DNA of 64,000 bases, taken from Solobacterium sp. (lineage in GTDB: Bacteria; Bacillota_I; Bacilli_A; Erysipelotrichales; Erysipelotrichaceae). This document shows positions 1-64,000 of the stretch, piece by piece. The stretch spans positions 1 through 64,000 of the forward strand of contig JAFUFO010000031.1 of assembly GCA_017469885.1 (NCBI GenBank), given 5' to 3'. Position 1 is the stretch's first letter, and each line of letters opens with the position of its first letter. The notes beneath the pieces were generated by a model. It was not told the origin of the DNA and made no database searches. It saw only the letters and a list, made by a program, of their open reading frames with translations. The position numbers and the translations under genes were made by a program.

Positions 1-51
1 AAAAAACCTCCCTAAGATAACGGACCACGCAAGTCCATTATATTGGGAGGT
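1..51 (-). terminator. Putative minus-strand terminator or end of a structured RNA
   Basis: Read on the minus strand, ACCTCCC (51-45) pairs with GGGAGGT (12-6). A GGAC/GTCC helper hairpin lies inside the loop, and a run of T follows at the window edge. It could end transcription of the phosphoesterase gene about 160 bases upstream. The loop is large, so it may instead be part of an RNA that continues outside the window. Confidence 0.4.
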
Positions 52-172
52 AATTTCGGAACTCCGTCATCTGGTGTGGATGAACCCCTCCACACTATTT
101 GGTGTAGACCCTCCACAAACACAGAGGTTGGTGACTACCTCATTATTCTTCTGCTTGTATTTGCACAGTAAA
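52..172 (+). other. Hairpin-rich non-coding stretch ahead of a plus-strand terminator
   Basis: No convincing reading frame is seen. The stretch contains GTGTGGA/TCCACAC and GAGGT/ACCTC inverted repeats. CTCCGT (63-68) can pair with ACGGAG (172-177) across about 100 bases. Because a plus-strand terminator follows at 173-198, this may be the 3' part of a small RNA or an upstream gene's 3' untranslated region that begins before the window. No known RNA family was recognised. Confidence 0.3.
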
Positions 173-198
173 CGGAGAGACAGATCTCTCTGTTTTTT
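173..198 (+). terminator. Rho-independent terminator, plus strand
   Basis: CGGAGAGA (173-180), loop CAGA, TCTCTCTG (185-192) form an 8-bp stem with one G-U pair, followed by six T. It ends a plus-strand transcript entering from the left edge. On the minus strand the same hairpin has only a short T run, so it is less likely to serve the phosphoesterase gene. Confidence 0.6.
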
Positions 199-207
199 GT
201 TTTCCGA

Positions 208-1383
208 TCATTCCCAGACAATCCTGAGGTTGTTTCCATCCATCGGCGGATGATTCACAACCTGTTCCATCCATGGTCCGTAATTATAATCATGCAGTGC
301 AGTGATCATATCTTCATAATACGTGTCATTGCGCAGGGATTCCGCCTCTTCCGCAAATGTTCCGTCGCTGTAACAGCGGAAGAACCGGTCAATCAGTGCC
401 ATGACCCCATCATACCGTTCTCCGGAAAGCCCCTCCTGTTTCAGAAGGCCTTCAAAGATTTCCACGGTACGTACGGTTTCATTCCGGTCTGCCTCCTCTA
501 TAAGCTCCGCAAGCCCCGCTTCCCCAAACTGTGTAAAGGAAATCGGTACGGTATGATATTCCGCACTCTTTCCCTGGATTGTCAGAGAACCGATCTGATG
601 TCTTCCTGACAGCGGCATCGAACTGATGATTTCAAACAGCCCTTCTTCCTGCTGGATACCCTGGCCATGCTGGTGACCGGTAAGACAGAGCGGCACATCA
701 TTTTCGCGCAGCGTTTTTCTGAGATCCGGATTTGTGATCTGATAATATCCGCTGTTATCCCCCTCCGGTCCGGCAATGACATTATGATGGCTGAGAAACA
801 GGACCGTCTTCCCGTCTTCCCTTGCCTGCCGCAGCGTTTTCCGCAGCCACAGCATAGTATCCGGGGAGAAGGTTCCCGTCGTTCCGCTGTCAAAAGAATT
901 GTCATCCATCGCAATGATGCAGACATTGTTGATCTCCGTGACATAGCTGAGGGAATCCGGTGCCTTGTCCAAGACATCAAACAGATCGCTGAAGCATTCC
1001 CAGTATTCTTCCGGCGTGCTCCGGTTGAAATCATGATTTCCCGTAGTCATCACAACCGGAATTCCCGCATCTGTAATCTTACGGAGAATCTGTTTCAGGA
1101 CACGCATATCTTCCGGTGCACCGGAGTTGGTATTGTCGCCGGTCATGATGAAAACATCCGGATGTGCGTCAATCACCTGCGATGCGATGGTTTCCGCCAC
1201 TGCTTCGCTATACGGCATTGCCGGAACTATCGAACTGATGATATTCGGATCCACCGAAAGGTGCAGATCAGAGGTGACGATTGCGTTCAGTGAAGCATCC
1301 TTCCACTCCCGCTGCCCGGATGAAACCGCGCATCCGGAGAGGGACAGAACGAACGCAATGACCAGTTTTTGTATAAGCCTCAT
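208..1383 (-). CDS. Calcineurin-like metallophosphoesterase lipoprotein
   Basis: A 391-residue secreted phosphoesterase. The N-terminus is a lipoprotein signal peptide ending LSGC, with the lipidated cysteine at residue 18, so the enzyme should sit on the outer face of the membrane. The metal-binding motifs of the calcineurin-like fold occur in order: DLH (39-41), GDN (82-84), GNHD (115-118), SHHN (198-201) and GHQHG (236-240). These bind two metal ions and the phosphate ester. The substrate cannot be told from sequence; phosphodiesters, nucleotides or cell-wall phosphates are possible. A roughly 100-residue C-terminal helical extension follows the catalytic domain. The ATG lies six bases downstream of a TAGGAT box with no ribosome-binding site, suggesting a leaderless mRNA. 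It is divergent from the TtcA-like gene. Confidence 0.88.
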   Translation of the reverse strand: MRLIQKLVIAFVLSLSGCAVSSGQREWKDASLNAIVTSDLHLSVDPNIISSIVPAMPYSEAVAETIASQVIDAHPDVFIMTGDNTNSGAPEDMRVLKQILRKITDAGIPVVMTTGNHDFNRSTPEEYWECFSDLFDVLDKAPDSLSYVTEINNVCIIAMDDNSFDSGTTGTFSPDTMLWLRKTLRQAREDGKTVLFLSHHNVIAGPEGDNSGYYQITNPDLRKTLRENDVPLCLTGHQHGQGIQQEEGLFEIISSMPLSGRHQIGSLTIQGKSAEYHTVPISFTQFGEAGLAELIEEADRNETVRTVEIFEGLLKQEGLSGERYDGVMALIDRFFRCYSDGTFAEEAESLRNDTYYEDMITALHDYNYGPWMEQVVNHPPMDGNNLRIVWE

Positions 1384-1389
1384 ACGCGT

Positions 1390-1395
1390 ATCCTA
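1390..1395 (-). promoter_or_regulatory. Extended -10 box for a leaderless start
   Basis: TGATAGGAT on the minus strand is an extended -10 (TGn plus TAGGAT), with exactly six bases between it and the ATG at 1383. Transcription would start at or next to the A of the start codon. The plus-strand gene at 42321 has the same TGTGATAGGAT-N6-ATGAG arrangement. No clear -35 was found. Confidence 0.4.
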
Positions 1396-1512
1396 TCACA
1401 GCACAGAATAAATGCGGGGTTTCCTGCATTGCAGAATTGGCTGCCTACTATTGTTAATGCTCTGAGCAAAAAGACTGTTCGCCAGCCATCGAATGCGGTA
1501 AACTGCATTCAT

Positions 1513-2364
1513 ATGAGCAGAGAACTGACACGAATTCAGAGCATTGAGCGCAGTATCATCCGGAAATACCGGAAAGAGCTGTGGGCACCGTTTCTGAATG
1601 CGATATCCGAATATGAACTGATTCAGGCTGATGACCGTATTGCGGTATGTATTTCCGGCGGAAAAGACTCCATGTGCATGGCTAAACTGTTTCAGGAACT
1701 GAAACGGCATTCCGAGATTCCCTTTGAACTGCGGTTCATTGTCATGGACCCCGGATACAGTGAGCGAAACCGCCAGAAGATTCTTGCGAATGCTGCCCTT
1801 CTGGAAATCCCGATCGAAGTCTTTGAGACAAATATCTTCCGCGTGGCAAACAGCCAGCCGCGCAACCCCTGTTATCTCTGCGCAAGAATGCGGCGCGGAC
1901 ATCTGTACAACCGGGCAAAGGAACTCGGCTGCAACAAAATCGCACTTGGTCACCACATGAACGATGTGATTGAAACTGTCCTGGTTTCCATGATGTATGC
2001 CAGTAAGATCGATGCGCTGATTCCCAAAGCGCACAGCGAAAACTTTCCGGGCATGGAACTGATCCGCCCGATGTACTGCATTAAAGAGCAGGCAATCGAG
2101 GACTGGTGCCGCTACAACGATCTGGAATTCATTCAGTGCGCCTGCAGGTTCACCGAAGCCAATGCGGACAATACCCGGGAAACCACGTCCAAGCGCAAGG
2201 AAGCCAAACAGCTGATCAGAGAGCTTAAGAAAACAAATCCGGAGATCGAAGGAAATATCTTCCGGGCTGTCCATGCAGTTCAGCTGGATACCTTTCCCGG
2301 ATATAAGCTGGACGGAACGATGCACAGTTTTCTGGAAACGTACGATGAAGAAGATAAAACATGA
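1513..2364 (+). CDS. TtcA-like ATP-pyrophosphatase (tRNA 2-thiocytidine synthesis family)
   Basis: A 283-residue cytoplasmic N-type ATP pyrophosphatase. The PP-loop SGGKDS lies at residues 48-53. A CxxC pair (PCYLC, cysteines 120 and 123) follows, the arrangement of TtcA, which uses an iron-sulfur cluster and ATP to thiolate cytidine 32 of tRNA. Two more cysteines (209, 211) may complete a cluster site. The frame is open upstream to 1369, but family alignment favours the ATG at 1513, where the conserved N-terminal helix begins. No strong ribosome-binding site precedes it. It is a single gene, convergent with the deaminase fusion and closed by a shared terminator that overlaps both stop codons. 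Related PP-loop enzymes such as TilS are less likely because of the CxxC spacing. Confidence 0.8.
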   Translation: MSRELTRIQSIERSIIRKYRKELWAPFLNAISEYELIQADDRIAVCISGGKDSMCMAKLFQELKRHSEIPFELRFIVMDPGYSERNRQKILANAALLEIPIEVFETNIFRVANSQPRNPCYLCARMRRGHLYNRAKELGCNKIALGHHMNDVIETVLVSMMYASKIDALIPKAHSENFPGMELIRPMYCIKEQAIEDWCRYNDLEFIQCACRFTEANADNTRETTSKRKEAKQLIRELKKTNPEIEGNIFRAVHAVQLDTFPGYKLDGTMHSFLETYDEEDKT

Positions 2365-2383
2365 GCCTGTGGGCTCATGTTTT
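2356..2383. terminator. Bidirectional terminator between convergent genes
   Basis: AAAACATGAGCC (2356-2367), loop TGTG, GGCTCATGTTTT (2372-2383): a perfect 12-bp stem whose ends are A and T runs on either strand. It contains the stop codon of the TtcA-like gene and touches the stop codon of the deaminase fusion, so one element ends both genes. Confidence 0.85.
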
Positions 2384-4848
2384 CATTCTCTCTTTGCGGA
2401 GGCTTCAATCCGTTCCTTAATCTCCGGCAGGATGTCATCCTTCGGTCCGAACAGCCGGACATATCCGCGCAGTGACTCCGCCTTCGGGCGCAGTCCGCGT
2501 GAGGTTTCACTGGCAAAGATCTGTGCTTTATAACGCCCGTTTTTGGCCTCCTGAATCAGATTGGCACCGGATGCGTTGCCGTCAAATGCGACGACCGTGG
2601 ACGGTCTTCGCTTGAAGATCTCATAGGCAAAGCTCTTGTATAATCCCATTCCGGTCGGCTCAATGGAAATCACCACATTCACCTGACTCTCGATCAGCTT
2701 GTTTCGTTCATAGCCGCTGATCATTGTCGGAATAATCGCAAAAATGTCGAACCTTCCCCTGCACTGCCGGATCAGATAGCGTTCATAGCCGTTCAGCTTA
2801 TCACCGACCACGAAGAAGACCTTTGCCGGATCCAGTTGTTCCACCATCCGGTCAATCAGTTCCACACAGTCACTGCGGACTTTGGTGGAATGGATATCAT
2901 TGTTGAAACTGCCGCCCGCAATGACGATCGGATATTTGTCTTCCGGCATGGTGCGGATGCGCTTCTGAAGTTCTGTGGAGGAATCATAGCGCACCGCAGC
3001 GCTGAGCAGCGGACCGGAAATCACAGAAGCGGCTTTGATCCGTTCCTGATAGTAGCTACTTACGGATTCTTTTCCGCAGGCACGCCGGAATGCCTCCTTC
3101 TTTTTCCGGAAGGCTTCCATGCTGGAGGCGATGATCTGATCTTCCGCCTGACGCATCTGCCGCATCTCATCAAAGCTGAGATCCAGAAGCTTTTCGAGTG
3201 AAAGCTGTTCATCGACGGAGTCCGTGCCGTACAGCGCGCCGCCGTCTGTTCCCTGCACGCATGAGATCCCTGCCGCAAGGTATTCCTTCAGCGGATGTTT
3301 TTTCAGTGTATTGAGATTGTTCAGACGCACATTGGACGTAATCTGAAATTCCAGAATGACATGGTTGTCCAGAATATCCTTTAACAGTTTCTTTCCCTTT
3401 CTGCCGGAAAGATTTGCGGTATAAAGACCGTGACCGATGCGTACCTGCGGCATCTCCTGTCCCGGACGCAGTGCGTTTTTCACGCAGGCAATGGAATTTG
3501 CGACATTGTCCCGCAGGCTGTCATTTTCACCCGCATGGATGCGGATCACAAAGGAAGGCACCTGCTGTGCAAGGCTGGTCACTTCCCGGATAAACGGCGC
3601 CAGTTCCCGGATATCATTGATTTCTTCTCCGACAATATCACAGCCGGCCACATACGGATCATCCGCCACCGCATGCAGGACGCGAAGATTCTCCTTCAGA
3701 TAGTCCGCTGCGGTCACGGAGTCTCTGACGATGGTCAGCGGGATCCGGCGCACTGCCGCAAGGAAGCGGAGTGTCACACCGGTTTCTCTTGTCACCGAAG
3801 GCATGACCGCATGGATCTCTTCAAGCACCTTCGGAGCCATATCCGGCTTTACCAGGGACGTATCGGATATTTCCGCATAGGTGATGCCGCGCGCGGCATA
3901 GCTGCGTGCGATCCAGAGCAGCTTGTCCTGAAACAGCGTATTGTGCTGATAGGTTTTATGCGTCCGATCCTTCTGAATGGATTTCAGGACGGAGACAACA
4001 TCCGGGTCGCCGACTCCGTCAAAGGAAGTGATCGGATACGGCGTGTCTGCCGGAACACCTTTTGTAAATACGTAGCGGTACAGATATACTTTCTCAAGAT
4101 TTGAGAACACGGCCTGCCCGTCTTTCAATACCGCAAGCGACGTGCGGATACGGGCAATGTTATAGGCGCTGTTTTCCGGATTTTCCAGAATCAGACGGGC
4201 AAAATTAATTGAGGTATTATCGTCAATTCTGCGGTTCAGATATTTGCCGGTAAGCATGCTGTTCTGAAACTGCTTTTCCGTCTCTCTGCGCTGTGTCACC
4301 AGATCCTGCATCTGTTCGGTTGTCAGACGCAGATGCAGTTTTTTAATGTAATACAGCGGGTAACGGATCTGATGCATGATGCCGAGCGCGATCAGGATAT
4401 CCGGCGCAAGATTTGCGTTCATGTGCGTATGCAGATCAGAATGGAATTTCACTTCCGTGCGGATATAGGTTTTTACAATCGTGCGCGCGATGTCAAGCGT
4501 ATAATGCTTCGTCTGTGACATCAGGGTCTTGGAAACCGACGGAATCGCGGCTTTCATCTCGATTCTTCCATCCGGATAGATATTTGCGACCTTTGTGTTG
4601 CCCAGCCGGAAAATGTAAATCAGCCGGTTGTACGTATCAAAATAGCTCGGCACAGTGCCGCGGATCACAAGCAGATCCTGATCATCCTTGGAAAGATGAA
4701 GATTGCACAGTTTCGCGAGATTCCGGATCAGATTACCGGTTGTATGATTCGGTGTCCGGAGCACATAAAACAGTTCTCCGTTTTCCAGGGAAAGATCTAC
4801 GATGATATCTTTTTCCTTATCGAGATAAAATGTACCGAATGGTTCCAT
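2383..4848 (-). CDS. Adenosine deaminase-like enzyme fused to a C-terminal SLOG/Rossmann-like domain
   Basis: An 821-residue cytoplasmic fusion, far longer than the usual 330-350 residues of adenosine deaminase. Residues 1-130 form an unrecognised alpha/beta domain. Residues 130-610 resemble the deaminase TIM barrel with the metal and catalytic residues kept: HSDLHTH (136-142), HAGE (438-441), GHG (472-474) and an aspartate in GTDGG (535), which replaces the usual TDDP. An insertion of about 150 residues separates the first metal motif from the rest. Residues 640-800 look like a nucleotide-binding Rossmann or SLOG domain: GGSFNN at 645, then IEPTGMG and an SGANLI motif near 760. The sequence suggests purine or nucleotide-derivative deamination coupled to nucleotide sensing. 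It is monocistronic, with an extended -10 and a GGAGGT ribosome-binding site. The ligand and any role in conflict systems are unknown. Confidence 0.72.
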   Translation of the reverse strand: MEPFGTFYLDKEKDIIVDLSLENGELFYVLRTPNHTTGNLIRNLAKLCNLHLSKDDQDLLVIRGTVPSYFDTYNRLIYIFRLGNTKVANIYPDGRIEMKAAIPSVSKTLMSQTKHYTLDIARTIVKTYIRTEVKFHSDLHTHMNANLAPDILIALGIMHQIRYPLYYIKKLHLRLTTEQMQDLVTQRRETEKQFQNSMLTGKYLNRRIDDNTSINFARLILENPENSAYNIARIRTSLAVLKDGQAVFSNLEKVYLYRYVFTKGVPADTPYPITSFDGVGDPDVVSVLKSIQKDRTHKTYQHNTLFQDKLLWIARSYAARGITYAEISDTSLVKPDMAPKVLEEIHAVMPSVTRETGVTLRFLAAVRRIPLTIVRDSVTAADYLKENLRVLHAVADDPYVAGCDIVGEEINDIRELAPFIREVTSLAQQVPSFVIRIHAGENDSLRDNVANSIACVKNALRPGQEMPQVRIGHGLYTANLSGRKGKKLLKDILDNHVILEFQITSNVRLNNLNTLKKHPLKEYLAAGISCVQGTDGGALYGTDSVDEQLSLEKLLDLSFDEMRQMRQAEDQIIASSMEAFRKKKEAFRRACGKESVSSYYQERIKAASVISGPLLSAAVRYDSSTELQKRIRTMPEDKYPIVIAGGSFNNDIHSTKVRSDCVELIDRMVEQLDPAKVFFVVGDKLNGYERYLIRQCRGRFDIFAIIPTMISGYERNKLIESQVNVVISIEPTGMGLYKSFAYEIFKRRPSTVVAFDGNASGANLIQEAKNGRYKAQIFASETSRGLRPKAESLRGYVRLFGPKDDILPEIKERIEASAKRE

Positions 4849-4866
4849 AGCACCTCCGTTTGTTCG

Positions 4867-4875
4867 ATTATATCA
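4867..4875 (-). promoter_or_regulatory. Extended -10 promoter for the deaminase fusion
   Basis: TGATATAAT on the minus strand matches the extended -10 consensus. It lies 9 bases upstream of a GGAGGT ribosome-binding site (4858-4853) serving the ATG at 4848, so the leader would be very short. The -35 region is weak, as expected for an extended -10 promoter. Confidence 0.5.
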
Positions 4876-4908
4876 AAACAAAACGCATTGCCCTCATGTG
4901 ACAATGCG
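4872..4908 (-). terminator. Terminator of the cls-amidase-patatin-HAD operon
   Basis: On the minus strand CGCATTG (4908-4902) pairs with CAATGCG (4890-4884), followed by TTTTGTTTTGAT. It lies just after the HAD phosphatase stop codon and slightly overlaps the promoter of the next gene. Confidence 0.75.
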
Positions 4909-4914
4909 CAGTTT

Positions 4915-5733
4915 TCACTCAATTACCTCAAGATTGTCTGTCAGATGTGCTTTCAGAAAGCGGGCAAATCCCTGTTCGTTGACCGAAGGCGCACTCCCCC
5001 ATGCGGCCTGTTTTGCGTCATCGGTTCCGTTTTCCATGGCGACGCCGTATTTCACATACTCCAGCATGGCGATATCATTCGTTGTATCGCCGAATGCCAT
5101 GATTTCATCTTCTGTGATATGCATCATCGCACCGATGATCCGGATACCGACATCCTTTGCGAGCAGCGGATGTGAGAATTCCAGCAGATCCACTGCGGTA
5201 CGGAATGCATTGAAACGCGGATCGGGATGTTCTGCCGCATAACGCTCCGCCTCTTCCATATGTGACGGCTCCACGATAAACATCACCTTCAGTTCCGGAT
5301 TTACGGTCATTGCCCGCACATCCGCTTCGATGCACTGCACACCGATCCGGTCAGCGACCACATCCGTTCCCGGTGTTCTGCGGGACACATAAAGTGTCGT
5401 GCCGTCATACAGGGTGGATATCAGTCCCATCGGTTCATAGATATCGATGATATCCCGCAGTACTTCCGGCTCAAGTGTATAGGCACTCTGCCGTTTTCCG
5501 GTTGCGGTTTCCAGTACTTCGCCGCCGTTGGAGCCGATGATATAGTCTGCCTGGTCCGCAAGACCCCAGCCCTCGAGAAGCGGTGTCAGAGAATCAATCG
5601 GTCTTCCGCTGCATACCGCAAAGCGGACACCGCAGTTCCGGTAATGCGCAATCGCCTCCGCAACGGAAGGATCGCATGCGTTATGTTCATTGATGATCGT
5701 ACCGTCAAGGTCACTTGCGATCAGCCAAATCAT
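4915..5733 (-). CDS. Cof-type HAD-superfamily phosphatase
   Basis: A 272-residue cytoplasmic hydrolase of the Cof/YidA branch of the HAD superfamily. Motif I is SDLDGT, with aspartates 8 and 10 for phosphoenzyme formation and acid-base catalysis. Motif IV is GDTTND in the C-terminal third, preceded by the usual DVG-containing segment. The type IIB cap lies between, roughly residues 80-190. Members dephosphorylate sugar phosphates, flavin or pyridoxal phosphates and similar small molecules; the substrate cannot be assigned. The start codon overlaps the stop of the patatin gene (ATGA, four bases), so the two are translationally coupled as the last genes of the cardiolipin synthase operon. Confidence 0.87.
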   Translation of the reverse strand: MIWLIASDLDGTIINEHNACDPSVAEAIAHYRNCGVRFAVCSGRPIDSLTPLLEGWGLADQADYIIGSNGGEVLETATGKRQSAYTLEPEVLRDIIDIYEPMGLISTLYDGTTLYVSRRTPGTDVVADRIGVQCIEADVRAMTVNPELKVMFIVEPSHMEEAERYAAEHPDPRFNAFRTAVDLLEFSHPLLAKDVGIRIIGAMMHITEDEIMAFGDTTNDIAMLEYVKYGVAMENGTDDAKQAAWGSAPSVNEQGFARFLKAHLTDNLEVIE

Positions 5734-6638
5734 ACTTCCGCCTTCACTTTCTCTTTCGGAAGAATCACCTGGGATGCCGGTGAAGTCCCGACCATGCGCA
5801 TTATTTCATCTCTGCGTGCTTCCATATCCTGATAACCGAGTTCAAAGAGTTCCCGGCATTTTTCCGGGTCGCCTTTCCAGCGGCTGACCTTGATCGTTCT
5901 GGACGGATAGATCATAACTGCCTTGTTCTCTTCAACCAGCTGATTGATCAGACCAATCTGCTTATAGTAATTCAGATGACGGACCTTGTAATCCCGCAGA
6001 ACTGCAGGATACTGCGGATATACAATCCGCATGAGGATCTTTACAAACAGAGACGCCGGTTTGCGCACATAATCCTTCGGCTTTGTCGTGATGATGACCG
6101 TCTTCGTGCAGCCCTGTTCCACCGCACGTTCGATGGGAATCATCTTGGTAATACCGCCGTCAAGCAGACGGTGTCCCTTGAAATCAACGATCGGTGCCGC
6201 AATCGGAAGTGAGCAGGATGCACGGAGAAGTTCCATCTCATCATCCAGATCAGATGCGTTGAAAAAGATGGTTTTCCCCTGTTCGAGGTCATAACAGCCG
6301 ATCTCCATATTGCGGTTTTCTTCCCGCAGCTTCCGGATGGAAAAGTGTTCTTTCCCAAGGAGATCTTCACGGAACAGTTTCTTATAAGCTACATAATAGC
6401 CTTCATGAAGCAGTGCCTGAATACCGACGGCATCTTTTGAACATGCATAGTTACAGCAGATTTTCTCCATCGTTTCCGTATCGCCAAGCTCATAGCACGT
6501 CTGATAAACCGCGCCGCTTGAGATGCCGACACTGTAGTCAAACCGGATTCCGTTATCAACCAGCCATTTGCATGCGCCTGCGGTAAACGCACCGCGTACG
6601 CCGCCGCCTTCCAGCACAAAACCTGTTTTCTCACTCAT
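5730..6638 (-). CDS. Patatin-like phospholipase
   Basis: A 302-residue serine acyl hydrolase with the patatin fold. The glycine-rich oxyanion loop GGGVRGAF lies at residues 11-18. The nucleophile elbow is GISSG (serine 40). The catalytic aspartate is in LLDGG in the middle of the protein, completing the Ser-Asp dyad. Such enzymes release fatty acids from phospholipids or other acyl esters, here probably in membrane turnover because the same operon encodes a cardiolipin synthase. The ATG at 6638 was chosen because it follows a GAGG ribosome-binding site and starts directly before the conserved loop. An upstream in-frame ATG would add 20 unrelated residues. It overlaps the amidase gene by 8 bases and the HAD gene by 4. 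Confidence 0.87.
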   Translation of the reverse strand: MSEKTGFVLEGGGVRGAFTAGACKWLVDNGIRFDYSVGISSGAVYQTCYELGDTETMEKICCNYACSKDAVGIQALLHEGYYVAYKKLFREDLLGKEHFSIRKLREENRNMEIGCYDLEQGKTIFFNASDLDDEMELLRASCSLPIAAPIVDFKGHRLLDGGITKMIPIERAVEQGCTKTVIITTKPKDYVRKPASLFVKILMRIVYPQYPAVLRDYKVRHLNYYKQIGLINQLVEENKAVMIYPSRTIKVSRWKGDPEKCRELFELGYQDMEARRDEIMRMVGTSPASQVILPKEKVKAEV

Positions 6639-7395
6639 GTTGTGTACCTCGCTTGATCGTATCTTTAATCTGTTGTCTGAGAAGTTCTGAATAATCATCC
6701 CGGATCATCTGATAGAACTGTTCCACACGTCCTTCTGAAATGAGGCGGTGCGGACACACCTTATCCATAAAATCCTGGTGAAGACGTACATCCTCCACCC
6801 CAAGATCATAGGTGACCAGAAGTTCTGCCGCAAGCGCAGCCGTATTCCGGAGCGTCTGTTCATAGTCATTCGTCAGATTCACGCACATCTCAATACCGAT
6901 GCCGTTCACATTACCGCCGAGCTTCGTACGGTTGTCACCTGCATTCCAGCCAATCTCATTGTCCGGAATATTGTGGTAGATCACATGATCGTCAACGGTA
7001 TAATGCCAGCCAGTGCTGTTAGTCACATCATTGATCAGCAGTGAGTTATGTGCCTCTGAATCTGCGCCGGAGCTGCGGTTATCCGTTTCGTGAATCGTGA
7101 GATAACGAATCTCCCGGACCTCACCCGGCCGCCGCGGGCTTCCCCACGGAACATAGCTGTGGATCACCGGCACATCTCCTGCGGAGGTGATTTCCGCATT
7201 GTTCACCCAGTAGTCAGAGGTGAATGTTTCAGGCTCTGTCTGCACTGCAGGATCGGATGCTGTGGCAGCTGTCCCCTGCGGTTTCTTTCCCGGCGTAAGC
7301 AGGAGGAAAATCGTCAGCGCAATCGCTGCCGCCATGAAGGAACACATCAGGATAAATATCCGCAGTTTTAATCTTCTTCGTTTCTTTTGTTTCAT
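6631..7395 (-). CDS. Membrane-anchored N-acetylmuramoyl-L-alanine amidase (Amidase_2)
   Basis: A 254-residue cell-wall hydrolase. A short Arg/Lys-rich cytoplasmic start is followed by one membrane segment at about residues 15-35, then a linker and an extracellular Amidase_2/PGRP-type domain. The zinc and catalytic residues appear in LTIHETDN, HYTVDDHVIYH and the RLHQ...CPHRL pair, as in zinc amidases that cut the bond between muramic acid and L-alanine. The ATG at 7395 is preferred because the membrane anchor follows directly and it clears the upstream gene. An earlier ATG at 7479 would overlap cls by 70 bases. It sits between a cardiolipin synthase and a phospholipase gene, suggesting an envelope-remodelling operon. 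Confidence 0.85.
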   Translation of the reverse strand: MKQKKRRRLKLRIFILMCSFMAAAIALTIFLLLTPGKKPQGTAATASDPAVQTEPETFTSDYWVNNAEITSAGDVPVIHSYVPWGSPRRPGEVREIRYLTIHETDNRSSGADSEAHNSLLINDVTNSTGWHYTVDDHVIYHNIPDNEIGWNAGDNRTKLGGNVNGIGIEMCVNLTNDYEQTLRNTAALAAELLVTYDLGVEDVRLHQDFMDKVCPHRLISEGRVEQFYQMIRDDYSELLRQQIKDTIKRGTQHE

Positions 7396-7409
7396 TTTTG
7401 TTTCTGTCT

Positions 7410-8942
7410 TCAGAATAACGGCGCAAGCAGATTGAGAACGCCGCGGAACATCCGCACGAACAGATTCACGTTTCTGCATTCTTCTTCCGTTACTTCATTT
7501 GATTCCCGCATTCCCTGTTCAAATGCCTCACGCAGGGTCTCCGCAAGATCGGTATCCCGCATCAGGATGCCGTCCTCAAACTGCATATAGTAACTCCGGT
7601 AGTCCGTATTGAGCGATCCGACAAGGCATACCTCATCATCGCAGACAATATTCTTCCGGTGATTGAACCCGGGGGTATAACGATAAATACGTACGCCGGA
7701 ATGGATCAGCTTGGCAAAGTTGGACTTTGTGATCTGATAAACCGTCTTCTTGTCCGGAATCATCGGCACAAGGATCCGCACATCAACACCGCTCAGCGAT
7801 GCCCGGCATAACGCAGACATCATATCATTATTCAGAACGAGATACGGCGTATCTATATAAATATATTTCTTTGCATAATTCACAAGATTGGCATGAATGG
7901 AGAGACCGGTATCCGCATCATCCGTCGGTGTATCACTGAACGGCTGGTAATAGGTGTCCGGTTTCCCTTCACAGGTATGGTACGTAAGATAACGGCTGTA
8001 ATCAATTTCCGATTCATCTCTCTTCAGATAAGAATACATGCCCAGAAACATGATCGTCATCGTACGTACGGCTTCCCCTTTGATCATGACGGCAGAATCC
8101 CGCCAGTAGCCGTATAGATTCACCTTGTTTATATACTCATCCGAAAGGTTAAGTCCGCCGGTAAACGCGGTCTCATTGTCAATCACACAGATCTTCCGGT
8201 GATCCCGGTTGTTCATCGTGATCAGCAGTGCAGCCCGCATCCGGTTAAAGCGGTAGGCTTCAATCCCCAGTGAATTCAGATACCGGTCATAGCGGCGCGG
8301 CAGTGACAGCGTACAGCCAAAATCATCATAGATGATCTTCACCTCCACCCCTTCCGCAACCTTCTGTTTCAGTACCGCAAGCGTCTGATCCCAGAGATAT
8401 CCGGTTCCGATGATGTAATACTCCAGGAAAATGAACTGCTTTGCCTTCTTCAGCTCTTCGAGAAATACCGGAAAGAATTCCTCACCGCTGTTGAAATAGG
8501 TCACCGCCGTATTCTGATAGATCGGGAATCCGGACAGCCGCAGACCCTGTGAGAAGATTTTGTTGATATGCGGATGGTCCTTCTCCAGCTGTTCCTTGAT
8601 GGAAGGATCCTGTTTCAGCAGTCCGCGCATGCGTGTATCCGCTTCAATGGTGCCGTTCGCAAGGCGCTTCGGCATTTTCCGGCCGAAACATAAGAGGAAC
8701 AGTACACTTCCGACCAGCGGAAATGCGAGTATTAAAAAACACCAGCCGATCTTATACGAATTGTCCTCATCCTTGTTAATGACATAAATCGCAAGGATGA
8801 TGGCCATAAGACTGGTCAGCCAGGTCAGACTGTAATAAAGCGTAGCACGGTAGATGCCAAGGACCAGAAACGCAATCTGAAGCACCACCAGAACCGCGAT
8901 CAGCGGCATGCGGCTCGCAACGATTTTTTTCAACCGACGCAT
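7410..8942 (-). CDS. cls: Cardiolipin synthase (phospholipase D family)
   Basis: A 510-residue membrane enzyme that condenses two phosphatidylglycerol molecules to cardiolipin and glycerol. Three hydrophobic N-terminal segments (about 12-30, 38-55, 65-85) match the PLDc_N region of bacterial Cls. Two HKD catalytic motifs follow: HRKICVID near 248 and HRKNIVCDD near 427, each with the downstream glycine-serine or glycine-glycine. Length is typical. It is the first gene of a four-gene operon with amidase, patatin and HAD phosphatase. A TATAAT box ends six bases before the ATG and no ribosome-binding site is visible, so the mRNA may be leaderless. Confidence 0.92.
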   Translation of the reverse strand: MRRLKKIVASRMPLIAVLVVLQIAFLVLGIYRATLYYSLTWLTSLMAIILAIYVINKDEDNSYKIGWCFLILAFPLVGSVLFLLCFGRKMPKRLANGTIEADTRMRGLLKQDPSIKEQLEKDHPHINKIFSQGLRLSGFPIYQNTAVTYFNSGEEFFPVFLEELKKAKQFIFLEYYIIGTGYLWDQTLAVLKQKVAEGVEVKIIYDDFGCTLSLPRRYDRYLNSLGIEAYRFNRMRAALLITMNNRDHRKICVIDNETAFTGGLNLSDEYINKVNLYGYWRDSAVMIKGEAVRTMTIMFLGMYSYLKRDESEIDYSRYLTYHTCEGKPDTYYQPFSDTPTDDADTGLSIHANLVNYAKKYIYIDTPYLVLNNDMMSALCRASLSGVDVRILVPMIPDKKTVYQITKSNFAKLIHSGVRIYRYTPGFNHRKNIVCDDEVCLVGSLNTDYRSYYMQFEDGILMRDTDLAETLREAFEQGMRESNEVTEEECRNVNLFVRMFRGVLNLLAPLF

Positions 8943-8948
8943 GTATAT

Positions 8949-8954
8949 ATTATA
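8949..8954 (-). promoter_or_regulatory. -10 box for a leaderless cls transcript
   Basis: A consensus TATAAT lies on the minus strand with exactly six bases before the ATG at 8942. The spacing puts the start site on the start codon. The -35 region is poor. Confidence 0.4.
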
Positions 8955-9004
8955 TAACGCATTGGTTCAAAAACCGTTATCCGGACGCCTTCGGCCAAAT
9001 AACG

Positions 9005-9026
9005 TAAAAGGCAGCGTACACTGCCT
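9005..9026 (-). terminator. Terminator of the GNAT gene
   Basis: On the minus strand AGGCAG (9026-9021), loop TGTACG, CTGCCT (9014-9009) is followed by TTTACG. The stem begins at the last base of the acetyltransferase gene. Confidence 0.55.
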
Positions 9027-9487
9027 CACTGAAGAATATAGTAGATGTTCTTTACGGTTTCCCCGCGCTGGTACAGCCAGTGACGCGGCGGAACATCGGT
9101 CGTTTCGATCAGAACGCCGCCCAGTTTTTCAATCGTCTTGCGGCTTGCGTCATTGTCCGGGGAACAGGTGATGATCAGCCGATGCATTCCCAGATCTTTT
9201 GCGATGCCAAGCAGAAGACGGCAGGCTTCGTAGGCATAGTGGTGTCCCCGGTGATGCGGATTGATCCGATAGCCGATATTTCCGGCGTAATACAGTTCGT
9301 CATTCTCGCCTGCCCGCAGATCACAGTTTCCGACACGCAGAAAGGAATGGTGCAGATAAATGCCGTACATATACGACGGAACATACTGATTATCCGCATC
9401 CGGTTCAATGATCTGTTCTTCTACCAGGTCGACAACCGGTCCCTGGATCCGCTCCTTTCGCTGAAACCAGCGTGACAGAAACTCCAT
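9026..9487 (-). CDS. GNAT-family N-acetyltransferase (RimJ/RimL type)
   Basis: A 153-residue cytoplasmic acetyltransferase. The core runs through GNIGYRINPHHRGHHYA (acetyl-CoA binding loop, with the RGxxYA pattern near residues 87-92) and the SPDNDASRKTIEKLGG motif typical of the RimJ/RimL branch. This branch acetylates protein N-termini, amines or small molecules; the substrate is not predictable. It is a single gene between two terminators. A TACAAT box lies six bases before the ATG and there is no ribosome-binding site. Confidence 0.82.
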   Translation of the reverse strand: MEFLSRWFQRKERIQGPVVDLVEEQIIEPDADNQYVPSYMYGIYLHHSFLRVGNCDLRAGENDELYYAGNIGYRINPHHRGHHYAYEACRLLLGIAKDLGMHRLIITCSPDNDASRKTIEKLGGVLIETTDVPPRHWLYQRGETVKNIYYILQ

Positions 9488-9493
9488 ACTTAT

Positions 9494-9524
9494 ATTGTAT
9501 ACCCCTGTGAATCCGTAAACGCAA
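9494..9524 (-). promoter_or_regulatory. Promoter of the GNAT gene (leaderless type)
   Basis: TACAAT (9499-9494) lies exactly six bases before the ATG at 9487. TTGCGT at 9524-9519 is a possible -35 with a long 19-base spacer; an alternative -10 TATACA would give 17. It begins inside the terminator of the preceding gene. Confidence 0.4.
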
Positions 9525-9545
9525 AAAAGGCGGATTTCTCCGCCT
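9522..9545 (-). terminator. Terminator of the thioredoxin-like lipoprotein gene
   Basis: On the minus strand AGGCGGA, loop GAAA, TCCGCCT, then six T: a 7-bp GC-rich stem with a GNRA tetraloop. Confidence 0.85.
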
Positions 9546-9556
9546 GATTCTGTTAT

Positions 9557-10216
9557 TCAGTCCGCTGCCGCAATAATCATTTCCCGGTAAATCGATTTCA
9601 GTTCTTCAATTTCACCATCGGTCATCTGGGTATCGCTGTCTGCCATCACAAAGCTGTCCACAAGCGACAGATGATGTCCGACAATCTCACCGTTCTTTAC
9701 AGCGATCACTTCCGGAATCTGGAAGGTCGGCTGGCCATCCTCATCCAGTTCAAAGATGGAGTCGATATAGCTGCAGAGCTCATCATAGAGCCGTTTGGAC
9801 TCTGCCGCATCCGGGGCGATCGGCATATTTGTATCCACGTAGTATGCCTTGAGTCCGTATTCCTTCAGCACATCATTCAGCACCGGAATGGCACGGTTGC
9901 ACCAGGGGCAGGTATCGGAACTGTAAACCAGAATTCCGGATCCCTTCTCACTGAACAGCCGGATGCTCTCCTGAAGCGTAATCAGAGAAAACGCAGGTGA
10001 ATCATCATACAGCCACTGATAGCCGCTGAGATTCGCCGGATCTTCCAGAACACTGAGTTCCACCGGATTGGTGATCGTAACGGTTGCCGGATCTGCTGTT
10101 GCGGCAGCCGGTTCTGTCACTTCCGGTGTTACTTCAGGCTGTGATGCCGGTGCTGTGCATCCGGCCATTAACAGCACAGCCGCAGCTGCGCCGATCTTAA
10201 TCAATTTCTGTTCCAT
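9557..10216 (-). CDS. Thioredoxin-fold lipoprotein with a CPWC active site
   Basis: A 219-residue secreted redox protein. A lipoprotein signal ends LLMAGC (lipidated cysteine 20), followed by a Pro/Thr/Glu-rich linker of about 25 residues that spaces the domain from the membrane. The thioredoxin-like domain has a CPWC redox motif at 103-106 and a cis-proline region near QIPEVIAV. It resembles extracytoplasmic thiol-disulfide proteins, including the bacteriocin-transport accessory group, that oxidise or reduce exported proteins. The partner is not evident from neighbours. The ATG at 10216 is chosen because the signal peptide starts there and a promoter lies immediately upstream; the open frame extends further to 10288. 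Confidence 0.8.
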   Translation of the reverse strand: MEQKLIKIGAAAAVLLMAGCTAPASQPEVTPEVTEPAAATADPATVTITNPVELSVLEDPANLSGYQWLYDDSPAFSLITLQESIRLFSEKGSGILVYSSDTCPWCNRAIPVLNDVLKEYGLKAYYVDTNMPIAPDAAESKRLYDELCSYIDSIFELDEDGQPTFQIPEVIAVKNGEIVGHHLSLVDSFVMADSDTQMTDGEIEELKSIYREMIIAAAD

Positions 10217-10223
10217 GGCAGTT

Positions 10224-10252
10224 ATCATACTCTCATGCAGATTGGTACGCAA
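10224..10252 (-). promoter_or_regulatory. Promoter of the thioredoxin lipoprotein gene (leaderless type)
   Basis: TTGCGT (10252-10247), 17-base spacer, TATGAT (10229-10224), then seven bases to the ATG at 10216. The promoter lies around the end of the PfkB gene. No ribosome-binding site separates it from the start codon. Confidence 0.5.
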
Positions 10253-10263
10253 GCCGCGAGCCT

Positions 10264-11190
10264 TCACTCTGCCTTTGTGACCTCGCACTGCTCATACAGT
10301 TCCATGATCTTCTCACGGGTACCGAATCCCTTGGTAAATGCGGTCGCTTCACTGCAGCAGCAGCCAAAGCGGAATGCTTCCACCGGATCGGAGGAACGAA
10401 GCGAAGTCATGATAAATCCGGCAACCAGCGCATCTCCGGTTCCGATCATACTGACCGCTTCCTTGTTGTGCAGGATATCGCAGGCGTAAACACCGTTGTC
10501 ACAGGCCATGTAGGCATGCTCACCGGCCGCATCCGTGCAGACAATATTCTTCACGCCCTGTTCATGCAGTTCCTTCAGCTTTGCGAACAGTGATTTCTCA
10601 TCCGCAAAGGTTGTTCCGCAGCATTCCTCCAGGTAAGGAATATTGGTTTTTACCAGGAACGCTCCCATCGGAATTGCCCGTCCGGCAATTTCCCAATCCG
10701 TATTCAGACAGACTCTGACACCGTCATCCATCAGCCGTTCCAGCATGATCAGCACCGATTCATCGAGATGCCGCGGACAGTTTCCGGCCAGCACAAAGAA
10801 GTCCTCTTCGTCCAGACGGTTCGTCTTGGTCATCAGATGTTCCATATCTTCTGCGGTAATATACGGTCCTGCCGCATTCAGCTCGGTCTCGCATCTGCCG
10901 TCGCGATACTTCACGTTAATACGTGTATGTCCTTTGGTATAGGTAAAGTTCGGCTGGATATAGGAATACTTTTCAAGCAGCGTGATATAGAAATCCTTGG
11001 TGAATCCGCCGAGGAATCCGCAGGCATGGCTTGGAACCTGCAGGTTGTTCAGAACGATGGAAACATTGATTCCCTTTCCGCCTGCTTCGTAGTATTCCAG
11101 CATACTGCGGTTGCGTGTGCCGCGCTTCAGCGGCTGATCCGCCTCCATATAGCAGTCAAGGGACGGGTTCATTGTACAGGTATAGATCAT
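10264..11190 (-). CDS. PfkB-family sugar kinase, 1-phosphofructokinase-like
   Basis: A 308-residue ribokinase-fold kinase. The opening MIYTCTMNPSLD and the GGKGINVS motif (from residue 37) are characteristic of the 1-phosphofructokinase/tagatose-6-phosphate kinase group. The C-terminal GTGDALVAGF holds the catalytic aspartate and anion hole. It would phosphorylate fructose-1-phosphate or a similar phosphosugar for glycolysis. No fructose PTS or lactose gene is nearby, so the exact sugar is open. It starts five bases after the pepT stop codon and is probably co-transcribed with it. Confidence 0.82.
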   Translation of the reverse strand: MIYTCTMNPSLDCYMEADQPLKRGTRNRSMLEYYEAGGKGINVSIVLNNLQVPSHACGFLGGFTKDFYITLLEKYSYIQPNFTYTKGHTRINVKYRDGRCETELNAAGPYITAEDMEHLMTKTNRLDEEDFFVLAGNCPRHLDESVLIMLERLMDDGVRVCLNTDWEIAGRAIPMGAFLVKTNIPYLEECCGTTFADEKSLFAKLKELHEQGVKNIVCTDAAGEHAYMACDNGVYACDILHNKEAVSMIGTGDALVAGFIMTSLRSSDPVEAFRFGCCCSEATAFTKGFGTREKIMELYEQCEVTKAE

Positions 11191-11195
11191 ATCGC

Positions 11196-12413
11196 TTACT
11201 CCTCCGCAGTCAGCGCAGCGATCCGAAGGATCAGCTTAACCGCATCTTCCAGTTCTTCCACAACACAGTATTCATACGGACCATGGAAATTTCCGCCGCC
11301 TGCCCCGAGATTCGGGCACGGCAGTCCCATAAAGGAAATATTGGATCCGTCGGTGCCGCCGCGTACCGGAACGACCTGCGGTTCATAACCGATATCGCGG
11401 ATGGCACGAAGCGCGATCTCCGAGACCTCCGGACAGTCCGCAAGCACTTCCTTCATATTGCGGTAACTGTCAGAAACCTTAACGGATACGGTTCCTTCCC
11501 CATATTTCCGGTTGAGATATTCCGCAGCGCTCTCCATCAGCGCTTTCTTTTCCGCAAGCTTTGTACGGTCATGGTCCCGCAGAATGAACGAGAGAGACGC
11601 CTGTTCGGTTGCGCCCTTCATGCCGGTCAGATGGATAAATCCTTCCCGGCCTTCGGTATGTTCCGGTGTCTGTTCCGCCGGCAGAAGTGAAATATACTCT
11701 GCCGCAATACGCGCCGCATTTTTCAGCTTGTTTTTGGCTTCACCGGGATGAATGGAGAAGCCCTGTACCTTTACCTCTGCCGAAGCCGCATTGAAGGTTT
11801 CATCCGACATCACCGCAACCGTATCACCGTCCATCGTATAGGCAAAGTCGGCATTCATCTTTGCGACGTCAAAGAACATCGCACCTTCGCCGATCTCTTC
11901 ATCCGGTGTGAACGCAGCCGCAATCGGTCCATGCGTTACTTCCGGATGAGCCTGATAATATGCCAGTGCCTCCATGATGCTCGCAATGCCGGCTTTGTCA
12001 TCGGCGCCAAGCAGTGTATTTCCATCTGTCACGATCAGGGTCTTCCCCTTCAGTTCCTTCATATGCGGGAAGTCACTGACCTTTGCTGTACGCTGTTCGT
12101 TAAGAACGATGTCACCGCCGTCATAGTGTTCAATCACCCGCGGACTGACACCCTCGCCGGAAAAGTCCGGCGCGGTATCCATATGTGCGATAAAACCGAC
12201 CGTTTTTACGGGTCTGTCAAGATTTGACGGCAGATGCGCATATACATAACCATGCTCATCCAGTAAAACATCCGTCAGTTCAAGTTCCTTCAGTTCCTGA
12301 ACCAGGAGTCTGGCAAGGTCAAACTCCCGTTCCGCAGATGGGTGTGTTCCGGAATCAGGATCGGACTGTGTATTGATCTTGCAATAACGAATCAGTCGTT
12401 CTGCAGCACTCAT
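11196..12413 (-). CDS. pepT: Peptidase T (tripeptide aminopeptidase)
   Basis: A 405-residue cytoplasmic zinc exopeptidase of family M20B that removes the N-terminal residue of tripeptides. The metal and catalytic residues are in place: FIAHMDTAPD (His77, Asp79), GADDKAG (Asp138), PDEEIGEG (Glu172, Glu173) and the later SIHPG and GGTDGS histidine/substrate regions. Length is typical for PepT. A GAGGT ribosome-binding site precedes the ATG. It lies between a DUF1349-type gene and a PfkB kinase, close enough to belong to the long minus-strand operon that starts with the hydrogenase genes. Confidence 0.93.
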   Translation of the reverse strand: MSAAERLIRYCKINTQSDPDSGTHPSAEREFDLARLLVQELKELELTDVLLDEHGYVYAHLPSNLDRPVKTVGFIAHMDTAPDFSGEGVSPRVIEHYDGGDIVLNEQRTAKVSDFPHMKELKGKTLIVTDGNTLLGADDKAGIASIMEALAYYQAHPEVTHGPIAAAFTPDEEIGEGAMFFDVAKMNADFAYTMDGDTVAVMSDETFNAASAEVKVQGFSIHPGEAKNKLKNAARIAAEYISLLPAEQTPEHTEGREGFIHLTGMKGATEQASLSFILRDHDRTKLAEKKALMESAAEYLNRKYGEGTVSVKVSDSYRNMKEVLADCPEVSEIALRAIRDIGYEPQVVPVRGGTDGSNISFMGLPCPNLGAGGGNFHGPYEYCVVEELEDAVKLILRIAALTAEE

Positions 12414-12433
12414 AGATACCTGTTACCTCTTTT

Positions 12434-12994
12434 CTAAAGCTCTCTCAGCTGTAGTTCTGAGAACGTGCAGTCAAAATAGGAATCGCCCCCGCTGCATGCA
12501 TAAATACCGGCGATCACCGGCTCTTCTCCGGGGGCGAAGCGGAGCCATCTCATATCGGAATACTTTGTACCGCTAAAACTGTACTGAAAGCGCGCATTGC
12601 CGCTCCAGTACAGTACACGCAGATACATCCAGCGGATCCCGCTGCCGATTTCCCGGCAGCTGCGGTCGCCGTAGCCGTCGGAATAAACCGTACAGGCAAG
12701 ATCCAGCGCATCCGCCCGGCATTCCACACCGGACTTTGCCCAGGTCGTGTTGTTTCGCTTGAGCAGAAGACCGCATTCATCTTCGCTTCCGCGGAACAGA
12801 TAATCCATCCGAACCGTGAAGCAGAAGCTTGTCATCGGGTCCAGCAGCATTCCGAATGCATTCGTGCTGTCAAACGAGAGCGAATGAAAACTCGTATACG
12901 GCTCTGTTTCAAGCACAAGCTTTCCGTGGTCGAACATATACATTGACGGCTGCCGCAGCCAATGCAGTGTGGATGGGTCAATCTGCTGAATCAT
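12434..12994 (-). CDS. DUF1349-like concanavalin-fold protein
   Basis: A 186-residue soluble protein without signal peptide. The spacing of aromatic and glycine residues (FCFTVRMDYLF, CGLLLKRNNTTW, WMYLRVLYW, the C-terminal AGIYACSGGDSYFDCTFSEL) fits the DUF1349 beta-sandwich family, which binds carbohydrate-like ligands in characterised relatives. Its function here is unknown. Its start codon overlaps the last base of the phosphatase gene, so it is coupled to the hydrogenase operon, although no functional link is obvious. Confidence 0.65.
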   Translation of the reverse strand: MIQQIDPSTLHWLRQPSMYMFDHGKLVLETEPYTSFHSLSFDSTNAFGMLLDPMTSFCFTVRMDYLFRGSEDECGLLLKRNNTTWAKSGVECRADALDLACTVYSDGYGDRSCREIGSGIRWMYLRVLYWSGNARFQYSFSGTKYSDMRWLRFAPGEEPVIAGIYACSGGDSYFDCTFSELQLREL

Positions 12995-14175
12995 CAGTAC
13001 ATCTCCACGCGGACGATACGGCCGATTGTCCGAAGATTCTCAGCCACTTCCTCGATCAGCGCAATCTTGGCATTCAGACTGATCGGAGAATAGTCGATAT
13101 TTGAATGCGCCGGATTATCACTCAGTCCGACCATAAATGTGATCTCGCTTGAGGCAAGGAATACACGCACCAGACAGGAAGCACCGTCCTGTTCCCTTGA
13201 CAGTTCCAGTTCTTCCTCATACTGGGCATCCTTTGCGGCACGGTCAAGATAGCGGGCCACCTTCTGCAGAGTGAGTACGCCCTCCGTCACCAGATCGATG
13301 CCGTCGATAAACCCTTTCGGCGGAACATCTGCGGTCATATTCAGCAGACTGTCCGTAAGGATCTCCTTTCCGGTGACCCGGGATACGATATTCGATGTTG
13401 TACCGCCGCAGCACACTTTCTTTCCGGTCGCGGAAAGCAGTTTACGCACAACGGTTTCATCATCCTCCGGTTTCGAAGGAGGGCCGACCATAACGCGTGT
13501 TTCAGTGGACGGCATAATCGAAAGACAGCATACCGTGGAGTCATCCCCCGGCTGTCCGCCGTACAGATAATCCACGTTCGTAAGCAGAATCCGTGTCACC
13601 TCACGGGAGTTATCCTGCGGCGTTGTGGAGTTTACCAGGAACTGTTCCACCTCATCATGACCCCAGCCGAAGTTGAGCGTCATTCCGACGCCGGCATGCA
13701 GGACACCGTCCGAGAACGCAATGAAACGATCACCTGGCTGAACCAGCATATTGGTGATATAGATCTTCCGTCCGTTGAGTTCCTCACACTGCCGGTCATG
13801 TTCAAGGATCGCGCCGTTGCGCATGACGACACATGCCGGGTTATCAAACTCTGCGATATACGCTGCGCCGTCGTAGTATATCTGGACAATCGTGAACGTG
13901 GAATATGCCACGCCGCGTTCCTGACATACCGGCAGTGTATCCGCAATGGTTTCCACCGCATCCGACAGCAGCATCCCCGAGAAGATCATTTCACTGAGGA
14001 TCGTACTCGTAAGGGTCGACAGAATATTCGCTTTTACGCCGCTTCCAAGACCATCCGCCAGCACCATGACCATGCAGGTATCACTGCGCCGGATCTGAAC
14101 CCGGTCACCGCAGAGCTCCTCCCCGTAGTGATTCAGCGAACGCCAGTAAGCGTCAATGTAAATCCGTTCAGACAT
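12994..14175 (-). CDS. SpoIIE/PP2C-type serine phosphatase linked to the sensory hydrogenase
   Basis: A 393-residue cytoplasmic phosphatase. Residues 1-220 form the SpoIIE-like PP2C domain: VLADGLGSGVKAN carries the first metal-binding aspartate and glycine, FSDGVLHAG the second, and GDDSTVCCL the third. Residues 230-393 form a second region with no recognised domain. The ATG at 14175 is chosen over one four codons earlier because GAGG lies six bases upstream of it. It overlaps the PAS-containing hydrogenase gene by eight bases, so the two products are probably partners. In other anaerobes group C hydrogenases are often encoded beside protein phosphatases or kinases. The inferred role is to turn a hydrogen or redox signal into protein dephosphorylation. 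Confidence 0.82.
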   Translation of the reverse strand: MSERIYIDAYWRSLNHYGEELCGDRVQIRRSDTCMVMVLADGLGSGVKANILSTLTSTILSEMIFSGMLLSDAVETIADTLPVCQERGVAYSTFTIVQIYYDGAAYIAEFDNPACVVMRNGAILEHDRQCEELNGRKIYITNMLVQPGDRFIAFSDGVLHAGVGMTLNFGWGHDEVEQFLVNSTTPQDNSREVTRILLTNVDYLYGGQPGDDSTVCCLSIMPSTETRVMVGPPSKPEDDETVVRKLLSATGKKVCCGGTTSNIVSRVTGKEILTDSLLNMTADVPPKGFIDGIDLVTEGVLTLQKVARYLDRAAKDAQYEEELELSREQDGASCLVRVFLASSEITFMVGLSDNPAHSNIDYSPISLNAKIALIEEVAENLRTIGRIVRVEMY

Positions 14176-15868
14176 TCTCGTCCTCATCCATGGACCGTTT
14201 CAGGTTTGTGAGCGCCACTTTCGATCGCGCAGTTGTCTCGCCAAGCAGACTGGCAATTTCCTGTACTGTCCGCATCTGTTCATCAATGACTGCCGCTGTG
14301 ACATTCATCGTGCGCTCCCGCATCTCGCGCATCTTCACTTCACGCGCATTCTCGCTTGTGCGGTCCATCAGAATCAGCACATAGAGATCCTGACTTTCAA
14401 CGTGAACGATGGCATGATCGACAAGCAGCTTGTAGTTTTCATAGAAGACACGCATGTATTCCGTCTTCCGGCCGGTCATCCGGATCAGACGTTCCAGCGC
14501 ATCGTCCGGAAGCACAGTGACGATCGGCATTCCGGTGGGATTGACCATATCCAGATTGAGCATCTTGCGTGCCGACGGGTTCATCTCACGGATGTTGAGG
14601 TCCTTATCCAGGACAACAATGCCGTTCGGCGTGTTTTCAATAACGACGTTGGAAAGGGATTCCGCCCGTTCGAGTGCTTCCGGAAGACAGATTCTCGGAT
14701 CCGCTTTTCCGTCAAGCACCGCGATTGCCTTCAGGCGGCAGGTCTCATAGCCGCAGGCACCGCAGTCATGAATCTTATCCTGGGATGTCTTTCCGAGAAG
14801 GATCATTTCCTTCTGAATTTCTTCCTCGGTATGTTTCGGGCGCCAGATATCCTCCGGCTTCCACTCCGCAGAAAGATCGATCGGCAGCGTTCCGCCGGAG
14901 ATCTTCGCGTTCATGTCAACGTTCTCACGAATCACACTCTGTCCGAGCCATTCATTATGTTTGAAATGCGAAAGCAGCGGTCCTCCCATACAAGAGCCAA
15001 TGCAGGAAGACATCTCCGCAAAGTATCCCTTCAGCGTGCCTTCCTTCATTGCCTCAAGTACCTGCTTGATCCGGTCAACACCTTCGACATTGATATATTT
15101 GTAATTCTCATTGTCGTGTTCAATACAGTTGAGAATTCCGCCCGGCGTCGGATACAGCCGTGCGATGGAGCCTTCAAAGGCATTCCAGTCGGAAACTTCA
15201 CCTTCCGTCAGGGTGCCTTCGACCCACTGAATCAGTTCTTCCATACCGATACACGCATCAATAGCACCGGCAAACCGCGCATCACGGATTTCCTTGAATT
15301 TGGCAATGCACGGGGAAAGGAAGACGATCTTCGCATCCGGATATTCCTCTTTGAGCATCCGTCCGTGCGCAATCATCGGCGATACGACCGGCGCCATATA
15401 CTGCGTCAGTTCCCCGTATTCCTTTTCAATCAGCGCATTCACTGCCGGGCAGCAGGTCGTGATGATGTTTTCCATGGTTCCTTCATCGATCAGATTTCGG
15501 AACGCTTTGGTCACAAGTTTTGCGCCTTCCGCTGTTTCCCGAACCGCGGAAAACCCGCGGCCTTCAAGAATCCGCACAAGCGAATCAAACTGCGGCCAGA
15601 CCGCAGTAAAACTCGGCGCAGCGCTGATGATCACCTGTTCGTGGTTATTCAGCCATCCTTTGATCCGGTCAAGATCGGAAATGACCGCTTTTGCGTCATG
15701 CGGGCATACTTTATAGCACTGTCCGCAGAGAATGCATTCGTCTTCGACAATCGTCGGCCGGTTATACAGATATGTCATCGCATTGGTCGGGCAGGCCCGG
15801 ACACAGCGAAGACAGTTGTGGCATTGTCCCTGTTCAAGACGAATGAACTCGTTTCTCGGGTTCATCAT
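14168..15868 (-). CDS. Sensory-type (group C-like) [FeFe] hydrogenase with PAS domain
   Basis: A 566-residue cytoplasmic iron-sulfur protein. Two 4Fe-4S motifs occupy residues 16-55 (CxxCxxCxxxCP twice). The H-cluster signatures follow: TTCCP (137-141), SPCIAK (185-190) and SSCIGSCMGG (cysteines 289 and 293). These differ from the catalytic-type motifs in the way group C enzymes do. A CGxCGxxxC cluster domain lies near 372-400, then a PAS domain near 410-500 and a C-terminal coiled segment. The H-cluster module plus a PAS output and an adjacent PP2C phosphatase point to hydrogen or redox sensing rather than bulk hydrogen production. It overlaps the ferredoxin-like gene upstream by four bases and the phosphatase gene downstream by eight. 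Confidence 0.87.
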   Translation of the reverse strand: MMNPRNEFIRLEQGQCHNCLRCVRACPTNAMTYLYNRPTIVEDECILCGQCYKVCPHDAKAVISDLDRIKGWLNNHEQVIISAAPSFTAVWPQFDSLVRILEGRGFSAVRETAEGAKLVTKAFRNLIDEGTMENIITTCCPAVNALIEKEYGELTQYMAPVVSPMIAHGRMLKEEYPDAKIVFLSPCIAKFKEIRDARFAGAIDACIGMEELIQWVEGTLTEGEVSDWNAFEGSIARLYPTPGGILNCIEHDNENYKYINVEGVDRIKQVLEAMKEGTLKGYFAEMSSCIGSCMGGPLLSHFKHNEWLGQSVIRENVDMNAKISGGTLPIDLSAEWKPEDIWRPKHTEEEIQKEMILLGKTSQDKIHDCGACGYETCRLKAIAVLDGKADPRICLPEALERAESLSNVVIENTPNGIVVLDKDLNIREMNPSARKMLNLDMVNPTGMPIVTVLPDDALERLIRMTGRKTEYMRVFYENYKLLVDHAIVHVESQDLYVLILMDRTSENAREVKMREMRERTMNVTAAVIDEQMRTVQEIASLLGETTARSKVALTNLKRSMDEDENV

Positions 15869-16119
15869 GCGAGGGCAGCGCTGAGTTCACGATCAAGAAT
15901 CTCACGCGCATTCTGGGCAGTTACGCCCTCAATCTGACGGCCGTTGATCCGGATACCGAGTCCGATATGATTCTGGCAGGCCTTCATACAGAAGGAACCC
16001 TTAACCGCAATCTTATCTTCCCAGCCCTTTTCCTTGATGAGAGCGTTCAGATCATTTACTACCTGACTGCTGCCTTTTACATAGCAGGCACTTCCAATGC
16101 AAATCTCAACGTTTACCAT
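15865..16119 (-). CDS. NuoE/HydC-like thioredoxin-fold [2Fe-2S] ferredoxin
   Basis: An 84-residue protein with four cysteines (7, 12, 44, 48) in the CxxxxC...CxxxC pattern of the thioredoxin-like 2Fe-2S family, which includes NuoE and the small subunit of electron-bifurcating hydrogenases. It lacks the N-terminal helical region of full NuoE. It probably carries electrons to or from the two hydrogenases that flank it. A strong AAAGGAG ribosome-binding site precedes the ATG. It overlaps the PAS-hydrogenase gene by four bases. No NuoF-like flavoprotein is present nearby, so NADH coupling is not supported. Confidence 0.85.
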   Translation of the reverse strand: MVNVEICIGSACYVKGSSQVVNDLNALIKEKGWEDKIAVKGSFCMKACQNHIGLGIRINGRQIEGVTAQNAREILDRELSAALA

Positions 16120-16152
16120 AATTATTCTCCTTTGAACTCCTGTAGATGGTAA

Positions 16153-17625
16153 TTATTCCGCGTGTGTTCCGACTTCCATGTCGACATTGTCAAACGAGAA
16201 GATCTCGAGCGACTTCTGAATGGTCTTCTTGTCGGTAGTCATGTTTTCCTTGGCCATGCGTCCCTTTACCTGTACGGCATCCGAAATGGTTCCAGGGCCT
16301 GCAATACAGCCGCCCGGGCAGCACATGCCTTCGAGGATATCGAAGGTGAACTTGCCTGCCTGCATGATCTGGAGCTGCTTTTTGCATTCCATTGCGCCGT
16401 TGGCCATAAAGGCGGTATACGGACCATCATTATGTTCTTTTGCGGCTTCTGCGACAGCCTGGGCAACACCGCCGCTGAATGCGAAGTTACGTCCGAAGAC
16501 AGACGGGTATTCCTCTTCGCTCGCTTCAATCTCTTCCGGATTGATTCCTTTGGAAATCAGCATCGCCGCAAGTTCTTCATAGGTCAGAACATAGTCCACG
16601 ACGCTGTAGTCTTCCATCGCCTCCTGCTTCTTGGCAAGGCACGGTCCGATGAAGACGACACCGGCATCCGGATGGTCACGCTTGATGCGTCTTGCGAGAG
16701 CTTCCATCGGCGTAACGGTTGTGGATTTGTTTTCCTTGTAGAGTTTCGGGAAATGAATCTTCAGCATATTAACGAAGCCCGGGCAGCACGATGTGGTCAT
16801 CGGTGCACCGCTCTTCTTATGCTCTGCCAGTTCCTGGTATTCAAATTCAGCGACCGCATCAGCACCGATTGCGACTTCTTCGCACTTGGTAAAGCCGAGC
16901 ATCTCAACACTCTTCAGCACCTGCGGAATGGTCGCATTTTCAAACTGACCCTGGATGGACGGTGCCACGATGGCGTAGACTTCCGTACCCATCTTGATTG
17001 CCTTGATGACCGGTACAACCCAGGAAACATCCTCGATTGCGCCGAACGGACATGCATTTTCACACTGACCGCAGTTGATGCACCTCTTCTCATCGATGAC
17101 TGCGATATTGTTGGAATCCCAGCTGATTGCCTGAACCGGGCAGTGCGCATAGCACGGACGCTCCGTGACGACGATTGCGCTGTACGGGCAGGCTCTTGCG
17201 CAGGCGCCGCATTCCTTACACTTGGTGTAGTCAATTTCACTGCGGACATTTCCGATGTGAATCGCACCGAACCGGCACGCCGCAAGGCAGCTCTTGGCCA
17301 TGCATTTACGGCAGTTGTCCGTTACACGGATCTTCTTGATCGAACAGCCGTCACAGGCCGCATCGATGACGTGAATGATCTGGCGGGGATTCGGTTCGAT
17401 CTCCTCACGCGCCATCTTGCCCATCGCAAGACGGACGCGCTGACGGAGTACCTCGCGCTCCTTATACACACAGCAGCGGTACCGCGGCCCTTCCAGGGAA
17501 ACAAGATTGCGGGCATATGCCTGAACATCATCTTCCACAACTTCCCCCTTAAAGGCCTGACGGCAGATATTCACGAGAATATCGAATTTGAACTGCCGTG
17601 ATTCATGGGTAAACATATTGGACAT
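16153..17625 (-). CDS. [FeFe] hydrogenase, group B-like, with N-terminal Fe-S clusters
   Basis: A 490-residue cytoplasmic hydrogenase. After about 85 residues of helical N-terminus come cysteine-rich cluster motifs (91-119, 136-146, 158-162, 182-192), including two complete ferredoxin-type 4Fe-4S patterns. The H-cluster motifs are TSCCPGF (278-284; phenylalanine where group A enzymes have tryptophan), GPCLAKKQE (327-335) and EGMCCPGGCIAGPG (432-445). This combination fits the group B monomeric [FeFe] hydrogenases of anaerobic Bacillota. It should exchange electrons with ferredoxin to make or use hydrogen. A GAAGGAG ribosome-binding site fits the ATG. Maturation genes (hydE, hydF, hydG) are not in the window. 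Confidence 0.9.
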   Translation of the reverse strand: MSNMFTHESRQFKFDILVNICRQAFKGEVVEDDVQAYARNLVSLEGPRYRCCVYKEREVLRQRVRLAMGKMAREEIEPNPRQIIHVIDAACDGCSIKKIRVTDNCRKCMAKSCLAACRFGAIHIGNVRSEIDYTKCKECGACARACPYSAIVVTERPCYAHCPVQAISWDSNNIAVIDEKRCINCGQCENACPFGAIEDVSWVVPVIKAIKMGTEVYAIVAPSIQGQFENATIPQVLKSVEMLGFTKCEEVAIGADAVAEFEYQELAEHKKSGAPMTTSCCPGFVNMLKIHFPKLYKENKSTTVTPMEALARRIKRDHPDAGVVFIGPCLAKKQEAMEDYSVVDYVLTYEELAAMLISKGINPEEIEASEEEYPSVFGRNFAFSGGVAQAVAEAAKEHNDGPYTAFMANGAMECKKQLQIMQAGKFTFDILEGMCCPGGCIAGPGTISDAVQVKGRMAKENMTTDKKTIQKSLEIFSFDNVDMEVGTHAE

Positions 17626-17656
17626 AATCAGTTTTCTCCTTCTTCCTTCTTACGCG

Positions 17657-18232
17657 TTATTCCGGTTTTTCAAGTGTCCGGAAACTGTGTTCGTACTGCA
17701 TTCCGTACTCCAGCTTCCGCATCACCGCATCATCCGTGAGCCGGCGGATGATCAGTCTGGCAAACTCAATGGTGGCACCCATTCCCCTGCCGGTGATGAC
17801 ATTTCCGTCTTCCACCGCAAGTTCCTTCTCATAGATACCGCCGTAGGCGTCACTGGCAAAGTCCGGGAAACTTGTGTAATGCTTTCCGTTGAGTATCCCA
17901 AGATGACCGAGCACAGACGGTGCCGCACAGATGGCACAGGTCAGTTTGCCGCTTTCAAAGTGTGCCTTCAGGGCATTCTTCAGCGGTTCAAACGCGTCCA
18001 GGTTCATCGTGCCGACTTTACCGCCCGGTAGAATCAATACATCATAATCGGAAGGATCGATTTCCTTCCAGGTCTTGTCTGCGAACAGGCGTACACCATG
18101 CGAAGTCTCCACAATCAGATCATCCGTGATCGAGACGGAATCCACGGGGATTCCTGCCCTTCTCAGCATGTCAATTGTGATCAGACCTTCGCAGTCCTCA
18201 AATCCTTTCGCAAGAAAAATCGCGCATCTCAT
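17657..18232 (-). CDS. DJ-1/PfpI family protein (DJ-1 type)
   Basis: A 191-residue cytoplasmic protein with the DJ-1 flavodoxin-like fold. The conserved acidic residue is in GFEDCE (residues 10-15). The nucleophile-elbow cysteine is Cys102 in ICAAPSVLG, and LILPGG precedes it. Family members act as thiol-protective, glyoxalase-like or deglycase-like enzymes; the activity here is not predictable. It lies 31 bases upstream of the [FeFe] hydrogenase gene without a terminator between, so it may lead the hydrogenase operon and help protect it from oxidative damage (inference). Confidence 0.87.
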   Translation of the reverse strand: MRCAIFLAKGFEDCEGLITIDMLRRAGIPVDSVSITDDLIVETSHGVRLFADKTWKEIDPSDYDVLILPGGKVGTMNLDAFEPLKNALKAHFESGKLTCAICAAPSVLGHLGILNGKHYTSFPDFASDAYGGIYEKELAVEDGNVITGRGMGATIEFARLIIRRLTDDAVMRKLEYGMQYEHSFRTLEKPE

Positions 18233-18256
18233 AATGCGTCTCCTTTACTTTTTGAA

Positions 18257-18270
18257 ATTATAACATTATA
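18257..18270 (-). promoter_or_regulatory. Tandem TATAAT boxes upstream of the DJ-1/hydrogenase operon
   Basis: Two consensus TATAAT hexamers (18270-18265 and 18262-18257) lie on the minus strand, 25-40 bases before the DJ-1 start codon at 18232. An AAAGGAG ribosome-binding site lies between. Neither has a good -35. Confidence 0.5.
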
Positions 18271-18327
18271 AGGCTGTTTCTTCTTACGAAAGGTGGTGTT
18301 TCACGGTCCGAATATGTCCCGCTGCAC

Positions 18328-18359
18328 AAAAAAAGAGACCCGCATTACCTGCGGATCTC
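18328..18359 (-). terminator. Terminator of the 18.3-18.8 kb structured RNA
   Basis: On the minus strand GAGATCCGCA, loop GGTAA, TGCGGGTCTC form a 10-bp stem with one wobble pair, followed by seven T. No protein gene precedes it, so it ends an independent RNA. The plus strand lacks a T run here. Confidence 0.85.
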
Positions 18360-18790
18360 GTGCTTCTTGTTCTGTCTGCGTTCAGGTGCGGCCCTTGTGT
18401 GTCCTTCGTCAACTTTGAACCACATTTGAATCTCGGTGATAAGGAGGTATTATTCAAAATGATCTGCTGTGTTCCGTCACATTCCAGGAAACTAAATTCG
18501 TGCTTTATCAGCGAATCCACCTTCGAAATTCCTGCCCGGACGGATCGGCACCGTCCTCAAGCATCCTTTCCGCAAGGTGTTCGGAACAACACGTTGTGTG
18601 CTCGTCGCTGGATCACTTGTACCGCATTGCAGACGTATTGGTTTGTTAACGCAGGCTCGTCTCGTTCAGACGGCTGCCTCCATGAATTCCCGGTCCCATG
18701 TATTACCTCCCGGATCATTATGTTTCGTAAATCCTTCTTCACATTCTTGATAACCGATAATGCGGGTTTTTGAAACCCCTTACATTCTCG
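18328..18790 (-). ncRNA. Candidate large structured non-coding RNA (about 440-460 nt)
   Basis: No credible protein is encoded between the typA terminator and this RNA's own terminator, yet the minus strand is dense with helices. The 5' segment ACCCGCATTA (18767-18758) is a perfect 10-bp complement of TAATGCGGGT (18347-18338) at the 3' end. Internal hairpins include CGTCT/AGACG (18672-18658) nested in AGGC/GCCT, GGACGG/CCGTCC (18556-18538), CAGGAA/TTCCTG (18534-18485) enclosing ATTCG/CGAAT, and TTTGAAT/ATTCAAA (18458-18425). The last hairpin's 20-base loop contains TACCTCC, which can pair with GGAGGTA at 18710-18704 as a pseudoknot. The conserved sequence cores of RNase P RNA, tmRNA, SRP RNA and 6S RNA were not seen. 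The 5' end is uncertain because no good minus-strand promoter is visible. Confidence 0.6.
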
Positions 18791-18807
18791 TTGAAATATG
18801 CTATAAT
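18780..18807 (+). promoter_or_regulatory. Plus-strand extended -10 promoter facing the typA terminator
   Basis: TTACAT, 16-base spacer, TATAAT preceded by TG (TGCTATAAT). Transcription would start near 18814 and meet a terminator at once. It may be fortuitous in this AT-rich stretch. Confidence 0.4.
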
Positions 18808-18815
18808 GATTAAGT

Positions 18816-18837
18816 GGGCAAAATGACGCCCTTTTTT
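18816..18837 (+). terminator. Plus-strand hairpin with T6 tail
   Basis: GGGC (18816-18819), loop AAAATGAC, GCCC (18828-18831), then six T. The stem is only 4 bp. It lies directly downstream of the plus-strand promoter at 18780-18807. Confidence 0.4.
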
Positions 18838-18843
18838 GTATGT

Positions 18844-18867
18844 AAAAAGGGCATCGCTGCCCTTTTT
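18844..18867 (-). terminator. Terminator of typA
   Basis: AAAAAGGGCA and TGCCCTTTTT form a perfect 10-bp stem around a 4-base loop, just after the typA stop codon. It is symmetric and could act in both directions. Confidence 0.8.
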
Positions 18868-18874
18868 CTTTCAC

Positions 18875-20719
18875 TCAGTCTGCGTCTTCGTCTTCCAGCT
18901 TGCCAAGCTCACGTGCGTGGCGTCTGCGGTCGATAATCGTCAGATACTTCTTGCGCACCCGGATATCATTCGGGGTAATTTCGACAAGCTCATCATCGTT
19001 GATGAACTCAATCGCCTGTTCCAGCGTAAGGATACGCGGCGGAACCAGTTTCATCGCCTCATCGTTGCCGGTGGAACGTACCGCGGTCATCTTCTTGTTT
19101 TTGATCGGATTGACCGTCATGTCACGGTTCTTTGCGGAAACACCGATGATCATTCCTTCATAGACCGGGGTCTGCGCACCGATAAACAGCTGACCGCGCT
19201 CCTGGATGTTCCAGAGCGCATAGGTCATGGCGCCGCCGGTTTCGGTCGAAATCAGCGCACCGTTCTCACGCTGCGGGATGTCACCCTTCCACGGCTCATA
19301 GCCATACAGACGCTGAACCATCGTTCCTTCACCGTGTGTCGTGTTGATAAAGTCGCTGCGGTAACCGATGAGACCGCGGGTCGGTACGGTATAGGTGATC
19401 CGGGTATAGGTTCCCTCATCTTCCATATTCTGTAACATACCCTTACGGATATTCAGGGCGGAGATAACCGTGCCGCTGTATTCATTCGGGACATCACAGA
19501 CGACTTCCTCGATCGGTTCACAGGTGACGCCGTCGATCTTCTTCAGAATGACTTCCGGTCTTGATACGGCGACTTCAAAGCCTTCACGGCGCATCTGTTC
19601 CAGAAGGATCGTAAGATGCAGCTCTCCGCGGCCGCTGACCTTGAAGGTATCGGTGGAATCTGTTTCCTCTACCTTGAGACCGACATTGACCTCAAGTTCC
19701 TTTTCAAGACGCTCGCGGATGTTGCGGGAGGTAACGTACTTGCCGACCTGTCCGGCAAACGGACTGTCGTTGACCATGAAGTTCATGGAAAGTGTCGGCT
19801 CTTCGATCTTGATGATCGGCATCGGATCCGGTGCCCCTTCCGGGCAGAGCGTATCACCGATGGAGATATCGGGAATACCGGAAATCATGACGATTTCACC
19901 GCACTGTGCTTCGGGAACCGCAACGCGGCTGAGTCCCTTATACACAAAGATCTGGTTTGTCTTTCCCTTTCCGCTCTTGCCTGCCTTGTTACAGACATCA
20001 TAGGTGGTCGCTTCCTTCAGCGTACCGGAGTAGATACGGCCGATACCGAGACGGCCGATATAGTCGTCGTATGCAAGTGCACATACCTGCATCTGAACAT
20101 TTTCTTCCATCAGGTTCGGATATGCCTGGGCATGATGGATGATCGTTTCAAACAGCGGTGTGATGTCTTCGTTGGTATCCGCATTCCAGTCATAGCGGAC
20201 AATTCCCTGCCGGGCGACGCCATAGAGAATCGGGAAGTCCAGCTGATCATCTGCCGCATTGAGATCAAGGAAGAGATCATAAACTTCATCGATGACTTCA
20301 TCGGCACGCTGATCCGGCTTGTCCATCTTGTTTATGAGAAGGATCGGACGAAGACCGATTTCAAGGCTCTTCTGAAGAACAAACCGTGTCTGCGGCATCG
20401 GGCCTTCACTGGAGTCAACCAGAAGAATAACCGTATCAACTGTCTTGATAATACGTTCTACTTCCGAGGAGAAGTCCGCGTGACCCGGAGTGTCCACGAT
20501 ATTAATTTTATAATCCTTATAGGTTACCGAGCAGTTCTTGGAATAGATCGTAATTCCGCGCTCCCGTTCCAGGGCATTGGAATCCATGACACAGTCCACG
20601 ACTTTCTCGTTGTCCTTGAACACATGGCTCTGCTTGAGAAACGCATCTACCAGTGTTGATTTACCTGCATCGACGTGTGCGATGACCGCTATATTAATAA
20701 TCTTCTGATAATCCATCAT
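18875..20719 (-). CDS. typA: Translational GTPase TypA/BipA
   Basis: A 614-residue ribosome-binding GTPase of the EF-G family that assists 50S assembly and stress or cold adaptation. The GTPase motifs are AHVDAGKSTL (P-loop), a switch segment with RERGITI, DTPGHADF (G3) and NKMD (G4). EF-G-like domains II, III and V and the TypA-specific C-terminal domain follow, with no EF-G domain IV. Length is typical. The start has two adjacent ATG codons; AAGGA just upstream fits either. It is a single gene with a strong promoter (TTGTCA-17-TATAAT) and its own terminator. Confidence 0.96.
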   Translation of the reverse strand: MMDYQKIINIAVIAHVDAGKSTLVDAFLKQSHVFKDNEKVVDCVMDSNALERERGITIYSKNCSVTYKDYKINIVDTPGHADFSSEVERIIKTVDTVILLVDSSEGPMPQTRFVLQKSLEIGLRPILLINKMDKPDQRADEVIDEVYDLFLDLNAADDQLDFPILYGVARQGIVRYDWNADTNEDITPLFETIIHHAQAYPNLMEENVQMQVCALAYDDYIGRLGIGRIYSGTLKEATTYDVCNKAGKSGKGKTNQIFVYKGLSRVAVPEAQCGEIVMISGIPDISIGDTLCPEGAPDPMPIIKIEEPTLSMNFMVNDSPFAGQVGKYVTSRNIRERLEKELEVNVGLKVEETDSTDTFKVSGRGELHLTILLEQMRREGFEVAVSRPEVILKKIDGVTCEPIEEVVCDVPNEYSGTVISALNIRKGMLQNMEDEGTYTRITYTVPTRGLIGYRSDFINTTHGEGTMVQRLYGYEPWKGDIPQRENGALISTETGGAMTYALWNIQERGQLFIGAQTPVYEGMIIGVSAKNRDMTVNPIKNKKMTAVRSTGNDEAMKLVPPRILTLEQAIEFINDDELVEITPNDIRVRKKYLTIIDRRRHARELGKLEDEDAD

Positions 20720-20744
20720 AGTCCTTCACCCTCAAAACTTAATA

Positions 20745-20773
20745 ATTATATTGTCCAAGCCTTCTTTTGACAA
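20745..20773 (-). promoter_or_regulatory. typA promoter
   Basis: TTGTCA (20773-20768), 17-base spacer, TATAAT (20750-20745) on the minus strand, followed by a leader of about 20 bases ending in AAGGA before the start codon at 20719. Confidence 0.8.
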
Positions 20774-20896
20774 CCGAAACCCTCAATCTATGGCTATTTC
20801 AGCCGGAAATCTTCGATTTCCCTCAAAAAATACCGGAATTCTGTGAATCATGCACTGCTGTTCCGCGATACAGAAGATGTAGTTATCCAGGTAACA

Positions 20897-20930
20897 TAAG
20901 AAAAACGCATATCCCTTCAGACATGCGTTT
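20897..20930 (-). terminator. Terminator of the tRNA-Leu gene
   Basis: On the minus strand AAACGCAT (20930-20923) pairs with ATGCGTTT (20910-20903), followed by TTCTTATG, nine bases after the tRNA 3' end. Confidence 0.75.
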
Positions 20931-20938
20931 CAACTCAG

Positions 20939-21019
20939 TGCACCAGACAGGACTTGAACCTGCACGAATCTCTTCATACGCCCCTCAAGCGTACGTGTCT
21001 GCCATTCCACCACTGGTGC
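20939..21019 (-). tRNA. tRNA-Leu (anticodon GAG)
   Basis: The acceptor stem is GCACCAG (21019-21013) paired with CTGGTGC (20946-20940), with discriminator A at 20939. The anticodon stem TACGC/GCGTA surrounds the loop TTGAGGG, giving anticodon GAG, which reads CUU and CUC. A long variable arm (class II) fits leucine. The T arm has GGTTCAAGTCC. The terminal CCA is not encoded. It has its own promoter and terminator. Confidence 0.93.
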
Positions 21020-21029
21020 GTGCTTTGTT

Positions 21030-21057
21030 ATTATAACAGGTTCATTGATTTCGTCAA
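21030..21057 (-). promoter_or_regulatory. tRNA-Leu promoter
   Basis: TTGACG (21057-21052), 16-base spacer, TATAAT (21035-21030) with a TG two bases upstream (extended -10), 11 bases before the tRNA 5' end. It overlaps the divergent promoter of the carboxypeptidase gene. Confidence 0.85.
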
Positions 21058-21063
21058 ATCATA

Positions 21064-21069
21064 TATAAT
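21064..21069 (+). promoter_or_regulatory. -10 box of the carboxypeptidase gene (leaderless type)
   Basis: TATAAT ends eight bases before the ATG at 21078, with only T residues between and no ribosome-binding site. A weak -35 (TTCATT, 21041-21046) is 17 bases upstream. Confidence 0.45.
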
Positions 21070-21077
21070 TTTTTTTG

Positions 21078-22424
21078 ATGAAAGTTTTTAAAACACTTCT
21101 CACCGCGGTACTGATCGGCACCCTTATGGCGGGCTGTACCGGTGCGCCGGAACCGATAGAACAGCAGGATCCATCGACTTATAAACCCATGAAAGAACTG
21201 GATCTTCTGTGTGATTACGTATACCTGATCGATCCGGATACCGGACAGACACTGATTGACCGGCGTTCGGAAGAACAGATGTATCCTGCCAGTCTTACCA
21301 AGGTGATGACATCCATTATTGCGATTGAGAAGATCCCGGATCCGGAGAATGTGACGATTGAGTTCACACAGGAAATGCTCAACGGTCTCATTGCCGCAAA
21401 CGCGAACCGGGCTGGTTTTCTGCCGGGTGATGAACCGACGGCGCTGGACCACATCTACGGTGATCTGCTTCCCTCCGGCGCAGACTGTTCGCGTGCCCTT
21501 GCATTCTACATCGCAGGTGATGAAGAAGCCTTTGTCGAGCTCATGAATAAAAAAGCGGCAGAGCTTGGCATGCATGATACGCACTTTGTCAACACGTCCG
21601 GTCTTCATGACGACGATCATTACACCACCTGCCGGGACATGATGACGCTGTACCTCTACTGCATGAAGAATGAGACCTTCATGGATATTCTGAAGACCCA
21701 GGTCCATACCTCCGTGCCGGTGCTTCACTTTCCCGACGGTCTTGGCATGACGAACTTCGTGCTCATGTATATCAACCAGGCAAACCCGCAGTATCAGAAT
21801 TATGAGATTCCCGGATTTATTGCCGGCAAGAGCGGCTATACCATTGAAGGACAGTACACCCTTGTCTCCAATGCGGAGATCAACGGAATGAACCTTGTGA
21901 TGGTCAATGCGCATGGATATGTCGAACCCCACTACCCTGCCAGCATTGAGGACTCTGCGACCGTATACAACTGGTATCGGGAACACTTCGCACGGCAGAC
22001 CCCGGTGGAAGAAGGACAGGTTTTCGGCAGCGTCCGCGTGATCAATGCCTTCGGCGGTACCAGTGAGGCCGTTGCGGCAGAAAGCTTCACCAGTGACCTT
22101 CCAAGCGACGAGAATCTGCACGTATATGTGGATCTTCCCGAGAACGTAAGTGCTCCGCTTCAGGCGGGTGACAAGGTCGGAACGGTTAAGATTTATTCCT
22201 ATGATCAGCTGGTGAAGACCGTTGACCTGATCGTCACCGAGCAGCGTTCCGCAAATCTCTTCGGTAAGATTCAGAGCGGACTGTATAACTACACCAACGG
22301 CAGGCTTTGGCTCGGTGTCATTCTCATCGTGCTGATTCTTGCCTCCCTGATCTGCATGGTGATTCTGTTATTGATGATCCGTGCACAGAATCGCCGCCGG
22401 CGGTACCGCAGACGCAGACAATAA
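21078..22424 (+). CDS. D-alanyl-D-alanine carboxypeptidase (penicillin-binding protein, S11-type), lipoprotein
   Basis: A 448-residue extracellular peptidase that trims the terminal D-alanine from peptidoglycan stem peptides. The signal ends LMAGC (lipidated cysteine 20). The catalytic SxxK is in ASLTKVMT (Ser72, Lys75). The second motif reads SGA where the family usually has SxN, and the KTG box is KSG. A C-terminal beta domain and one membrane helix (about 410-432) with an Arg-rich tail follow, so the protein is tethered at both ends. It is a single gene ended by a strong terminator. The ATG at 21078 directly begins the signal peptide. Confidence 0.87.
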   Translation: MKVFKTLLTAVLIGTLMAGCTGAPEPIEQQDPSTYKPMKELDLLCDYVYLIDPDTGQTLIDRRSEEQMYPASLTKVMTSIIAIEKIPDPENVTIEFTQEMLNGLIAANANRAGFLPGDEPTALDHIYGDLLPSGADCSRALAFYIAGDEEAFVELMNKKAAELGMHDTHFVNTSGLHDDDHYTTCRDMMTLYLYCMKNETFMDILKTQVHTSVPVLHFPDGLGMTNFVLMYINQANPQYQNYEIPGFIAGKSGYTIEGQYTLVSNAEINGMNLVMVNAHGYVEPHYPASIEDSATVYNWYREHFARQTPVEEGQVFGSVRVINAFGGTSEAVAAESFTSDLPSDENLHVYVDLPENVSAPLQAGDKVGTVKIYSYDQLVKTVDLIVTEQRSANLFGKIQSGLYNYTNGRLWLGVILIVLILASLICMVILLLMIRAQNRRRRYRRRRQ

Positions 22425-22436
22425 TGCTTCATGATT

Positions 22437-22464
22437 CCGCAGCACATAAACGCTGCGGTTTTTT
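22437..22464 (+). terminator. Terminator of the carboxypeptidase gene
   Basis: CCGCAGC (22437-22443), 8-base loop, GCTGCGG (22452-22458), then six T. Confidence 0.85.
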
Positions 22465-22508
22465 ATGCAATTTTGTTAAGTACAGCCTCATCGCCAGATG
22501 ACAGGACG

Positions 22509-22546
22509 TAAAAAGATAAAGTCTGCCGGCTGAGGGATACAGACTT
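22509..22546 (-). terminator. Terminator of the acyltransferase gene
   Basis: On the minus strand AAGTCTG (22546-22540) pairs with CAGACTT (22525-22519), followed by TATCTTTTTAC, shortly after the acyltransferase stop codon. Confidence 0.5.
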
Positions 22547-22560
22547 CAGGTTGTTTTCGA

Positions 22561-23565
22561 TTATTGATTTTGCCGGTTCAGCACAGCATTCACAAGTGAA
22601 GAAGCCTTATGAACGAGGGCGCCTGCGGCTATGGTCATCGCAAGAATGATCAGACTGTATACCCAGCCGCGGTATTCAAACGGCAGCCGTGCAAGATCGG
22701 TTTCCCGGAAGAACCGAAGCAGCACTTCAAACAGCAGGTAGATCTCCAGTGAGATGGACCCGATCGACGCAAGCCCCCGGTTCAGCAACGTATGCCCGTG
22801 TTCCTTCAGCCAGTGGAATGCCCGTGCAAGGTATACCAGCAGCGGCACCTCAAACAGAAGAACGGAATACCAGCGCAATGCCCAGTCGAGCGTCTCATGG
22901 GCAGAGACCATTCCCCGCTGACAGATCACCATCAACACCGTTCCAATCACAAACGCCGCAGCCAGACTCCATTCCGTCTGTCGTGTGATACTGCGCTTTT
23001 CATAAACATTTTTTCCGATGATAAAGCCAAGCAGGAATGACGGAATCCGTACAAAGAACAGGTTCTGTGGTGTCCGGCGCATCAGAAATCCCGCAAGCAG
23101 TGCCAGCGCAAAGAAGCCGGCCATTCCGATTGTCCGCTGTTTTGACTCCATCACCCTGAGCACCAGCGGGCTCAGAAGATACAGCACGGTGATTCCGGCA
23201 ATGAACCAGGCCGAAAGATCATCCAGAAGCCAGAAGGACAGCGTCGTCGCCGCAAGCAGTACATACCGCTTGCCGGTCTGTTCGAGAAAGAAGCGGATCA
23301 CAAGCACGATCAGATAAGCCGGAAAGATTCGCAACAGACGCCTCCGATAGAAGGATCCGATGCTGTGATTACCTTTCTGCCAGGAAAAATACAGTCCCAT
23401 TGCGGAAAGCAGAAGAAAACAGTCCACCCCGCAGTAGCCGGTCATCTTCACATATGCGGCAGGAAAAAACGAAAACCAGATCGTGCTGTGAAGCAATACG
23501 ATCCAAAGAGTCGCTATTCCCATCAGTTCATTCCGGTATCGGCTCAGAATATCCCAGCAGCGCAT
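22561..23565 (-). CDS. Acyltransferase-3 family membrane protein
   Basis: A 334-residue polytopic protein with about ten hydrophobic segments. The N-terminal ELMGIATLWIVLLHS places the conserved histidine of the OafA/acyltransferase-3 family in the first membrane helix, and FYRRRLLRIFPAYL is the family's arginine-containing loop. Such enzymes acetylate or acylate cell-surface sugars or lipids. The acceptor is unknown. It starts 15 bases after the GH1 gene with a GAGAGG ribosome-binding site, so it is the second gene of that operon. Confidence 0.83.
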   Translation of the reverse strand: MRCWDILSRYRNELMGIATLWIVLLHSTIWFSFFPAAYVKMTGYCGVDCFLLLSAMGLYFSWQKGNHSIGSFYRRRLLRIFPAYLIVLVIRFFLEQTGKRYVLLAATTLSFWLLDDLSAWFIAGITVLYLLSPLVLRVMESKQRTIGMAGFFALALLAGFLMRRTPQNLFFVRIPSFLLGFIIGKNVYEKRSITRQTEWSLAAAFVIGTVLMVICQRGMVSAHETLDWALRWYSVLLFEVPLLVYLARAFHWLKEHGHTLLNRGLASIGSISLEIYLLFEVLLRFFRETDLARLPFEYRGWVYSLIILAMTIAAGALVHKASSLVNAVLNRQNQ

Positions 23566-23580
23566 GACAATCCTCTCCGC

Positions 23581-25074
23581 TTACAGATCCTCTCCGTTGG
23601 ACGCGATGCACTTCTGATACCAGTACCAGGAATCCTTCCGTGTTCTTGCGAAGGAGCCGTTTCCGTAATTATCCGCATCGACATAGATCTGGCCATAGCG
23701 CTTTGCCATCTCACCTTCTCCGTTGGAAACCATATCCACACAGCCCCAGTAGAGATATCCCATCAGAGGGATGCCGTCAAAATCCACTGCATCCCGCATG
23801 GAGCGGATGTTTGCGCGCATGTAATCGATCCGGTAGTCATCATGAACCGTGCCGTCCTCAAAGACGTCATTCCAGCCGATGCCGTTTTCCACACAGAACA
23901 GATCACAGTGATACCGGTCATACAGCGTGTTCAGAGTGATGCGGAGGCACTGCGGGTCGGTAGCCCATCCCCATGCATTGGTCGCAAGATACGGATTGCG
24001 TACGGTATGTGCCTGCGCACCGCCGTTTCCCTCTCCTTTAGCCTCATTTTCATCATGAACCGTCATGACATGCGATCCGTAACAGCTGAAACTCAGGAAA
24101 TCACACGGATACGCCGCAATGGTATCAAGGTCGCCGTCCTTTGCCGGAAGCACGATTCCTTCCCGCTCATATTCCGCCAGTTTGTAATTCGGATACCGTC
24201 CGAGCATCTGCACATCCGAGTAGAACAGCGTCCGGTTCATCGCCTGCTGGGCAAGCAGCTGATCGGCAGGATCTGCCGTATAGGCATATACCGGTCCGTA
24301 TGCCAGCATCATGCCGATCTTCAGATCCGGATAATGTTCATGTGCTTCCTTTACGACAAGCGAAGACGCAAGGAACTGATGGAATGCCGCATTGGCAATA
24401 TTCTGCGGATCGGCATGGATCAGTCCCGCGGTCACATACGGTGCCGCATCAATACAGTTGATCTCATTGAAGGTCAGCCAGTATTTCACCTTCGTTCCAA
24501 ACCGTTCAAAACAGGTTTTCACATAACGGACGTAAGCTTCCATGGTATGACGGCTGTCAAAGCCGTTATACTTCGCCGCAAGCGCAAGCGGGGTTTCATA
24601 GTGCAGCAGCGTCACGACCGGTTCGATATTGTATTTTGCACATTCGTCAAAAACCGCGTTGTAAAAGCGGACCCCTTCCTCATTTACGGTCTCATCATCG
24701 CCGTTGGGAAACAGACGTGACCACTTGATCGAAAAGCGAAGACAGTTGAACCCCTCCTCTGCGCAGAGGCGGATATCTTCCCTGTAATGATGATAAAAAT
24801 CAGACGCTTTATGAGACGGATAATAATATTTCGGATCATCCAGAAGTACCGGCACTGCCCCTTCCGGAAGATGCCGCTCGTCGCTTCCGAAACAGAGCGG
24901 TGTGGATCCCGTCTCGCCATTGGGTTTTATCCAGGTAACCTGCCGCCGCACGGTATGGGAACCGTTGGTCATTACATCCGCCGTGGAAAGACCTGCGCCG
25001 CCTTCGGATACGCCCCCTTCATACTGATTTGCGGCCGTTGCGCCGCCCCAGAGAAACTGTTTCGAAAAGCCCAT
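23581..25074 (-). CDS. Glycoside hydrolase family 1, probable 6-phospho-beta-glucosidase
   Basis: A 497-residue cytoplasmic TIM-barrel glycosidase. The start FSKQFLWGGATAANQYEGG is the family-1 signature. The acid/base glutamate is in TFNEIN and the nucleophile in CVENGIG. Length and the C-terminal KDSWYWYQ segment match 6-phospho-beta-glucosidases that split PTS-imported beta-glucosides such as cellobiose-phosphate or arbutin-phosphate. No PTS permease is adjacent, so specificity is inferred. A GGAG ribosome-binding site precedes the ATG. Confidence 0.9.
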   Translation of the reverse strand: MGFSKQFLWGGATAANQYEGGVSEGGAGLSTADVMTNGSHTVRRQVTWIKPNGETGSTPLCFGSDERHLPEGAVPVLLDDPKYYYPSHKASDFYHHYREDIRLCAEEGFNCLRFSIKWSRLFPNGDDETVNEEGVRFYNAVFDECAKYNIEPVVTLLHYETPLALAAKYNGFDSRHTMEAYVRYVKTCFERFGTKVKYWLTFNEINCIDAAPYVTAGLIHADPQNIANAAFHQFLASSLVVKEAHEHYPDLKIGMMLAYGPVYAYTADPADQLLAQQAMNRTLFYSDVQMLGRYPNYKLAEYEREGIVLPAKDGDLDTIAAYPCDFLSFSCYGSHVMTVHDENEAKGEGNGGAQAHTVRNPYLATNAWGWATDPQCLRITLNTLYDRYHCDLFCVENGIGWNDVFEDGTVHDDYRIDYMRANIRSMRDAVDFDGIPLMGYLYWGCVDMVSNGEGEMAKRYGQIYVDADNYGNGSFARTRKDSWYWYQKCIASNGEDL

Positions 25075-25126
25075 AATGATTTACTCCATTCTTTGTACTG
25101 TCCTATCCATCGTACCACAGGAACGA

Positions 25127-25153
25127 AAAGAAGCCGCCCGATAAACGGACGGC
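25127..25153 (-). terminator. Terminator of the PfpI-like gene
   Basis: On the minus strand GCCGTCCG (25153-25146), loop TTTAT, CGGGCGGC (25140-25133), followed by TTCTTTTCG. Confidence 0.7.
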
Positions 25154-25165
25154 AGTAAGTAATCA

Positions 25166-25675
25166 TTATTCTCCGAAGAGCACACGCAGATAATCACGCA
25201 TGTATTCCGGGAGTGTTGAAGGAGACTGTGCGGAAATGATATTTCCGTCCACCACCGACTTCTGGTCTACCCAGATGGCACCGGCATTGGTCATATCATC
25301 CCGGATTCCAACGGTACTTGTGACGGTTTTTCCATTCAGGATTCCGGCTGAGATCAGCACCCATCCGGCATGGCAGATCTCACCGATCGGTTTGTTTTCC
25401 GAATTCATATCGCGGACCAGTTCCAGCACCTTCGGATAACGGCGCAGTTTATCCGGCGCCCATCCACCCGGAACCAGAATACCGTCATAATCTGCCGCAG
25501 ACACTTCATCAAACGTCATCGTTACCTCGCAGGGAACCCCGTATTTTCCGTGGTACATTCCCTTCTTCGGTCCGACGATATCCACTGTGCAGCCGGCTTC
25601 CCGCAGGCGGTAAACCGGATACCAGTGCTCCAGATCTTCAAACGCTTCGTCCACAAGCGCAATGATACGTTTCAT
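25166..25675 (-). CDS. DJ-1/PfpI family protein (PfpI/YhbO type)
   Basis: A 169-residue cytoplasmic protein. DEAFEDLEHWYP carries the conserved acidic residues, ILVPGGWAPDKLRR is the PfpI-type loop, and the nucleophile cysteine is in EICHAGWVLISAG, where the CHA motif (Cys-His) separates this protease/stress-type branch from the DJ-1 paralogue at 17657-18232. Relatives protect against reactive carbonyls and oxidative stress. A GGAGG sequence lies 11 bases before the chosen ATG. It is a single gene with its own terminator. Confidence 0.87.
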   Translation of the reverse strand: MKRIIALVDEAFEDLEHWYPVYRLREAGCTVDIVGPKKGMYHGKYGVPCEVTMTFDEVSAADYDGILVPGGWAPDKLRRYPKVLELVRDMNSENKPIGEICHAGWVLISAGILNGKTVTSTVGIRDDMTNAGAIWVDQKSVVDGNIISAQSPSTLPEYMRDYLRVLFGE

Positions 25676-25756
25676 AACTCATGAATCCTCCTGATTCCAT
25701 CATACACACAACAGGTTCACAGACAATACGGATGCCCACGGAGGCGCATCGTTCTT

Positions 25757-26555
25757 CTAACGCGGCACAATACGGACCTTGATATAGACATCCGGGTATC
25801 GTTTCCGTATTCCGCCGCACAGCTCATCCCGATAATGACTGAAATTGCGGACCCGCTGATCCACATCAACTGTAATGCGGATTTCTCCGTATGCCCGTAC
25901 GTACTCAAACCCATGCACGGCTGTTGTGCCGGAAATCTTCATCGCAAGATCCTCACAGTATGTTTTCGCGTCGGCTGTCTCACGATCCGCGGAATTTACG
26001 GAATGAATGTCGAAGCGCAGTTCAATCCGGTGCGCCTCCTGTACAGCTCTGCGTGCACGTTCTGCGATTGCGGCGGCTTCTTCCACGGAACGCGCGCTGT
26101 CGAGTGAAATGCATGCGGAGCCGATCCGGTTCAGCGGTCCGTAATTATGGAGCACCAGATGAAACACATCGCGGACTCCATCCACCGCAAGAACCGTCTG
26201 TTCGATTGCACGGGCAAGCTCGCTGTTTTCATTCGTCACAAGCAGTGCATCGAATGCCTCACGAAATATCTCAATACCGGTTTTGATCATCAGCCCCGAT
26301 ATCAGCAGTCCGGCATAGGCATCCAGATTCAGACCGGTCCGGCATCCGGTTTGCGCGCCGGGCAGACACTACGGTGATCAGTGATGTGATGCAGTCGGAA
26401 AAATTATTTACGCTGTCCGAAATAATGGAAACAGAGTTTGATATCAGACCGACCGTCATTTTTGCGGCAGCAAACAGAGCATTTACCGCAATGCCGGTAA
26501 TTCCCGCCCGCCGCAGAAGCTGTTCGCGTTTTGCATTGGTGAGAGCTGATTCCAT
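25757..26555 (-). pseudogene. Cation diffusion facilitator transporter, disrupted by internal deletion and frameshift
   Basis: Two frames together give the two ends of a CDF-family metal exporter. Codons from 26555 to about 26345 encode the first two membrane helices with the SISDSVNNFSD metal motif and stop being CDF-like after RMPD. From about 26345 to 25757 another frame resumes with NLDAYAGLLISGLMIKTGIEIF and the cytoplasmic C-terminal metal-sensing domain. Between these points an intact family member has roughly 90-110 more residues, covering helices 3-4 and the second histidine/aspartate metal site. They are missing here, and the junction changes frame. The remnant should not transport. 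An assembly error is possible but would have to remove about 300 bases. Confidence 0.78.
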
Positions 26556-26674
26556 ACCCTTTAATTATAATCATCATCAGTCAGAATCTTTTTAAACCGT
26601 TTTTCCGAAAACATCCATACGCTTAAACACAGTTATCGGGTATGATTTTCTTAAGGTTAAGGAGTGTATCAATC

Positions 26675-27241
26675 ATGAGCCATAATTCTGAAGTACTCGA
26701 TGCTGTAAACCGCGCCATCGATGCCCTCACCGATCTACGAACGCTTCTCGAACAGGAAGCAGCTGCACCTGCAGAGCCAAAGCAGCCTGCCCCGAAGCCG
26801 GAGACGCCGGAACTCGTGCTTCCGGAAGCGGAAACAAAACAGCCGGAGCCGGCCATTGAGCTGGTTGCGCCGGAACCAATCATCATTGAACCGCCGGAAA
26901 ATGTATTCCCCGAACTGGTTCATCCGGAAGCCGCGGAAAAAGAGCCGCAGGCACCGATCGAACTGACGCAGCCCGATTCGGTCACTGCCGCCATGAAGAC
27001 ACCGATTTCACTGGAACTTCCGGGAGCTGTCCCTGCGCAGGAAGACGCAGCACCGGCACCGGACCAGCCGCTCGTCTGTCCGCGCTGCGGAAAGACCGTT
27101 GATCACGGCTTCAAATTCTGCATGTACTGCGGAGAAAAACTGGGCAGTGCCCCGGCACAGCTTCTGTGCAGAAACTGCGGAAAGCCGATTCAGCCAGGAA
27201 ATAAATTCTGTGTCACCTGCGGCACCCCGGTAAACGGATAA
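26675..27241 (+). CDS. Double zinc-ribbon protein with a Pro/Glu-rich middle region
   Basis: A 188-residue protein. Residues 1-30 look like a short helix. Residues 30-125 are a low-complexity Pro/Glu/Ala region with repeated LVxPE- and EPP-like units, probably extended and acidic. The C-terminus carries two zinc ribbons, CPRCG...CMYCG and CRNCG...CVTCG, each four cysteines. Such proteins are common in Bacillota and of unknown function; the ribbons may mediate protein or nucleic-acid contacts. AAGGAG lies 11 bases before the ATG at 26675, which was preferred over one 11 codons earlier. A shared terminator separates it from the convergent transpeptidase gene. Confidence 0.78.
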   Translation: MSHNSEVLDAVNRAIDALTDLRTLLEQEAAAPAEPKQPAPKPETPELVLPEAETKQPEPAIELVAPEPIIIEPPENVFPELVHPEAAEKEPQAPIELTQPDSVTAAMKTPISLELPGAVPAQEDAAPAPDQPLVCPRCGKTVDHGFKFCMYCGEKLGSAPAQLLCRNCGKPIQPGNKFCVTCGTPVNG

Positions 27242-27251
27242 GCACCTTCTG

Positions 27252-27284
27252 AAAACCGCCTGTCTTTTACAGACAGACGGTTTT
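27252..27284. terminator. Bidirectional terminator between convergent genes
   Basis: AAAACCG-C-CTGTCT, loop TTTAC, AGACAG-A-CGGTTTT: a 13-bp stem with one internal mismatch, flanked by A and T runs. It ends the zinc-ribbon gene and the L,D-transpeptidase gene. Confidence 0.82.
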
Positions 27285-27285
27285 T

Positions 27286-28431
27286 TCAGTTATTCCAGGG
27301 ATTTTCCGGGGAAGGATCCGTCGGATCCCAGCCGCGGATTTCACTTTCCGGATCAATATAGATCGATTCGGGTTTCCCGAGCGGTCCCGGATCAGAGGGA
27401 TCATCATAGATTTCCACTTCCGTTCCGATCGGGCAGTTCTGGAAGATCCATAATGCATCTGCAACACACAGCCGGATACATCCCATTGATGCCTTTGTGC
27501 CGAGCTTGTTGTACTCCAGATATTCAAGGTCACCTTTGTTCATTGAATAGTATGGTACAGAGTGAAACAGAATGTCACCGACGATATCCGTCACATACTG
27601 TCCGTATACCCCGCCGAACAGTGCACGCCACTCTCCCCGGTTAAAGGTGTGGAATACACCGACCGGCGTCGCGCCTCCCGTGGAGCATACCATTGCCTTC
27701 AGCGGAACACTGTAGGTTCCATCCTTATCCAGCGCGTACACCGTTACGGTATTCAGTTCCCGGTTGATCCGGATCCGATACGGATTCGTGGTTTCATCTG
27801 CGGCATTCACCACAAGCCGGAAATCCTTTTCCGTCCGATGTCCGTCAAGATCAAGCGCCGTCACCGTCACCGTATATTCCCCGGCGTTCGTATAATCCGC
27901 ATCCGTTGTGATGCAGTAACTGCCCGGTGTTTCGGTATCGCTCTTTGGCAGGTCACCGTCTTTTCCGTCTGTCACAAGCGCAATATTTGAATCAAGGTCT
28001 GCGTTCTCTGTGCCGAGACGTACTTCCATGACATCCTGGTTCAGTGTGATTTCCGGCACGGTATTGTCTATGACTTCCACATTCACCGGAAACTCCCTTG
28101 TAACGGTTTCTCCGAATGATGTTTCTTTGGAGAGCTTCAGCACGATCGGATAGGTACCGATCGTATTCGTATCCACCGTCCCTTCCATAGACAGTGTTCC
28201 ATCCGTGTACTGCACGGCATTCTCAACGTCAAATGCGCTTCCGCAGTCCACGCGTAGCTTTGCCTCATCCGCAGCCAGTGCCAGTGAATCGTATACCTGC
28301 TGGATTTCTGCCCGCCGGACGCTGCTTTGATAAATCTTCCATCCCGCAAACACGCAGAGCGCAAGAACTGCCGCCGCAAGGATTCCAAGCAGCGTCTTTG
28401 CCTTCTTTTTCAGTTTCCGTTTCTTTGCCAT
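27286..28431 (-). CDS. L,D-transpeptidase (YkuD domain) with membrane anchor
   Basis: A 381-residue cell-wall enzyme. A Lys-rich cytoplasmic start is followed by one membrane helix (about 13-34). Residues 60-210 contain two bacterial Ig-like or cadherin-like repeats, with paired GTYPI/GEYTVTV strands. The YkuD catalytic domain fills 218-330, with His290 and the nucleophile Cys318. The signature reads SMGCIR instead of the usual SHGCIR, so the histidine before the glycine is a methionine. The enzyme would make 3-3 crosslinks or attach molecules to peptidoglycan. An unstructured acidic tail follows. It lies 27 bases downstream of the radical SAM gene and is probably co-transcribed with it. Confidence 0.87.
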   Translation of the reverse strand: MAKKRKLKKKAKTLLGILAAAVLALCVFAGWKIYQSSVRRAEIQQVYDSLALAADEAKLRVDCGSAFDVENAVQYTDGTLSMEGTVDTNTIGTYPIVLKLSKETSFGETVTREFPVNVEVIDNTVPEITLNQDVMEVRLGTENADLDSNIALVTDGKDGDLPKSDTETPGSYCITTDADYTNAGEYTVTVTALDLDGHRTEKDFRLVVNAADETTNPYRIRINRELNTVTVYALDKDGTYSVPLKAMVCSTGGATPVGVFHTFNRGEWRALFGGVYGQYVTDIVGDILFHSVPYYSMNKGDLEYLEYNKLGTKASMGCIRLCVADALWIFQNCPIGTEVEIYDDPSDPGPLGKPESIYIDPESEIRGWDPTDPSPENPWNN

Positions 28432-28458
28432 AGTCCGTATACCCTTTCTTCCTGCAGG

Positions 28459-29337
28459 TCAGTCGATATCACGCAGCCTGCGGTGAATCGTATTGAGCAC
28501 TTTCTTTTTATTGCGCACCCATTCCGGCGCAATGAGCAGATTTCCCGGTCCGTCTCCGGTCATGCGATGAACCACGATGTCATCCGGAAGGATCCGGATC
28601 ATCTCGCATACGATCTCCGCATATTCTTCCATGGTAAGCAGCGGAAACGGGTGTTCCTTATATTCTTCTGCCATGGCAGTGCCTTCGAGAATATTGAGCA
28701 TCTGAAGTTTGATGCCGTCAATCCCCGGATTCAGCGCAGAAAGGTAACGCGCGGTTTCCAGCATATCCTCGCGGTCTTCTCCGGGCAATGAAAGAATCAC
28801 ATGCACGATTACCTGCAGTCCTGCCTGTTTCAGTTTCCGGACCGCTTCTTCAAATACCGGAAGCGGATATCCGCGGTTGATCCGCAGTGCGGTTTTCTCA
28901 TGGATCGTCTGAAGCCCCAGTTCAATCCAGACAGGTTTGATCTGATTGAGTTCCCGAAGCACATCCATGATTTCTTCCCCAAGGCAGTCCGGCCGTGTGC
29001 CAAGCGAGAGAACCGCAATATCATCCCGAAGGATCGCCTCCCGGTAAATACGGCGCAGCCGGGCCGGATCTCCATATGTATTGGTGAATGACTGAAAGTA
29101 AGCAATATATCGTTTTGCGTGGGTTTTTGCGGAAATCCGCTTCTTTGCGTCAATGATCTGTTCACTCAGCGGACCCGGTGCTGCCGCAAATTCTCCGGAT
29201 CCACCTTCCGAACAGAATGTACAGCCGCCGGTTCCGACCGTTCCATCCCGGTTGGGACAGGTACAGCCTGAACAGAGAGACAGTTTGTATATTTTTTCTC
29301 CGTATTCTGATTTCAGGTATTCCGACAGCGTTCTCAT
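28459..29337 (-). CDS. Radical SAM protein, TIGR01212/YhcC family
   Basis: A 292-residue cytoplasmic radical SAM enzyme. The N-terminal cysteine cluster (Cys22, 25, 27, 39, 42) contains the CPNRDG...GGCTFC pattern that defines this family. The cluster-binding cysteines are probably 27, 39 and 42, a spacing wider than the classical CxxxCxxC. Conserved YFQSFTNTYG and LSLGTRPDCL segments follow, then the SAM barrel. The family's substrate is unproven. A TATAAT box lies upstream of the start codon. It probably forms a two-gene unit with the L,D-transpeptidase gene. Confidence 0.87.
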   Translation of the reverse strand: MRTLSEYLKSEYGEKIYKLSLCSGCTCPNRDGTVGTGGCTFCSEGGSGEFAAAPGPLSEQIIDAKKRISAKTHAKRYIAYFQSFTNTYGDPARLRRIYREAILRDDIAVLSLGTRPDCLGEEIMDVLRELNQIKPVWIELGLQTIHEKTALRINRGYPLPVFEEAVRKLKQAGLQVIVHVILSLPGEDREDMLETARYLSALNPGIDGIKLQMLNILEGTAMAEEYKEHPFPLLTMEEYAEIVCEMIRILPDDIVVHRMTGDGPGNLLIAPEWVRNKKKVLNTIHRRLRDID

Positions 29338-29451
29338 TGTGCGTGATCTCTTTGCTTATTATAGGGTATTCCTGCCTGCAGATGGGACAGCGGGCAGAGA
29401 CGTAAATGGACACAAAAAGTGCATTTTGGGCGTTTATGTTGTCAAAAAAGG

Positions 29452-29459
29452 TATAAAAT
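29452..29459 (+). promoter_or_regulatory. -10 region of the acyl-CoA ligase operon (leaderless type)
   Basis: Overlapping TATAAA and TAAAAT hexamers end nine and seven bases before the ATG at 29467. No ribosome-binding site or good -35 is visible. Confidence 0.4.
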
Positions 29460-29466
29460 CTTTCTT

Positions 29467-31176
29467 ATGAGTACAAATAACACAGTAAAAAAACACTTGG
29501 ATTATCCGCGTCTTACGATGTTTCAGATGATCCAGCGGATGGCGGACCAGTATCCGAACTATCCCGCTTATGAATTCTTCGGAAAGAAAACGACCTACCG
29601 GCAGTTTGTCGGAAAAATTGAGCGCGCGGCACGCGCATTCACATCCATGGGTATCCGCAGAGGCGACGCAGTCACCATCTGCATGCCGAATACCCCGCAG
29701 GCACTTGACTGTTTCTATGCCCTGAACCGGATCGGAGCCATCTGCAATATGGTCCACCCGCTCAGTGCCCAAAAGGAAATCACCTTCTTCCTGGACATCT
29801 CGGACAGCCGCATGATCCTCACCATGGACATGTTCTATGAGAAAGTGGATGCGGCCGTCAAGGAAGCGAATCATCCGGTCACAATCCTGACCGCCCGCAT
29901 GCAGGATGAACTTGACATGATCAAGGGCATCGGCTTCGCGTTCACACAGGGCCGCAAGTTCCGGAAGTTCCCGAACACCGGATACGGCATGCTGTGGAGA
30001 GAATTCCTTGCCAAAGGCGTTCCTTCTGTTCGTCTTCCGGAGCCGGTGTACAACCCGAAGGCAACTGCCGCGATTCTGTACAGCGGCGGTACCAGCGGAA
30101 AGCCGAAAGGAATCTGCCTCTCGGATCAGAACTTCAACGCAACTGCCCTGCAGGCTACGGAATCCATCCAGCAGCCGCTCGGCCCCGGTGACACGATGCT
30201 GTCATGCATGCCGGTGTTCCACGGATTCGGTCTTGGCATCAATATTCACACGATTCTGATCAACGGTGCGGAATGCATCCTGATGCCTTCCTTCAACGGC
30301 AAGTCCTATGCGGAAATGCTCATCAAGAAGAAGCCGAACTTCATCGCCGGTGTACCGACAATCTTCGAAGCCCTGCTTCATATTGAAGAACTCAAGGACG
30401 CAGACCTCTCCTGCCTGAAAGGAATGTTCTGCGGCGGTGATGCGCTGAGTGTGGAGCTCAAGAAGAAGGTTGATGAATTCCTGAAGGAACACAATGCGAC
30501 CATTCAGGTACGCGAAGGCTACGGTCTTACCGAGTGCGTTACCGCAAGCTGCCTGACACCGCGTGACACCTACCGTGAAAACTCCATCGGCCTGCCCTTC
30601 CCGGATACCGAATACTGCATTGTCCGCCCGGGCACCGATGAAGAACTTCCGCCGATGGAAGAAGGAGAAATCATTCTCCGCGGTCCTTCCGTCATGATCG
30701 GATATCTGAACAATCCGGAAGAAACCGCCCAGACGCTCCGCAAGATGCCGGACGGTCATACCTGGCTGTTTACGGGTGACCTCGGCTACATGGACAAGGA
30801 CGGTTACGTCTACTTCAAACAGCGCATCAAGCGCATGATCATCACCAACGGCTACAACGTATATCCGGGTCAGATTGAAAACATCATTGACTCCTGTGAG
30901 GAAGTTGCCTACAGCTGTGTCATCGGTGTGAAGGATCCGAGAAGAATGCAGAGGGTCAAGGCATTCGTCGTTCTGAAACCCGGCTATACCGGAGATCAGG
31001 AGATGAAGAACAAGATCAACGACGTTCTGAGTATGCATGTCGCGAAATATGCCCTTCCGCGTGAGATTGAATTCCGCAGCGACCTTCCCAAGACACTCGT
31101 CGGTAAGGTTGCTTACCGGAAGCTTGAGGAAGAGGCCAATGCCGAAGCCGCAAAGATGGAGGAAAACGCCGCATGA
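29467..31176 (+). CDS. AMP-dependent acyl-CoA synthetase (long-chain fatty acid CoA ligase-like)
   Basis: A 569-residue cytoplasmic adenylate-forming enzyme that activates a carboxylic acid with ATP and joins it to coenzyme A or another thiol. Motifs include YSGGTSGKPKG (P-loop, near 200), GYGLTE (near 355), the TGDLGYMDKDGY hinge region and IITNGYNVYPGQIE near the C-terminus; the catalytic lysine GKVAY is present. The closest look is medium- or long-chain fatty acid ligase, but the substrate is not certain. The ATG at 29467 fits the domain start. The next gene overlaps its stop codon by four bases and encodes an acyltransferase-like protein, a likely partner. Confidence 0.88.
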   Translation: MSTNNTVKKHLDYPRLTMFQMIQRMADQYPNYPAYEFFGKKTTYRQFVGKIERAARAFTSMGIRRGDAVTICMPNTPQALDCFYALNRIGAICNMVHPLSAQKEITFFLDISDSRMILTMDMFYEKVDAAVKEANHPVTILTARMQDELDMIKGIGFAFTQGRKFRKFPNTGYGMLWREFLAKGVPSVRLPEPVYNPKATAAILYSGGTSGKPKGICLSDQNFNATALQATESIQQPLGPGDTMLSCMPVFHGFGLGINIHTILINGAECILMPSFNGKSYAEMLIKKKPNFIAGVPTIFEALLHIEELKDADLSCLKGMFCGGDALSVELKKKVDEFLKEHNATIQVREGYGLTECVTASCLTPRDTYRENSIGLPFPDTEYCIVRPGTDEELPPMEEGEIILRGPSVMIGYLNNPEETAQTLRKMPDGHTWLFTGDLGYMDKDGYVYFKQRIKRMIITNGYNVYPGQIENIIDSCEEVAYSCVIGVKDPRRMQRVKAFVVLKPGYTGDQEMKNKINDVLSMHVAKYALPREIEFRSDLPKTLVGKVAYRKLEEEANAEAAKMEENAA

Positions 31177-32060
31177 GTGATGCGCGCAAGCGAAAATGGG
31201 GAGACCGGCGCGACGGGTACAAGGTAAAGGTTCCCGGTCTGCAGACGGTCATGGCATGTCTGATGCCGAACCGCACCGACTGTGAGTGCTATCTCAACGA
31301 TAAGATTGATATCACAGACCTGCTCGTATATCTCGAGCAGAAAAACGCAACCCATCCGGAATACAAAACCACCCTGTTTCACTGCTTCATCATGGCACTC
31401 ACAAAAATGTTCCGGGAACGGAACCGCATGAACCGTTTCATACAGGGCGGAACCATGTATGAACGATATGATATCTCAGTTGCCTTTGTCGCAAAGCGCC
31501 GCTTCTCCGAATCCGGTGAAGAAGCGCTGATGTTCATGACACCGAAAGGCACAGACAATCTCGACAGCATTTCGAAAAAGATTGTCGGTGATGTTAAGGA
31601 AACCCGTAAGAGCGAAGTCGCAACCGGCGGTGTCGATGAACTGCTCGATAAATTCGCGGCAATGCCGAAACTGCTGATGATGTTTCTGATCTGGATCATC
31701 CGCTGCCTGGACTTCTGGGGTGTCAACCCGAAGTTCATCACCGACGGTGATCCCAACTACAGCAGCATCTTCCTCAGCAACCTCGGCAGTATCAAATGCC
31801 CGGCGGTATATCACCACCTGAACAACTACGGAACCAATTCGTTCATGCTGACGATCGGCACCATGCATAAGGAAAAAGTGATCATGGACGACGGCAGCGA
31901 ACAGATCCGTGACTTCGTTGACATCGGCGTCACCATCGATGAGCGTATCGGTGACGGATTCTACTTCGCACGCAGTCTGAAACTCGTCAAATATCTCTTT
32001 GCACATCCCCAGATGCTCGATGAGCCGCTTGCGCAGCCCAGCAACTTCGACTACAAGTAA
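31173..32060 (+). CDS. E2-like (2-oxoacid dehydrogenase acyltransferase fold) protein lacking the catalytic histidine
   Basis: A 295-residue protein with the chloramphenicol-acetyltransferase-like fold of dihydrolipoyl acyltransferase catalytic domains. FLSNLGSIKCPAVYHHLNNYGTNSFMLTIGT matches the E2 core, and the position of the E2 active-site motif HRxxDG reads ERIGDG, so histidine is replaced by glutamate while the downstream Asp-Gly is kept. No lipoyl or subunit-binding domain is present. It is translationally coupled (ATGA) to the acyl-CoA ligase gene. The inferred role is an acyl transfer or scaffold step acting on the ligase product. It is not a component of a usual oxoacid dehydrogenase complex. 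Confidence 0.7.
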   Translation: MSDARKRKWGDRRDGYKVKVPGLQTVMACLMPNRTDCECYLNDKIDITDLLVYLEQKNATHPEYKTTLFHCFIMALTKMFRERNRMNRFIQGGTMYERYDISVAFVAKRRFSESGEEALMFMTPKGTDNLDSISKKIVGDVKETRKSEVATGGVDELLDKFAAMPKLLMMFLIWIIRCLDFWGVNPKFITDGDPNYSSIFLSNLGSIKCPAVYHHLNNYGTNSFMLTIGTMHKEKVIMDDGSEQIRDFVDIGVTIDERIGDGFYFARSLKLVKYLFAHPQMLDEPLAQPSNFDYK

Positions 32061-32066
32061 TTATCA

Positions 32067-32100
32067 AAAACAGACCGGATATCAATTCCGAGTCTGTTTT
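32067..32100. terminator. Bidirectional terminator between convergent genes
   Basis: AAAACAGAC (32067-32075) pairs with GTCTGTTTT (32092-32100), with an additional CGG/CCG pairing inside. It ends the E2-like gene and touches the mntP stop codon. Confidence 0.8.
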
Positions 32101-32672
32101 CATATTCCGAAGAAGATTTTAAATCCGATCAGGATCAGAATGACACCGCCGAAGATCGAAGCCTTATCGGAAAGCGCCGTTCCAGCCCTGCGTCCGATCA
32201 GGAGACCGGCAAGACATATCACATAGGTAACGCCGCCGATAATCAGCGAAGCACCGAGTGCTTCCGGAAATTCATAGTTTGCGATGGTAAAGCCGACAGA
32301 TAATGCATCGATGGAAGTTGCGATACCCTGGAGTGCAAGATCATGCATGCTCAGGATATGGGAAACTTCCTCCTTTTCCTTATCCGGATGAAGTCCTTCG
32401 TAAATCATATTTCCGCCGATATACGCAAGAAGAATCAGTGCGATCCACGGAATCAGTGTCTGAACCTGTGTAAAGACCGTCACGACCGTATGCACACAGA
32501 TCCATCCGATCAGCGGCATCAGAAACTGAAATCCCGCGAATGTTCCCGCAATGATGTTCATCCGCTTCCGGCTCATCGACGGATCATTCAGTCCGTTTGC
32601 CAGAGATACGGAGAATGCGTCCATCGCAAGACCGACTCCCAACATGCAGGCATTTATCACAAAATGAAACAT
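32100..32672 (-). CDS. mntP: Manganese efflux pump MntP
   Basis: A 190-residue six-helix membrane protein. The duplicated signature of the family is clear: GVGLAMDAFSVSLANGL in helix 1 and QGIATSIDALSVGFTIAN in helix 4, each with the conserved aspartate that lines the metal path. It exports Mn(II). A GAAGGGG ribosome-binding site precedes the ATG. I looked for the yybP-ykoY manganese riboswitch in the upstream 130 bases and did not recognise it. It is a single gene. Confidence 0.92.
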   Translation of the reverse strand: MFHFVINACMLGVGLAMDAFSVSLANGLNDPSMSRKRMNIIAGTFAGFQFLMPLIGWICVHTVVTVFTQVQTLIPWIALILLAYIGGNMIYEGLHPDKEKEEVSHILSMHDLALQGIATSIDALSVGFTIANYEFPEALGASLIIGGVTYVICLAGLLIGRRAGTALSDKASIFGGVILILIGFKIFFGI

Positions 32673-32842
32673 TCGTTACCCCTTCACTCTTCCGATGTCT
32701 GTTATCAGGCTGGATAAACAGAACACAAGACCTGTTCAGTTTCACATTGCAGGAGATAGTTAGTCAACGCAAATCGCCATCTTTTGTGCCGTCCCGTTTT
32801 ATTTCGCGTTATGATAAATGCAATGAAAGGGTAATTCCGACT

Positions 32843-33796
32843 ATGTTTAAAGAGTATCGCTACGATGGTTCAAAACCGTTTCGTCTGAAGAAGGTCAAGA
32901 CGAACGACACATCCCTCTGCGAAGACCGCGAAGCCGCAGAGGCAAAACTCGCAAAGAACAACAAGAAAATTGATTCACTCCAGCAGAAGCTTTATGCGGA
33001 GAAAAAAGAAGGCGTCATCTTCCTGTTTCAGGCAATGGACGCTGCCGGAAAAGACGGCACGATCCGCGCTGTCCTGCAGTGCCTGAGCCCGCACGGCGTC
33101 TATGAAGCTGCGTTCAAGTCTCCGTCTTCTGAAGAACTTGCGCATGAATATCTCTGGCGCGTTGCGGTGATGGTTCCGGAAAAAGGTGAGATTGCGATCT
33201 TCAACCGCAGTCATTATGAAGATGTTCTGATCGGCAAGGTCCGTGAACTTTACAAGACCCAGGCGCATGCCGACCGCATCGATCCGGAAAAGGTGATTGA
33301 GAATCGTTACGAAGACATCAAACACTTCGAGAAATACCTCTGGAACAACAGTATCCGTGTCGTAAAGATCTTCCTGAACGTATCCAAGGATGAACAGGCT
33401 CGCCGCTTCCTTTCCCGGATTGAAGAGCCGGAAAAGAACTGGAAGTTCTCCGAATCCGACTGGAATGAGCGCAAGTACTGGGATGCATACCAACAGGCAT
33501 TTGAAGATGCCATCAACGCAACTTCCACCAAAGAATGCCCGTGGTTCGTCGTACCGGCAGATCACAAGTGGTATATGCGCTATGTCGTCAGTGAGATCAT
33601 CCTCGATACATTGAAGGAAATGGATCCCCATTATCCGGAAGTTACGAAAGAACGACTCGAAACCTTCCAGACCCTGAAAGAACAGATCAAGAGTGAGCTT
33701 CCGCCGCAGGATGTCAGTGCCAAGACCATTCCTGTTTATTCGGAAGAACCGAAGAAAAAGAAAAAGAAGAATAAAAAAGAAAAGAAGGAAAAATAA
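32843..33796 (+). CDS. Polyphosphate kinase 2 family protein (PPK2) with lysine-rich tail
   Basis: A 317-residue cytoplasmic phosphotransferase. The Walker A-like FQAMDAAGKDGT (near residue 65), FNRSHYEDVL and the lid helix with arginines (ARRFLSRIEEPEKNWKF) define PPK2, which uses polyphosphate to phosphorylate nucleoside mono- or diphosphates. The last 14 or so residues are almost only lysine with some glutamate. PPK1, encoded 1.7 kb away, has a similar tail. The ATG at 32843 begins the conserved domain; AAAGGG lies somewhat far upstream. It is a single gene convergent with the PPK1 operon. Confidence 0.9.
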   Translation: MFKEYRYDGSKPFRLKKVKTNDTSLCEDREAAEAKLAKNNKKIDSLQQKLYAEKKEGVIFLFQAMDAAGKDGTIRAVLQCLSPHGVYEAAFKSPSSEELAHEYLWRVAVMVPEKGEIAIFNRSHYEDVLIGKVRELYKTQAHADRIDPEKVIENRYEDIKHFEKYLWNNSIRVVKIFLNVSKDEQARRFLSRIEEPEKNWKFSESDWNERKYWDAYQQAFEDAINATSTKECPWFVVPADHKWYMRYVVSEIILDTLKEMDPHYPEVTKERLETFQTLKEQIKSELPPQDVSAKTIPVYSEEPKKKKKKNKKEKKEK

Positions 33797-33804
33797 TTAC
33801 ATAT

Positions 33805-33833
33805 CCGGAGAGACCTGTGATCTCTCCGGTTTT
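33805..33833 (+). terminator. Terminator of the PPK2 gene
   Basis: CCGGAGAGA (33805-33813), loop CCTGTGA, TCTCTCCGG (33821-33829), then TTTTC. Confidence 0.82.
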
Positions 33834-33853
33834 CATTTTCCCTTCTCTTTTTC

Positions 33854-35512
33854 CTAAACAATAACCGATCCGCCGATGAACTCCCGGATAATGGAGTTGT
33901 TCGGAATCAGCTCATCATTTTCCAGTGTCACAAAATACGACAGCAGTTTCAGAAGACGCTGTGCCTCCGGATATTCCGGCTGGTCATCGGAAATGATTTC
34001 CAGCTGCGGCTTTGCGTATTTCTTCAGCACGGCCAGTTCATAAATACACTGGCTGTTGAAGAACATATCCGCAAGGTCGTTGTACGGGAAGATGTTTTTA
34101 TCCTCGCCGCGGCTGACCTTCGGCCACATATGAATCGTCTGTGCGGCACTGTATCCGCGGAACTGTGCATCCCGTACGATACGGCGCAGCTTGCGGGCAT
34201 CGGTTGTCGGAATCCGGTTGTAATGATCGATGTTCAGCTGGGTCAAAGGACTGATGTAGATCCGGAATTTTTCATCATCCGAAATCTGTTCGGTAAGCAC
34301 CGGATTCAGTGCATGGATGCCTTCAATCACAATCGGCTGTGACGAATCAATGGAAGTGATCCGCTTGCCGAATTCCTTCGCGCCGGTCTTGAAATTGTAG
34401 AACGGAATATCCACCGTCTTGCCGTCGATCAGCGCCTGCAGATCACGGTTCAGAAGATCGCGGTCCAGGGCATCCAGTCCCTCGAAATCATATTCCCCGT
34501 CCGGTCCTTTTTTCAGATCATCCCGGTCGATGAAGTAATCATCGGTTCCGATATAGAGCGGATTGAGCCCGGCAACCCGCAGCTGAATGCTCAGGCGGTT
34601 GGCAAAGGTGGTCTTTCCGGAAGACGACGGTCCGGCAATCAGAATGATGCGTTTCTTCGATTCCGCGATCGCCTCCGCAATCTCCGTGATCTTCTTTTCA
34701 TGCAGTGCTTCATTCATAAAGATAAGATCCCGCACGCTGCCGTTGAGAATACTGCGGTTGAGATCGGCAGAAAGATATACGCCGGTAAGCTTGCACCAGC
34801 GGGTTTCCTCGGAGAATGCATCATACAGCAGCTGCTGTTCTTCAAACGGAAGAATAACCGAGGGGTTGGACTGATGCGGGAAGCGCACCAGCACGCCATG
34901 CCGGTACTCCATGACCTCAAACAGATCAATATACCCGGTATCCGGCACAAGCTCATACGAAGACATCATCAGTTCCTCTTCCAGACGGAACACATCGATA
35001 TTCTGCACATCCGGCATGTTGTTCAGACGCTCCAGTTCACGCTCCCGTTTGTGCTGCTTCATCAGTTCCCGGAAACTCTCACGGCTGTAGGTCTGCTTTG
35101 TGATTTCCACCGCCTTCTGTACCAGTTCACGCATGCGTGCTTCCACAGATGCGGTAAATTCATCCGTCACATGCACGCCCTTGACAGTCGTATGCAGGCC
35201 CTTGGAAAGGCTGTTGTTGATGCGGACGCTGACATCCTTGCCGGCCACGTCATGCACTGCCTTGATATACAGCAGTAACAGGCTGGACTGATAGGTCATG
35301 CGCGCACCCGGGTCACGGATATCGAGCAGCTCCAGTTTCCCGCCATAGGAAAGATCACGGTTCAGCGACTGTACATGACCGTCGATCCGCGCCAGAACAA
35401 TGCGGTAAGGATGGCTCTTCTGCATCTCATCGGCAATCTCACGGATTTTGACGCCTTCACGGTAATGCCTGGTAACAGGTACCTGATCCTGTAAACAGAT
35501 TGTCAGTTTCAT
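33854..35512 (-). CDS. Nucleoside (uridine) kinase with N-terminal TGS and tRNA-synthetase-like domains
   Basis: A 552-residue cytoplasmic protein. Residues 1-60 resemble a TGS domain. Residues 60-170 resemble the second additional domain of threonyl- and alanyl-tRNA synthetases. Residues 285-500 form a P-loop kinase of the uridine kinase/phosphoribulokinase family (GPSSSGKTTFANRL near 293, TDDYFIDRDD as the acceptor region). This three-part layout is a recognised bacterial family whose substrate is not settled; it is usually annotated as nucleoside kinase. The start overlaps the ppk1 stop codon by four bases, so it is the third gene of the msrA-ppk1 operon. Confidence 0.83.
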   Translation of the reverse strand: MKLTICLQDQVPVTRHYREGVKIREIADEMQKSHPYRIVLARIDGHVQSLNRDLSYGGKLELLDIRDPGARMTYQSSLLLLYIKAVHDVAGKDVSVRINNSLSKGLHTTVKGVHVTDEFTASVEARMRELVQKAVEITKQTYSRESFRELMKQHKRERELERLNNMPDVQNIDVFRLEEELMMSSYELVPDTGYIDLFEVMEYRHGVLVRFPHQSNPSVILPFEEQQLLYDAFSEETRWCKLTGVYLSADLNRSILNGSVRDLIFMNEALHEKKITEIAEAIAESKKRIILIAGPSSSGKTTFANRLSIQLRVAGLNPLYIGTDDYFIDRDDLKKGPDGEYDFEGLDALDRDLLNRDLQALIDGKTVDIPFYNFKTGAKEFGKRITSIDSSQPIVIEGIHALNPVLTEQISDDEKFRIYISPLTQLNIDHYNRIPTTDARKLRRIVRDAQFRGYSAAQTIHMWPKVSRGEDKNIFPYNDLADMFFNSQCIYELAVLKKYAKPQLEIISDDQPEYPEAQRLLKLLSYFVTLENDELIPNNSIIREFIGGSVIV

Positions 35513-37803
35513 TTCTTCTTACTGCTGCCGGTCTTGGATTTTCCCTTGCCGGTTTTTCCTTTCGCTTTGGTTTTTGCCTTTTTTCCGCTGTCCTTCTTCT
35601 TTGGCTTCCCTTCACTCTTTTTTGTGCCGGAAGCCTTTTTCCGTTTTGGTTTCTTCTCCCGGGTCACCTCCGGAAATTCCGGTTTGTAAGTAGTGGAGAA
35701 GATAATGCCCTTGTGCGCCGGACGAATCGTTCCCTGCGTCGGTGCTTCTACGGATCCTTTTGCGGTGGCCATCAGAATATCCTGACTGGAGTTGTCCGGT
35801 TCATCGCCATGGATATGATGATACTTTCCGGCATTGTCCATCGAACGTGCCTTGGTATTATCCGCAAAGCAGAGTTCCAGATACCGGTGGATCCGGGTCC
35901 GGATCGCCGCATCCATGATCGGAACCGCAATCTCCACGCGGCGTTCGGTATTGCGGGTCATGAAATCCGCCGAAGAGATATACATTTTCTCATCCCGGCC
36001 CGTACCGAACTGGTAGATCCGGGAGTGTTCCAGATACCGGCCGACGATGGAGCGGACGTGCACATTGTCCGTCATTCCTTTGACCTCCGGCAGGATACAG
36101 CAGATTCCCCGGACGATCAGACGGACGGTAACGCCGGCATCACTTGCCTGATGGAGCTTGCAGATGATGTCTTCATCCGTGATGGAATTCAGTTTGCAGG
36201 TAATTACGCCCTTCTCCCCCTTGGCAATTTCCCGGTCGATCAGTTCAATCACGGTCTGCTTCATCGATACCGGCGAAACAAGCAGGTAACGATAGGTTCC
36301 GTCGAGTTTTCCGATCATCATGTTCTGGAAGAAGGCCACCGTGTCGCGGACAATTCCCGCACGGGCAGTCAGATATGCAAAATCGGTATACTGCCGTGCC
36401 GTATTCTCATTGAAGTTTCCGGTCGCGATCAGCGCCACATGGGACGTCTTGCGATCCTGCATGCGGGTAATCAGGCAGGCCTTGGAATGGACCTTGTAGT
36501 CTTCAAAGCCATACATGACGGTACATCCCGCATCCATCAGCTTCTCGGAATAGTCAATGTTATTCTGTTCATCAAACCGTGCCTTCAGTTCGATCAGCAC
36601 ATCAACTTCTTTTCCGTTCTCTGCCGCAAGACACAGATAATCCACGAGTCTTGCCTTGCGCGCAAGCCGGTAGATCGTGATCTTGATGGAAATGACCGAC
36701 GGATCTGACGCAGCTTCCTTGATCAGAAGCAGGAACGGATCCATGGATTCATACGGATAGGAAAGCAGAACATCCTTCTTCTGTACCTGATCAAACAGGT
36801 TTTTGGAGTAATCAAATGCCTCACTCATCTTCGGCAGATACCTGTCATAGGACAGACGTTTTGCCTGTTCCTCCGGAAGAAGGTCCCCGACCTGAAACAT
36901 GTATTTGCGGTCGAGCGGCATATTGCATACATAGATCATCCGGTCATCTGTCTTGATGTATTTTGTCAGATGTTTTGCCATGCCTTCGCTTAACCGACGT
37001 GACAGTTCAATACGGACGAGATTCATGCGCTTCCGCTTCTTCAGCATCTCTGTCATCCGCGCAAGATAATCCTCGTTTTCTTCAAAGGAATCATCATCCA
37101 CACTGACATCCGCATTGCGGATCAGCGAGAACTTGATGCGCTCACTGACGACAGCACCCTTGAAGATGCTTTCCAGGTTAGCCAGAACGATATCTTCCAT
37201 GTGAACATAGCGGACGACATCCTTCTTGCCCGGAAGACGGACAATCTTATGAAGCGATGAGGGAATCGGCACCAGCGCAAATACATCCGAGCCGTTGTAT
37301 TTCATGATTCCGGCCGCATAGACGACACCGGACTGCAGCGCCGGAAGCGGATGACGGCTGTCTACGATCTGACCGCCGAGCACCGGAGCGACAACGGAGC
37401 GGAAAAACTTGCGGATCCACTCCTTCTCTTCCTTCGTGCATTCATCGATCGTAAGGTCATGGATGCCCTCTTTTTTCAGCGCGCGCTTCAGATCGCGGAA
37501 CACATCCTCCCGCCGGTCACACAGACGGTTGGACATCTGATAAATTTTTTTCAGCTGTCCCTCCGGTGTGAGTCCGGATTTGTTGTCCACAAAATTGGGC
37601 TTGTATTTCTTCATATCCGTAATCGAACCGACACGGACACTGAAAAACTCATCCAGATTAGACGAGAAAATCGAGACAAATTTCAGACGTTCCAGCAGCG
37701 GAACACTGGAATCACGGGCTTCATTCAGGCAGCGCTCATCAAAGCGGAGCCAGGAGATTTCCCGGTTCTGTGTATATCCGTCTTTATAGATATCCTTGAT
37801 CAT
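35509..37803 (-). CDS. ppk1: Polyphosphate kinase 1 with lysine-rich C-terminal tail
   Basis: A 764-residue enzyme that polymerises the gamma-phosphate of ATP into polyphosphate. The four PPK1 domains are recognisable: N-terminal helical (QNREISWLRFDERCLNEA), head, and two PLD-like catalytic domains. The autophosphorylated histidine lies in the VHSKACLI motif near 455, with IATGNFNENTA after it. The last 50 residues (about 715-764) are mostly lysine, glycine and serine, resembling a histone-like tail, and are not part of standard PPK1. It overlaps msrA and the nucleoside kinase gene by four bases each, in an operon msrA-ppk1-kinase. Confidence 0.93.
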   Translation of the reverse strand: MIKDIYKDGYTQNREISWLRFDERCLNEARDSSVPLLERLKFVSIFSSNLDEFFSVRVGSITDMKKYKPNFVDNKSGLTPEGQLKKIYQMSNRLCDRREDVFRDLKRALKKEGIHDLTIDECTKEEKEWIRKFFRSVVAPVLGGQIVDSRHPLPALQSGVVYAAGIMKYNGSDVFALVPIPSSLHKIVRLPGKKDVVRYVHMEDIVLANLESIFKGAVVSERIKFSLIRNADVSVDDDSFEENEDYLARMTEMLKKRKRMNLVRIELSRRLSEGMAKHLTKYIKTDDRMIYVCNMPLDRKYMFQVGDLLPEEQAKRLSYDRYLPKMSEAFDYSKNLFDQVQKKDVLLSYPYESMDPFLLLIKEAASDPSVISIKITIYRLARKARLVDYLCLAAENGKEVDVLIELKARFDEQNNIDYSEKLMDAGCTVMYGFEDYKVHSKACLITRMQDRKTSHVALIATGNFNENTARQYTDFAYLTARAGIVRDTVAFFQNMMIGKLDGTYRYLLVSPVSMKQTVIELIDREIAKGEKGVITCKLNSITDEDIICKLHQASDAGVTVRLIVRGICCILPEVKGMTDNVHVRSIVGRYLEHSRIYQFGTGRDEKMYISSADFMTRNTERRVEIAVPIMDAAIRTRIHRYLELCFADNTKARSMDNAGKYHHIHGDEPDNSSQDILMATAKGSVEAPTQGTIRPAHKGIIFSTTYKPEFPEVTREKKPKRKKASGTKKSEGKPKKKDSGKKAKTKAKGKTGKGKSKTGSSKKK

Positions 37804-38318
37804 TCGCTGTCATCTCCCTCCTGATTCAGCTGCTTTACAAGTTCATATTCTCTGGTTGTAATATGGCAGTACCCGTTCGGATTCTTCTCCAGATAATTCT
37901 GGTGGTATTCTTCCGCCGGCCAGAAATGTTTCAGAGGCATGATCTCTGTGTAAAAGCGGTCATGCTTTTTCCGTTCTTCTGCCGCATAGGATTCCACAAT
38001 CTTCAGGCTCTCTGCGTCCGTCGTATAGATACCGGTCTGATACTGTGAACCGATGTCATTGCCCTGCCGGTTCTGCAGTTTCGGATCGATACAGATAAAA
38101 TAGGCCTTCAGAATCTTACGCAGGGACACACGGTCCGGATCGTATACCACTTTCACGGTCTCCCGATGCCCGGTCGTATCCGTGCATACTTCCTCATACG
38201 TTGGATGTTCGGTTGTTCCGTTGGCATAGCCCACCGTTGTCTCCGTTACGCCGTCAAGTGCACGAAACACCTTTTCCATGCCCCAGAAACAGCCGCCGGC
38301 CAGATAGATTTCATTCAT
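37800..38318 (-). CDS. msrA: Peptide methionine sulfoxide reductase MsrA
   Basis: A 172-residue cytoplasmic enzyme that reduces methionine-S-sulfoxide. The GGCFWGMEKVF signature holds the catalytic cysteine at residue 10; TVGYANG and the YHQNYLEKNPNGYC segment, with a resolving cysteine, complete the site. A GGAGA ribosome-binding site precedes the ATG. It is the first gene of an operon with ppk1 and a nucleoside kinase, which links oxidative repair with polyphosphate, itself a protein-protective polymer (inference). Confidence 0.95.
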   Translation of the reverse strand: MNEIYLAGGCFWGMEKVFRALDGVTETTVGYANGTTEHPTYEEVCTDTTGHRETVKVVYDPDRVSLRKILKAYFICIDPKLQNRQGNDIGSQYQTGIYTTDAESLKIVESYAAEERKKHDRFYTEIMPLKHFWPAEEYHQNYLEKNPNGYCHITTREYELVKQLNQEGDDSE

Positions 38319-38341
38319 AAAAATAATCTCCGCTGTTTTTA

Positions 38342-38347
38342 ATTATA
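38342..38347 (-). promoter_or_regulatory. -10 box of the msrA-ppk1 operon
   Basis: A consensus TATAAT on the minus strand, 23 bases before the msrA start codon, followed by a GGAGA ribosome-binding site. The -35 at 17 bases is TGCATT, which is weak. It is divergent from the MATE promoter. Confidence 0.5.
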
Positions 38348-38366
38348 ACCCGAGTGCTCATATCAA

Positions 38367-38395
38367 TGCACAATCCGCTGCTTTTCTTTTATAAT
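38367..38395 (+). promoter_or_regulatory. Promoter of the MATE efflux gene
   Basis: TGCACA (38367-38372), 17-base spacer, TATAAT (38390-38395), ten bases before the ATG at 38406. No ribosome-binding site is present between, so the leader is minimal or absent. Confidence 0.55.
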
Positions 38396-38405
38396 AACGA
38401 TTATT

Positions 38406-39830
38406 ATGAAATCCATTTCACTCGAGCAGATCATTCATTCGAATGAGAAGAGTTCAACCGCACAGCGTCTCGCAGTTGTCATATCCCTGTCGATTCCGAC
38501 CATTCTTGCAATGATATCGGAAATCGTCATGCAGTATATCGATTCTGCCATGGTCGGATCGCTCGGTGCCGGCGCAAGTGCCTCCATCGGCCTTGTCGCC
38601 TCCACAACCTGGCTGATCGGAAATCTTGTGATGGCATGTGCCTACGGTTTCTCCGTACAGATCGCACAGGCGGTCGGTGCACAGGACCATGCCCATGCAC
38701 GCAGAATCTTCCGCCAGTCGATCCTGACCGCATTCTGCTTTTCTCTCATCCTGCTTACCATCGGCGTATCCATCTCCGGTTCACTCCCCGGCTGGCTTCA
38801 TGGGGATCCGGCGATTCTGCGGGATGCGAGCCGTTACTTTCTGATCTATGCACTGTTTCTTCCGGTGCGTCAGCTCTACAATCTGTTTCTTTCTTCCCTG
38901 CAGTGCACCGGAAACATGCGTACACCGAGTATTCTCGGCGTCATCTGCTGCGCAAGTGATGTCATCTTCAATTTCTTCTTTATCTTCCCCTCGCGGACAA
39001 TTTCGCTCCTCGGACTTTCCGTTCCGGTATTCGGTGCCGGGCTTGGGGTCGCCGGAGCAGCACTTGGAACTGCCTGTTCGTATCTGTTCTCCGGAATTCT
39101 GCTTGCCTATGCGGTATGCGTAAAATCACCGATTCTCCGCCTGCGCGGAAAGGAATCCTGGAAGGTAGAACCGGAAGTTCTGAGACGGGCTTTGAAGATT
39201 TCCGTTCCGATGGCACTGGAGCACTCTGCCCTGACGATTGCACAGATCGTCAGCACGCGAATCGTTGCGCCGCTTGGCACAATCTCACTTGCGGCAAACT
39301 CCTTTGCGGTAACGGCAGAAGCGTTCTGTTATATGCCCGGCTTTGGTATCGCGGCTGCGGCGACAACCCTGGTCGGTCAGTCGATCGGTGCCGGACGGCG
39401 TGATCTTGCGAAGAGTTTTGCCTGGCTTGCGACGGGTCTTGGCATGTGTCTGATGACAGCCGCCGGAATCTTCATGTATTTCTTCTGCCCGTATGTATTC
39501 GCCTTCCTGACGCCGGTTGCGGAAGTACAGGAACTCGGTGCGCGGGTGCTGCGCATTGAACTGCTTGCGGAACCGCTCTTTGCGGCGAGTATCGTTGCGA
39601 CAGGTGCGCTGCGCGGAGCCGGTGATACGCTGGTTCCAGGTATTCTCAATCTCATCAGTATGTGGGGCGTACGGATCTCCATCGCCCTTCTCCTGGTCGG
39701 CCGGATGGGTCTTCCGGGTGTCTGGATCGGTATGTGCATTGAACTCAATGTACGCGGTATTCTCTTCCTGATCCGGCTGGCACGCGGCAAATGGCTGGAC
39801 GCCGCATTCGCAAAACAGCAGACAGCCTGA
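38406..39830 (+). CDS. MATE family efflux transporter
   Basis: A 474-residue membrane protein with about twelve helices in two related halves. The start SIPTILAMISEIVMQYIDSAMVG is typical of helix 1 in NorM/DinF-type transporters, and the second half repeats it (KISVPMALEHSALTIAQIVST). Such pumps export drugs or metabolites in exchange for Na+ or H+. It is a single gene, leaderless or nearly so, ended by a bidirectional terminator. Another MATE gene lies at the right edge of the window. Confidence 0.92.
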   Translation: MKSISLEQIIHSNEKSSTAQRLAVVISLSIPTILAMISEIVMQYIDSAMVGSLGAGASASIGLVASTTWLIGNLVMACAYGFSVQIAQAVGAQDHAHARRIFRQSILTAFCFSLILLTIGVSISGSLPGWLHGDPAILRDASRYFLIYALFLPVRQLYNLFLSSLQCTGNMRTPSILGVICCASDVIFNFFFIFPSRTISLLGLSVPVFGAGLGVAGAALGTACSYLFSGILLAYAVCVKSPILRLRGKESWKVEPEVLRRALKISVPMALEHSALTIAQIVSTRIVAPLGTISLAANSFAVTAEAFCYMPGFGIAAAATTLVGQSIGAGRRDLAKSFAWLATGLGMCLMTAAGIFMYFFCPYVFAFLTPVAEVQELGARVLRIELLAEPLFAASIVATGALRGAGDTLVPGILNLISMWGVRISIALLLVGRMGLPGVWIGMCIELNVRGILFLIRLARGKWLDAAFAKQQTA

Positions 39831-39850
39831 ACCATCGTTAATCGGAAAAA

Positions 39851-39884
39851 AGCGGACAGATCACGATCGATCTGTCCGCTTTCA
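39851..39884. terminator. Bidirectional terminator between MATE and tex genes
   Basis: AGCGGACAGATC (39851-39862), loop ACGATC, GATCTGTCCGCT (39869-39880), flanked by A5 on one side and TTC-ATTTC on the other. A perfect 12-bp stem. Confidence 0.78.
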
Positions 39885-39905
39885 TTTCGCATATATTCCT
39901 GTGAA

Positions 39906-42170
39906 TCAGTGTTTGCCGAAGCGGGCCAGAAGACGTGCAGTTGCGTCTTCCATGGTTACCGGCTTCTTTTCTTCCTGACGGCGGTTGTTTTTGTTCTTTC
40001 TGCGGCGGTTTGCGGCCATCATCGCATCACGCTCATCCAGCTTCTCCTTCGGAAGCAGACTCAGCGCAACACGTCCCTTTGCCTCATCGACATCCAGGAC
40101 ATACACCGTAACGATGTCACCGACGGAGAGCACTTCGCTCGGATGACTGATGCGCTTCATGGACATATGGGTAATATGAACCAGTCCGTCTTCATGAAGT
40201 CCGATATCGACGAATGCGCCGAAGTCCACGACATTGCGGACGGTACCGCTCATCTGGTCGCCGACCTTGAGATCGGAGAGTTCCAGTACATCACTGCGGA
40301 GCACTGCCGTCTCAAACTGATCACGGTAGTCACGCAGCGGTGCACGGATCGCATCTTCGATATCCTTCAGGGTGTATGCATCAATGCCGAGATCTTTCAC
40401 GGATTCCTCCGGGAACTGTGCATCCGGCGTTCCGAGCTTGGTGATGCCGCAGGCAGCCATGACCTTGCGTGCCGCATCGTAGCTTTCCGGATGGATGTTT
40501 GTCTCATCCAGCGGTTCATCACCGCCCATGATGCGCAGGAATCCGGCGCACTGGGTATAGGCCTTCGGTCCGAGCTTCTTTACCTTAAGCAGCTGTTCAC
40601 GGTTGGTGAAGCGTCCGTTTTCATCACGGTATTTGACGATTTCCTTCGCAATACCGGAGTTCAGACCGGAAATATGGGTCAGAAGTTCCGAACTTGCGGT
40701 ATTCAGGTCCGCACCGACACGGTTGACGACTTTCATGATCGCCTCGTCGAGACGCTCGTTCAGTGCCTTTTCCGGAAGGTCATGCTGGTACTGACCGACA
40801 CCGATGGATTTCGGGTCGATCTTGATGAGCTCTGGCAGCGGGTCAAGCAGACGGCGGCCGATGGAGATTGCGCTTCGCAGCTCGATCGCAAGATCCGGAA
40901 ATTCCTGACGTGCTTCTTCCTGTGCAGACCAAATGGACGCACCTGCCTCAGAGACGATGGCATACTGTACATCGAGGTTGTTGTCGCGGATCAGATCAGC
41001 GATCAGCTTCTCACTCTCACGGGATGCGGTGCCGTTGCCGATGGCAACGATCTGAACACCGTATTTCTGGATGAGCATGAGAACCTTCTTGGCGGCAGCC
41101 TCAATGATCTCGCCCTTGCGGTCAAACGGATAAACCTTATCAACCGTCAGCATCTTTCCGGTATCATCGAGAACCGCGAGTTTACAGCCGTTGGCGTAGC
41201 CCGGGTCAAAGCCGAGCACAATACGTCCCTTCAGAGGCGGCTGGCTGAGCAGCTTCTCCAGGTTCATGGAGAACACCTCGATGGAGCTGGTATGTGCCTT
41301 ATCGGAGAGATCGGAACGGATCTCATTTTCAATCGACGGGAACAGCAGACGCTCACAGCCGTCCACAATTGCCTGTTTCAGTTCTTCAGAAACGATCGTG
41401 GAAGCGCCGTGTACATATGCTTTGTATGCTTCGTCTTCCAGATGCTCATTGTCATAGGTGAAGGAAACGGTGATGACCTTTTCCTTTTCTGCACGGTCAA
41501 TCGCCATGACACGGTGGTTGGCGATCTGGGAGATCTTCTCACTGCGGTCATAGTACATCTCATAGACATGCTTTTCGTCGACCGCATCCTTCTTCAGCTT
41601 TGTGACAATGACACCGGTCTTCATGATGGTGTCCTTGAACGACCAGCGCAGCTTGGCATTATCGGAAACATTCTCCGCGATAATGTCCTTGGCACCCTGA
41701 ATCGCATCGGCGGCTGTCTTGACCTCTTCGCTCAGATACTTCTCCGCTTCCGCATTGAGGTCTCCCTCTGCCGGAAGTCCCAGCATCCAGTCAGCCAGCG
41801 GCTGAAGGCCATTCTTGATTGCGACAGCAGCACGTGTCTTTTTCTTCTGCTTGTACGGCTTGTACAGGTCTTCAACTTCAGACAGTTTCTTGCAGGCGAG
41901 GATGGAATCACGGATCTCATCGGTCAGCTTGCCCTGCTGTTCGATCAGGTTCAGAACCGCTTCCTTGCGCTCCTTCAGATTGATTTCATATTTATGCTTT
42001 TTTTCAATGAACAGAATCTGTTCTTCATCGAGTCCCTTTGTCTGGTCCTTGCGGTACCGCGCAATAAACGGAACCGTTGCGCCTTCCTCAAGAAGGCTGA
42101 GTGTCACCTGGACCTGCGCCTGGGTAATCTTCAGTTCTTCTGCGATTGATTTGATAATTTCTTCATTCAT
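39906..42170 (-). CDS. tex: Tex-family RNA-binding transcription accessory protein
   Basis: A 754-residue cytoplasmic nucleic-acid-binding protein. The N-terminal helical region (QVTLSLLEEGATVPFIARYRKDQT) and the YqgF/RNase H-like domain (VLGFDPGYANGCKLAV) are followed by helix-hairpin-helix motifs (LNTASSELLTHISGL...) and a C-terminal S1 domain (GTVRNVVDFGAFVDIGLHEDGLVHI). A basic tail of about 40 residues ends the protein. Tex influences transcription and RNA stability and is widely conserved. It is a single gene with an extended -10 promoter. Confidence 0.95.
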   Translation of the reverse strand: MNEEIIKSIAEELKITQAQVQVTLSLLEEGATVPFIARYRKDQTKGLDEEQILFIEKKHKYEINLKERKEAVLNLIEQQGKLTDEIRDSILACKKLSEVEDLYKPYKQKKKTRAAVAIKNGLQPLADWMLGLPAEGDLNAEAEKYLSEEVKTAADAIQGAKDIIAENVSDNAKLRWSFKDTIMKTGVIVTKLKKDAVDEKHVYEMYYDRSEKISQIANHRVMAIDRAEKEKVITVSFTYDNEHLEDEAYKAYVHGASTIVSEELKQAIVDGCERLLFPSIENEIRSDLSDKAHTSSIEVFSMNLEKLLSQPPLKGRIVLGFDPGYANGCKLAVLDDTGKMLTVDKVYPFDRKGEIIEAAAKKVLMLIQKYGVQIVAIGNGTASRESEKLIADLIRDNNLDVQYAIVSEAGASIWSAQEEARQEFPDLAIELRSAISIGRRLLDPLPELIKIDPKSIGVGQYQHDLPEKALNERLDEAIMKVVNRVGADLNTASSELLTHISGLNSGIAKEIVKYRDENGRFTNREQLLKVKKLGPKAYTQCAGFLRIMGGDEPLDETNIHPESYDAARKVMAACGITKLGTPDAQFPEESVKDLGIDAYTLKDIEDAIRAPLRDYRDQFETAVLRSDVLELSDLKVGDQMSGTVRNVVDFGAFVDIGLHEDGLVHITHMSMKRISHPSEVLSVGDIVTVYVLDVDEAKGRVALSLLPKEKLDERDAMMAANRRRKNKNNRRQEEKKPVTMEDATARLLARFGKH

Positions 42171-42198
42171 ACGCTTTTAAATCCTTTCGTGCCTGTCT

Positions 42199-42226
42199 AT
42201 CTTAACACGAACCGGAAATATGTCAT
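42199..42226 (-). promoter_or_regulatory. tex promoter
   Basis: ATGACA (42226-42221), 16-base spacer, TAAGAT (42204-42199) with a TG upstream (extended -10). The 22-base leader contains GAAAGGA before the ATG at 42170. Confidence 0.6.
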
Positions 42227-42308
42227 GTCTTGACCTTTTTCAATCTCGGGCATATGCGCGTATTTGTTTAAAATATGTGCATTTAATGCACTTTTTCCGC
42301 ATTTGTGA

Positions 42309-42314
42309 TAGGAT
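42309..42314 (+). promoter_or_regulatory. Extended -10 box for a leaderless start
   Basis: TGATAGGAT with six bases to the ATG at 42321; it matches the arrangement in front of the gene at 1383. No ribosome-binding site is present. Confidence 0.4.
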
Positions 42315-42320
42315 TCCGAC

Positions 42321-43628
42321 ATGAGAAAAATCAGTTTTTTCGACACCCTCGGCAACTTCGGCACAGATATCCTGGTCCTTGTGACAGGGATTCTGTTTCT
42401 GACCCGGCGTTATACCGGGTGGTCGATTCTCTATATTCTCGCCGTGGTGATCTGCGCAGCTCTCCCGATCCGGCTTCTGCTCAACATCCGTTCCGGTATC
42501 CGAAGCCTCAATGCCGCAACGATTCTCCTTGTGGTATTTGATATTATCTTTCTCTTTACGATTCTGATACAGCCGGAAAACTTTGTCCGCTGGTTCCATG
42601 TATTCTTCGGATGGTGGATGTTCGGACGCGGTTTCATCTCCCTTGTCGAATTTCATGTACTGATTCATGACCAGCTTCCCGGTGCCTATCGGCGCTTTTT
42701 CATGGGTGTTACTTCCATTATTCTCTCTCTGTTCATGATTCTGAGTCATAACCTGTCCATCAAGACGGATGTGCTGTCCGTATTCGCAGGAATCTATTTT
42801 CTGATGTACGGCATTCTCGGTGCCCTGTTTCATCTCTCCATTCTCCGCCGCCAGCAGCATCCCGAACTTCCCTCCTGGTCGTACAGCCCGCCGATCCTGA
42901 TGAATGCCTTTTTCCCGCTGGAACTGTTCATCTCCCTGCGGCAGCTTGAGAAGTCATCGCGTTTGTCCCATGAAAAAGATCCGCAGGACGCAGATCTCAA
43001 AGTGTTTATTCATATGAAGGGAAAAGGCCCCGAAGCGTTCGGACACATTGATATCTCCTATAAGGGAACCATCATTTCCTACGGAAATCATGACCCGGAA
43101 AGCCGCCGCCTGATGGGCACGTATGGAGACGGCGTGATGCTGTGGGTCGATGAGGAAAAATTCCTGCGTCAGTGCATCAATGTGGAAGGCAAAACAATTG
43201 TCGGCTACGGTATCCGTCTGGATGACAGACAGAAAGCCGTGCTGGAAGAACATATCAAGGAACTGCTTTCCCGGGCGGTTCCATGGAAGAGTGCTGCCCA
43301 GCGGGCAGATGAGGCGGGACAGGACATCACTCCATACAAAGACTACGCAAGCCGGGTGTATAAAAACACCGGCGGTCAGATGTACAAATTTACCCGCGGA
43401 AAATTCCGGACCTATTTTATCTCCTCCACAAACTGCGTTCTGCTTGCGGATGAACTGATCCGCAACAAGGATCTTTCCCTGGTTTATCTGAGCGGCCTTG
43501 TAACACCCGGGGCGTATCTGTCCTTTCTGAACAGTGAGTACCTGAAGCCCAATACGCCGGTCATCTCCCGTACGCTGTACGAGACCATTCCGTCAAAACC
43601 ATCCGAACTCAAAGTAAAACAGCTCTGA
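42321..43628 (+). CDS. Membrane protein: HdeD/DUF308-like helices plus a permuted papain-like (LRAT/NlpC-type) domain
   Basis: A 435-residue protein. Residues 10-172 contain about six membrane helices in the paired style of HdeD/DUF308 proteins. Residues 220-400 form a soluble domain with FGHIDISYKG (His242) and SSTNCVLLADELI (Cys372). This order, histidine first and then an NC motif at a helix start, is that of permuted NlpC/P60 or LRAT-like cysteine hydrolases, which act on peptides or lipids. I did not recognise an exact family, so catalysis is inferred. It is a single gene, with a terminator overlapping its stop codon. Confidence 0.65.
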   Translation: MRKISFFDTLGNFGTDILVLVTGILFLTRRYTGWSILYILAVVICAALPIRLLLNIRSGIRSLNAATILLVVFDIIFLFTILIQPENFVRWFHVFFGWWMFGRGFISLVEFHVLIHDQLPGAYRRFFMGVTSIILSLFMILSHNLSIKTDVLSVFAGIYFLMYGILGALFHLSILRRQQHPELPSWSYSPPILMNAFFPLELFISLRQLEKSSRLSHEKDPQDADLKVFIHMKGKGPEAFGHIDISYKGTIISYGNHDPESRRLMGTYGDGVMLWVDEEKFLRQCINVEGKTIVGYGIRLDDRQKAVLEEHIKELLSRAVPWKSAAQRADEAGQDITPYKDYASRVYKNTGGQMYKFTRGKFRTYFISSTNCVLLADELIRNKDLSLVYLSGLVTPGAYLSFLNSEYLKPNTPVISRTLYETIPSKPSELKVKQL

Positions 43629-43642
43629 TGAGCTGTTTTTTT
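43617..43642. terminator. Bidirectional terminator overlapping a stop codon
   Basis: AAACAGCTC (43617-43625), loop TGAT, GAGCTGTTT (43630-43638), then four more T. The TGA in the loop is the stop codon of the membrane-hydrolase gene. Confidence 0.8.
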
Positions 43643-43645
43643 GTT

Positions 43646-44209
43646 TTACTGTGCGCTGAAGTAAACGAAGAACAGATCGCCTTCGGCTCCGTTCTCTTCC
43701 CCTTCATTCGGTGCGTAGTATTCCAGGAATGACAGAGAGTATTCACTCTGTCCGCCCGGTACGGAGAAGACAAGATCTCCGGTAACGGTCTTTCCGGCGT
43801 CAAGGTCATATTCCGATTCCAGCATGCCTTTTTCCGTCATAGTCGCATCATCGAAGGTGACCGGGAACCGGTAATCTTCGTCGCCATCCGATCCCCACTG
43901 TGCCTGGAAGTCAGAGTCAAACATCGGAATGGTTTCACTGAACGTGTTGTGCAGCGTAACATTTACGACCAGAAGCGTTTCTCCGTCATTCGGTACAACG
44001 CTGCCGTAGCTGTCCTTCAGTTCAGCACTGTTGACCGTGAAGTCAAACCATGCGGTTTTCATCCTGTCACCGATTCCGCCCTCTGCATAGCCGTCTGTCG
44101 GTGTGATCGCATCCTTGTCTACGATACCAGAAACACTGTTGGAATTTCCGCACGCTGCGCAGCTTACAACAAGCAGCGCTGTTGTTAACAGTTTGAATAA
44201 TCGTTTCAT
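43646..44209 (-). CDS. DUF4352-like lipoprotein
   Basis: A 187-residue secreted lipoprotein. The signal ends SCAAC, with the lipidated cysteine near residue 20. The rest fits the DUF4352 immunoglobulin-like fold: WFDFTVNSAELKDSYG, LLVVNVTLHNT and LVFSVPGGQSEYSL. Such domains are found on many Gram-positive surface proteins, often with unknown ligand. A GGGGG-type ribosome-binding site precedes the ATG. It is 32 bases downstream of the LOG-family gene and has a TATAAT box of its own in that gap. Confidence 0.78.
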   Translation of the reverse strand: MKRLFKLLTTALLVVSCAACGNSNSVSGIVDKDAITPTDGYAEGGIGDRMKTAWFDFTVNSAELKDSYGSVVPNDGETLLVVNVTLHNTFSETIPMFDSDFQAQWGSDGDEDYRFPVTFDDATMTEKGMLESEYDLDAGKTVTGDLVFSVPGGQSEYSLSFLEYYAPNEGEENGAEGDLFFVYFSAQ

Positions 44210-44241
44210 TATAAATTCCCCCTGAATATTACCTATTTTAA

Positions 44242-44775
44242 TTATAACGTAATTCCTGCCATCTGAAGTGCCTGAGCCGGTGTTTGTGCAAACTGTATAC
44301 GGGAAAACTCATCTTCCCGCAGGAACCCTTCCCGCACCATCTTCCTGTACATATCCCGGAATTCATCATAATAGCCGTCCGGGCTGAACAGGATACATGG
44401 CTTATGAATCAGGCCGATCCGTACGGCAGAAATGATCTCACTGATCTCTTCGATTGTGCCCGGACCGCCCGGCAGTGCAATAAATGCATCACCCAGATCC
44501 ATCATCTTCTGCTTGCGCTCTGACATGGACTTCACAACATGAAGCTCCGCCAGTTCAGTATGTCCGCGCTTCAGAAAGAACTCCGGAATAACACCGATGA
44601 CCTTGCCGCCGGAGGCAATTACCGCATCTGCAGTGCGTCCCATCAGGCCGTCATTTGCGCCGCCGTACACCATGGTATTGCCCGTACTTCCGATACCGCG
44701 GCCGATTTCCTCCGCATACTTCAGATATTTAGGGTCATTGCCCGGATTGGAGCCAAGATACACTGTAATGTTCAT
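44242..44775 (-). CDS. LOG family protein (TIGR00730; cytokinin-type phosphoribohydrolase family)
   Basis: A 177-residue Rossmann-fold protein. The hallmark motifs are VYGGANDGLMG (near residue 40) and ALPGGPGTIEE (near 105), the phosphate-binding and catalytic loop of nucleoside 5'-monophosphate phosphoribohydrolases. It would cleave the base from AMP or a related nucleotide. It starts five bases after the AlkD-like gene with an AAGAAGGA ribosome-binding site, as the last gene of the sigma-factor operon. Confidence 0.9.
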   Translation of the reverse strand: MNITVYLGSNPGNDPKYLKYAEEIGRGIGSTGNTMVYGGANDGLMGRTADAVIASGGKVIGVIPEFFLKRGHTELAELHVVKSMSERKQKMMDLGDAFIALPGGPGTIEEISEIISAVRIGLIHKPCILFSPDGYYDEFRDMYRKMVREGFLREDEFSRIQFAQTPAQALQMAGITL

Positions 44776-44780
44776 ATTAA

Positions 44781-45473
44781 TTATCCTTCTTTTCTGCGCA
44801 TCGTTTTCAGGTATGTCTTCTGATCTTCCGGAATCCGGTAGCTCTCAACAGCTTTCTGAATGGTTTTATTGTGGGTCCAGGGATCCATCCGATGCTGTTC
44901 CAATAACGGCATGACCGTATCCGGCTGTTTTGCCAGTGCAGTGGCCATATACCATGCGGCCATCATCCGTACATAATAGTGATCAAAGCGCAGGTCTGCG
45001 ATCCGCTCTGCCTGTTCTGCCTGAAACGCATCATCAAGATAATACGCCATGTACATTCCGATTGCCGTACGTACAGTATACGGTTCTCTGGACTTCATCC
45101 ATCTGCGCAGGATCGGCTCTGCCTGGTCCGTATGTTTCGCAATGATCTTCGGCCGGAGCGCATCCGTCACATTCCAGCATTTCACATACGGAAGAAACGC
45201 TCCCAACCGCTCCATACATTCGTCAAAGTCTTTTATTTCATTGATCACAAATGCATGGATCTGATTTTCTTCCAGATAACGATGCGGAACATCGTTCAAA
45301 AATGTTTCCGCATTTCCTTCCCGTACGATCTGCTTTGCGAGCTTCCGCAGCAGCGGAACACGCACGCCGAGAATCGATGAGGGCTCGATATTCGGAGTCA
45401 GCTTTGCGACAAATGCCGCATTGTCATCTTCCCGCATCGCTTCAAGTTCTGCCCGCAGAATATGCCGTTTCAT
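44781..45473 (-). CDS. AlkD-like DNA alkylation repair protein
   Basis: A 230-residue HEAT-like repeat protein of the AlkC/AlkD family, DNA glycosylases that remove N3- and N7-alkylpurines. The all-helical repeats, GVRVPLLRKLAKQI near the start, and NWNVTDAL-like and REPYTVRTAIGMYM segments match AlkD. The ATG at 45473 is preferred because it overlaps the upstream stop codon by four bases and starts at the conserved first helix; the open frame extends 22 codons upstream. It belongs to the operon headed by the ECF sigma gene. Confidence 0.85.
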   Translation of the reverse strand: MKRHILRAELEAMREDDNAAFVAKLTPNIEPSSILGVRVPLLRKLAKQIVREGNAETFLNDVPHRYLEENQIHAFVINEIKDFDECMERLGAFLPYVKCWNVTDALRPKIIAKHTDQAEPILRRWMKSREPYTVRTAIGMYMAYYLDDAFQAEQAERIADLRFDHYYVRMMAAWYMATALAKQPDTVMPLLEQHRMDPWTHNKTIQKAVESYRIPEDQKTYLKTMRRKEG

Positions 45474-46663
45474 GCGTTCTGTTCCTTTCCGACTGCCGCA
45501 AAGACAATCAGTGTGCCGAGTACCGCCATGACAACGCATGCCGCCAGGAATGCGCCGACACCAAGGCGGTCAATCATGAAGCCGCCCGAGAAACTGCTCA
45601 GAAGACCTGCGGCAGAAGACGCAAGCGGCATCAGGGACTGCCCTTTAACCGCATCCTCCGCAGAGGTATGTTCATGCATATAGGCGACAATGGCCGGAAT
45701 ATAGACAGCGAAACTGACCATCTGAAACACCATGGCAAACAGAACTGCCGCATAACTTTTCGCCATCAGAAGAATGACATGCTTCACGATATATCCGATA
45801 CCGGCAATTTTCAGCAGTGTGCCGGTAGAGATTTTCCTGCGCACCCGTTCAAACAGGACCATAGCCGGAATTTCGGAAATGGCTGCGACAGAAAGCGCAA
45901 AGCCCATGTTTTCTGTTGTGCCGCCGACATGATTCATGATCTGAAGCAGATATGATCCGCAGGCATTTGCGCAGAACATCAGACACGTGCCGCCTGCAGT
46001 AAGCAGAAGCAGCTTTCCGTGCGTGCGGGCAAACTCCATCAGACTTCCCGGATTCTGTTTCTCTTCTGAATGCACATCCGGCTGATCCTTTGAAGAGGAT
46101 GCCGTACGGCTGAGCATTGCCAGCAGAGCCAGCATCACTGCCAGAACAGCAATCGTCATCAGCGGAATCATCGATATACCGAACCGCTGGGTAAGAACCC
46201 CGAGCAGTGCACTGAACAGCGAATAGCCGAGCGACCCCATCGCTCTGGCAACACCGTAATTCATCTTATGACCGGCCCGCTCGAGGAAGAAATTCATCTC
46301 ATTGATCAGCGGCTGCATGATCGTCTGCAGGATATAACAGAGCACATAGAACACAAACAGTGCCGTTCCGTTTCCCTGTACCGCCAGCAGTCCGCCAAGG
46401 CACAGAATCAGAAGGCCTGCCAGCAGTGACGTGATACCGGCAGGCGTCAGCCTGCGGGACCGGTCCGCAAGATCCGCCAGCACCGGTTCCAGGATCAGTG
46501 AACCGATGCTTCCAAGCGTCATGACAATGCCGACCAGCGAACTTGAAAACCCGTTCGGCAGAAGGAACGCCGAAGAAAAACTGTAAATGGAAAGATTGGT
46601 CATCCAGTAGAAAAACTGAAGTGACGCATACTGCGCCGGAATCCGGTCTTTCGCGCGGTTCAT
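45470..46663 (-). CDS. Major facilitator superfamily transporter
   Basis: A 397-residue membrane protein with twelve predicted helices. GIVMTLGSIGSLILEPVLADLADRSRR is the MFS loop between helices 2 and 3. The overall look is close to the oligosaccharide/nucleoside-symporter-like MFS_1 group. The transported molecule is not predictable. Both ends overlap neighbouring genes by four bases (anti-sigma-like gene upstream, AlkD-like downstream), which shows tight operon coupling. Confidence 0.85.
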   Translation of the reverse strand: MNRAKDRIPAQYASLQFFYWMTNLSIYSFSSAFLLPNGFSSSLVGIVMTLGSIGSLILEPVLADLADRSRRLTPAGITSLLAGLLILCLGGLLAVQGNGTALFVFYVLCYILQTIMQPLINEMNFFLERAGHKMNYGVARAMGSLGYSLFSALLGVLTQRFGISMIPLMTIAVLAVMLALLAMLSRTASSSKDQPDVHSEEKQNPGSLMEFARTHGKLLLLTAGGTCLMFCANACGSYLLQIMNHVGGTTENMGFALSVAAISEIPAMVLFERVRRKISTGTLLKIAGIGYIVKHVILLMAKSYAAVLFAMVFQMVSFAVYIPAIVAYMHEHTSAEDAVKGQSLMPLASSAAGLLSSFSGGFMIDRLGVGAFLAACVVMAVLGTLIVFAAVGKEQNA

Positions 46664-47322
46664 TGCGCATTCTCCCGGATATAGGCTTCCAGATGTTCTG
46701 CCTCAGACGGTTCCACCGGAGTATCGAATACAATGCGGTATTCAATGCCGTTTACTTCAAACACCCGTTCTTCGATCTTCGCTTCCGTCTGGTTTGAAAT
46801 CGCTTCGCTGACTGCCTCCGCATCCGCTTCATAAGCCCCCGCAGCCTGCACTTCCGGCTCCGTGACCGGGGCGGAGAAAATCCGGATCTGCCCGCTGTCC
46901 CCGGAAAGCGTAATGCATGCCTGTTTCTCTGAAACCTGCTCATACGAAGCAGTCATATCCTGTGCATAGCCGCTCAGATCCGGAATGCGGTAGCCAAGCG
47001 CAGAGGAAAGTGTTTCTGCGCTGAGGACAGCCTCTGCCGGCGCAGCGGCATCCATCAGTTCCGTTTCCGCCGCAGTTTCTTCCCGTGCCGTACTTTCTTC
47101 CGCCGCATTTGCCGGTGCTGCGTGCTGCACCTTCGTGCGCGGCAGGATCAGAAATGCGAACAGTGCGAGACCGCACGCAAAAACCGCCGCCCAGCGCCAC
47201 CCGGGAACGGTGCGCTTTGCCGGTTTGATATCCGCTGCGAGGATCTCTTTGAGGATATCCTCTTTTGCCTCTTCGCTCAGGCGGATCGATTCGTTGTATT
47301 TCTGATATTTATTCGAAGTCAT
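46660..47322 (-). CDS. Probable membrane-bound anti-sigma factor
   Basis: A 220-residue single-pass membrane protein. Residues 1-40 are a cytoplasmic charged helix region, residues 43-62 (WAAVFACGLALFAFLIL) a membrane helix, then an Ala/Glu-rich linker and an extracellular domain (110-220) with a SLGYRIPDLSGY segment resembling DUF4367-type sensor domains. It overlaps the ECF sigma gene by 14 bases. Position and topology suggest it holds the sigma factor at the membrane until an envelope signal arrives. No zinc-binding anti-sigma motif is present. Confidence 0.72.
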   Translation of the reverse strand: MTSNKYQKYNESIRLSEEAKEDILKEILAADIKPAKRTVPGWRWAAVFACGLALFAFLILPRTKVQHAAPANAAEESTAREETAAETELMDAAAPAEAVLSAETLSSALGYRIPDLSGYAQDMTASYEQVSEKQACITLSGDSGQIRIFSAPVTEPEVQAAGAYEADAEAVSEAISNQTEAKIEERVFEVNGIEYRIVFDTPVEPSEAEHLEAYIRENAQ

Positions 47323-47800
47323 AACTATCTTTGAGTATCTCTTTCAGTTTCGCTCTTGCACGGAAGAGGTCCGAACGGACGGTTCCCTCGCGCCTTCCGA
47401 CAATATCCGCTATTTCAGTCACGGAATAACCTTCCTGATAAAACAGATGGATGATCTCCCGATAACGCATCGGCAGCTGTCCGACCGCCTCCCATACAAA
47501 CTTCAGATCAGCATCCTGTGCATCTTCTGTATTGTCATCGAGTTCTTCTGCGGCATGGGTTTTCTGATAACGGAGCCGGTTGCGTGACAGGTTTGCGGCG
47601 GTTTTCATCAGCCATCCTTTTTCTTTTCCGGCATCACCGCCGAAATCCGGATCATAGCGCAGCAGCTGCAGGATGGTATCCTGTACGATCTCCTGGGCAT
47701 CCGCCTCATTGCGCAGATACGAGCAGGCAAGACGAAAGAGACTGTCGCCGTAGCGGTCCAGAATTCGCCGTACCTTCAGTTCCCGTACCGATAATGCCAT
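47309..47800 (-). CDS. ECF-type RNA polymerase sigma factor
   Basis: A 163-residue sigma factor with region 2 (GDSLFRLACSYLRNEADAQEIVQDTILQLL) and region 4 (LPMRYREIIHLFYQEGYSVTEIADIVGRREGTVRSDLFRARAKL), the two domains of extracytoplasmic-function sigma factors. The ATG at 47800 is chosen over one 12 codons earlier because region 2 follows at the usual distance and a TACAAT box lies six bases upstream. It heads an operon with an anti-sigma-like protein, an MFS transporter, an AlkD-like protein and a LOG-family protein, probably an envelope or alkylation stress regulon. Confidence 0.9.
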   Translation of the reverse strand: MALSVRELKVRRILDRYGDSLFRLACSYLRNEADAQEIVQDTILQLLRYDPDFGGDAGKEKGWLMKTAANLSRNRLRYQKTHAAEELDDNTEDAQDADLKFVWEAVGQLPMRYREIIHLFYQEGYSVTEIADIVGRREGTVRSDLFRARAKLKEILKDSYDFE

Positions 47801-47806
47801 ATCGTT

Positions 47807-47836
47807 ATTGTAACCTCCGGCAGACCGATGGCTCAA
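47807..47836 (-). promoter_or_regulatory. Promoter of the sigma-factor operon (leaderless type)
   Basis: TTGAGC (47836-47831), 18-base spacer, TACAAT (47812-47807), six bases to the ATG at 47800. A GGAGG lies within the spacer, too far upstream to serve the start codon if transcription begins at the ATG. Confidence 0.45.
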
Positions 47837-47887
47837 TCATAATATCTCCATACTGGAAACACATCTCCCGCCCCTTTCGTTGCAGAT

Positions 47888-47912
47888 AAAAAGGCAGAAC
47901 TCAATCTGCCTT
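47888..47912 (-). terminator. Terminator overlapping the end of the DUF5673-like gene
   Basis: On the minus strand AAGGCAGA (47912-47905), loop TTGAGT, TCTGCCTT (47898-47891), then TTT. The stop codon is within the loop. Confidence 0.75.
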
Positions 47913-48425
47913 CGTTTCGGGTTTTGTCTCCTGTTTCGCCGCTTTCTTTCCGGTGCTTTCTGCGGCAGTCTTTGTCTTTGTGCGGGTGCTCTTTTTGGCA
48001 ACACCGGCATGTTTGGACAGGTAACTGCGCACTTCCTTCATCTGTTCGGGAAGAAAGTAAACCGGAGTCGGTGCACGGCGGATCGTAAAGTTCACACAGT
48101 GCTGTTCATCGTCGATCACAATCGGCTTTGTTTTCTCATACGGATACAGCCGTCCGATCATGACAACGCCTTTCGGGGAAAGACCCGATTCCATCTTCCA
48201 GTAGATACCGCCCATCACCGCAAGCAGGATGGTCTGGACCCAGCGGAACACGCCTTTGTAATTAAAGAATCCAAGCAGTGCAATCGCCCAGAACAGTGCC
48301 GGAATCACCCAGCGCGGTCCGAGAACGGTCTTGACCTGAATCTCCTTTGAACTGTTGTACATCCGATACAGCATGTAAAGAATCACCGCATCGAGAATGT
48401 AAAAAATAAGATCACCAACTGTCAT
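47901..48425 (-). CDS. Conserved membrane protein with Lys/Thr-rich C-terminus
   Basis: A 174-residue protein. Three hydrophobic segments (about 4-20, 38-55, 60-78) are followed by a beta-rich cytoplasmic domain (KPIVIDDEQHCVNFTIRR, PVYFLPEQMKEVRSYLSK) similar in layout to DUF5673/YcxB-like proteins. The last 30 residues are a Lys/Thr/Glu-rich tail. Its function is unknown. A good AAAGGAG ribosome-binding site precedes the ATG. It is a single gene between two terminators. Confidence 0.65.
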   Translation of the reverse strand: MTVGDLIFYILDAVILYMLYRMYNSSKEIQVKTVLGPRWVIPALFWAIALLGFFNYKGVFRWVQTILLAVMGGIYWKMESGLSPKGVVMIGRLYPYEKTKPIVIDDEQHCVNFTIRRAPTPVYFLPEQMKEVRSYLSKHAGVAKKSTRTKTKTAAESTGKKAAKQETKPETKAD

Positions 48426-48449
48426 AAAACTCCTTTTTTATCGTTCCGG

Positions 48450-48471
48450 AAAAAGACGGATTTCTCCGTCT
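48450..48471 (-). terminator. Terminator of the liv/CBS operon
   Basis: On the minus strand AGACGGA, loop GAAA, TCCGTCT, then TTTTCC. It follows the CBS-ACT stop codon. Confidence 0.82.
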
Positions 48472-48478
48472 CTTCCTC

Positions 48479-49162
48479 TTATTTTACTGGATGCTTGACG
48501 CGTTTGCCGTCAATTGTTGTCTGAACAATTTCGGTAATCGTATATCCGGCCTTCAGAAGAATGTCGCGCATCTTCTCAACCGGAATCTCGCCGGTTGCCT
48601 TTACGACAACTTCCGTTCCGCGCTCTTCCGTATGGAATACCGCCAGGGATTCCACATTGGCAAGGTTATCCGCAAAGAGTTTGGAGATACCCTGGAAATA
48701 ACCCGGCTGGTCAACGCACCGGATAACGAAACGGGTTCCGCGTTTGCCGTATCCGAGCAGATCAACGAACGCCTGGAACATATCCTTCTCGGTGATGATG
48801 CCGAGCACCTTGCGGTCTGCGTCAACGACCGGAAGCACGGAGATGTTGTTGTCGATCATGATCTTGGCGGCTTCCTCAAGGAACACATCCTCTGTGGTTG
48901 TCTTGACGTCCGTGATCATGATGTCGCTGACCTTGCGCTTGGACAACAGATAATTCAGTTCAAAGATGGAAAGCGATGTGGACTGCGCACCGCTGCTCTC
49001 TTCGACAACGCCCTGTGTGACAAGACCGATGAGAGCTCCGTTTTCATCTACGACAGGCAGACGATGGAAATTGTTTCTTCCCATGATCTCGACAGCTTTG
49101 GAAATCGAGACATCCTTGGTAACCGTCTGCGGATTCCTGGTCATATGATCCTTAACGTACAT
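48479..49162 (-). CDS. CBS-domain pair with C-terminal ACT domain (AcuB-like)
   Basis: A 227-residue cytoplasmic regulatory protein. Two CBS domains (about 1-60 and 78-135: MTRNPQTVTKDVSISKAVEIM and MITDVKTTTEDVFLEEAAKIM) bind adenine nucleotides. A C-terminal ACT-like domain (140-210, RFVIRCVDQPGYFQGISKLFADN) usually binds amino acids. The layout is that of AcuB. It lies three bases after livF, with a GGAGG ribosome-binding site, at the end of the branched-chain amino acid ABC operon. It may therefore sense energy state and amino acids to adjust transport (inference). Confidence 0.85.
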   Translation of the reverse strand: MYVKDHMTRNPQTVTKDVSISKAVEIMGRNNFHRLPVVDENGALIGLVTQGVVEESSGAQSTSLSIFELNYLLSKRKVSDIMITDVKTTTEDVFLEEAAKIMIDNNISVLPVVDADRKVLGIITEKDMFQAFVDLLGYGKRGTRFVIRCVDQPGYFQGISKLFADNLANVESLAVFHTEERGTEVVVKATGEIPVEKMRDILLKAGYTITEIVQTTIDGKRVKHPVK

Positions 49163-49165
49163 GAT

Positions 49166-49882
49166 TTATCCTCCTAAATACGCTTTCTGTACACGTTCAT
49201 CCTTTGCCAGTTCAGCACCGGTTCCCGAGAGCGTGATTTTTCCGGTTTCAAGTACATATGCATGGTGGGCAATCGCAAGTGCACGCTTCGCATTCTGTTC
49301 AACGAGCAGAACGGTTGTCCCCTTCTTGTTGATCTCTTCTATAATACTGAATATTTCGGAAACAAGCAGCGGAGAAAGACCCATGGAAGGTTCATCCAGC
49401 AGCATGATCTTCGGGTCTGCCATCAGTGCCCGTCCCATTGCCAGCATCTGCTGTTCACCGCCGGAAAGCGTTCCGGCAAGCTGGGTGCGGCGTTCCTTCA
49501 GACGCGGGAACAGTGTATAGACATTGTCCATATCCGCCTCGATCTTATCCTTGTCCTTGCGAAAGAAGGCACCGAGGGTCAGGTTTTCCTCAACCGTTTC
49601 CTGCGCAAAGACACGGCGTCCTTCCGGAACCTGCGCAAGACCGCGCGTAACGATGGTATGCGGCGGCACTTTCGTAAGATCCGTACCGTCCAGGAAAATC
49701 GAACCGGATGCCGGTTTGATCAGTCCGGAGATTGCATGCATCGTTGTGGTCTTTCCGGCACCGTTTGCGCCGATCAGGGTGACGATTTCACCGTCTTTTA
49801 CTTCAAAGGTGATTCCTTTGATCGCTTCGATCATACCGTAGCGTACGACCAGATTTTCTACATTCAGCATAAGTTTCGTCAC
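49166..49882 (-). CDS. livF: Branched-chain amino acid ABC transporter ATP-binding protein LivF
   Basis: A 238-residue ABC ATPase. Walker A GANGAGKTT, the LSGGEQQM signature, Walker B IMLLDEPSMGLSP and the switch histidine region are all present. The short form with GLAQVPEGRRVF is characteristic of LivF. It pairs with LivG to energise the LivH-LivM permease. It overlaps livG by four bases and is followed three bases later by the CBS-ACT gene. Confidence 0.94.
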   Translation of the reverse strand: MTKLMLNVENLVVRYGMIEAIKGITFEVKDGEIVTLIGANGAGKTTTMHAISGLIKPASGSIFLDGTDLTKVPPHTIVTRGLAQVPEGRRVFAQETVEENLTLGAFFRKDKDKIEADMDNVYTLFPRLKERRTQLAGTLSGGEQQMLAMGRALMADPKIMLLDEPSMGLSPLLVSEIFSIIEEINKKGTTVLLVEQNAKRALAIAHHAYVLETGKITLSGTGAELAKDERVQKAYLGG

Positions 49883-50652
49883 TCTCCCAGATAAGCTTTG
49901 ATAACCTGCGGATTTGCCTGAATCTCCGCCGGTGTTCCCTCTGCCAGCAGCATGCCGTAGTTCAGTACGGAAATGCGTTCGCAGATGCCCATTACAAGCT
50001 TCATATCATGTTCGATCAGAAGAATCGCAATGTGGAAGTGATCCCGTACAAAACGGATCATATCCATGAGGTCGGCGGTCTCCTGCGGGTTCATGCCGGC
50101 TGCCGGTTCATCCAGCAGCAGGAGTTTCGGTTTTGTCGCCATGGCACGGGCGATTTCAAGACGCCGCTGTGCACCGTACGGAAGATTTCCGGCAATCAGA
50201 TCTGCATCTTTATCAAGACCGAAGATGCGAAGCAGCTCCATCGCTTCTTCCGTAACCTTCGCTTCCTGTTCACGGTACTTCGGAAGCCGCAGCACCGCCT
50301 CAACATTATTGTACGTGATCTGGTTGTTCATGCCGATCTTGACATTGTCGATCACGCTCATATTGGAGAAGAGACGGATATTCTGGAAGGTCCGGGCAAT
50401 ACCGGCCTTGTTCATCTCAACAACACTCATGCGGGCGGTATCCTGTCCGCAGAATTTGATCGTTCCGCGGCTGGGCTGATAAACCTTCGTCAGCATGTTG
50501 AAGACGGTGGTCTTACCGGCGCCGTTGGGACCGATGAGACCGACGATCTCATTGTTATATACCTTCAGATTGAAGTCATTGACCGCAGTCAGTCCGCCGA
50601 AGTCGATGCCAAGATCGATGACTTCGAGAACGGGAATCTTATTTTCACTCAT
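49879..50652 (-). CDS. livG: Branched-chain amino acid ABC transporter ATP-binding protein LivG
   Basis: A 257-residue ABC ATPase with GPNGAGKTTVFN (Walker A), the ARTFQNIRLF segment typical of LivG, the signature LPYGAQRRLEIARA and Walker B LLLLDEPAAGMNP. It overlaps livM by eight bases and livF by four, consistent with stoichiometric expression of the transporter. Confidence 0.94.
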   Translation of the reverse strand: MSENKIPVLEVIDLGIDFGGLTAVNDFNLKVYNNEIVGLIGPNGAGKTTVFNMLTKVYQPSRGTIKFCGQDTARMSVVEMNKAGIARTFQNIRLFSNMSVIDNVKIGMNNQITYNNVEAVLRLPKYREQEAKVTEEAMELLRIFGLDKDADLIAGNLPYGAQRRLEIARAMATKPKLLLLDEPAAGMNPQETADLMDMIRFVRDHFHIAILLIEHDMKLVMGICERISVLNYGMLLAEGTPAEIQANPQVIKAYLGE

Positions 50653-51730
50653 CCGCTGCCGCCTCCTTTGTTCTGTTTCGGGTCAGTTTCTTCCGGAGAC
50701 CGGCCGCAAATGTCTTCACCTTCTCATTGTTGGAGAGGATCATCGTGAGGATCAGGATTACGGAATAGATGATCATACGGTAATCCTGCAGACCGCGGAG
50801 CAGCTCCGGCAGAAGCACGAGAACGATCGTCGAGATGATCGTTCCGGTCATGTTTCCAAGACCGCCGAGCACGACGTATACAAGAATCAGAATCGAGAGA
50901 TTGAATCCGAACTTGGACGGGATCAGTGTCGTATAGTTCAGACCGTACAGCGCACCTGCCGCGCCGGCAAGCGCAGCGGATACCACGAACGCCAGCATCT
51001 TTGTGTTCGCCACATGAATACCGACTGACTCTGCCGCAATGCGGTTGTCACGGCATGCCTGAATCGCACGGCCGCTGCGGCTGTAAATCAGATTGTAGAT
51101 AATCGTCAGGGCTGCCAGGATCAGAATGACACCAACCGTGAAGGTCGCAATACGCTGTGTGCCGGTGGCACCCATCGGTCCGCTGATCAGCGCTTTTCCG
51201 CCCGGTGCCAGCTTCAGCTTGTTTTCGACAAAACTGAACTGGAATCCGTTGGAGTCAAAACCGACGTAAACATTGTTAATCAGAGATTTGATGATCTCAC
51301 CAAATGCCAGCGTTACGATTGCAAGGTAGTCGCCCTGCAGTTTCAGAACCGGAATGCCGATCAGAATGCCGAACAGGGACGCAAGCAGAGCACCGATGAT
51401 GATTGCGATGATCAGCCGGATGATGCCGTTGGAAATAACACCCGCAAGCGCGCCGGAAATACAGACACCGGCAAAGGCACCGATGCACATGAAGCCGGCC
51501 TGGCCGAGGTTCAGCTCACCCGATACACCGACATTCAGATTAAGACCGAGTGCCGCAACGATATAGCAGGTAACCGGAACCAGCAGTGACTGGAACATAC
51601 TGGAGAGATTGCCGGTCGCCATCAGAAGCTCAATAACGATATAACCGAGAATGATGATCAGGAAGGAGATCAGCCGGCTGCGATATTCTCTGGTAAACAG
51701 TTTCGCGAAGAAATTCTTGTTTGTCTTCAT
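50645..51730 (-). CDS. livM: Branched-chain amino acid ABC permease LivM
   Basis: A 361-residue membrane permease with about ten helices. The EAA-like loop (SRSGRAIQACRDNRIAAESVGI) and GLNLNVGVSGELNLGQAGFM are characteristic of LivM. The ATG at 51730 is chosen because GGAGG lies six bases upstream; an in-frame ATG eight codons earlier lies inside livH. The gene starts ten bases after livH. Confidence 0.94.
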   Translation of the reverse strand: MKTNKNFFAKLFTREYRSRLISFLIIILGYIVIELLMATGNLSSMFQSLLVPVTCYIVAALGLNLNVGVSGELNLGQAGFMCIGAFAGVCISGALAGVISNGIIRLIIAIIIGALLASLFGILIGIPVLKLQGDYLAIVTLAFGEIIKSLINNVYVGFDSNGFQFSFVENKLKLAPGGKALISGPMGATGTQRIATFTVGVILILAALTIIYNLIYSRSGRAIQACRDNRIAAESVGIHVANTKMLAFVVSAALAGAAGALYGLNYTTLIPSKFGFNLSILILVYVVLGGLGNMTGTIISTIVLVLLPELLRGLQDYRMIIYSVILILTMILSNNEKVKTFAAGLRKKLTRNRTKEAAADE

Positions 51731-51740
51731 AGCCGCCTCC

Positions 51741-52622
51741 TTACACCTTCTCACTCAGCTTCTTGCCGAGGAGTCCGGTCGGCTTGATCAGAAGTACGAT
51801 GATCAGAACCGCAAACACGATCGCATCACTGAGCTGGGTGGAAACATACGCCTTGGAAAGAATCTCAATCACGCCAAGCAGAAGTCCGCCGAGGAATGCG
51901 CCGGGGATCGAACCGATACCGCCGAATACGGCAGCGGTAAATGCCTTGATGCCGGGCATGGAGCCAAGCGTCGGGCTTAAGGTCGGATAGGTTGCGCATA
52001 ACAGAACCGCCGCAAGTGCCGCAATACCGGAGCCGATTGCGAAGGTAATGGAAATGATGCTGTTGACATTGATGCCCATCAATGTCGCGGCACCTTTATC
52101 TTCTGAGCATGCACGCATTGCCATGCCCGTTTTTGTCTTATTAATGAATAATGTAAGGCAGACCATTACGGCGACACATACAAAGATCGTAACCAGTGTA
52201 AGATAGGAAATCTGAAGCTGCCCGCCGAATAACTTCAGTGATCCGTTGCCGATAATGGAAGGGAAAACCTTTGTGGAAGAGGACCACAGAAGCTGTGCTC
52301 CGTTCTGAAGAAAATAGCTGACACCGATGGCGGTGATCAGAACCGACAGACTGGTTGCCTGACGCAGCGGCTTGTAGGCAAGCCGTTCGATAACGACACC
52401 GAGTACGGTTGTCGCAAGCATCGACAACACCACCGAAACAATCACCGGCAGGCCGAAACTGTTCAGTGCAAAAAACGCAACAAACGCGCCGACCATCATG
52501 ATATCGCCATGTGCGAAATTAAGCATTTTCGCAATACCGTATACCATGGTGTAACCAAGCGCAATAATTGCGTATACGCTCCCAAGACTCAGCCCGTTGA
52601 TCAGATATGATAAAAAGGCCAT
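51741..52622 (-). CDS. livH: Branched-chain amino acid ABC permease LivH
   Basis: A 293-residue membrane permease. GSVYAIIALGYTMVYGIAKMLNFAHGDIMM near the N-terminus and KTGMAMRACSEDKGAATLMGI (the ABC-contacting loop) are typical of LivH. It forms the transmembrane channel with LivM. A GAAGGGGG ribosome-binding site precedes it. A strong hairpin lies between it and livJ. Confidence 0.94.
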   Translation of the reverse strand: MAFLSYLINGLSLGSVYAIIALGYTMVYGIAKMLNFAHGDIMMVGAFVAFFALNSFGLPVIVSVVLSMLATTVLGVVIERLAYKPLRQATSLSVLITAIGVSYFLQNGAQLLWSSSTKVFPSIIGNGSLKLFGGQLQISYLTLVTIFVCVAVMVCLTLFINKTKTGMAMRACSEDKGAATLMGINVNSIISITFAIGSGIAALAAVLLCATYPTLSPTLGSMPGIKAFTAAVFGGIGSIPGAFLGGLLLGVIEILSKAYVSTQLSDAIVFAVLIIVLLIKPTGLLGKKLSEKV

Positions 52623-52655
52623 AGATTAATCCCCCTTCCCTTAAAAATACAATAA

Positions 52656-52681
52656 GGTTGCCAATGTTTCCATTGGCAACC
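52656..52681 (-). promoter_or_regulatory. Strong intergenic hairpin between livJ and livH
   Basis: On the minus strand GGTTGCCAATG, tetraloop GAAA, CATTGGCAACC: a perfect 11-bp stem with a GNRA loop. No immediate T run follows (TTATTGTATTTTT). It probably protects the 3' end of the binding-protein mRNA or partly attenuates, so that the binding protein is made in excess of the permease. Confidence 0.65.
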
Positions 52682-52708
52682 TCAAAATTCCACTTGAAAA
52701 CCTGTTGA

Positions 52709-53962
52709 TCAGCCTTCTGCGCCAACGTAAACGCCGTTTTCGATAACGACTGCTTTCGGAGCCTTGGAGACTTCACCGCTTGTGTTCCAGTTAACATCTG
52801 TACCGGTCAGACCGTTGAATGTCATGGAAGTGAACTGCTGAACAAGAGCGTCCTTGAGGTCCGCATTGCTCATATCGCTTGTGCAGCCTGCAGCCTCGAG
52901 AGCCTGTGCAATTGCATAGACACAGTCGTAAGCATCCGCAGCGAACTGGTTCGGTGTCTCACCGAACTTGCTCTGATATGTGGAGACGAAGTTCTTTGTC
53001 AGATCATCGGAAGCATCTGCGGAGAACGGTGTGAGGAGGTAAACGCCTTCTGCCAGGCTGGTGTCGAAACCTTCCATGGAGAGGATGCCGTCCATGCCGT
53101 CAACGCCGAATACGGTCGGCTTGTAGCCCATGTCATTTGCCTGCTTGAGGATTGTGGAAGCCGGCTGATAGTAGATCGGGAGGAACAGGATGTCTGCACC
53201 GGCATCCTTAGCCTTTGTGATCTGAACGTTGAAGTCGTTGTCTTCACCCATGAATGCTTCATCGGAAACAACTTCGAGACCCTTTTCAGCAGCCTCTGCG
53301 ATGAACTTGTCGTGGATGCCGATGGAGTACTGGTCATCGTTCTTATAGATGATACCGACCTTTGAGCCGAGCTGCGGGTTTGCGCTGAGATAGTCTGCAG
53401 ACGCAACACCCTGGTTCGGGTCAGTGAAGCACATCTGGAAGACGTTGCCGTAAGGATTCGCAGCATTTGTCGCATCCTGGTAGATAACTGCCAGCGAGGA
53501 GCCGGACGGTGTCAGAGCGAATGTGCTGTCATCCTGGTACATCTGTGCAACCGCAGCACCCGGAGCGGATGTAACGGTCAGCAGGGAGATCTGCATGCCC
53601 CAGTCTTTCAGAGCGTTGTATGCGTTGACTGCCTTTTCAGCATCGTGTTCATCATCTTCCATGGTGAGCTCGAACTGAACGCCGCCCTTCGCGTTGATTT
53701 CTTCGACTGCAATCTCTGCAGCGTTCTTGACTGCCTGGCCATAGACGGAAGCGCCGCCTGTCAGAGGGCCGGAAAGTCCGAGTTTGAAAGCGCCTGCCGC
53801 AGCAGTTGTCTCTGCCGGTGCTGCTGCAGCGTCTGTAGCTGCACCATCGTTTGCTGCAGGGGTGGATGTGTCAGCGGAAGAACCGCTTCCGGAGCAAGCT
53901 GCCATGGACAGTGCCATTACTGCAGCAAGTCCTCCTTTAACAAGTTTTTCGAATTTCATCAT
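52709..53962 (-). CDS. Branched-chain amino acid ABC substrate-binding lipoprotein LivJ/LivK-like
   Basis: A 417-residue lipoprotein with a signal ending SMAAC followed by a Ser/Ala/Thr-rich linker of about 40 residues. The periplasmic-binding fold of the Leu/Ile/Val type begins at FKLGLSGPLTGGASVYGQAVKNAAEIAVEEIN; the family motifs GVASADYL and AADAYDCVYAIAQAL follow. It captures an amino acid, probably branched-chain, outside the cell. Two start ATGs are adjacent; GAGGG lies upstream. It is the first and probably most expressed gene of the operon. Confidence 0.92.
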   Translation of the reverse strand: MMKFEKLVKGGLAAVMALSMAACSGSGSSADTSTPAANDGAATDAAAAPAETTAAAGAFKLGLSGPLTGGASVYGQAVKNAAEIAVEEINAKGGVQFELTMEDDEHDAEKAVNAYNALKDWGMQISLLTVTSAPGAAVAQMYQDDSTFALTPSGSSLAVIYQDATNAANPYGNVFQMCFTDPNQGVASADYLSANPQLGSKVGIIYKNDDQYSIGIHDKFIAEAAEKGLEVVSDEAFMGEDNDFNVQITKAKDAGADILFLPIYYQPASTILKQANDMGYKPTVFGVDGMDGILSMEGFDTSLAEGVYLLTPFSADASDDLTKNFVSTYQSKFGETPNQFAADAYDCVYAIAQALEAAGCTSDMSNADLKDALVQQFTSMTFNGLTGTDVNWNTSGEVSKAPKAVVIENGVYVGAEG

Positions 53963-54007
53963 TCTTTCCCTCGATTTCTAACTCCATACAAAAATGAAGT
54001 TGTGTTT

Positions 54008-54036
54008 ATTATATTGAGTTGATTTCACCAATTCAA
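54008..54036 (-). promoter_or_regulatory. liv operon promoter
   Basis: TTGAAT (54036-54031), 17-base spacer, TATAAT (54013-54008), about 46 bases before the livJ start codon. The inverted repeat GTTGA-N10-TCAAC (54037-54018) covers the -35 and spacer and could be an operator. Confidence 0.75.
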
Positions 54037-54107
54037 CACATTTCTTTCTTCTTTTTTCATAATTTGCAGAAAATTTATGAAAATTTTGAAGAGTATTTTC
54101 ATTCGTT

Positions 54108-54135
54108 AAAAAAGCGAAGCGCTGAACCGCTCCGC
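54108..54135 (-). terminator. Terminator of the ACT-membrane protein operon
   Basis: On the minus strand GCGGAGCG (54135-54128), loop GTTCAG, CGCTTCGC (54121-54114), then six T; one G-U pair. Confidence 0.78.
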
Positions 54136-54153
54136 ATAATTGGGCTGTCTTAC

Positions 54154-54315
54154 TCAGGCGCCCTTCTTTTTGCCGTAGAATTTCCAGATGAGAACTGCCG
54201 CAACAGCAACGACCGCGATAATCAGGATCGGTGTCAGTCCGCTGCCCGTTTTCTGAACGACAGGATCGGCAGGAATATCAAACATGATCCTGCTCAGTGT
54301 GATAAGAGCATCCAT
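54154..54315 (-). CDS. Small single-pass membrane protein (53 residues)
   Basis: A 53-residue protein. Residues 1-27 are a polar segment ending TGSGLTP, residues 28-43 (ILIIAVVAVAAVLIWK) a membrane helix, and the C-terminus ends FYGKKKGA, positively charged and thus likely cytoplasmic. A strong GGGAGG ribosome-binding site lies seven bases before the ATG, which supports translation. It overlaps the preceding membrane-protein gene by 22 bases and is followed by a terminator. Its function is unknown. The helix-plus-lysines end resembles a membrane anchor, but no sortase motif is present. Confidence 0.65.
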   Translation of the reverse strand: MDALITLSRIMFDIPADPVVQKTGSGLTPILIIAVVAVAAVLIWKFYGKKKGA

Positions 54316-54641
54316 AATAAACCTCCCGTAATGGTTACTGCATTCATTATAAGCGAATTCCGATACGGATGCGGCATATTCAGTCCCATCCGGTAAATCC
54401 AGCCTTCCAGCAGAATGACCAGCGGTTCAAGTATCAGATAAATAACCATATGGACTGCCGGAAGATCCATCCGCAGATACAGAAGCCCTGCAATGAGATG
54501 AAGCAGCGGATTGGTCAGAATATTCGCCAGCGCGATCAGCATCTGCCCCCTGACACTCCGGATGCCAAGCAGATATCCGACACCCATTTCAATGACCGCT
54601 GTTAACGTCATCGGAATCAGAAAGGAAATATCAGCCTGCAT
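54294..54641 (-). CDS. Small polytopic membrane protein of unknown function
   Basis: A 115-residue very hydrophobic protein with three or four helices (about 5-25, 30-52, 60-80, 92-112). GGGAG lies seven bases before the ATG at 54641, so that start is chosen over earlier in-frame ATGs. It overlaps the upstream MFS-like gene by 11 bases and the downstream 53-residue gene by 22. No family was recognised. Its operon also encodes an ACT protein and an MFS-like protein, so a transport or membrane-signalling role is possible. Confidence 0.65.
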   Translation of the reverse strand: MQADISFLIPMTLTAVIEMGVGYLLGIRSVRGQMLIALANILTNPLLHLIAGLLYLRMDLPAVHMVIYLILEPLVILLEGWIYRMGLNMPHPYRNSLIMNAVTITGGLLWMLLSH

Positions 54642-55665
54642 CGGATTCTCCCGCCGCATACGCAAGCAGCCCTGCCGAAACAAGACTGCCGATCGGTCCG
54701 ATCAGCGGAACCGAAACAGGACTCGTATAAATCAGCACAAAGCCAAGGTACAGCGCAAAGGTCAGAAGACCGAATGCCAGTCCCGGCATGCCGGGCATGC
54801 GTTTTGCCAGAAGATAGAGGGTCAGCGGCATCGACATGTTAAACAGAAACAGCGCCGCAAGCCCAAACGGCAGAATATCCTTGAAACAGTAACAGACTGC
54901 CGCTCCAAGAAGCGAAACCAGCGCAGTACGCCGTATTCCAAACCGGGCACCCGCAAATCCGCCGGCGCTCTTCCCCACTGCCAGCATGACCGTCGCAAGA
55001 AACCCCAGCGCAAAGCCGTTTTTCCAGGAAAAGCTGACTGCAGTCCCGACTGCCGAGCGGATGACCACAACCGCAAAACAGGCAAGTACTGCAGGAATAA
55101 CCCCCTTGCGTTCAAATACAAGCTCCGGCATGGACGCATACTCCGGTTCAGATCCCTGCATGGCCCGATACAGCGTGATCCAGAGTGCCGCAAGCACTAA
55201 TATGGAACCTCCTAACACAATTCCCTTTCCGGCATTGCTGATCTGTCCGCCGAGAAACAGACCGATGGCACCCGGCGCCACAAAGACGCCAAGCCCTCTT
55301 CCGCGCAGTCCGGTACGGTCATCTTCCTGGATGGATGTAACTCCCCCGCCGGTATGAAACAGCGCGTTTCCGATGCCGAGAATTACAGGATTTGTAACGG
55401 TTCCAAGCAATGTGACAAGAATACCTGCGGTCGTAAACCAGAACGGCGGCAGATCTCTCGAAATCCTGCCCTCCCCGATGATCCGGTCCAGCAGAATGCC
55501 AAGCGGCATCTGTACCGCAAAGGCAAAAAAGCTGTAGTAGAGATATACGCGGAACGGATCATAGCGGTAGCGGAAGGTTCCGAACACCGCAAACGCACAC
55601 AGAAAATCGATCATGCAGTGCATGACCGATACAATTCCTATCCGTCTGATTTCCCGCCGGCTCAT
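54631..55665 (-). CDS. MFS-like membrane protein
   Basis: A 344-residue protein with ten or so membrane helices. MHCMIDFLCAFAVFG and the arginine-containing DRIIGEGRISRDLPPFWFTT loop fit an MFS-type transporter; total length is short for twelve helices. Its substrate is unknown. The ATG overlaps the ACT gene's stop codon (ATGA). Confidence 0.7.
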   Translation of the reverse strand: MSRREIRRIGIVSVMHCMIDFLCAFAVFGTFRYRYDPFRVYLYYSFFAFAVQMPLGILLDRIIGEGRISRDLPPFWFTTAGILVTLLGTVTNPVILGIGNALFHTGGGVTSIQEDDRTGLRGRGLGVFVAPGAIGLFLGGQISNAGKGIVLGGSILVLAALWITLYRAMQGSEPEYASMPELVFERKGVIPAVLACFAVVVIRSAVGTAVSFSWKNGFALGFLATVMLAVGKSAGGFAGARFGIRRTALVSLLGAAVCYCFKDILPFGLAALFLFNMSMPLTLYLLAKRMPGMPGLAFGLLTFALYLGFVLIYTSPVSVPLIGPIGSLVSAGLLAYAAGESDAG

Positions 55666-56081
55666 AAGGAGCTGTTATCCAGCGCAGTGTAGCCCTTTCC
55701 CTTCAGGCATTCCTGCACTTCCGCACTCTCCTGTACATGCAGGATCGCGACCGGATTCTCCACGTTCCGGATATAGCAGACATAGAGGTAATCAATATTA
55801 ATAAAACTGTCCGACACATCCTTCAGAAGACGGTTCAGACTGCCGACTTCTTCCGAGATGACGATGCCGAGCACATTATCGATCTTGGTAAGGTATCCTT
55901 CTTCCTCAAGAATTGCCTTTGCCTTCTCCGGATCCGAGCACAGCATCCGGATGATGCCGAATTCCGGGCTGTCATTACTGACGACGTTGTAAAAATCGAC
56001 TCCGGCCTCGGAGATGTTGCTGATGATTTTATTCATCGATCCCTTCTTGTTTTCCGCAATTACAGATACCTGTTTCAGCAT
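55662..56081 (-). CDS. Tandem ACT-domain protein
   Basis: A 139-residue cytoplasmic protein made of two ACT-like units: QVSVIAENKKGSMNKIISNISEAGVDFYNVV (1-65) and IVISEEVGSLNRLLKDVSDSFINIDYLYV (70-139). Free-standing double ACT proteins bind amino acids and are taken as regulators. It heads an operon with an MFS-like transporter and two small membrane proteins and may control that transport. A GGGGGA ribosome-binding site precedes the ATG. Confidence 0.82.
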   Translation of the reverse strand: MLKQVSVIAENKKGSMNKIISNISEAGVDFYNVVSNDSPEFGIIRMLCSDPEKAKAILEEEGYLTKIDNVLGIVISEEVGSLNRLLKDVSDSFINIDYLYVCYIRNVENPVAILHVQESAEVQECLKGKGYTALDNSSL

Positions 56082-56118
56082 ACGTATTTCCCCCTATCAA
56101 TGATTCCTCAGCGGACCG

Positions 56119-56577
56119 TTATTCTGTCCGCCCGGTCAGCACATTTGCAAGTTCTTCCGCTTCCTTCGGATGCGCACTGTTCGGATTCAGTCCGACCAGC
56201 ACACCGTCTTTTCCTTCGACCGGAATACCGTATATCCCATCCTCACGGTGCGGAAGCGCCCCTGCCTCCATCAGCATCCCTGCGTCATGTTCGGGATACT
56301 CATAAATATCTGCGGCCACAGCCGGATCGGTAAGCACGGTATCACTCACCGTATCCAGTGACTCTGTCTGGATGATGATCGACCAGCCCTTATCCGGATT
56401 CTGTGATGTAAACGCGTCGGCTTTCTCCTGAAATCCCGCAAGTTCCGCTTCATCACACCAGACAAGCAGTGTGATATCTCCGGCTTCCTGCGGCTGCGCC
56501 GGTTCCGGTTCGTTATTGCCCTTACCGCAGCCTGCCAGTAACAGCGCTGCCGTAAGCAAAAAGACTGTCTTTTTCAT
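56119..56577 (-). CDS. Miniature solute-binding-protein-like lipoprotein
   Basis: A 152-residue lipoprotein; the signal ends LLLAGC (cysteine near 16). Residues 30-70 (ITLLVWCDEAELAGFQEKADAFTSQNPDKGW) match the N-terminal lobe of maltodextrin-type ABC binding proteins. YGIPVEGKDGVLVGLNPNSAHPKEAEELANVL at 105-140 looks like a middle segment joined directly to the C-terminal helix of such proteins, so about 250 residues of a normal binding protein are missing in frame. No permease is nearby. It is either a decayed binding protein or a reduced form with another job. A TACAAT box lies nine bases before the ATG at 56577, without a ribosome-binding site. Confidence 0.62.
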   Translation of the reverse strand: MKKTVFLLTAALLLAGCGKGNNEPEPAQPQEAGDITLLVWCDEAELAGFQEKADAFTSQNPDKGWSIIIQTESLDTVSDTVLTDPAVAADIYEYPEHDAGMLMEAGALPHREDGIYGIPVEGKDGVLVGLNPNSAHPKEAEELANVLTGRTE

Positions 56578-56586
56578 ATGAACTAT

Positions 56587-56592
56587 ATTGTA
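56587..56592 (-). promoter_or_regulatory. -10 box of the mini binding-protein gene
   Basis: TACAAT on the minus strand, nine bases before the ATG at 56577. The -35 is weak and no ribosome-binding site is visible. Confidence 0.35.
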
Positions 56593-56629
56593 TCCGATTT
56601 CATGATTTCTGCATGAGAAAATGCCGCAG

Positions 56630-56675
56630 AAAAACGAAAAGGCATATGAATGCATGCAGGATGCCTCATATGCCT
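56630..56675 (-). terminator. Terminator of the flavin reductase gene
   Basis: On the minus strand AGGCATATGA (56675-56666) pairs perfectly with TCATATGCCT (56649-56640), followed by TTTCGTTTTTC. Confidence 0.78.
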
Positions 56676-56698
56676 GTTTCATGTTTATTGCCGGAGAA

Positions 56699-59260
56699 TC
56701 AGTTGTCTGCGGTTACTGCCTTGGCAGCGGTACGGCCGGAGACAAAGATTTCAACGATCGCATTTCCGCCGAGACGGTTGCCGCCGTGGATACCGCCGGT
56801 AACCTCACCTGCCGCGTAGAGACCCGGGATGATTTCACCGTTGGTGTCAAGGACATGACGGTCGACATCAACCTTGAGGCCGCCCATGGTGTGGTGGGTG
56901 GACGGAGCCATCAGACGAACGGTCAGCTCTGCGCCGTCGAGATCATAGGTATCCGGGAGATACTTTCCGTTCTCGTCTTTCTCGCAGTTGCCGATCGTAC
57001 GGTTTGCGTTGGTCTTCTTGACATCCGGATACTCATCAATGGCAGCGCCTGCCATGACAGCCGCGTCATACTCTTCGATGGTCTGACGTACAACTGCCGG
57101 ATCTGCCTCAACACCGATCTTCTTAAACAGATCTGCAAGACCGGCGATGTTGGTGCGGTAGTAACGGCCTTCATAGTCGCCTTCTGCCAGCTGCATCGGT
57201 GCCGGAAGTGCCTGTTCCTTGTTGTAGATTTCAACGAAGACACCCTTTGTGCCGTTGACTTCCATACCGTTGCGGAACTCTGCCAGAGACAGAACGTCAC
57301 GCTCGGAGGTTTCATCAACGAAACGCTTGCCGGTTGTCGGGTTGATCCATACTGCGTAGTTGCCTGCGCCGAATGCGAGGTTTCCGTTGTCAACCCAGGA
57401 GATCGGCATCAGCTGTGTGAAGTTCATACCGGTTGTAGCTGCGCCGGCTGCCTCACCCATCGTGATACCATCGCCCATCAGAGAGGAACGGTTGGTTGTC
57501 TTTGTGTTCTTTGTGAGATATTCGCTGTCCCAGTACTCATTGTACTCAAGAACCTTGTCGATGTTTGCCGCAAATCCGCCGGTGGTGAGAATGACACCCT
57601 TGTTTGCGTGTACGGTAACCGGAGTTCCGTCGAACTGTGTGCCGGTGACACCGGTCACTCTGCCGTCTTCAACGATCAGGTTTTCCGCATTGGTGCGAAG
57701 CAGTACTGCGTTGTCCTTTGCGGTGGAGCTTGTCTTGGTCAGTGTGTTGAGCGGAGCCATGAAGTAGGTTCCCCAGCGGCCCGGATATTCGACACCGTCG
57801 ATCTCCGCACCGGCAAATTCGTTTTCACGATACCAGAGGGCTCCGATCAGCGTCGGCTGTGTATCTTCGACAAACTTCGCACCCTGTTCCTCGAGCCACG
57901 GCTTGAGATCCTGGCCGTCCTTGATGAACTGGCTGACGAGTTCGTAATCGCCGTACATCCATTCGGACATATCCGCGGTCGGACGAAGTCCGCCATAGTA
58001 AGTCTGGAAGATGTGAAGGTTGACGGTGGAGAAGAGTGTTACTTCATTTGCGCCGGCCGCAATCTTCTTGTCAGCCCATGCAAGGTACTCATTGATCTCC
58101 GCCTTGAGATCCTTCAGTGTCTGCAGGTATTCTTCATGAACACCATGCTTGGAAAGTTCTGCAGTATCGCCTGCGACAAATTCATGATCCTTGTAATATG
58201 CCTCATCAAACGGTTCTTCGGACCAGTTTGCGATCAGACGCAGCTCATCAAGGGTGTTGATGCTTTCAACGACCTTGTTGTAGGTGTTGCCGTCAAATCC
58301 GACACCGGTTGTGGCATCCGGATCCGCCGGATCCCATACCAGGTACGGCATGACCGACTGGTACTGACCGCCGGAAACGAGTGTGTTTCCGCCGATCTCT
58401 GCGTTCTTTTCAATGACGCATACGGTATTGCCGTCCTGCGCAGCCTGTGCAGCTGCGGCCATACCGGCTCCGCCGGCACCGACAACGACTACGTCATAGG
58501 TTTCTTCAATCGGCGCATCCGGAGTATGGGTGACCTTGTTCTTCTTGAATGCGTCAAGATCGGAAACGGAAGCCTGTTCCGCCGCATCTGCGACCGCATT
58601 CTTGAGCGCAAGAGATGTAAATGTAGCACCGGATACGACGTCAACGCCGCTTCCGTTTGCCTCGATGATTTCCGGAATCAGAATGTCATACGCAACGGTT
58701 CCGACATGGTCTGTCTCTACAGACTCCGCAACCTCAACGGCTGTGACTGCATTGTCACTGAATGTAACGTCGACCTTGACCGGTCCGTTATAACCGTCGC
58801 TGGTTCCGCTGTATGTGCCTGCCTTATAGGTCAGTGCAGCGTTCTCTGCCGGCGCTGCGGCTGCGTCGCCGCTGCCGAGTGTCGCAACATCAACACCTGC
58901 GGACTCCAGTGCAGCCTTTGTAGCATCGATGATTGCCTGCGAGGTAATCGTCGCACCGGATACCGTGTCAACCGTAAGAGACTGTGCCTCGACGATTGCG
59001 CCCGGTACTGCTTCGAGTGCCGGATCTGAAATGCCCGGCGTTTCCGCATGGTCGGTAACCTTGACTTCCTTGATTGCGTCAGAAGTCAGTGTCACTTCAA
59101 CCGTGACATCGCCGTTCTTGCCGGCCGCCTTGCCTGTGTAGGTTCCGGCTGTGAACTTTCCTTCACCGCCGGCCGCTGTGCCAGAAGGCGTGCAGTTGGC
59201 AAGTCCCAGCATCGCGGACAGACAGAACAGGCCGATTAAGCCTAAATTGTTCTTCTTCAT
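56699..59260 (-). CDS. Extracellular flavoprotein reductase (fumarate/urocanate reductase-like) with two FMN-binding domains
   Basis: An 853-residue lipoprotein; the signal ends LGLANC. Residues 30-110 and 135-215 are two FMN-binding domains, each with the SGAT motif (SGATIT, SGATFT) whose threonine takes covalent FMN from ApbE-type transferases. From about 240 an FAD_binding_2 reductase follows (VVVGAGGAGMAAAAQAAQDG, GLYAAGEVTGGIHGGNRLGGNA). Such surface reductases pass electrons from membrane carriers to acceptors such as fumarate, urocanate or cinnamate-like acids; the acceptor here is not known. The ATG at 59260 is chosen because GGAAGGA precedes it. It is divergent from a MerR regulator and has a 19-base-spacer promoter. 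Confidence 0.88.
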   Translation of the reverse strand: MKKNNLGLIGLFCLSAMLGLANCTPSGTAAGGEGKFTAGTYTGKAAGKNGDVTVEVTLTSDAIKEVKVTDHAETPGISDPALEAVPGAIVEAQSLTVDTVSGATITSQAIIDATKAALESAGVDVATLGSGDAAAAPAENAALTYKAGTYSGTSDGYNGPVKVDVTFSDNAVTAVEVAESVETDHVGTVAYDILIPEIIEANGSGVDVVSGATFTSLALKNAVADAAEQASVSDLDAFKKNKVTHTPDAPIEETYDVVVVGAGGAGMAAAAQAAQDGNTVCVIEKNAEIGGNTLVSGGQYQSVMPYLVWDPADPDATTGVGFDGNTYNKVVESINTLDELRLIANWSEEPFDEAYYKDHEFVAGDTAELSKHGVHEEYLQTLKDLKAEINEYLAWADKKIAAGANEVTLFSTVNLHIFQTYYGGLRPTADMSEWMYGDYELVSQFIKDGQDLKPWLEEQGAKFVEDTQPTLIGALWYRENEFAGAEIDGVEYPGRWGTYFMAPLNTLTKTSSTAKDNAVLLRTNAENLIVEDGRVTGVTGTQFDGTPVTVHANKGVILTTGGFAANIDKVLEYNEYWDSEYLTKNTKTTNRSSLMGDGITMGEAAGAATTGMNFTQLMPISWVDNGNLAFGAGNYAVWINPTTGKRFVDETSERDVLSLAEFRNGMEVNGTKGVFVEIYNKEQALPAPMQLAEGDYEGRYYRTNIAGLADLFKKIGVEADPAVVRQTIEEYDAAVMAGAAIDEYPDVKKTNANRTIGNCEKDENGKYLPDTYDLDGAELTVRLMAPSTHHTMGGLKVDVDRHVLDTNGEIIPGLYAAGEVTGGIHGGNRLGGNAIVEIFVSGRTAAKAVTADN

Positions 59261-59284
59261 TTTCTTTCCTTCCTTTATACTCAT

Positions 59285-59315
59285 GTTATAAACTCTGTAT
59301 CAAATACAAGGTCAA
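59285..59315 (-). promoter_or_regulatory. MerR-type promoter (19-base spacer) of the flavin reductase gene
   Basis: TTGACC (59315-59310), 19-base spacer, TATAAC (59290-59285). The spacer contains the imperfect dyad CTTGTAT-TTG-ATACAGAG. A spacer of 19 with a dyad inside is the hallmark of promoters activated by MerR proteins, and a merR gene lies divergently 50 bases away. Confidence 0.72.
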
Positions 59316-59364
59316 TCGGTTTTTCAATGTAAATACACCGCAGGAAGGATGAGAATTTTTTCAT

Positions 59365-60195
59365 ATGAACATCAAGCAGTTATCGGATATCACAGGCGTC
59401 CATATCGAGACGATCCGGAGCTATCGGAAAGCAGGTTATCTGCATCCCCTAAAGCGCCCCAACGGGTACTATGACTATTCCCAGCAGGACCTGGTATCCC
59501 TGTTCTGGGTGCGCAAACTGCGCGGCTATGCAATGTCGATGGATCAGATCCATGACTTCTTCTATTCCGATGATCCCGGGAATCTGCTTGCCATTCTGGA
59601 AGAACGGAAAACCTATATTCAGCAGGAAATCACCTCCATGGAGCTGGCCATGCGGTTTATTGACCTTGAAACGCGGCATATCACGGAAACGGTAAGCAGC
59701 GGCGCAAATCACGCCGTCATGTTTCAGTCCATTGATGACAAGATCGATATCTATTCCCTGCACAACCGGTCCGACCGGTTCCGGAAACTGTCTTTCTCCA
59801 TGACTCCGACCGTACGGATCGCAAAGGAAATTCTCAACGGACCGCTGGAAGACCGGATGATTCCGATTCAGGTCGGCATGGGAACCTATCAGTACATTCT
59901 GGATGAACATGCATTTTCCGTACCGGAAGATGCGGTCATAGTGCCGAACGGTCTGAATATCACCCAGCAGCTGGCGCTGCGCAGCTTCGATACGATTCCG
60001 CTTATGGAACTTGCGCCGATGATTACCTTTGCGCGGGCAAACAATCTTACGTACCTCAGTGACACAACCGGTTATCTGATGCGCGTGGAAGAGGATCATG
60101 ACGCACCGGTCTATCACTTCCGGATCCGCGCCTGTGTCGAACGGAACAATATAAAAGACCCTTCCGTCCTTGCGAAAGAGTCCCGTTTTAAATAA
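59365..60195 (+). CDS. MerR-family transcriptional regulator
   Basis: A 276-residue regulator. The N-terminal winged helix (KQLSDITGVHIETIRSYRKAGYLHPLKRPNGYYDYSQQDLVSLFWVRKLR) is a standard MerR DNA-binding domain. A helical dimer region at 80-115 and a C-terminal 160-residue ligand domain with GyrI-like character follow. It most likely activates the divergent flavin reductase gene through the 19-base-spacer promoter, in response to a small molecule that could be the reductase substrate. No clear ribosome-binding site lies near the ATG. Confidence 0.87.
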   Translation: MNIKQLSDITGVHIETIRSYRKAGYLHPLKRPNGYYDYSQQDLVSLFWVRKLRGYAMSMDQIHDFFYSDDPGNLLAILEERKTYIQQEITSMELAMRFIDLETRHITETVSSGANHAVMFQSIDDKIDIYSLHNRSDRFRKLSFSMTPTVRIAKEILNGPLEDRMIPIQVGMGTYQYILDEHAFSVPEDAVIVPNGLNITQQLALRSFDTIPLMELAPMITFARANNLTYLSDTTGYLMRVEEDHDAPVYHFRIRACVERNNIKDPSVLAKESRFK

Positions 60196-60205
60196 TTGTC
60201 CAATA

Positions 60206-62555
60206 TCAGAATCCGATGGCTGTTCCGATCAGCCGGACAAGCAGCGCTGCCAGCCAGGCGACACTGCACTGAAACAGTACAACCCCGGCTGCCCAGCGTC
60301 CGCCAAGCTCCCGCTTGATGGAGGCGATTGCGGCAACACACGGTGTATATAACAGACTGAATACAAGAAGGCTTGCGGCCGCAAGCGGTGTCAGTACCGC
60401 CGTTACACCCCCCCTCTGCGCCAAACAGCACCTTCATGACGGAGACCAGACTTTCCTTTGCCATAAAGCCGGAGACCAGGGAAGTCACAATACGCCAGTC
60501 GCCAAGTCCGGTCGGCCTGAAGATCGGAACAAGGATGCCGGAGATAACCGCAAGAATACTTGTTCTGGAATCACTGACCAGATTAAGATGCAGGTCAAAG
60601 CTCTTCAGGAACCAGACAACGATCGTCGCGATCAGAATAACTGAGAATGCCCGCTGCAGGAAGTCCTTTGCCTTCTCCCAGAGAAGCTGAATGACATTGC
60701 GGGGACTCGGCAGACGGTAGTTGGGCAGTTCCATGACAAACGGAACCGCTTCACCTTTGAACAGCGTCTTCTTGAACAGGAATGCGGTCAGCACGCCGAA
60801 CAGAATACCAAGCACATATAATCCGATCATGATCAGTCCGCCCTGTTTCGGAAAGAATGCATTCACAAAGAACGCATAGATCGGAAGCTTCGCCGTACAG
60901 CTCATGAACGGCGTCAGAAGAATCGTCATCTTACGGTCCCGTTCGCTCGGCAGTGTCCGTGTGGACATAACTGCCGGAACCGTACATCCAAATCCGATCA
61001 GCATCGGCACAATACTCCGTCCGGACAGACCGATTTTCCGCAGGATCTTATCCATCACAAAGGCAACGCGGGCAATATAGCCGCTGTCTTCCAGCATGGA
61101 CAGGAAGAAAAACATCACCACGATGATCGGCAGGAAACTGAGTACACTTCCGACACCTTCAAAGATGCCGCCGATGATAAGACTCCGCAGAATCTCATTC
61201 ACATTTCCGGCAATCATTGCGGCTTCTGTGAGTTCCGCCAGCTGTCCGATCAGAATTTCCAGCACTTCCTGAAGATAGGCGCCGATCACATTGAAGGTCA
61301 GCCAGAAGACGAGTCCCATGATTGCGATGAACACCGGGATCGCCGTGTATTTGCCGGTCAGGATCCGGTCGATTTTCTGACTGCGCACATGTTCTGCGCT
61401 TTCCTTCGGTTTGATGACACATGCATCACATACCTTGTGAATGAACGCGAACCGCATGTCCGCCATGGCGGCACTGCGGTCAAGACCGCGTTCCTTTTCC
61501 ATCTGCCGGACAATATGATTCAGCACTTCAATTTCATCCGGTTCAAGATTCAGCTGACTCTGAATCCGGGTGTCCCCTTCAATCAGTTTGTCTGCGGCAA
61601 ACCGCAGCGGAAGATCTGCCTTTTCGGCGTTGTCCTCAATCAGATGAATGACCGCATGAAGGCAGCGGTGCACCGCACCGCCGTGATCGTTCTTATCACA
61701 GAAGTCCTGGCGCAGCGGACGTTCCTGGTATTTGGCCACATGGACCGCATGCCGGATCAGCTCATCCACGCCCTGGTTCTTTGCGGCGGAGATCGGAATG
61801 ACCGGCACGCCCAGCATGTTCTCCATGTCGTTGATATCTACGGATCCGCCGTTGGCATTGATCTCATCCATCATGTTGAGAGCAACAACCATCGGCACAT
61901 TCATTTCCAGCAGCTGCATGGTCAGATACAGGTTGCGCTCGATATTGGTCGTATCGACGATATTGATGATGCCGTTCGGCTTTTCCTTCAGCACAAAGTC
62001 CCGCGATACCAGTTCCTCACTGGAATACGGCGACATGGAATAAATGCCGGGCAGGTCCGTGATCTGTGTATTTGAATACCCCCGGATCACGCCATCCTTC
62101 CGGTCCACCGTGACGCCCGGAAAATTCCCGACGTGCTGCGACGAACCGGTCAGCTGATTGAACAGTGTTGTCTTTCCACTGTTCTGATTTCCGACAAGTG
62201 CGAACGTGATGGTGGCACCTTCCGGAAGCGGATGTTCCTCTTCCCGGTTATGATACTTTCCCTCTTCACCAAGTCCCGGATGTTCGGATTTCTTCCGGAT
62301 GTTTTCTTCGTGTACCGCTTCCGATTCTTCCGTGACCGGTTCGATGATGATCTGTTCCGCATCCGCAAGACGCAGCGTCAGTTCATAGCCGTGGATCCGC
62401 AGTTCCATCGGATCACCGAGCGGCGCATATTTTGTGACGGTGACATGTTCTCCGGGAATCACTCCCATATCAAGAAAGTGCTGGCGAAGTGCGCCTTCGC
62501 CGCCGACTTCCCGGATGATCGCATGTTCCCCTGGTTTCAGTTCTCTTAAATTCAT
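60206..62555 (-). CDS. feoB: FeoA-FeoB fusion ferrous iron transporter, frameshifted in a G7 tract
   Basis: Iron(II) importer with FeoA (SH3-like, residues 1-75) fused to FeoB. The G-protein domain has GNQNSGKTTLFN from residue 122, DLPGIYSM and the following guanine motifs. The membrane part has the two gate motifs, GFGCTVPAVMSTR and TPFMSCTAKLPIY. After KVLFGAEGG (near residue 715) the frame runs out of homology. The remaining C-terminal helices continue in another frame (GVTAVLTPLAAASLLVF to the stop at 60206). The switch is at seven G on the minus strand (60414-60408), where six would restore the frame and give about 782 residues. As read, a wrong tail runs to 60114 and overlaps merR. It may be phase variation or a sequencing error. 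Confidence 0.87.
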
Positions 62556-62587
62556 TCTGTCTGTTCTTTCTTCCAGTAATCCTTTTC

Positions 62588-62593
62588 ATTATA
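62588..62593 (-). promoter_or_regulatory. -10 box of the feoAB gene
   Basis: TATAAT on the minus strand, 32 bases before the ATG at 62555. A GGAAGAAAG sequence lies in the leader. No obvious -35 or Fur-type operator was seen. Confidence 0.45.
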
Positions 62594-62641
62594 TTGAGAG
62601 ACCGGCAGTTAGTATTTCATAACCGTTCAGCCCGAGAGAAG

Positions 62642-62663
62642 AAAAAACTGTCCGAAGACAGTT
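62642..62663 (-). terminator. Terminator of the right-edge MATE gene
   Basis: On the minus strand AACTGTC, tetraloop TTCG, GACAGTT, then TTTTCTTC. The stem begins at the MATE stop codon. Confidence 0.82.
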
Positions 62664-64000
62664 CAGATGCGCCGTTCCGGACTGCTTTCCCGGATGACAC
62701 TGTGAAGCAGATACAACGCAAAGACCGCCGCAAGGCCTTCTCCGACCGGCAGCGCCGCCGCAAGTCCGGTTTCCCCGAACAGACGGTCCAGCAGGAACAT
62801 CAGCGGGATATAGCATACCAGTTCCCGCACCACCGCATGAAGCAGAGTTTCCTTTCCCTTGCCCATCGCCTGCATGCAGTAGGAGGTGTGATAGTTCATT
62901 AGCTGCACCGGTGAGGCAAAACAGCGGATCCGCAGGAACAGCGCCGCAAAGCCGACGGTCATCAGTGCGGTCTGTGCATCTCCTGCCCGATTGCTCAGAA
63001 ACACCGATGCGACCGGACGGGCAAAACACTGGAAGAAAATAATGCTCAGAAAGGATACAACCAGTCCCGCAAGCCGGGCCGTATTGATCGTTTCCTTCAT
63101 CCGTTCATGATTTCCCGAGGAATAATTGAACGCCACGATCGGCAGCATTCCCTGACAGATTCCGATATTGATCGCGTTGGGAATCCGCTCCACCTTCATG
63201 ACAATACCCATCGCCGCAAGCACAAGATCACTGTGTCCGGACGCAAGGATATTGACGCAGATATTCGCAAGGTCGAACAGACCCGGCAGAACGGCCGAAG
63301 GAATGCCGACCGAGAATACCGACTTCCGGTTTTCCGGCTCACATGCCATGGCTTCTTTCGGGGAAAGTGTCAGCGGCGAACCCTTCGACGCCTTCTGATA
63401 CTGCATCAGAAGATATGCACAGGCAATGATGTTTGATATCGTCGTCGCAACGGCAGCGCCGGTAACTTCCTGCCCTTTCGGCAGGAGCACGAACATGAAC
63501 AGCGGATCAAGCAGAGCATTCAGGATACCGCCCATACTGAGGCCCATACTGGCCTGGGAAGAATATCCCACATTCCGCAGAAGATGCGCAAGCGCCATCG
63601 ACAGCACGCTTGGAAGACAGCCGAATACCACAACGATCGAGGCATAGCTGCGCGCATAGCCGATCGTCGCATCACTGGCGCCGAGAAAGCGCAGGATCGG
63701 ATTCATAAAGAGACCGATCAGAAGCGAATAGCCAAGCGAAATGGCAACGGCGCCGTATACGCTGTAGGCACTGATCCGCTTTGCCTCCGCCGGCTTTTTC
63801 GCGCCCATCTTGCGGGCAACAAGGGATCCGCCGCCGATGCCGAACAGATTGGACAGTGCAACATTCATCATGAACAGCGTCAGTGTGATGGAGGTCGCGG
63901 CCATCATATATGCATTGCCGGTGCGCCCGATAAAGAACGCATCCACAACGTTATAGATCAGGTTGATGATCTGACTGATGATCGTCGGAATCGCCATCGC
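62663..64000 (-). CDS. MATE family efflux transporter, 5' end cut by the window
   Basis: At least 444 residues of a twelve-helix MATE transporter. SQIINLIYNVVDAFFIGRTGN is helix 1, and the second half starts near FSVGIPSAVLPGLFDLANICVNI. The first visible ATG is at 63997, but the frame remains open to the edge. Relatives have 15-30 more residues before the AIPTIIS segment, so the true start is probably outside the window. The gene ends in a hairpin terminator. It is related to, but clearly distinct from, the MATE protein at 38406-39830. Confidence 0.87.
   Translation of the reverse strand, partial: AMAIPTIISQIINLIYNVVDAFFIGRTGNAYMMAATSITLTLFMMNVALSNLFGIGGGSLVARKMGAKKPAEAKRISAYSVYGAVAISLGYSLLIGLFMNPILRFLGASDATIGYARSYASIVVVFGCLPSVLSMALAHLLRNVGYSSQASMGLSMGGILNALLDPLFMFVLLPKGQEVTGAAVATTISNIIACAYLLMQYQKASKGSPLTLSPKEAMACEPENRKSVFSVGIPSAVLPGLFDLANICVNILASGHSDLVLAAMGIVMKVERIPNAINIGICQGMLPIVAFNYSSGNHERMKETINTARLAGLVVSFLSIIFFQCFARPVASVFLSNRAGDAQTALMTVGFAALFLRIRCFASPVQLMNYHTSYCMQAMGKGKETLLHAVVRELVCYIPLMFLLDRLFGETGLAAALPVGEGLAAVFALYLLHSVIRESSPERRI

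Follow-up and report, generated by a model that had tools for sequence, protein, structure and literature searches.

A conserved structured RNA with a tiny open reading frame and a back-to-back promoter module in Solobacterium and related Erysipelotrichaceae

Locus and transcript

The window analysed here is the whole 64,000-nt stretch of Solobacterium sp. contig JAFUFO010000031.1. Within it, the region 18328-18790 is flanked by typA (18875-20719, minus strand), whose product is identified as TypA/BipA from Pfam, and by a DJ-1/PfpI gene (17657-18232, minus strand). A tRNA-Leu (GAG) is found just upstream of typA at 20938-21019 (minus strand). Downstream of the DJ-1 gene, positions 12994-17625 (minus strand) encode two Fe-only hydrogenase-like proteins, one of which has a PAS domain, together with a small thioredoxin-like ferredoxin and a SpoIIE-type phosphatase; this cluster looks like a hydrogenase-based sensing unit.

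The predicted RNA runs on the minus strand from about 18741 to 18328, an extent that is taken from its homologues, with the 5′ end placed from the promoter. It ends in an intrinsic terminator (18328-18359) that was already recognised in the initial annotation and is conserved among homologues; the 10-bp stem GAGATCCGCA/TGCGGGTCTC (18359-18335) is followed by a run of seven T that reaches 18328. The single-sequence folding energy of the minus strand is unremarkable (z = -1.6), thus relatives are needed to settle the structure and the proof is a comparative one. The plus strand was also considered as the RNA and was rejected, as its folding z is -0.3 and the terminator, the ORF and the homologues all favour the minus strand. 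Two longer ORFs in the region (137 aa on the plus strand and 105 aa on the minus strand) were set aside as genes because homologues display many indels there, with the tiny ORF described below being kept.

The comparison with Rfam models that the initial annotation proposed was made with Rfam 15, which includes ROOL, GOLLD, OLE, HEARO and raiA. Neither the region nor its relatives match at the gathering score, and a permissive scan of both reveals nothing near that score. The region does not match RF00011 (RNase P RNA type B) or RF00013 (6S RNA); RNase P is encoded at C7:10808-11152 in this genome, and the 6S candidate is likewise found elsewhere, at C39:65112-65271. No tmRNA is detected in the window by ARAGORN or by the Rfam scan, and unlike the tmRNA tag ORF, which is without a Shine-Dalgarno sequence, the tiny ORF has both a Shine-Dalgarno sequence and an AUG. 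Searches of the open-access literature yielded no description of such an RNA. A survey of non-coding RNAs in 50 genomes names the Erysipelotrichaceae only for a different motif (PMC11109978).

Homologues and distribution

In a blastn search of 70 genomes of the genus, the region is found at 93% (G014) and 79% (G063), at 68-87% in G030, G027, G066, G026, G040 and G022, and as shorter pieces. Most of these homologues are downstream of typA and in the same direction, the exceptions being G040, G038 and G048. Their alignment shows near-identical islands within otherwise divergent DNA. A covariance model (R1), built on the stretch from promoter to ORF, widened the set to about 30 species of an Erysipelotrichaceae genus that is Solobacterium/Lactimicrobium-like. 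In these species the RNA (about 18741-18328 in the window) is conserved and frequently adjoins typA; other genomes of the genus are without a match in the R1 search. Homologues occupy several genomic places. Members of the G016 group are shorter, with the 5′ part kept and a terminator within about 280 nt, and some members are without the middle region. Two pattern matches outside the group (L085 and L087) are inside coding sequence and were dismissed as chance. A phage or plasmid origin was considered and rejected, there being no DNA match in phage or plasmid collections.

Given these homologues, the covariation described below and the absence of a match in Rfam, the RNA is on comparative grounds a previously undescribed structured RNA family. 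A chance fold or a decayed gene would agree with the modest single-sequence energy, but conservation, covariation, coding selection and the conserved promoter and terminator all speak against it, and this explanation is exceedingly improbable.

The tiny open reading frame

The initial annotation saw no plausible gene in the region. A conserved tiny ORF is nevertheless present at 18646-18699 (minus strand), with the translated sequence MGPGIHGGSRLNETSLR followed by a stop codon, and it is preceded by a Shine-Dalgarno sequence GGGAGG (18706-18711, minus strand) that is invariant in close homologues. The alignment displays a conserved M-x-PGI core. Members of the family have a Shine-Dalgarno sequence and an AUG that opens an ORF of 7-17 codons (mostly 7-13 aa), nearly always with the core P-G-I; MGPGISGGSAI, MRSPGISGGSAV, MKPGIYGGRS, MRRPGISSRRAMA and MKGPGIS are examples of the translated sequences. 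Pairwise differences in the PGI codons are synonymous in 263 cases and non-synonymous in 43, a synonymous fraction of 0.86 compared with 0.26 and 0.14 in the two other frames, and 299 of the 364 nucleotide differences are at third positions. Judged by this test, the tiny ORF is under coding selection. A short coding-selected ORF within a terminated, structured RNA is what marks a dual-function (coding) small RNA, and such an ORF is found here.

The 3′ part of the ORF forms a hairpin, GCAG...CUGC (18651-18677, minus strand), which was recognised by comparison of relatives. In relatives it encloses the stop codon, and the inner pairs vary between species yet still pair; the window copy still folds, and its stop codon is just after the hairpin. 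One RNA (L143) carries two PGI-type ORF units.

Should the peptide itself (MGPGI... or, in the second class described below, MKKVLLEY...) be the product, acting inside the cell or as a leaderless signal, the RNA body would only stabilise and gate its mRNA. Selection on the amino acid sequence is in keeping with such a micropeptide gene, and tandem copies would raise the dose of one peptide. On the other side, conservation and covariation of the RNA body extend far past the ORF, and the peptide tail is highly variable, shrinking to MKGPGIS and MKGPGIR. In the window copy the tail is frameshifted by the loss of 2 nt relative to MGPGIHGGRAV of the sister species, which counts against a need for an exact tail. 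Nor was a transporter, receptor or protease seen beside the copies inspected. A micropeptide gene is thus a rather unlikely explanation, and conservation of the body suggests a function at the RNA level in addition to the peptide.

Helices of the RNA body

Two strands of an internal loop, GUGAUCCAGC (18607-18616, minus strand) and GACGAAGGACAC... (18393-18410, minus strand), are conserved among members. In the window they are bordered by the 5′ arm (GUCUGC, UGCGG; 18622-18634, minus strand) and the 3′ arm (CCGCA, GCAGAC; 18374-18391, minus strand) of a long helix. Across ten members, mutually pairing arms border GUGRUCCAGC and GACGAAGGACAC; the arm sequences differ by species, e.g., GUCUGC/GCAGAC, AUCUGUUUCC/GGAAACAGAU and GUCUGUUCUUC/GAAGAACGGAC. 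To avoid hand-picked helix registers, each arm was cut at a fixed distance from its motif and the pairing was assessed by permutation. The mean pairing energy is -17.7 kcal/mol for own arms versus -11.8 kcal/mol when arms are exchanged among species. Not one of 20000 permutations is as good (p<5e-5), with p = 0.89 for a control segment; these and the other permutation p-values given here remove kinship by descent among the sequences only in part. By this test, the long helix around the conserved internal loop covaries.

The conserved internal loop and long helix could also belong to a trans-acting stationary-phase RNA, in which the body (GUGRUCCAGC/GACGAAGGACAC) has an mRNA, an rRNA or a protein as its target and translating the ORF does no more than tune RNA stability. 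The promoter box that the family has in common with 6S RNA, itself a pure RNA regulator, fits this explanation as well. However, coding selection on the ORF and tandem ORF units would not be expected of such an RNA, and there are members without the middle region; the explanation is considered unlikely.

A second hairpin, at 18425-18459 (minus strand), displays an anti-Shine-Dalgarno sequence, AUACCUCC (18450-18443), in its loop. The initial annotation had drawn this hairpin as TTTGAAT/ATTCAAA (18431-18452), and covariation of its stem is supported in 7 species (exact permutation p = 0.0004). Thus the covariation among homologues that was named there as a check is found both in this stem and in the long helix. 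A pseudoknot with 18704-18710 had also been put forward. The 7-base match behind it is real, but it is better read as occlusion of the Shine-Dalgarno sequence by an anti-Shine-Dalgarno loop, as AUACCUCC pairs with the Shine-Dalgarno sequence GGGAGGUA in 6 of 7 close species. The anti-Shine-Dalgarno loop is limited to the clade of the window and is lost in G066, where the pairing is not found. Pairing of the loop with the Shine-Dalgarno sequence would occlude the ribosome-binding site, and thereby likely switches translation of the tiny ORF.

The RNA could also be a leader or attenuator of the downstream gene, in which case the tiny ORF would encode a leader peptide, and established attenuators do have leader peptides of similar size with anti-Shine-Dalgarno sequences. 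However, a strong terminator ends the RNA, and the gene that follows varies by species (DJ-1, membrane proteins or solute-binding proteins). Because the next gene changes between species the leader explanation is rejected as very improbable.

The end-closing helix of the initial annotation (18767-18758 with 18347-18338), from which a likeness to ROOL, GOLLD, OLE or RNase P had been drawn, does not hold. It is strong only in the window species and the 93% sister and fails in 8 of ten homologues, and its 5′ strand is situated between the predicted -35 and -10 boxes, and should therefore be absent from the transcript. The likeness goes with the helix.

The back-to-back promoter module

Members of the family are preceded by two promoters placed back to back with adjacent -35 boxes. 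In the window the inward promoter has a -35 box GTTTCA (18771-18776, minus strand), for which most relatives display an AGACTG box, and, after a 17-nt spacer, a -10 box TTATCA (18748-18753, minus strand), from which a start near 18741 is predicted. The outward promoter is conserved (18779-18807, plus strand), with a -35 box CTTACA (18779-18784) and an extended -10 sequence TGCTATAAT ending at 18807. It is predicted to yield a short RNA, GUGGGCAAAAUGACGCCCUUUUUU (18814-18837, plus strand), that runs at once into its own terminator. An intrinsic terminator is found within about 30 nt on the outward arm in 56 of 78 modules, compared with 1.0 expected from shuffles, and the predicted outward RNA mostly begins with GUUGGGG or similar. 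The adjacent inward and outward promoters probably cannot both fire. Nucleotide sensing was considered on account of the G-rich outward and A-rich inward starts and was set aside, since the pattern is not clean across all members.

A sequence-only model of the promoter module (R2) was trained solely on promoters of tiny-ORF RNAs. At the level of the order it matches 234 of 316 genomes at E<=0.01, many of them weakly, and among 394 sampled genomes of the class it matches 21 at E<=1e-5; the E-values of both R1 and R2 are rough because the models were calibrated briefly. A wide distribution beyond the family was rejected, as 17 of these 21 genomes are inside the family and the matches in the other 4 are weak. 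In a specificity control of 88 kb of other loci, all R2 matches with E < 0.005 are on known modules. The window copy has GTAAGGGGTTTC in place of the AAAGACTG of most members and scores 46 bits. Together with the frameshifted ORF tail, this substitution makes co-regulation weakest for the window copy.

Further tiny-ORF RNAs under the same module

Weak R1 matches proved to be a second RNA class that has the same promoter module and another tiny ORF, MKKVLLEY or MKEVLLEYN. The genome of the window carries a copy outside the window, matched at C41:24364-24445; its locus (L140, G000:C41:24364-24481) includes a terminator and adjoins an aminopeptidase P-like gene. Across genera the octapeptide consensus is MK[KE][VI]L[LK][EN][YFI]. 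For the MKxVLL subset, the in-frame synonymous fraction is 0.73, versus 0.19 and 0.11 off frame, and a column-shuffle null has a mean of 0.21 and a maximum of 0.45. Two or three units of Shine-Dalgarno sequence, ORF and hairpin are found per RNA in L186, L192, L216 and L217. The ORF is followed by a motif, GACCNAUGGACA, that resembles GACGAAGGACAC of the window class, a homology judged by eye only.

RNAs with tiny ORFs of the type MTPT... or MEPT... are found under the same module in genus g11 (L193, L209) and genus g36 (L125, L127, L128, L207). Those of g11 face the 3′ end of typA convergently; typA is thus a neighbour again, though in a different orientation. At seven further loci (L194, L201, L205, L206, L208, L210 and L214) a GACCCAUGGACAA-like sequence is situated almost directly after the module, without an MK ORF; these are a possible third RNA class. 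A weak module match is also found just upstream of an L21 leader (RF00559) and L21 gene (L297, G003:C1:1340072).

Sharing of the module with hpf and 6S RNA

An R2 match is present directly before the long HPF gene at L200. Matches directly upstream of hpf at E < 1e-3 are found at 13 of 30 and 8 of 20 loci (21 of 50 in total), and these modules show the outward arm as well. Neither of the two hpf-family genes of the window genome (C30:6894-7172 and C39:97153-97428) has the module. The third R2 match in that genome, at C39:65268-65330, is the promoter of the 6S candidate, which is divergent and scores 41.5 bits, just under the gathering score. It should be noted that many 6S genes of the genus score below the Rfam gathering cut-off. 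In G003 and G089, 6S is again among the few R2 matches, and 7 of 20 6S promoters match R2 at E < 1e-3. The 6S promoters of the genus have TGTCAAGACTGT in common, upstream of the -10 box.

When growth stops, 6S RNA idles RNA polymerase and HPF idles ribosomes as dimers. Sharing of the promoter module with 6S and hpf, the mark of a growth-arrest regulon, is found for the family; the window copy is without the AGACTG box. Because the promoter design is rare and common to 6S and HPF genes, the tiny-ORF RNAs are by association probably members of a growth-arrest programme.

Proposed role

Conservation of the RNA, selection on the ORF, the helices and the sharing of the promoter are established by comparison of sequences. 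Four features suggest that the partner is the ribosome: a strong Shine-Dalgarno sequence, a very short ORF with a hairpin at its end, the tandem copies, and the loop that carries an anti-Shine-Dalgarno sequence. Because these features join the promoter association with 6S and hpf, a translated, structured RNA of the growth-arrest regulon that engages ribosomes, one of a set of tiny-ORF RNAs spread across the Erysipelotrichaceae, is favoured, at about even chances. Action on ribosomes, taken alone, is a tentative proposal.

When growth stops, the inward promoter would win over the outward one, by a putative competition and a putative induction at growth arrest, and the product of the outward promoter would be no more than a dead-end transcript of about 30 nt. 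Ribosomes would load at the strong Shine-Dalgarno sequence and translate 7-13 codons into the hairpin that covers the stop codon, where they may be held or metered. In the clade of the window, the loop of the distal hairpin could cover the Shine-Dalgarno sequence and shut off loading. In the most specific form of the proposal, the Erysipelotrichaceae would have a class of ribosome-parking RNAs, in which one to three units of Shine-Dalgarno sequence, tiny ORF and hairpin hold ribosomes in arrest, under competing promoters and with co-transcription with 6S and HPF; this full form is speculative and on balance unlikely.

The initial annotation had suggested an abundant housekeeping or accessory RNA, perhaps of a new family. 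The new family stands. However, that annotation missed the tiny ORF, the second RNA class and the divergent promoter module, which together suggest an RNA linked to growth arrest and to ribosomes, not a generic housekeeping one. If this is true, growth arrest has a further RNA arm beside 6S, which acts on RNA polymerase, and HPF, which acts through ribosome dimers, and translated structured RNAs are directed at, or driven through, the ribosome. It is a testable hypothesis for an orphan RNA family across a common gut lineage. Mechanism aside, the RNA family is new and its tiny ORFs are much shorter than the length limits that gene finders usually apply, selection is seen on peptides of 7-13 residues, and the promoter design is unusual in that two adjacent promoters are probably mutually exclusive in firing.

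Comparison with known systems

ROOL, GOLLD, OLE and raiA are, like the RNA described here, large structured orphan RNAs. The present RNA differs in that it has no covariance-model match to them, an end-closing helix is not conserved and a putatively translated tiny ORF is present. With 6S RNA (RF00013) it has the inward promoter box in common within the same genomes; sequence and fold are different, and 6S is a separate gene of the same genome. The very short ORF, the strong Shine-Dalgarno sequence and hairpins that cover or expose it are similar to those of leader-peptide attenuators and arrest peptides such as the Erm leaders and TnaC. However, here the transcript has no regulated gene and has its own terminator, and relatives carry tandem ORFs. 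To our knowledge, no RNA described so far has all of the following together: a tiny ORF whose stop codon is enclosed by a hairpin, tandem units, a promoter in common with 6S and hpf, and a divergent RNA that is a dead end.

Small RNAs that also code are an established kind; what appears new is the system, for which the mechanism given above is a proposal. The closest comparison is with the dual-function small RNAs RNAIII/hld, SR1/SR1P and SgrS/SgrT, which likewise have a structured RNA, an ORF for a short peptide and an intrinsic terminator. Their ORFs are tens of residues long, whereas those described here have 7-13 codons and a stop codon inside a hairpin, form tandem units in relatives, and are preceded by a promoter that 6S and hpf also have.
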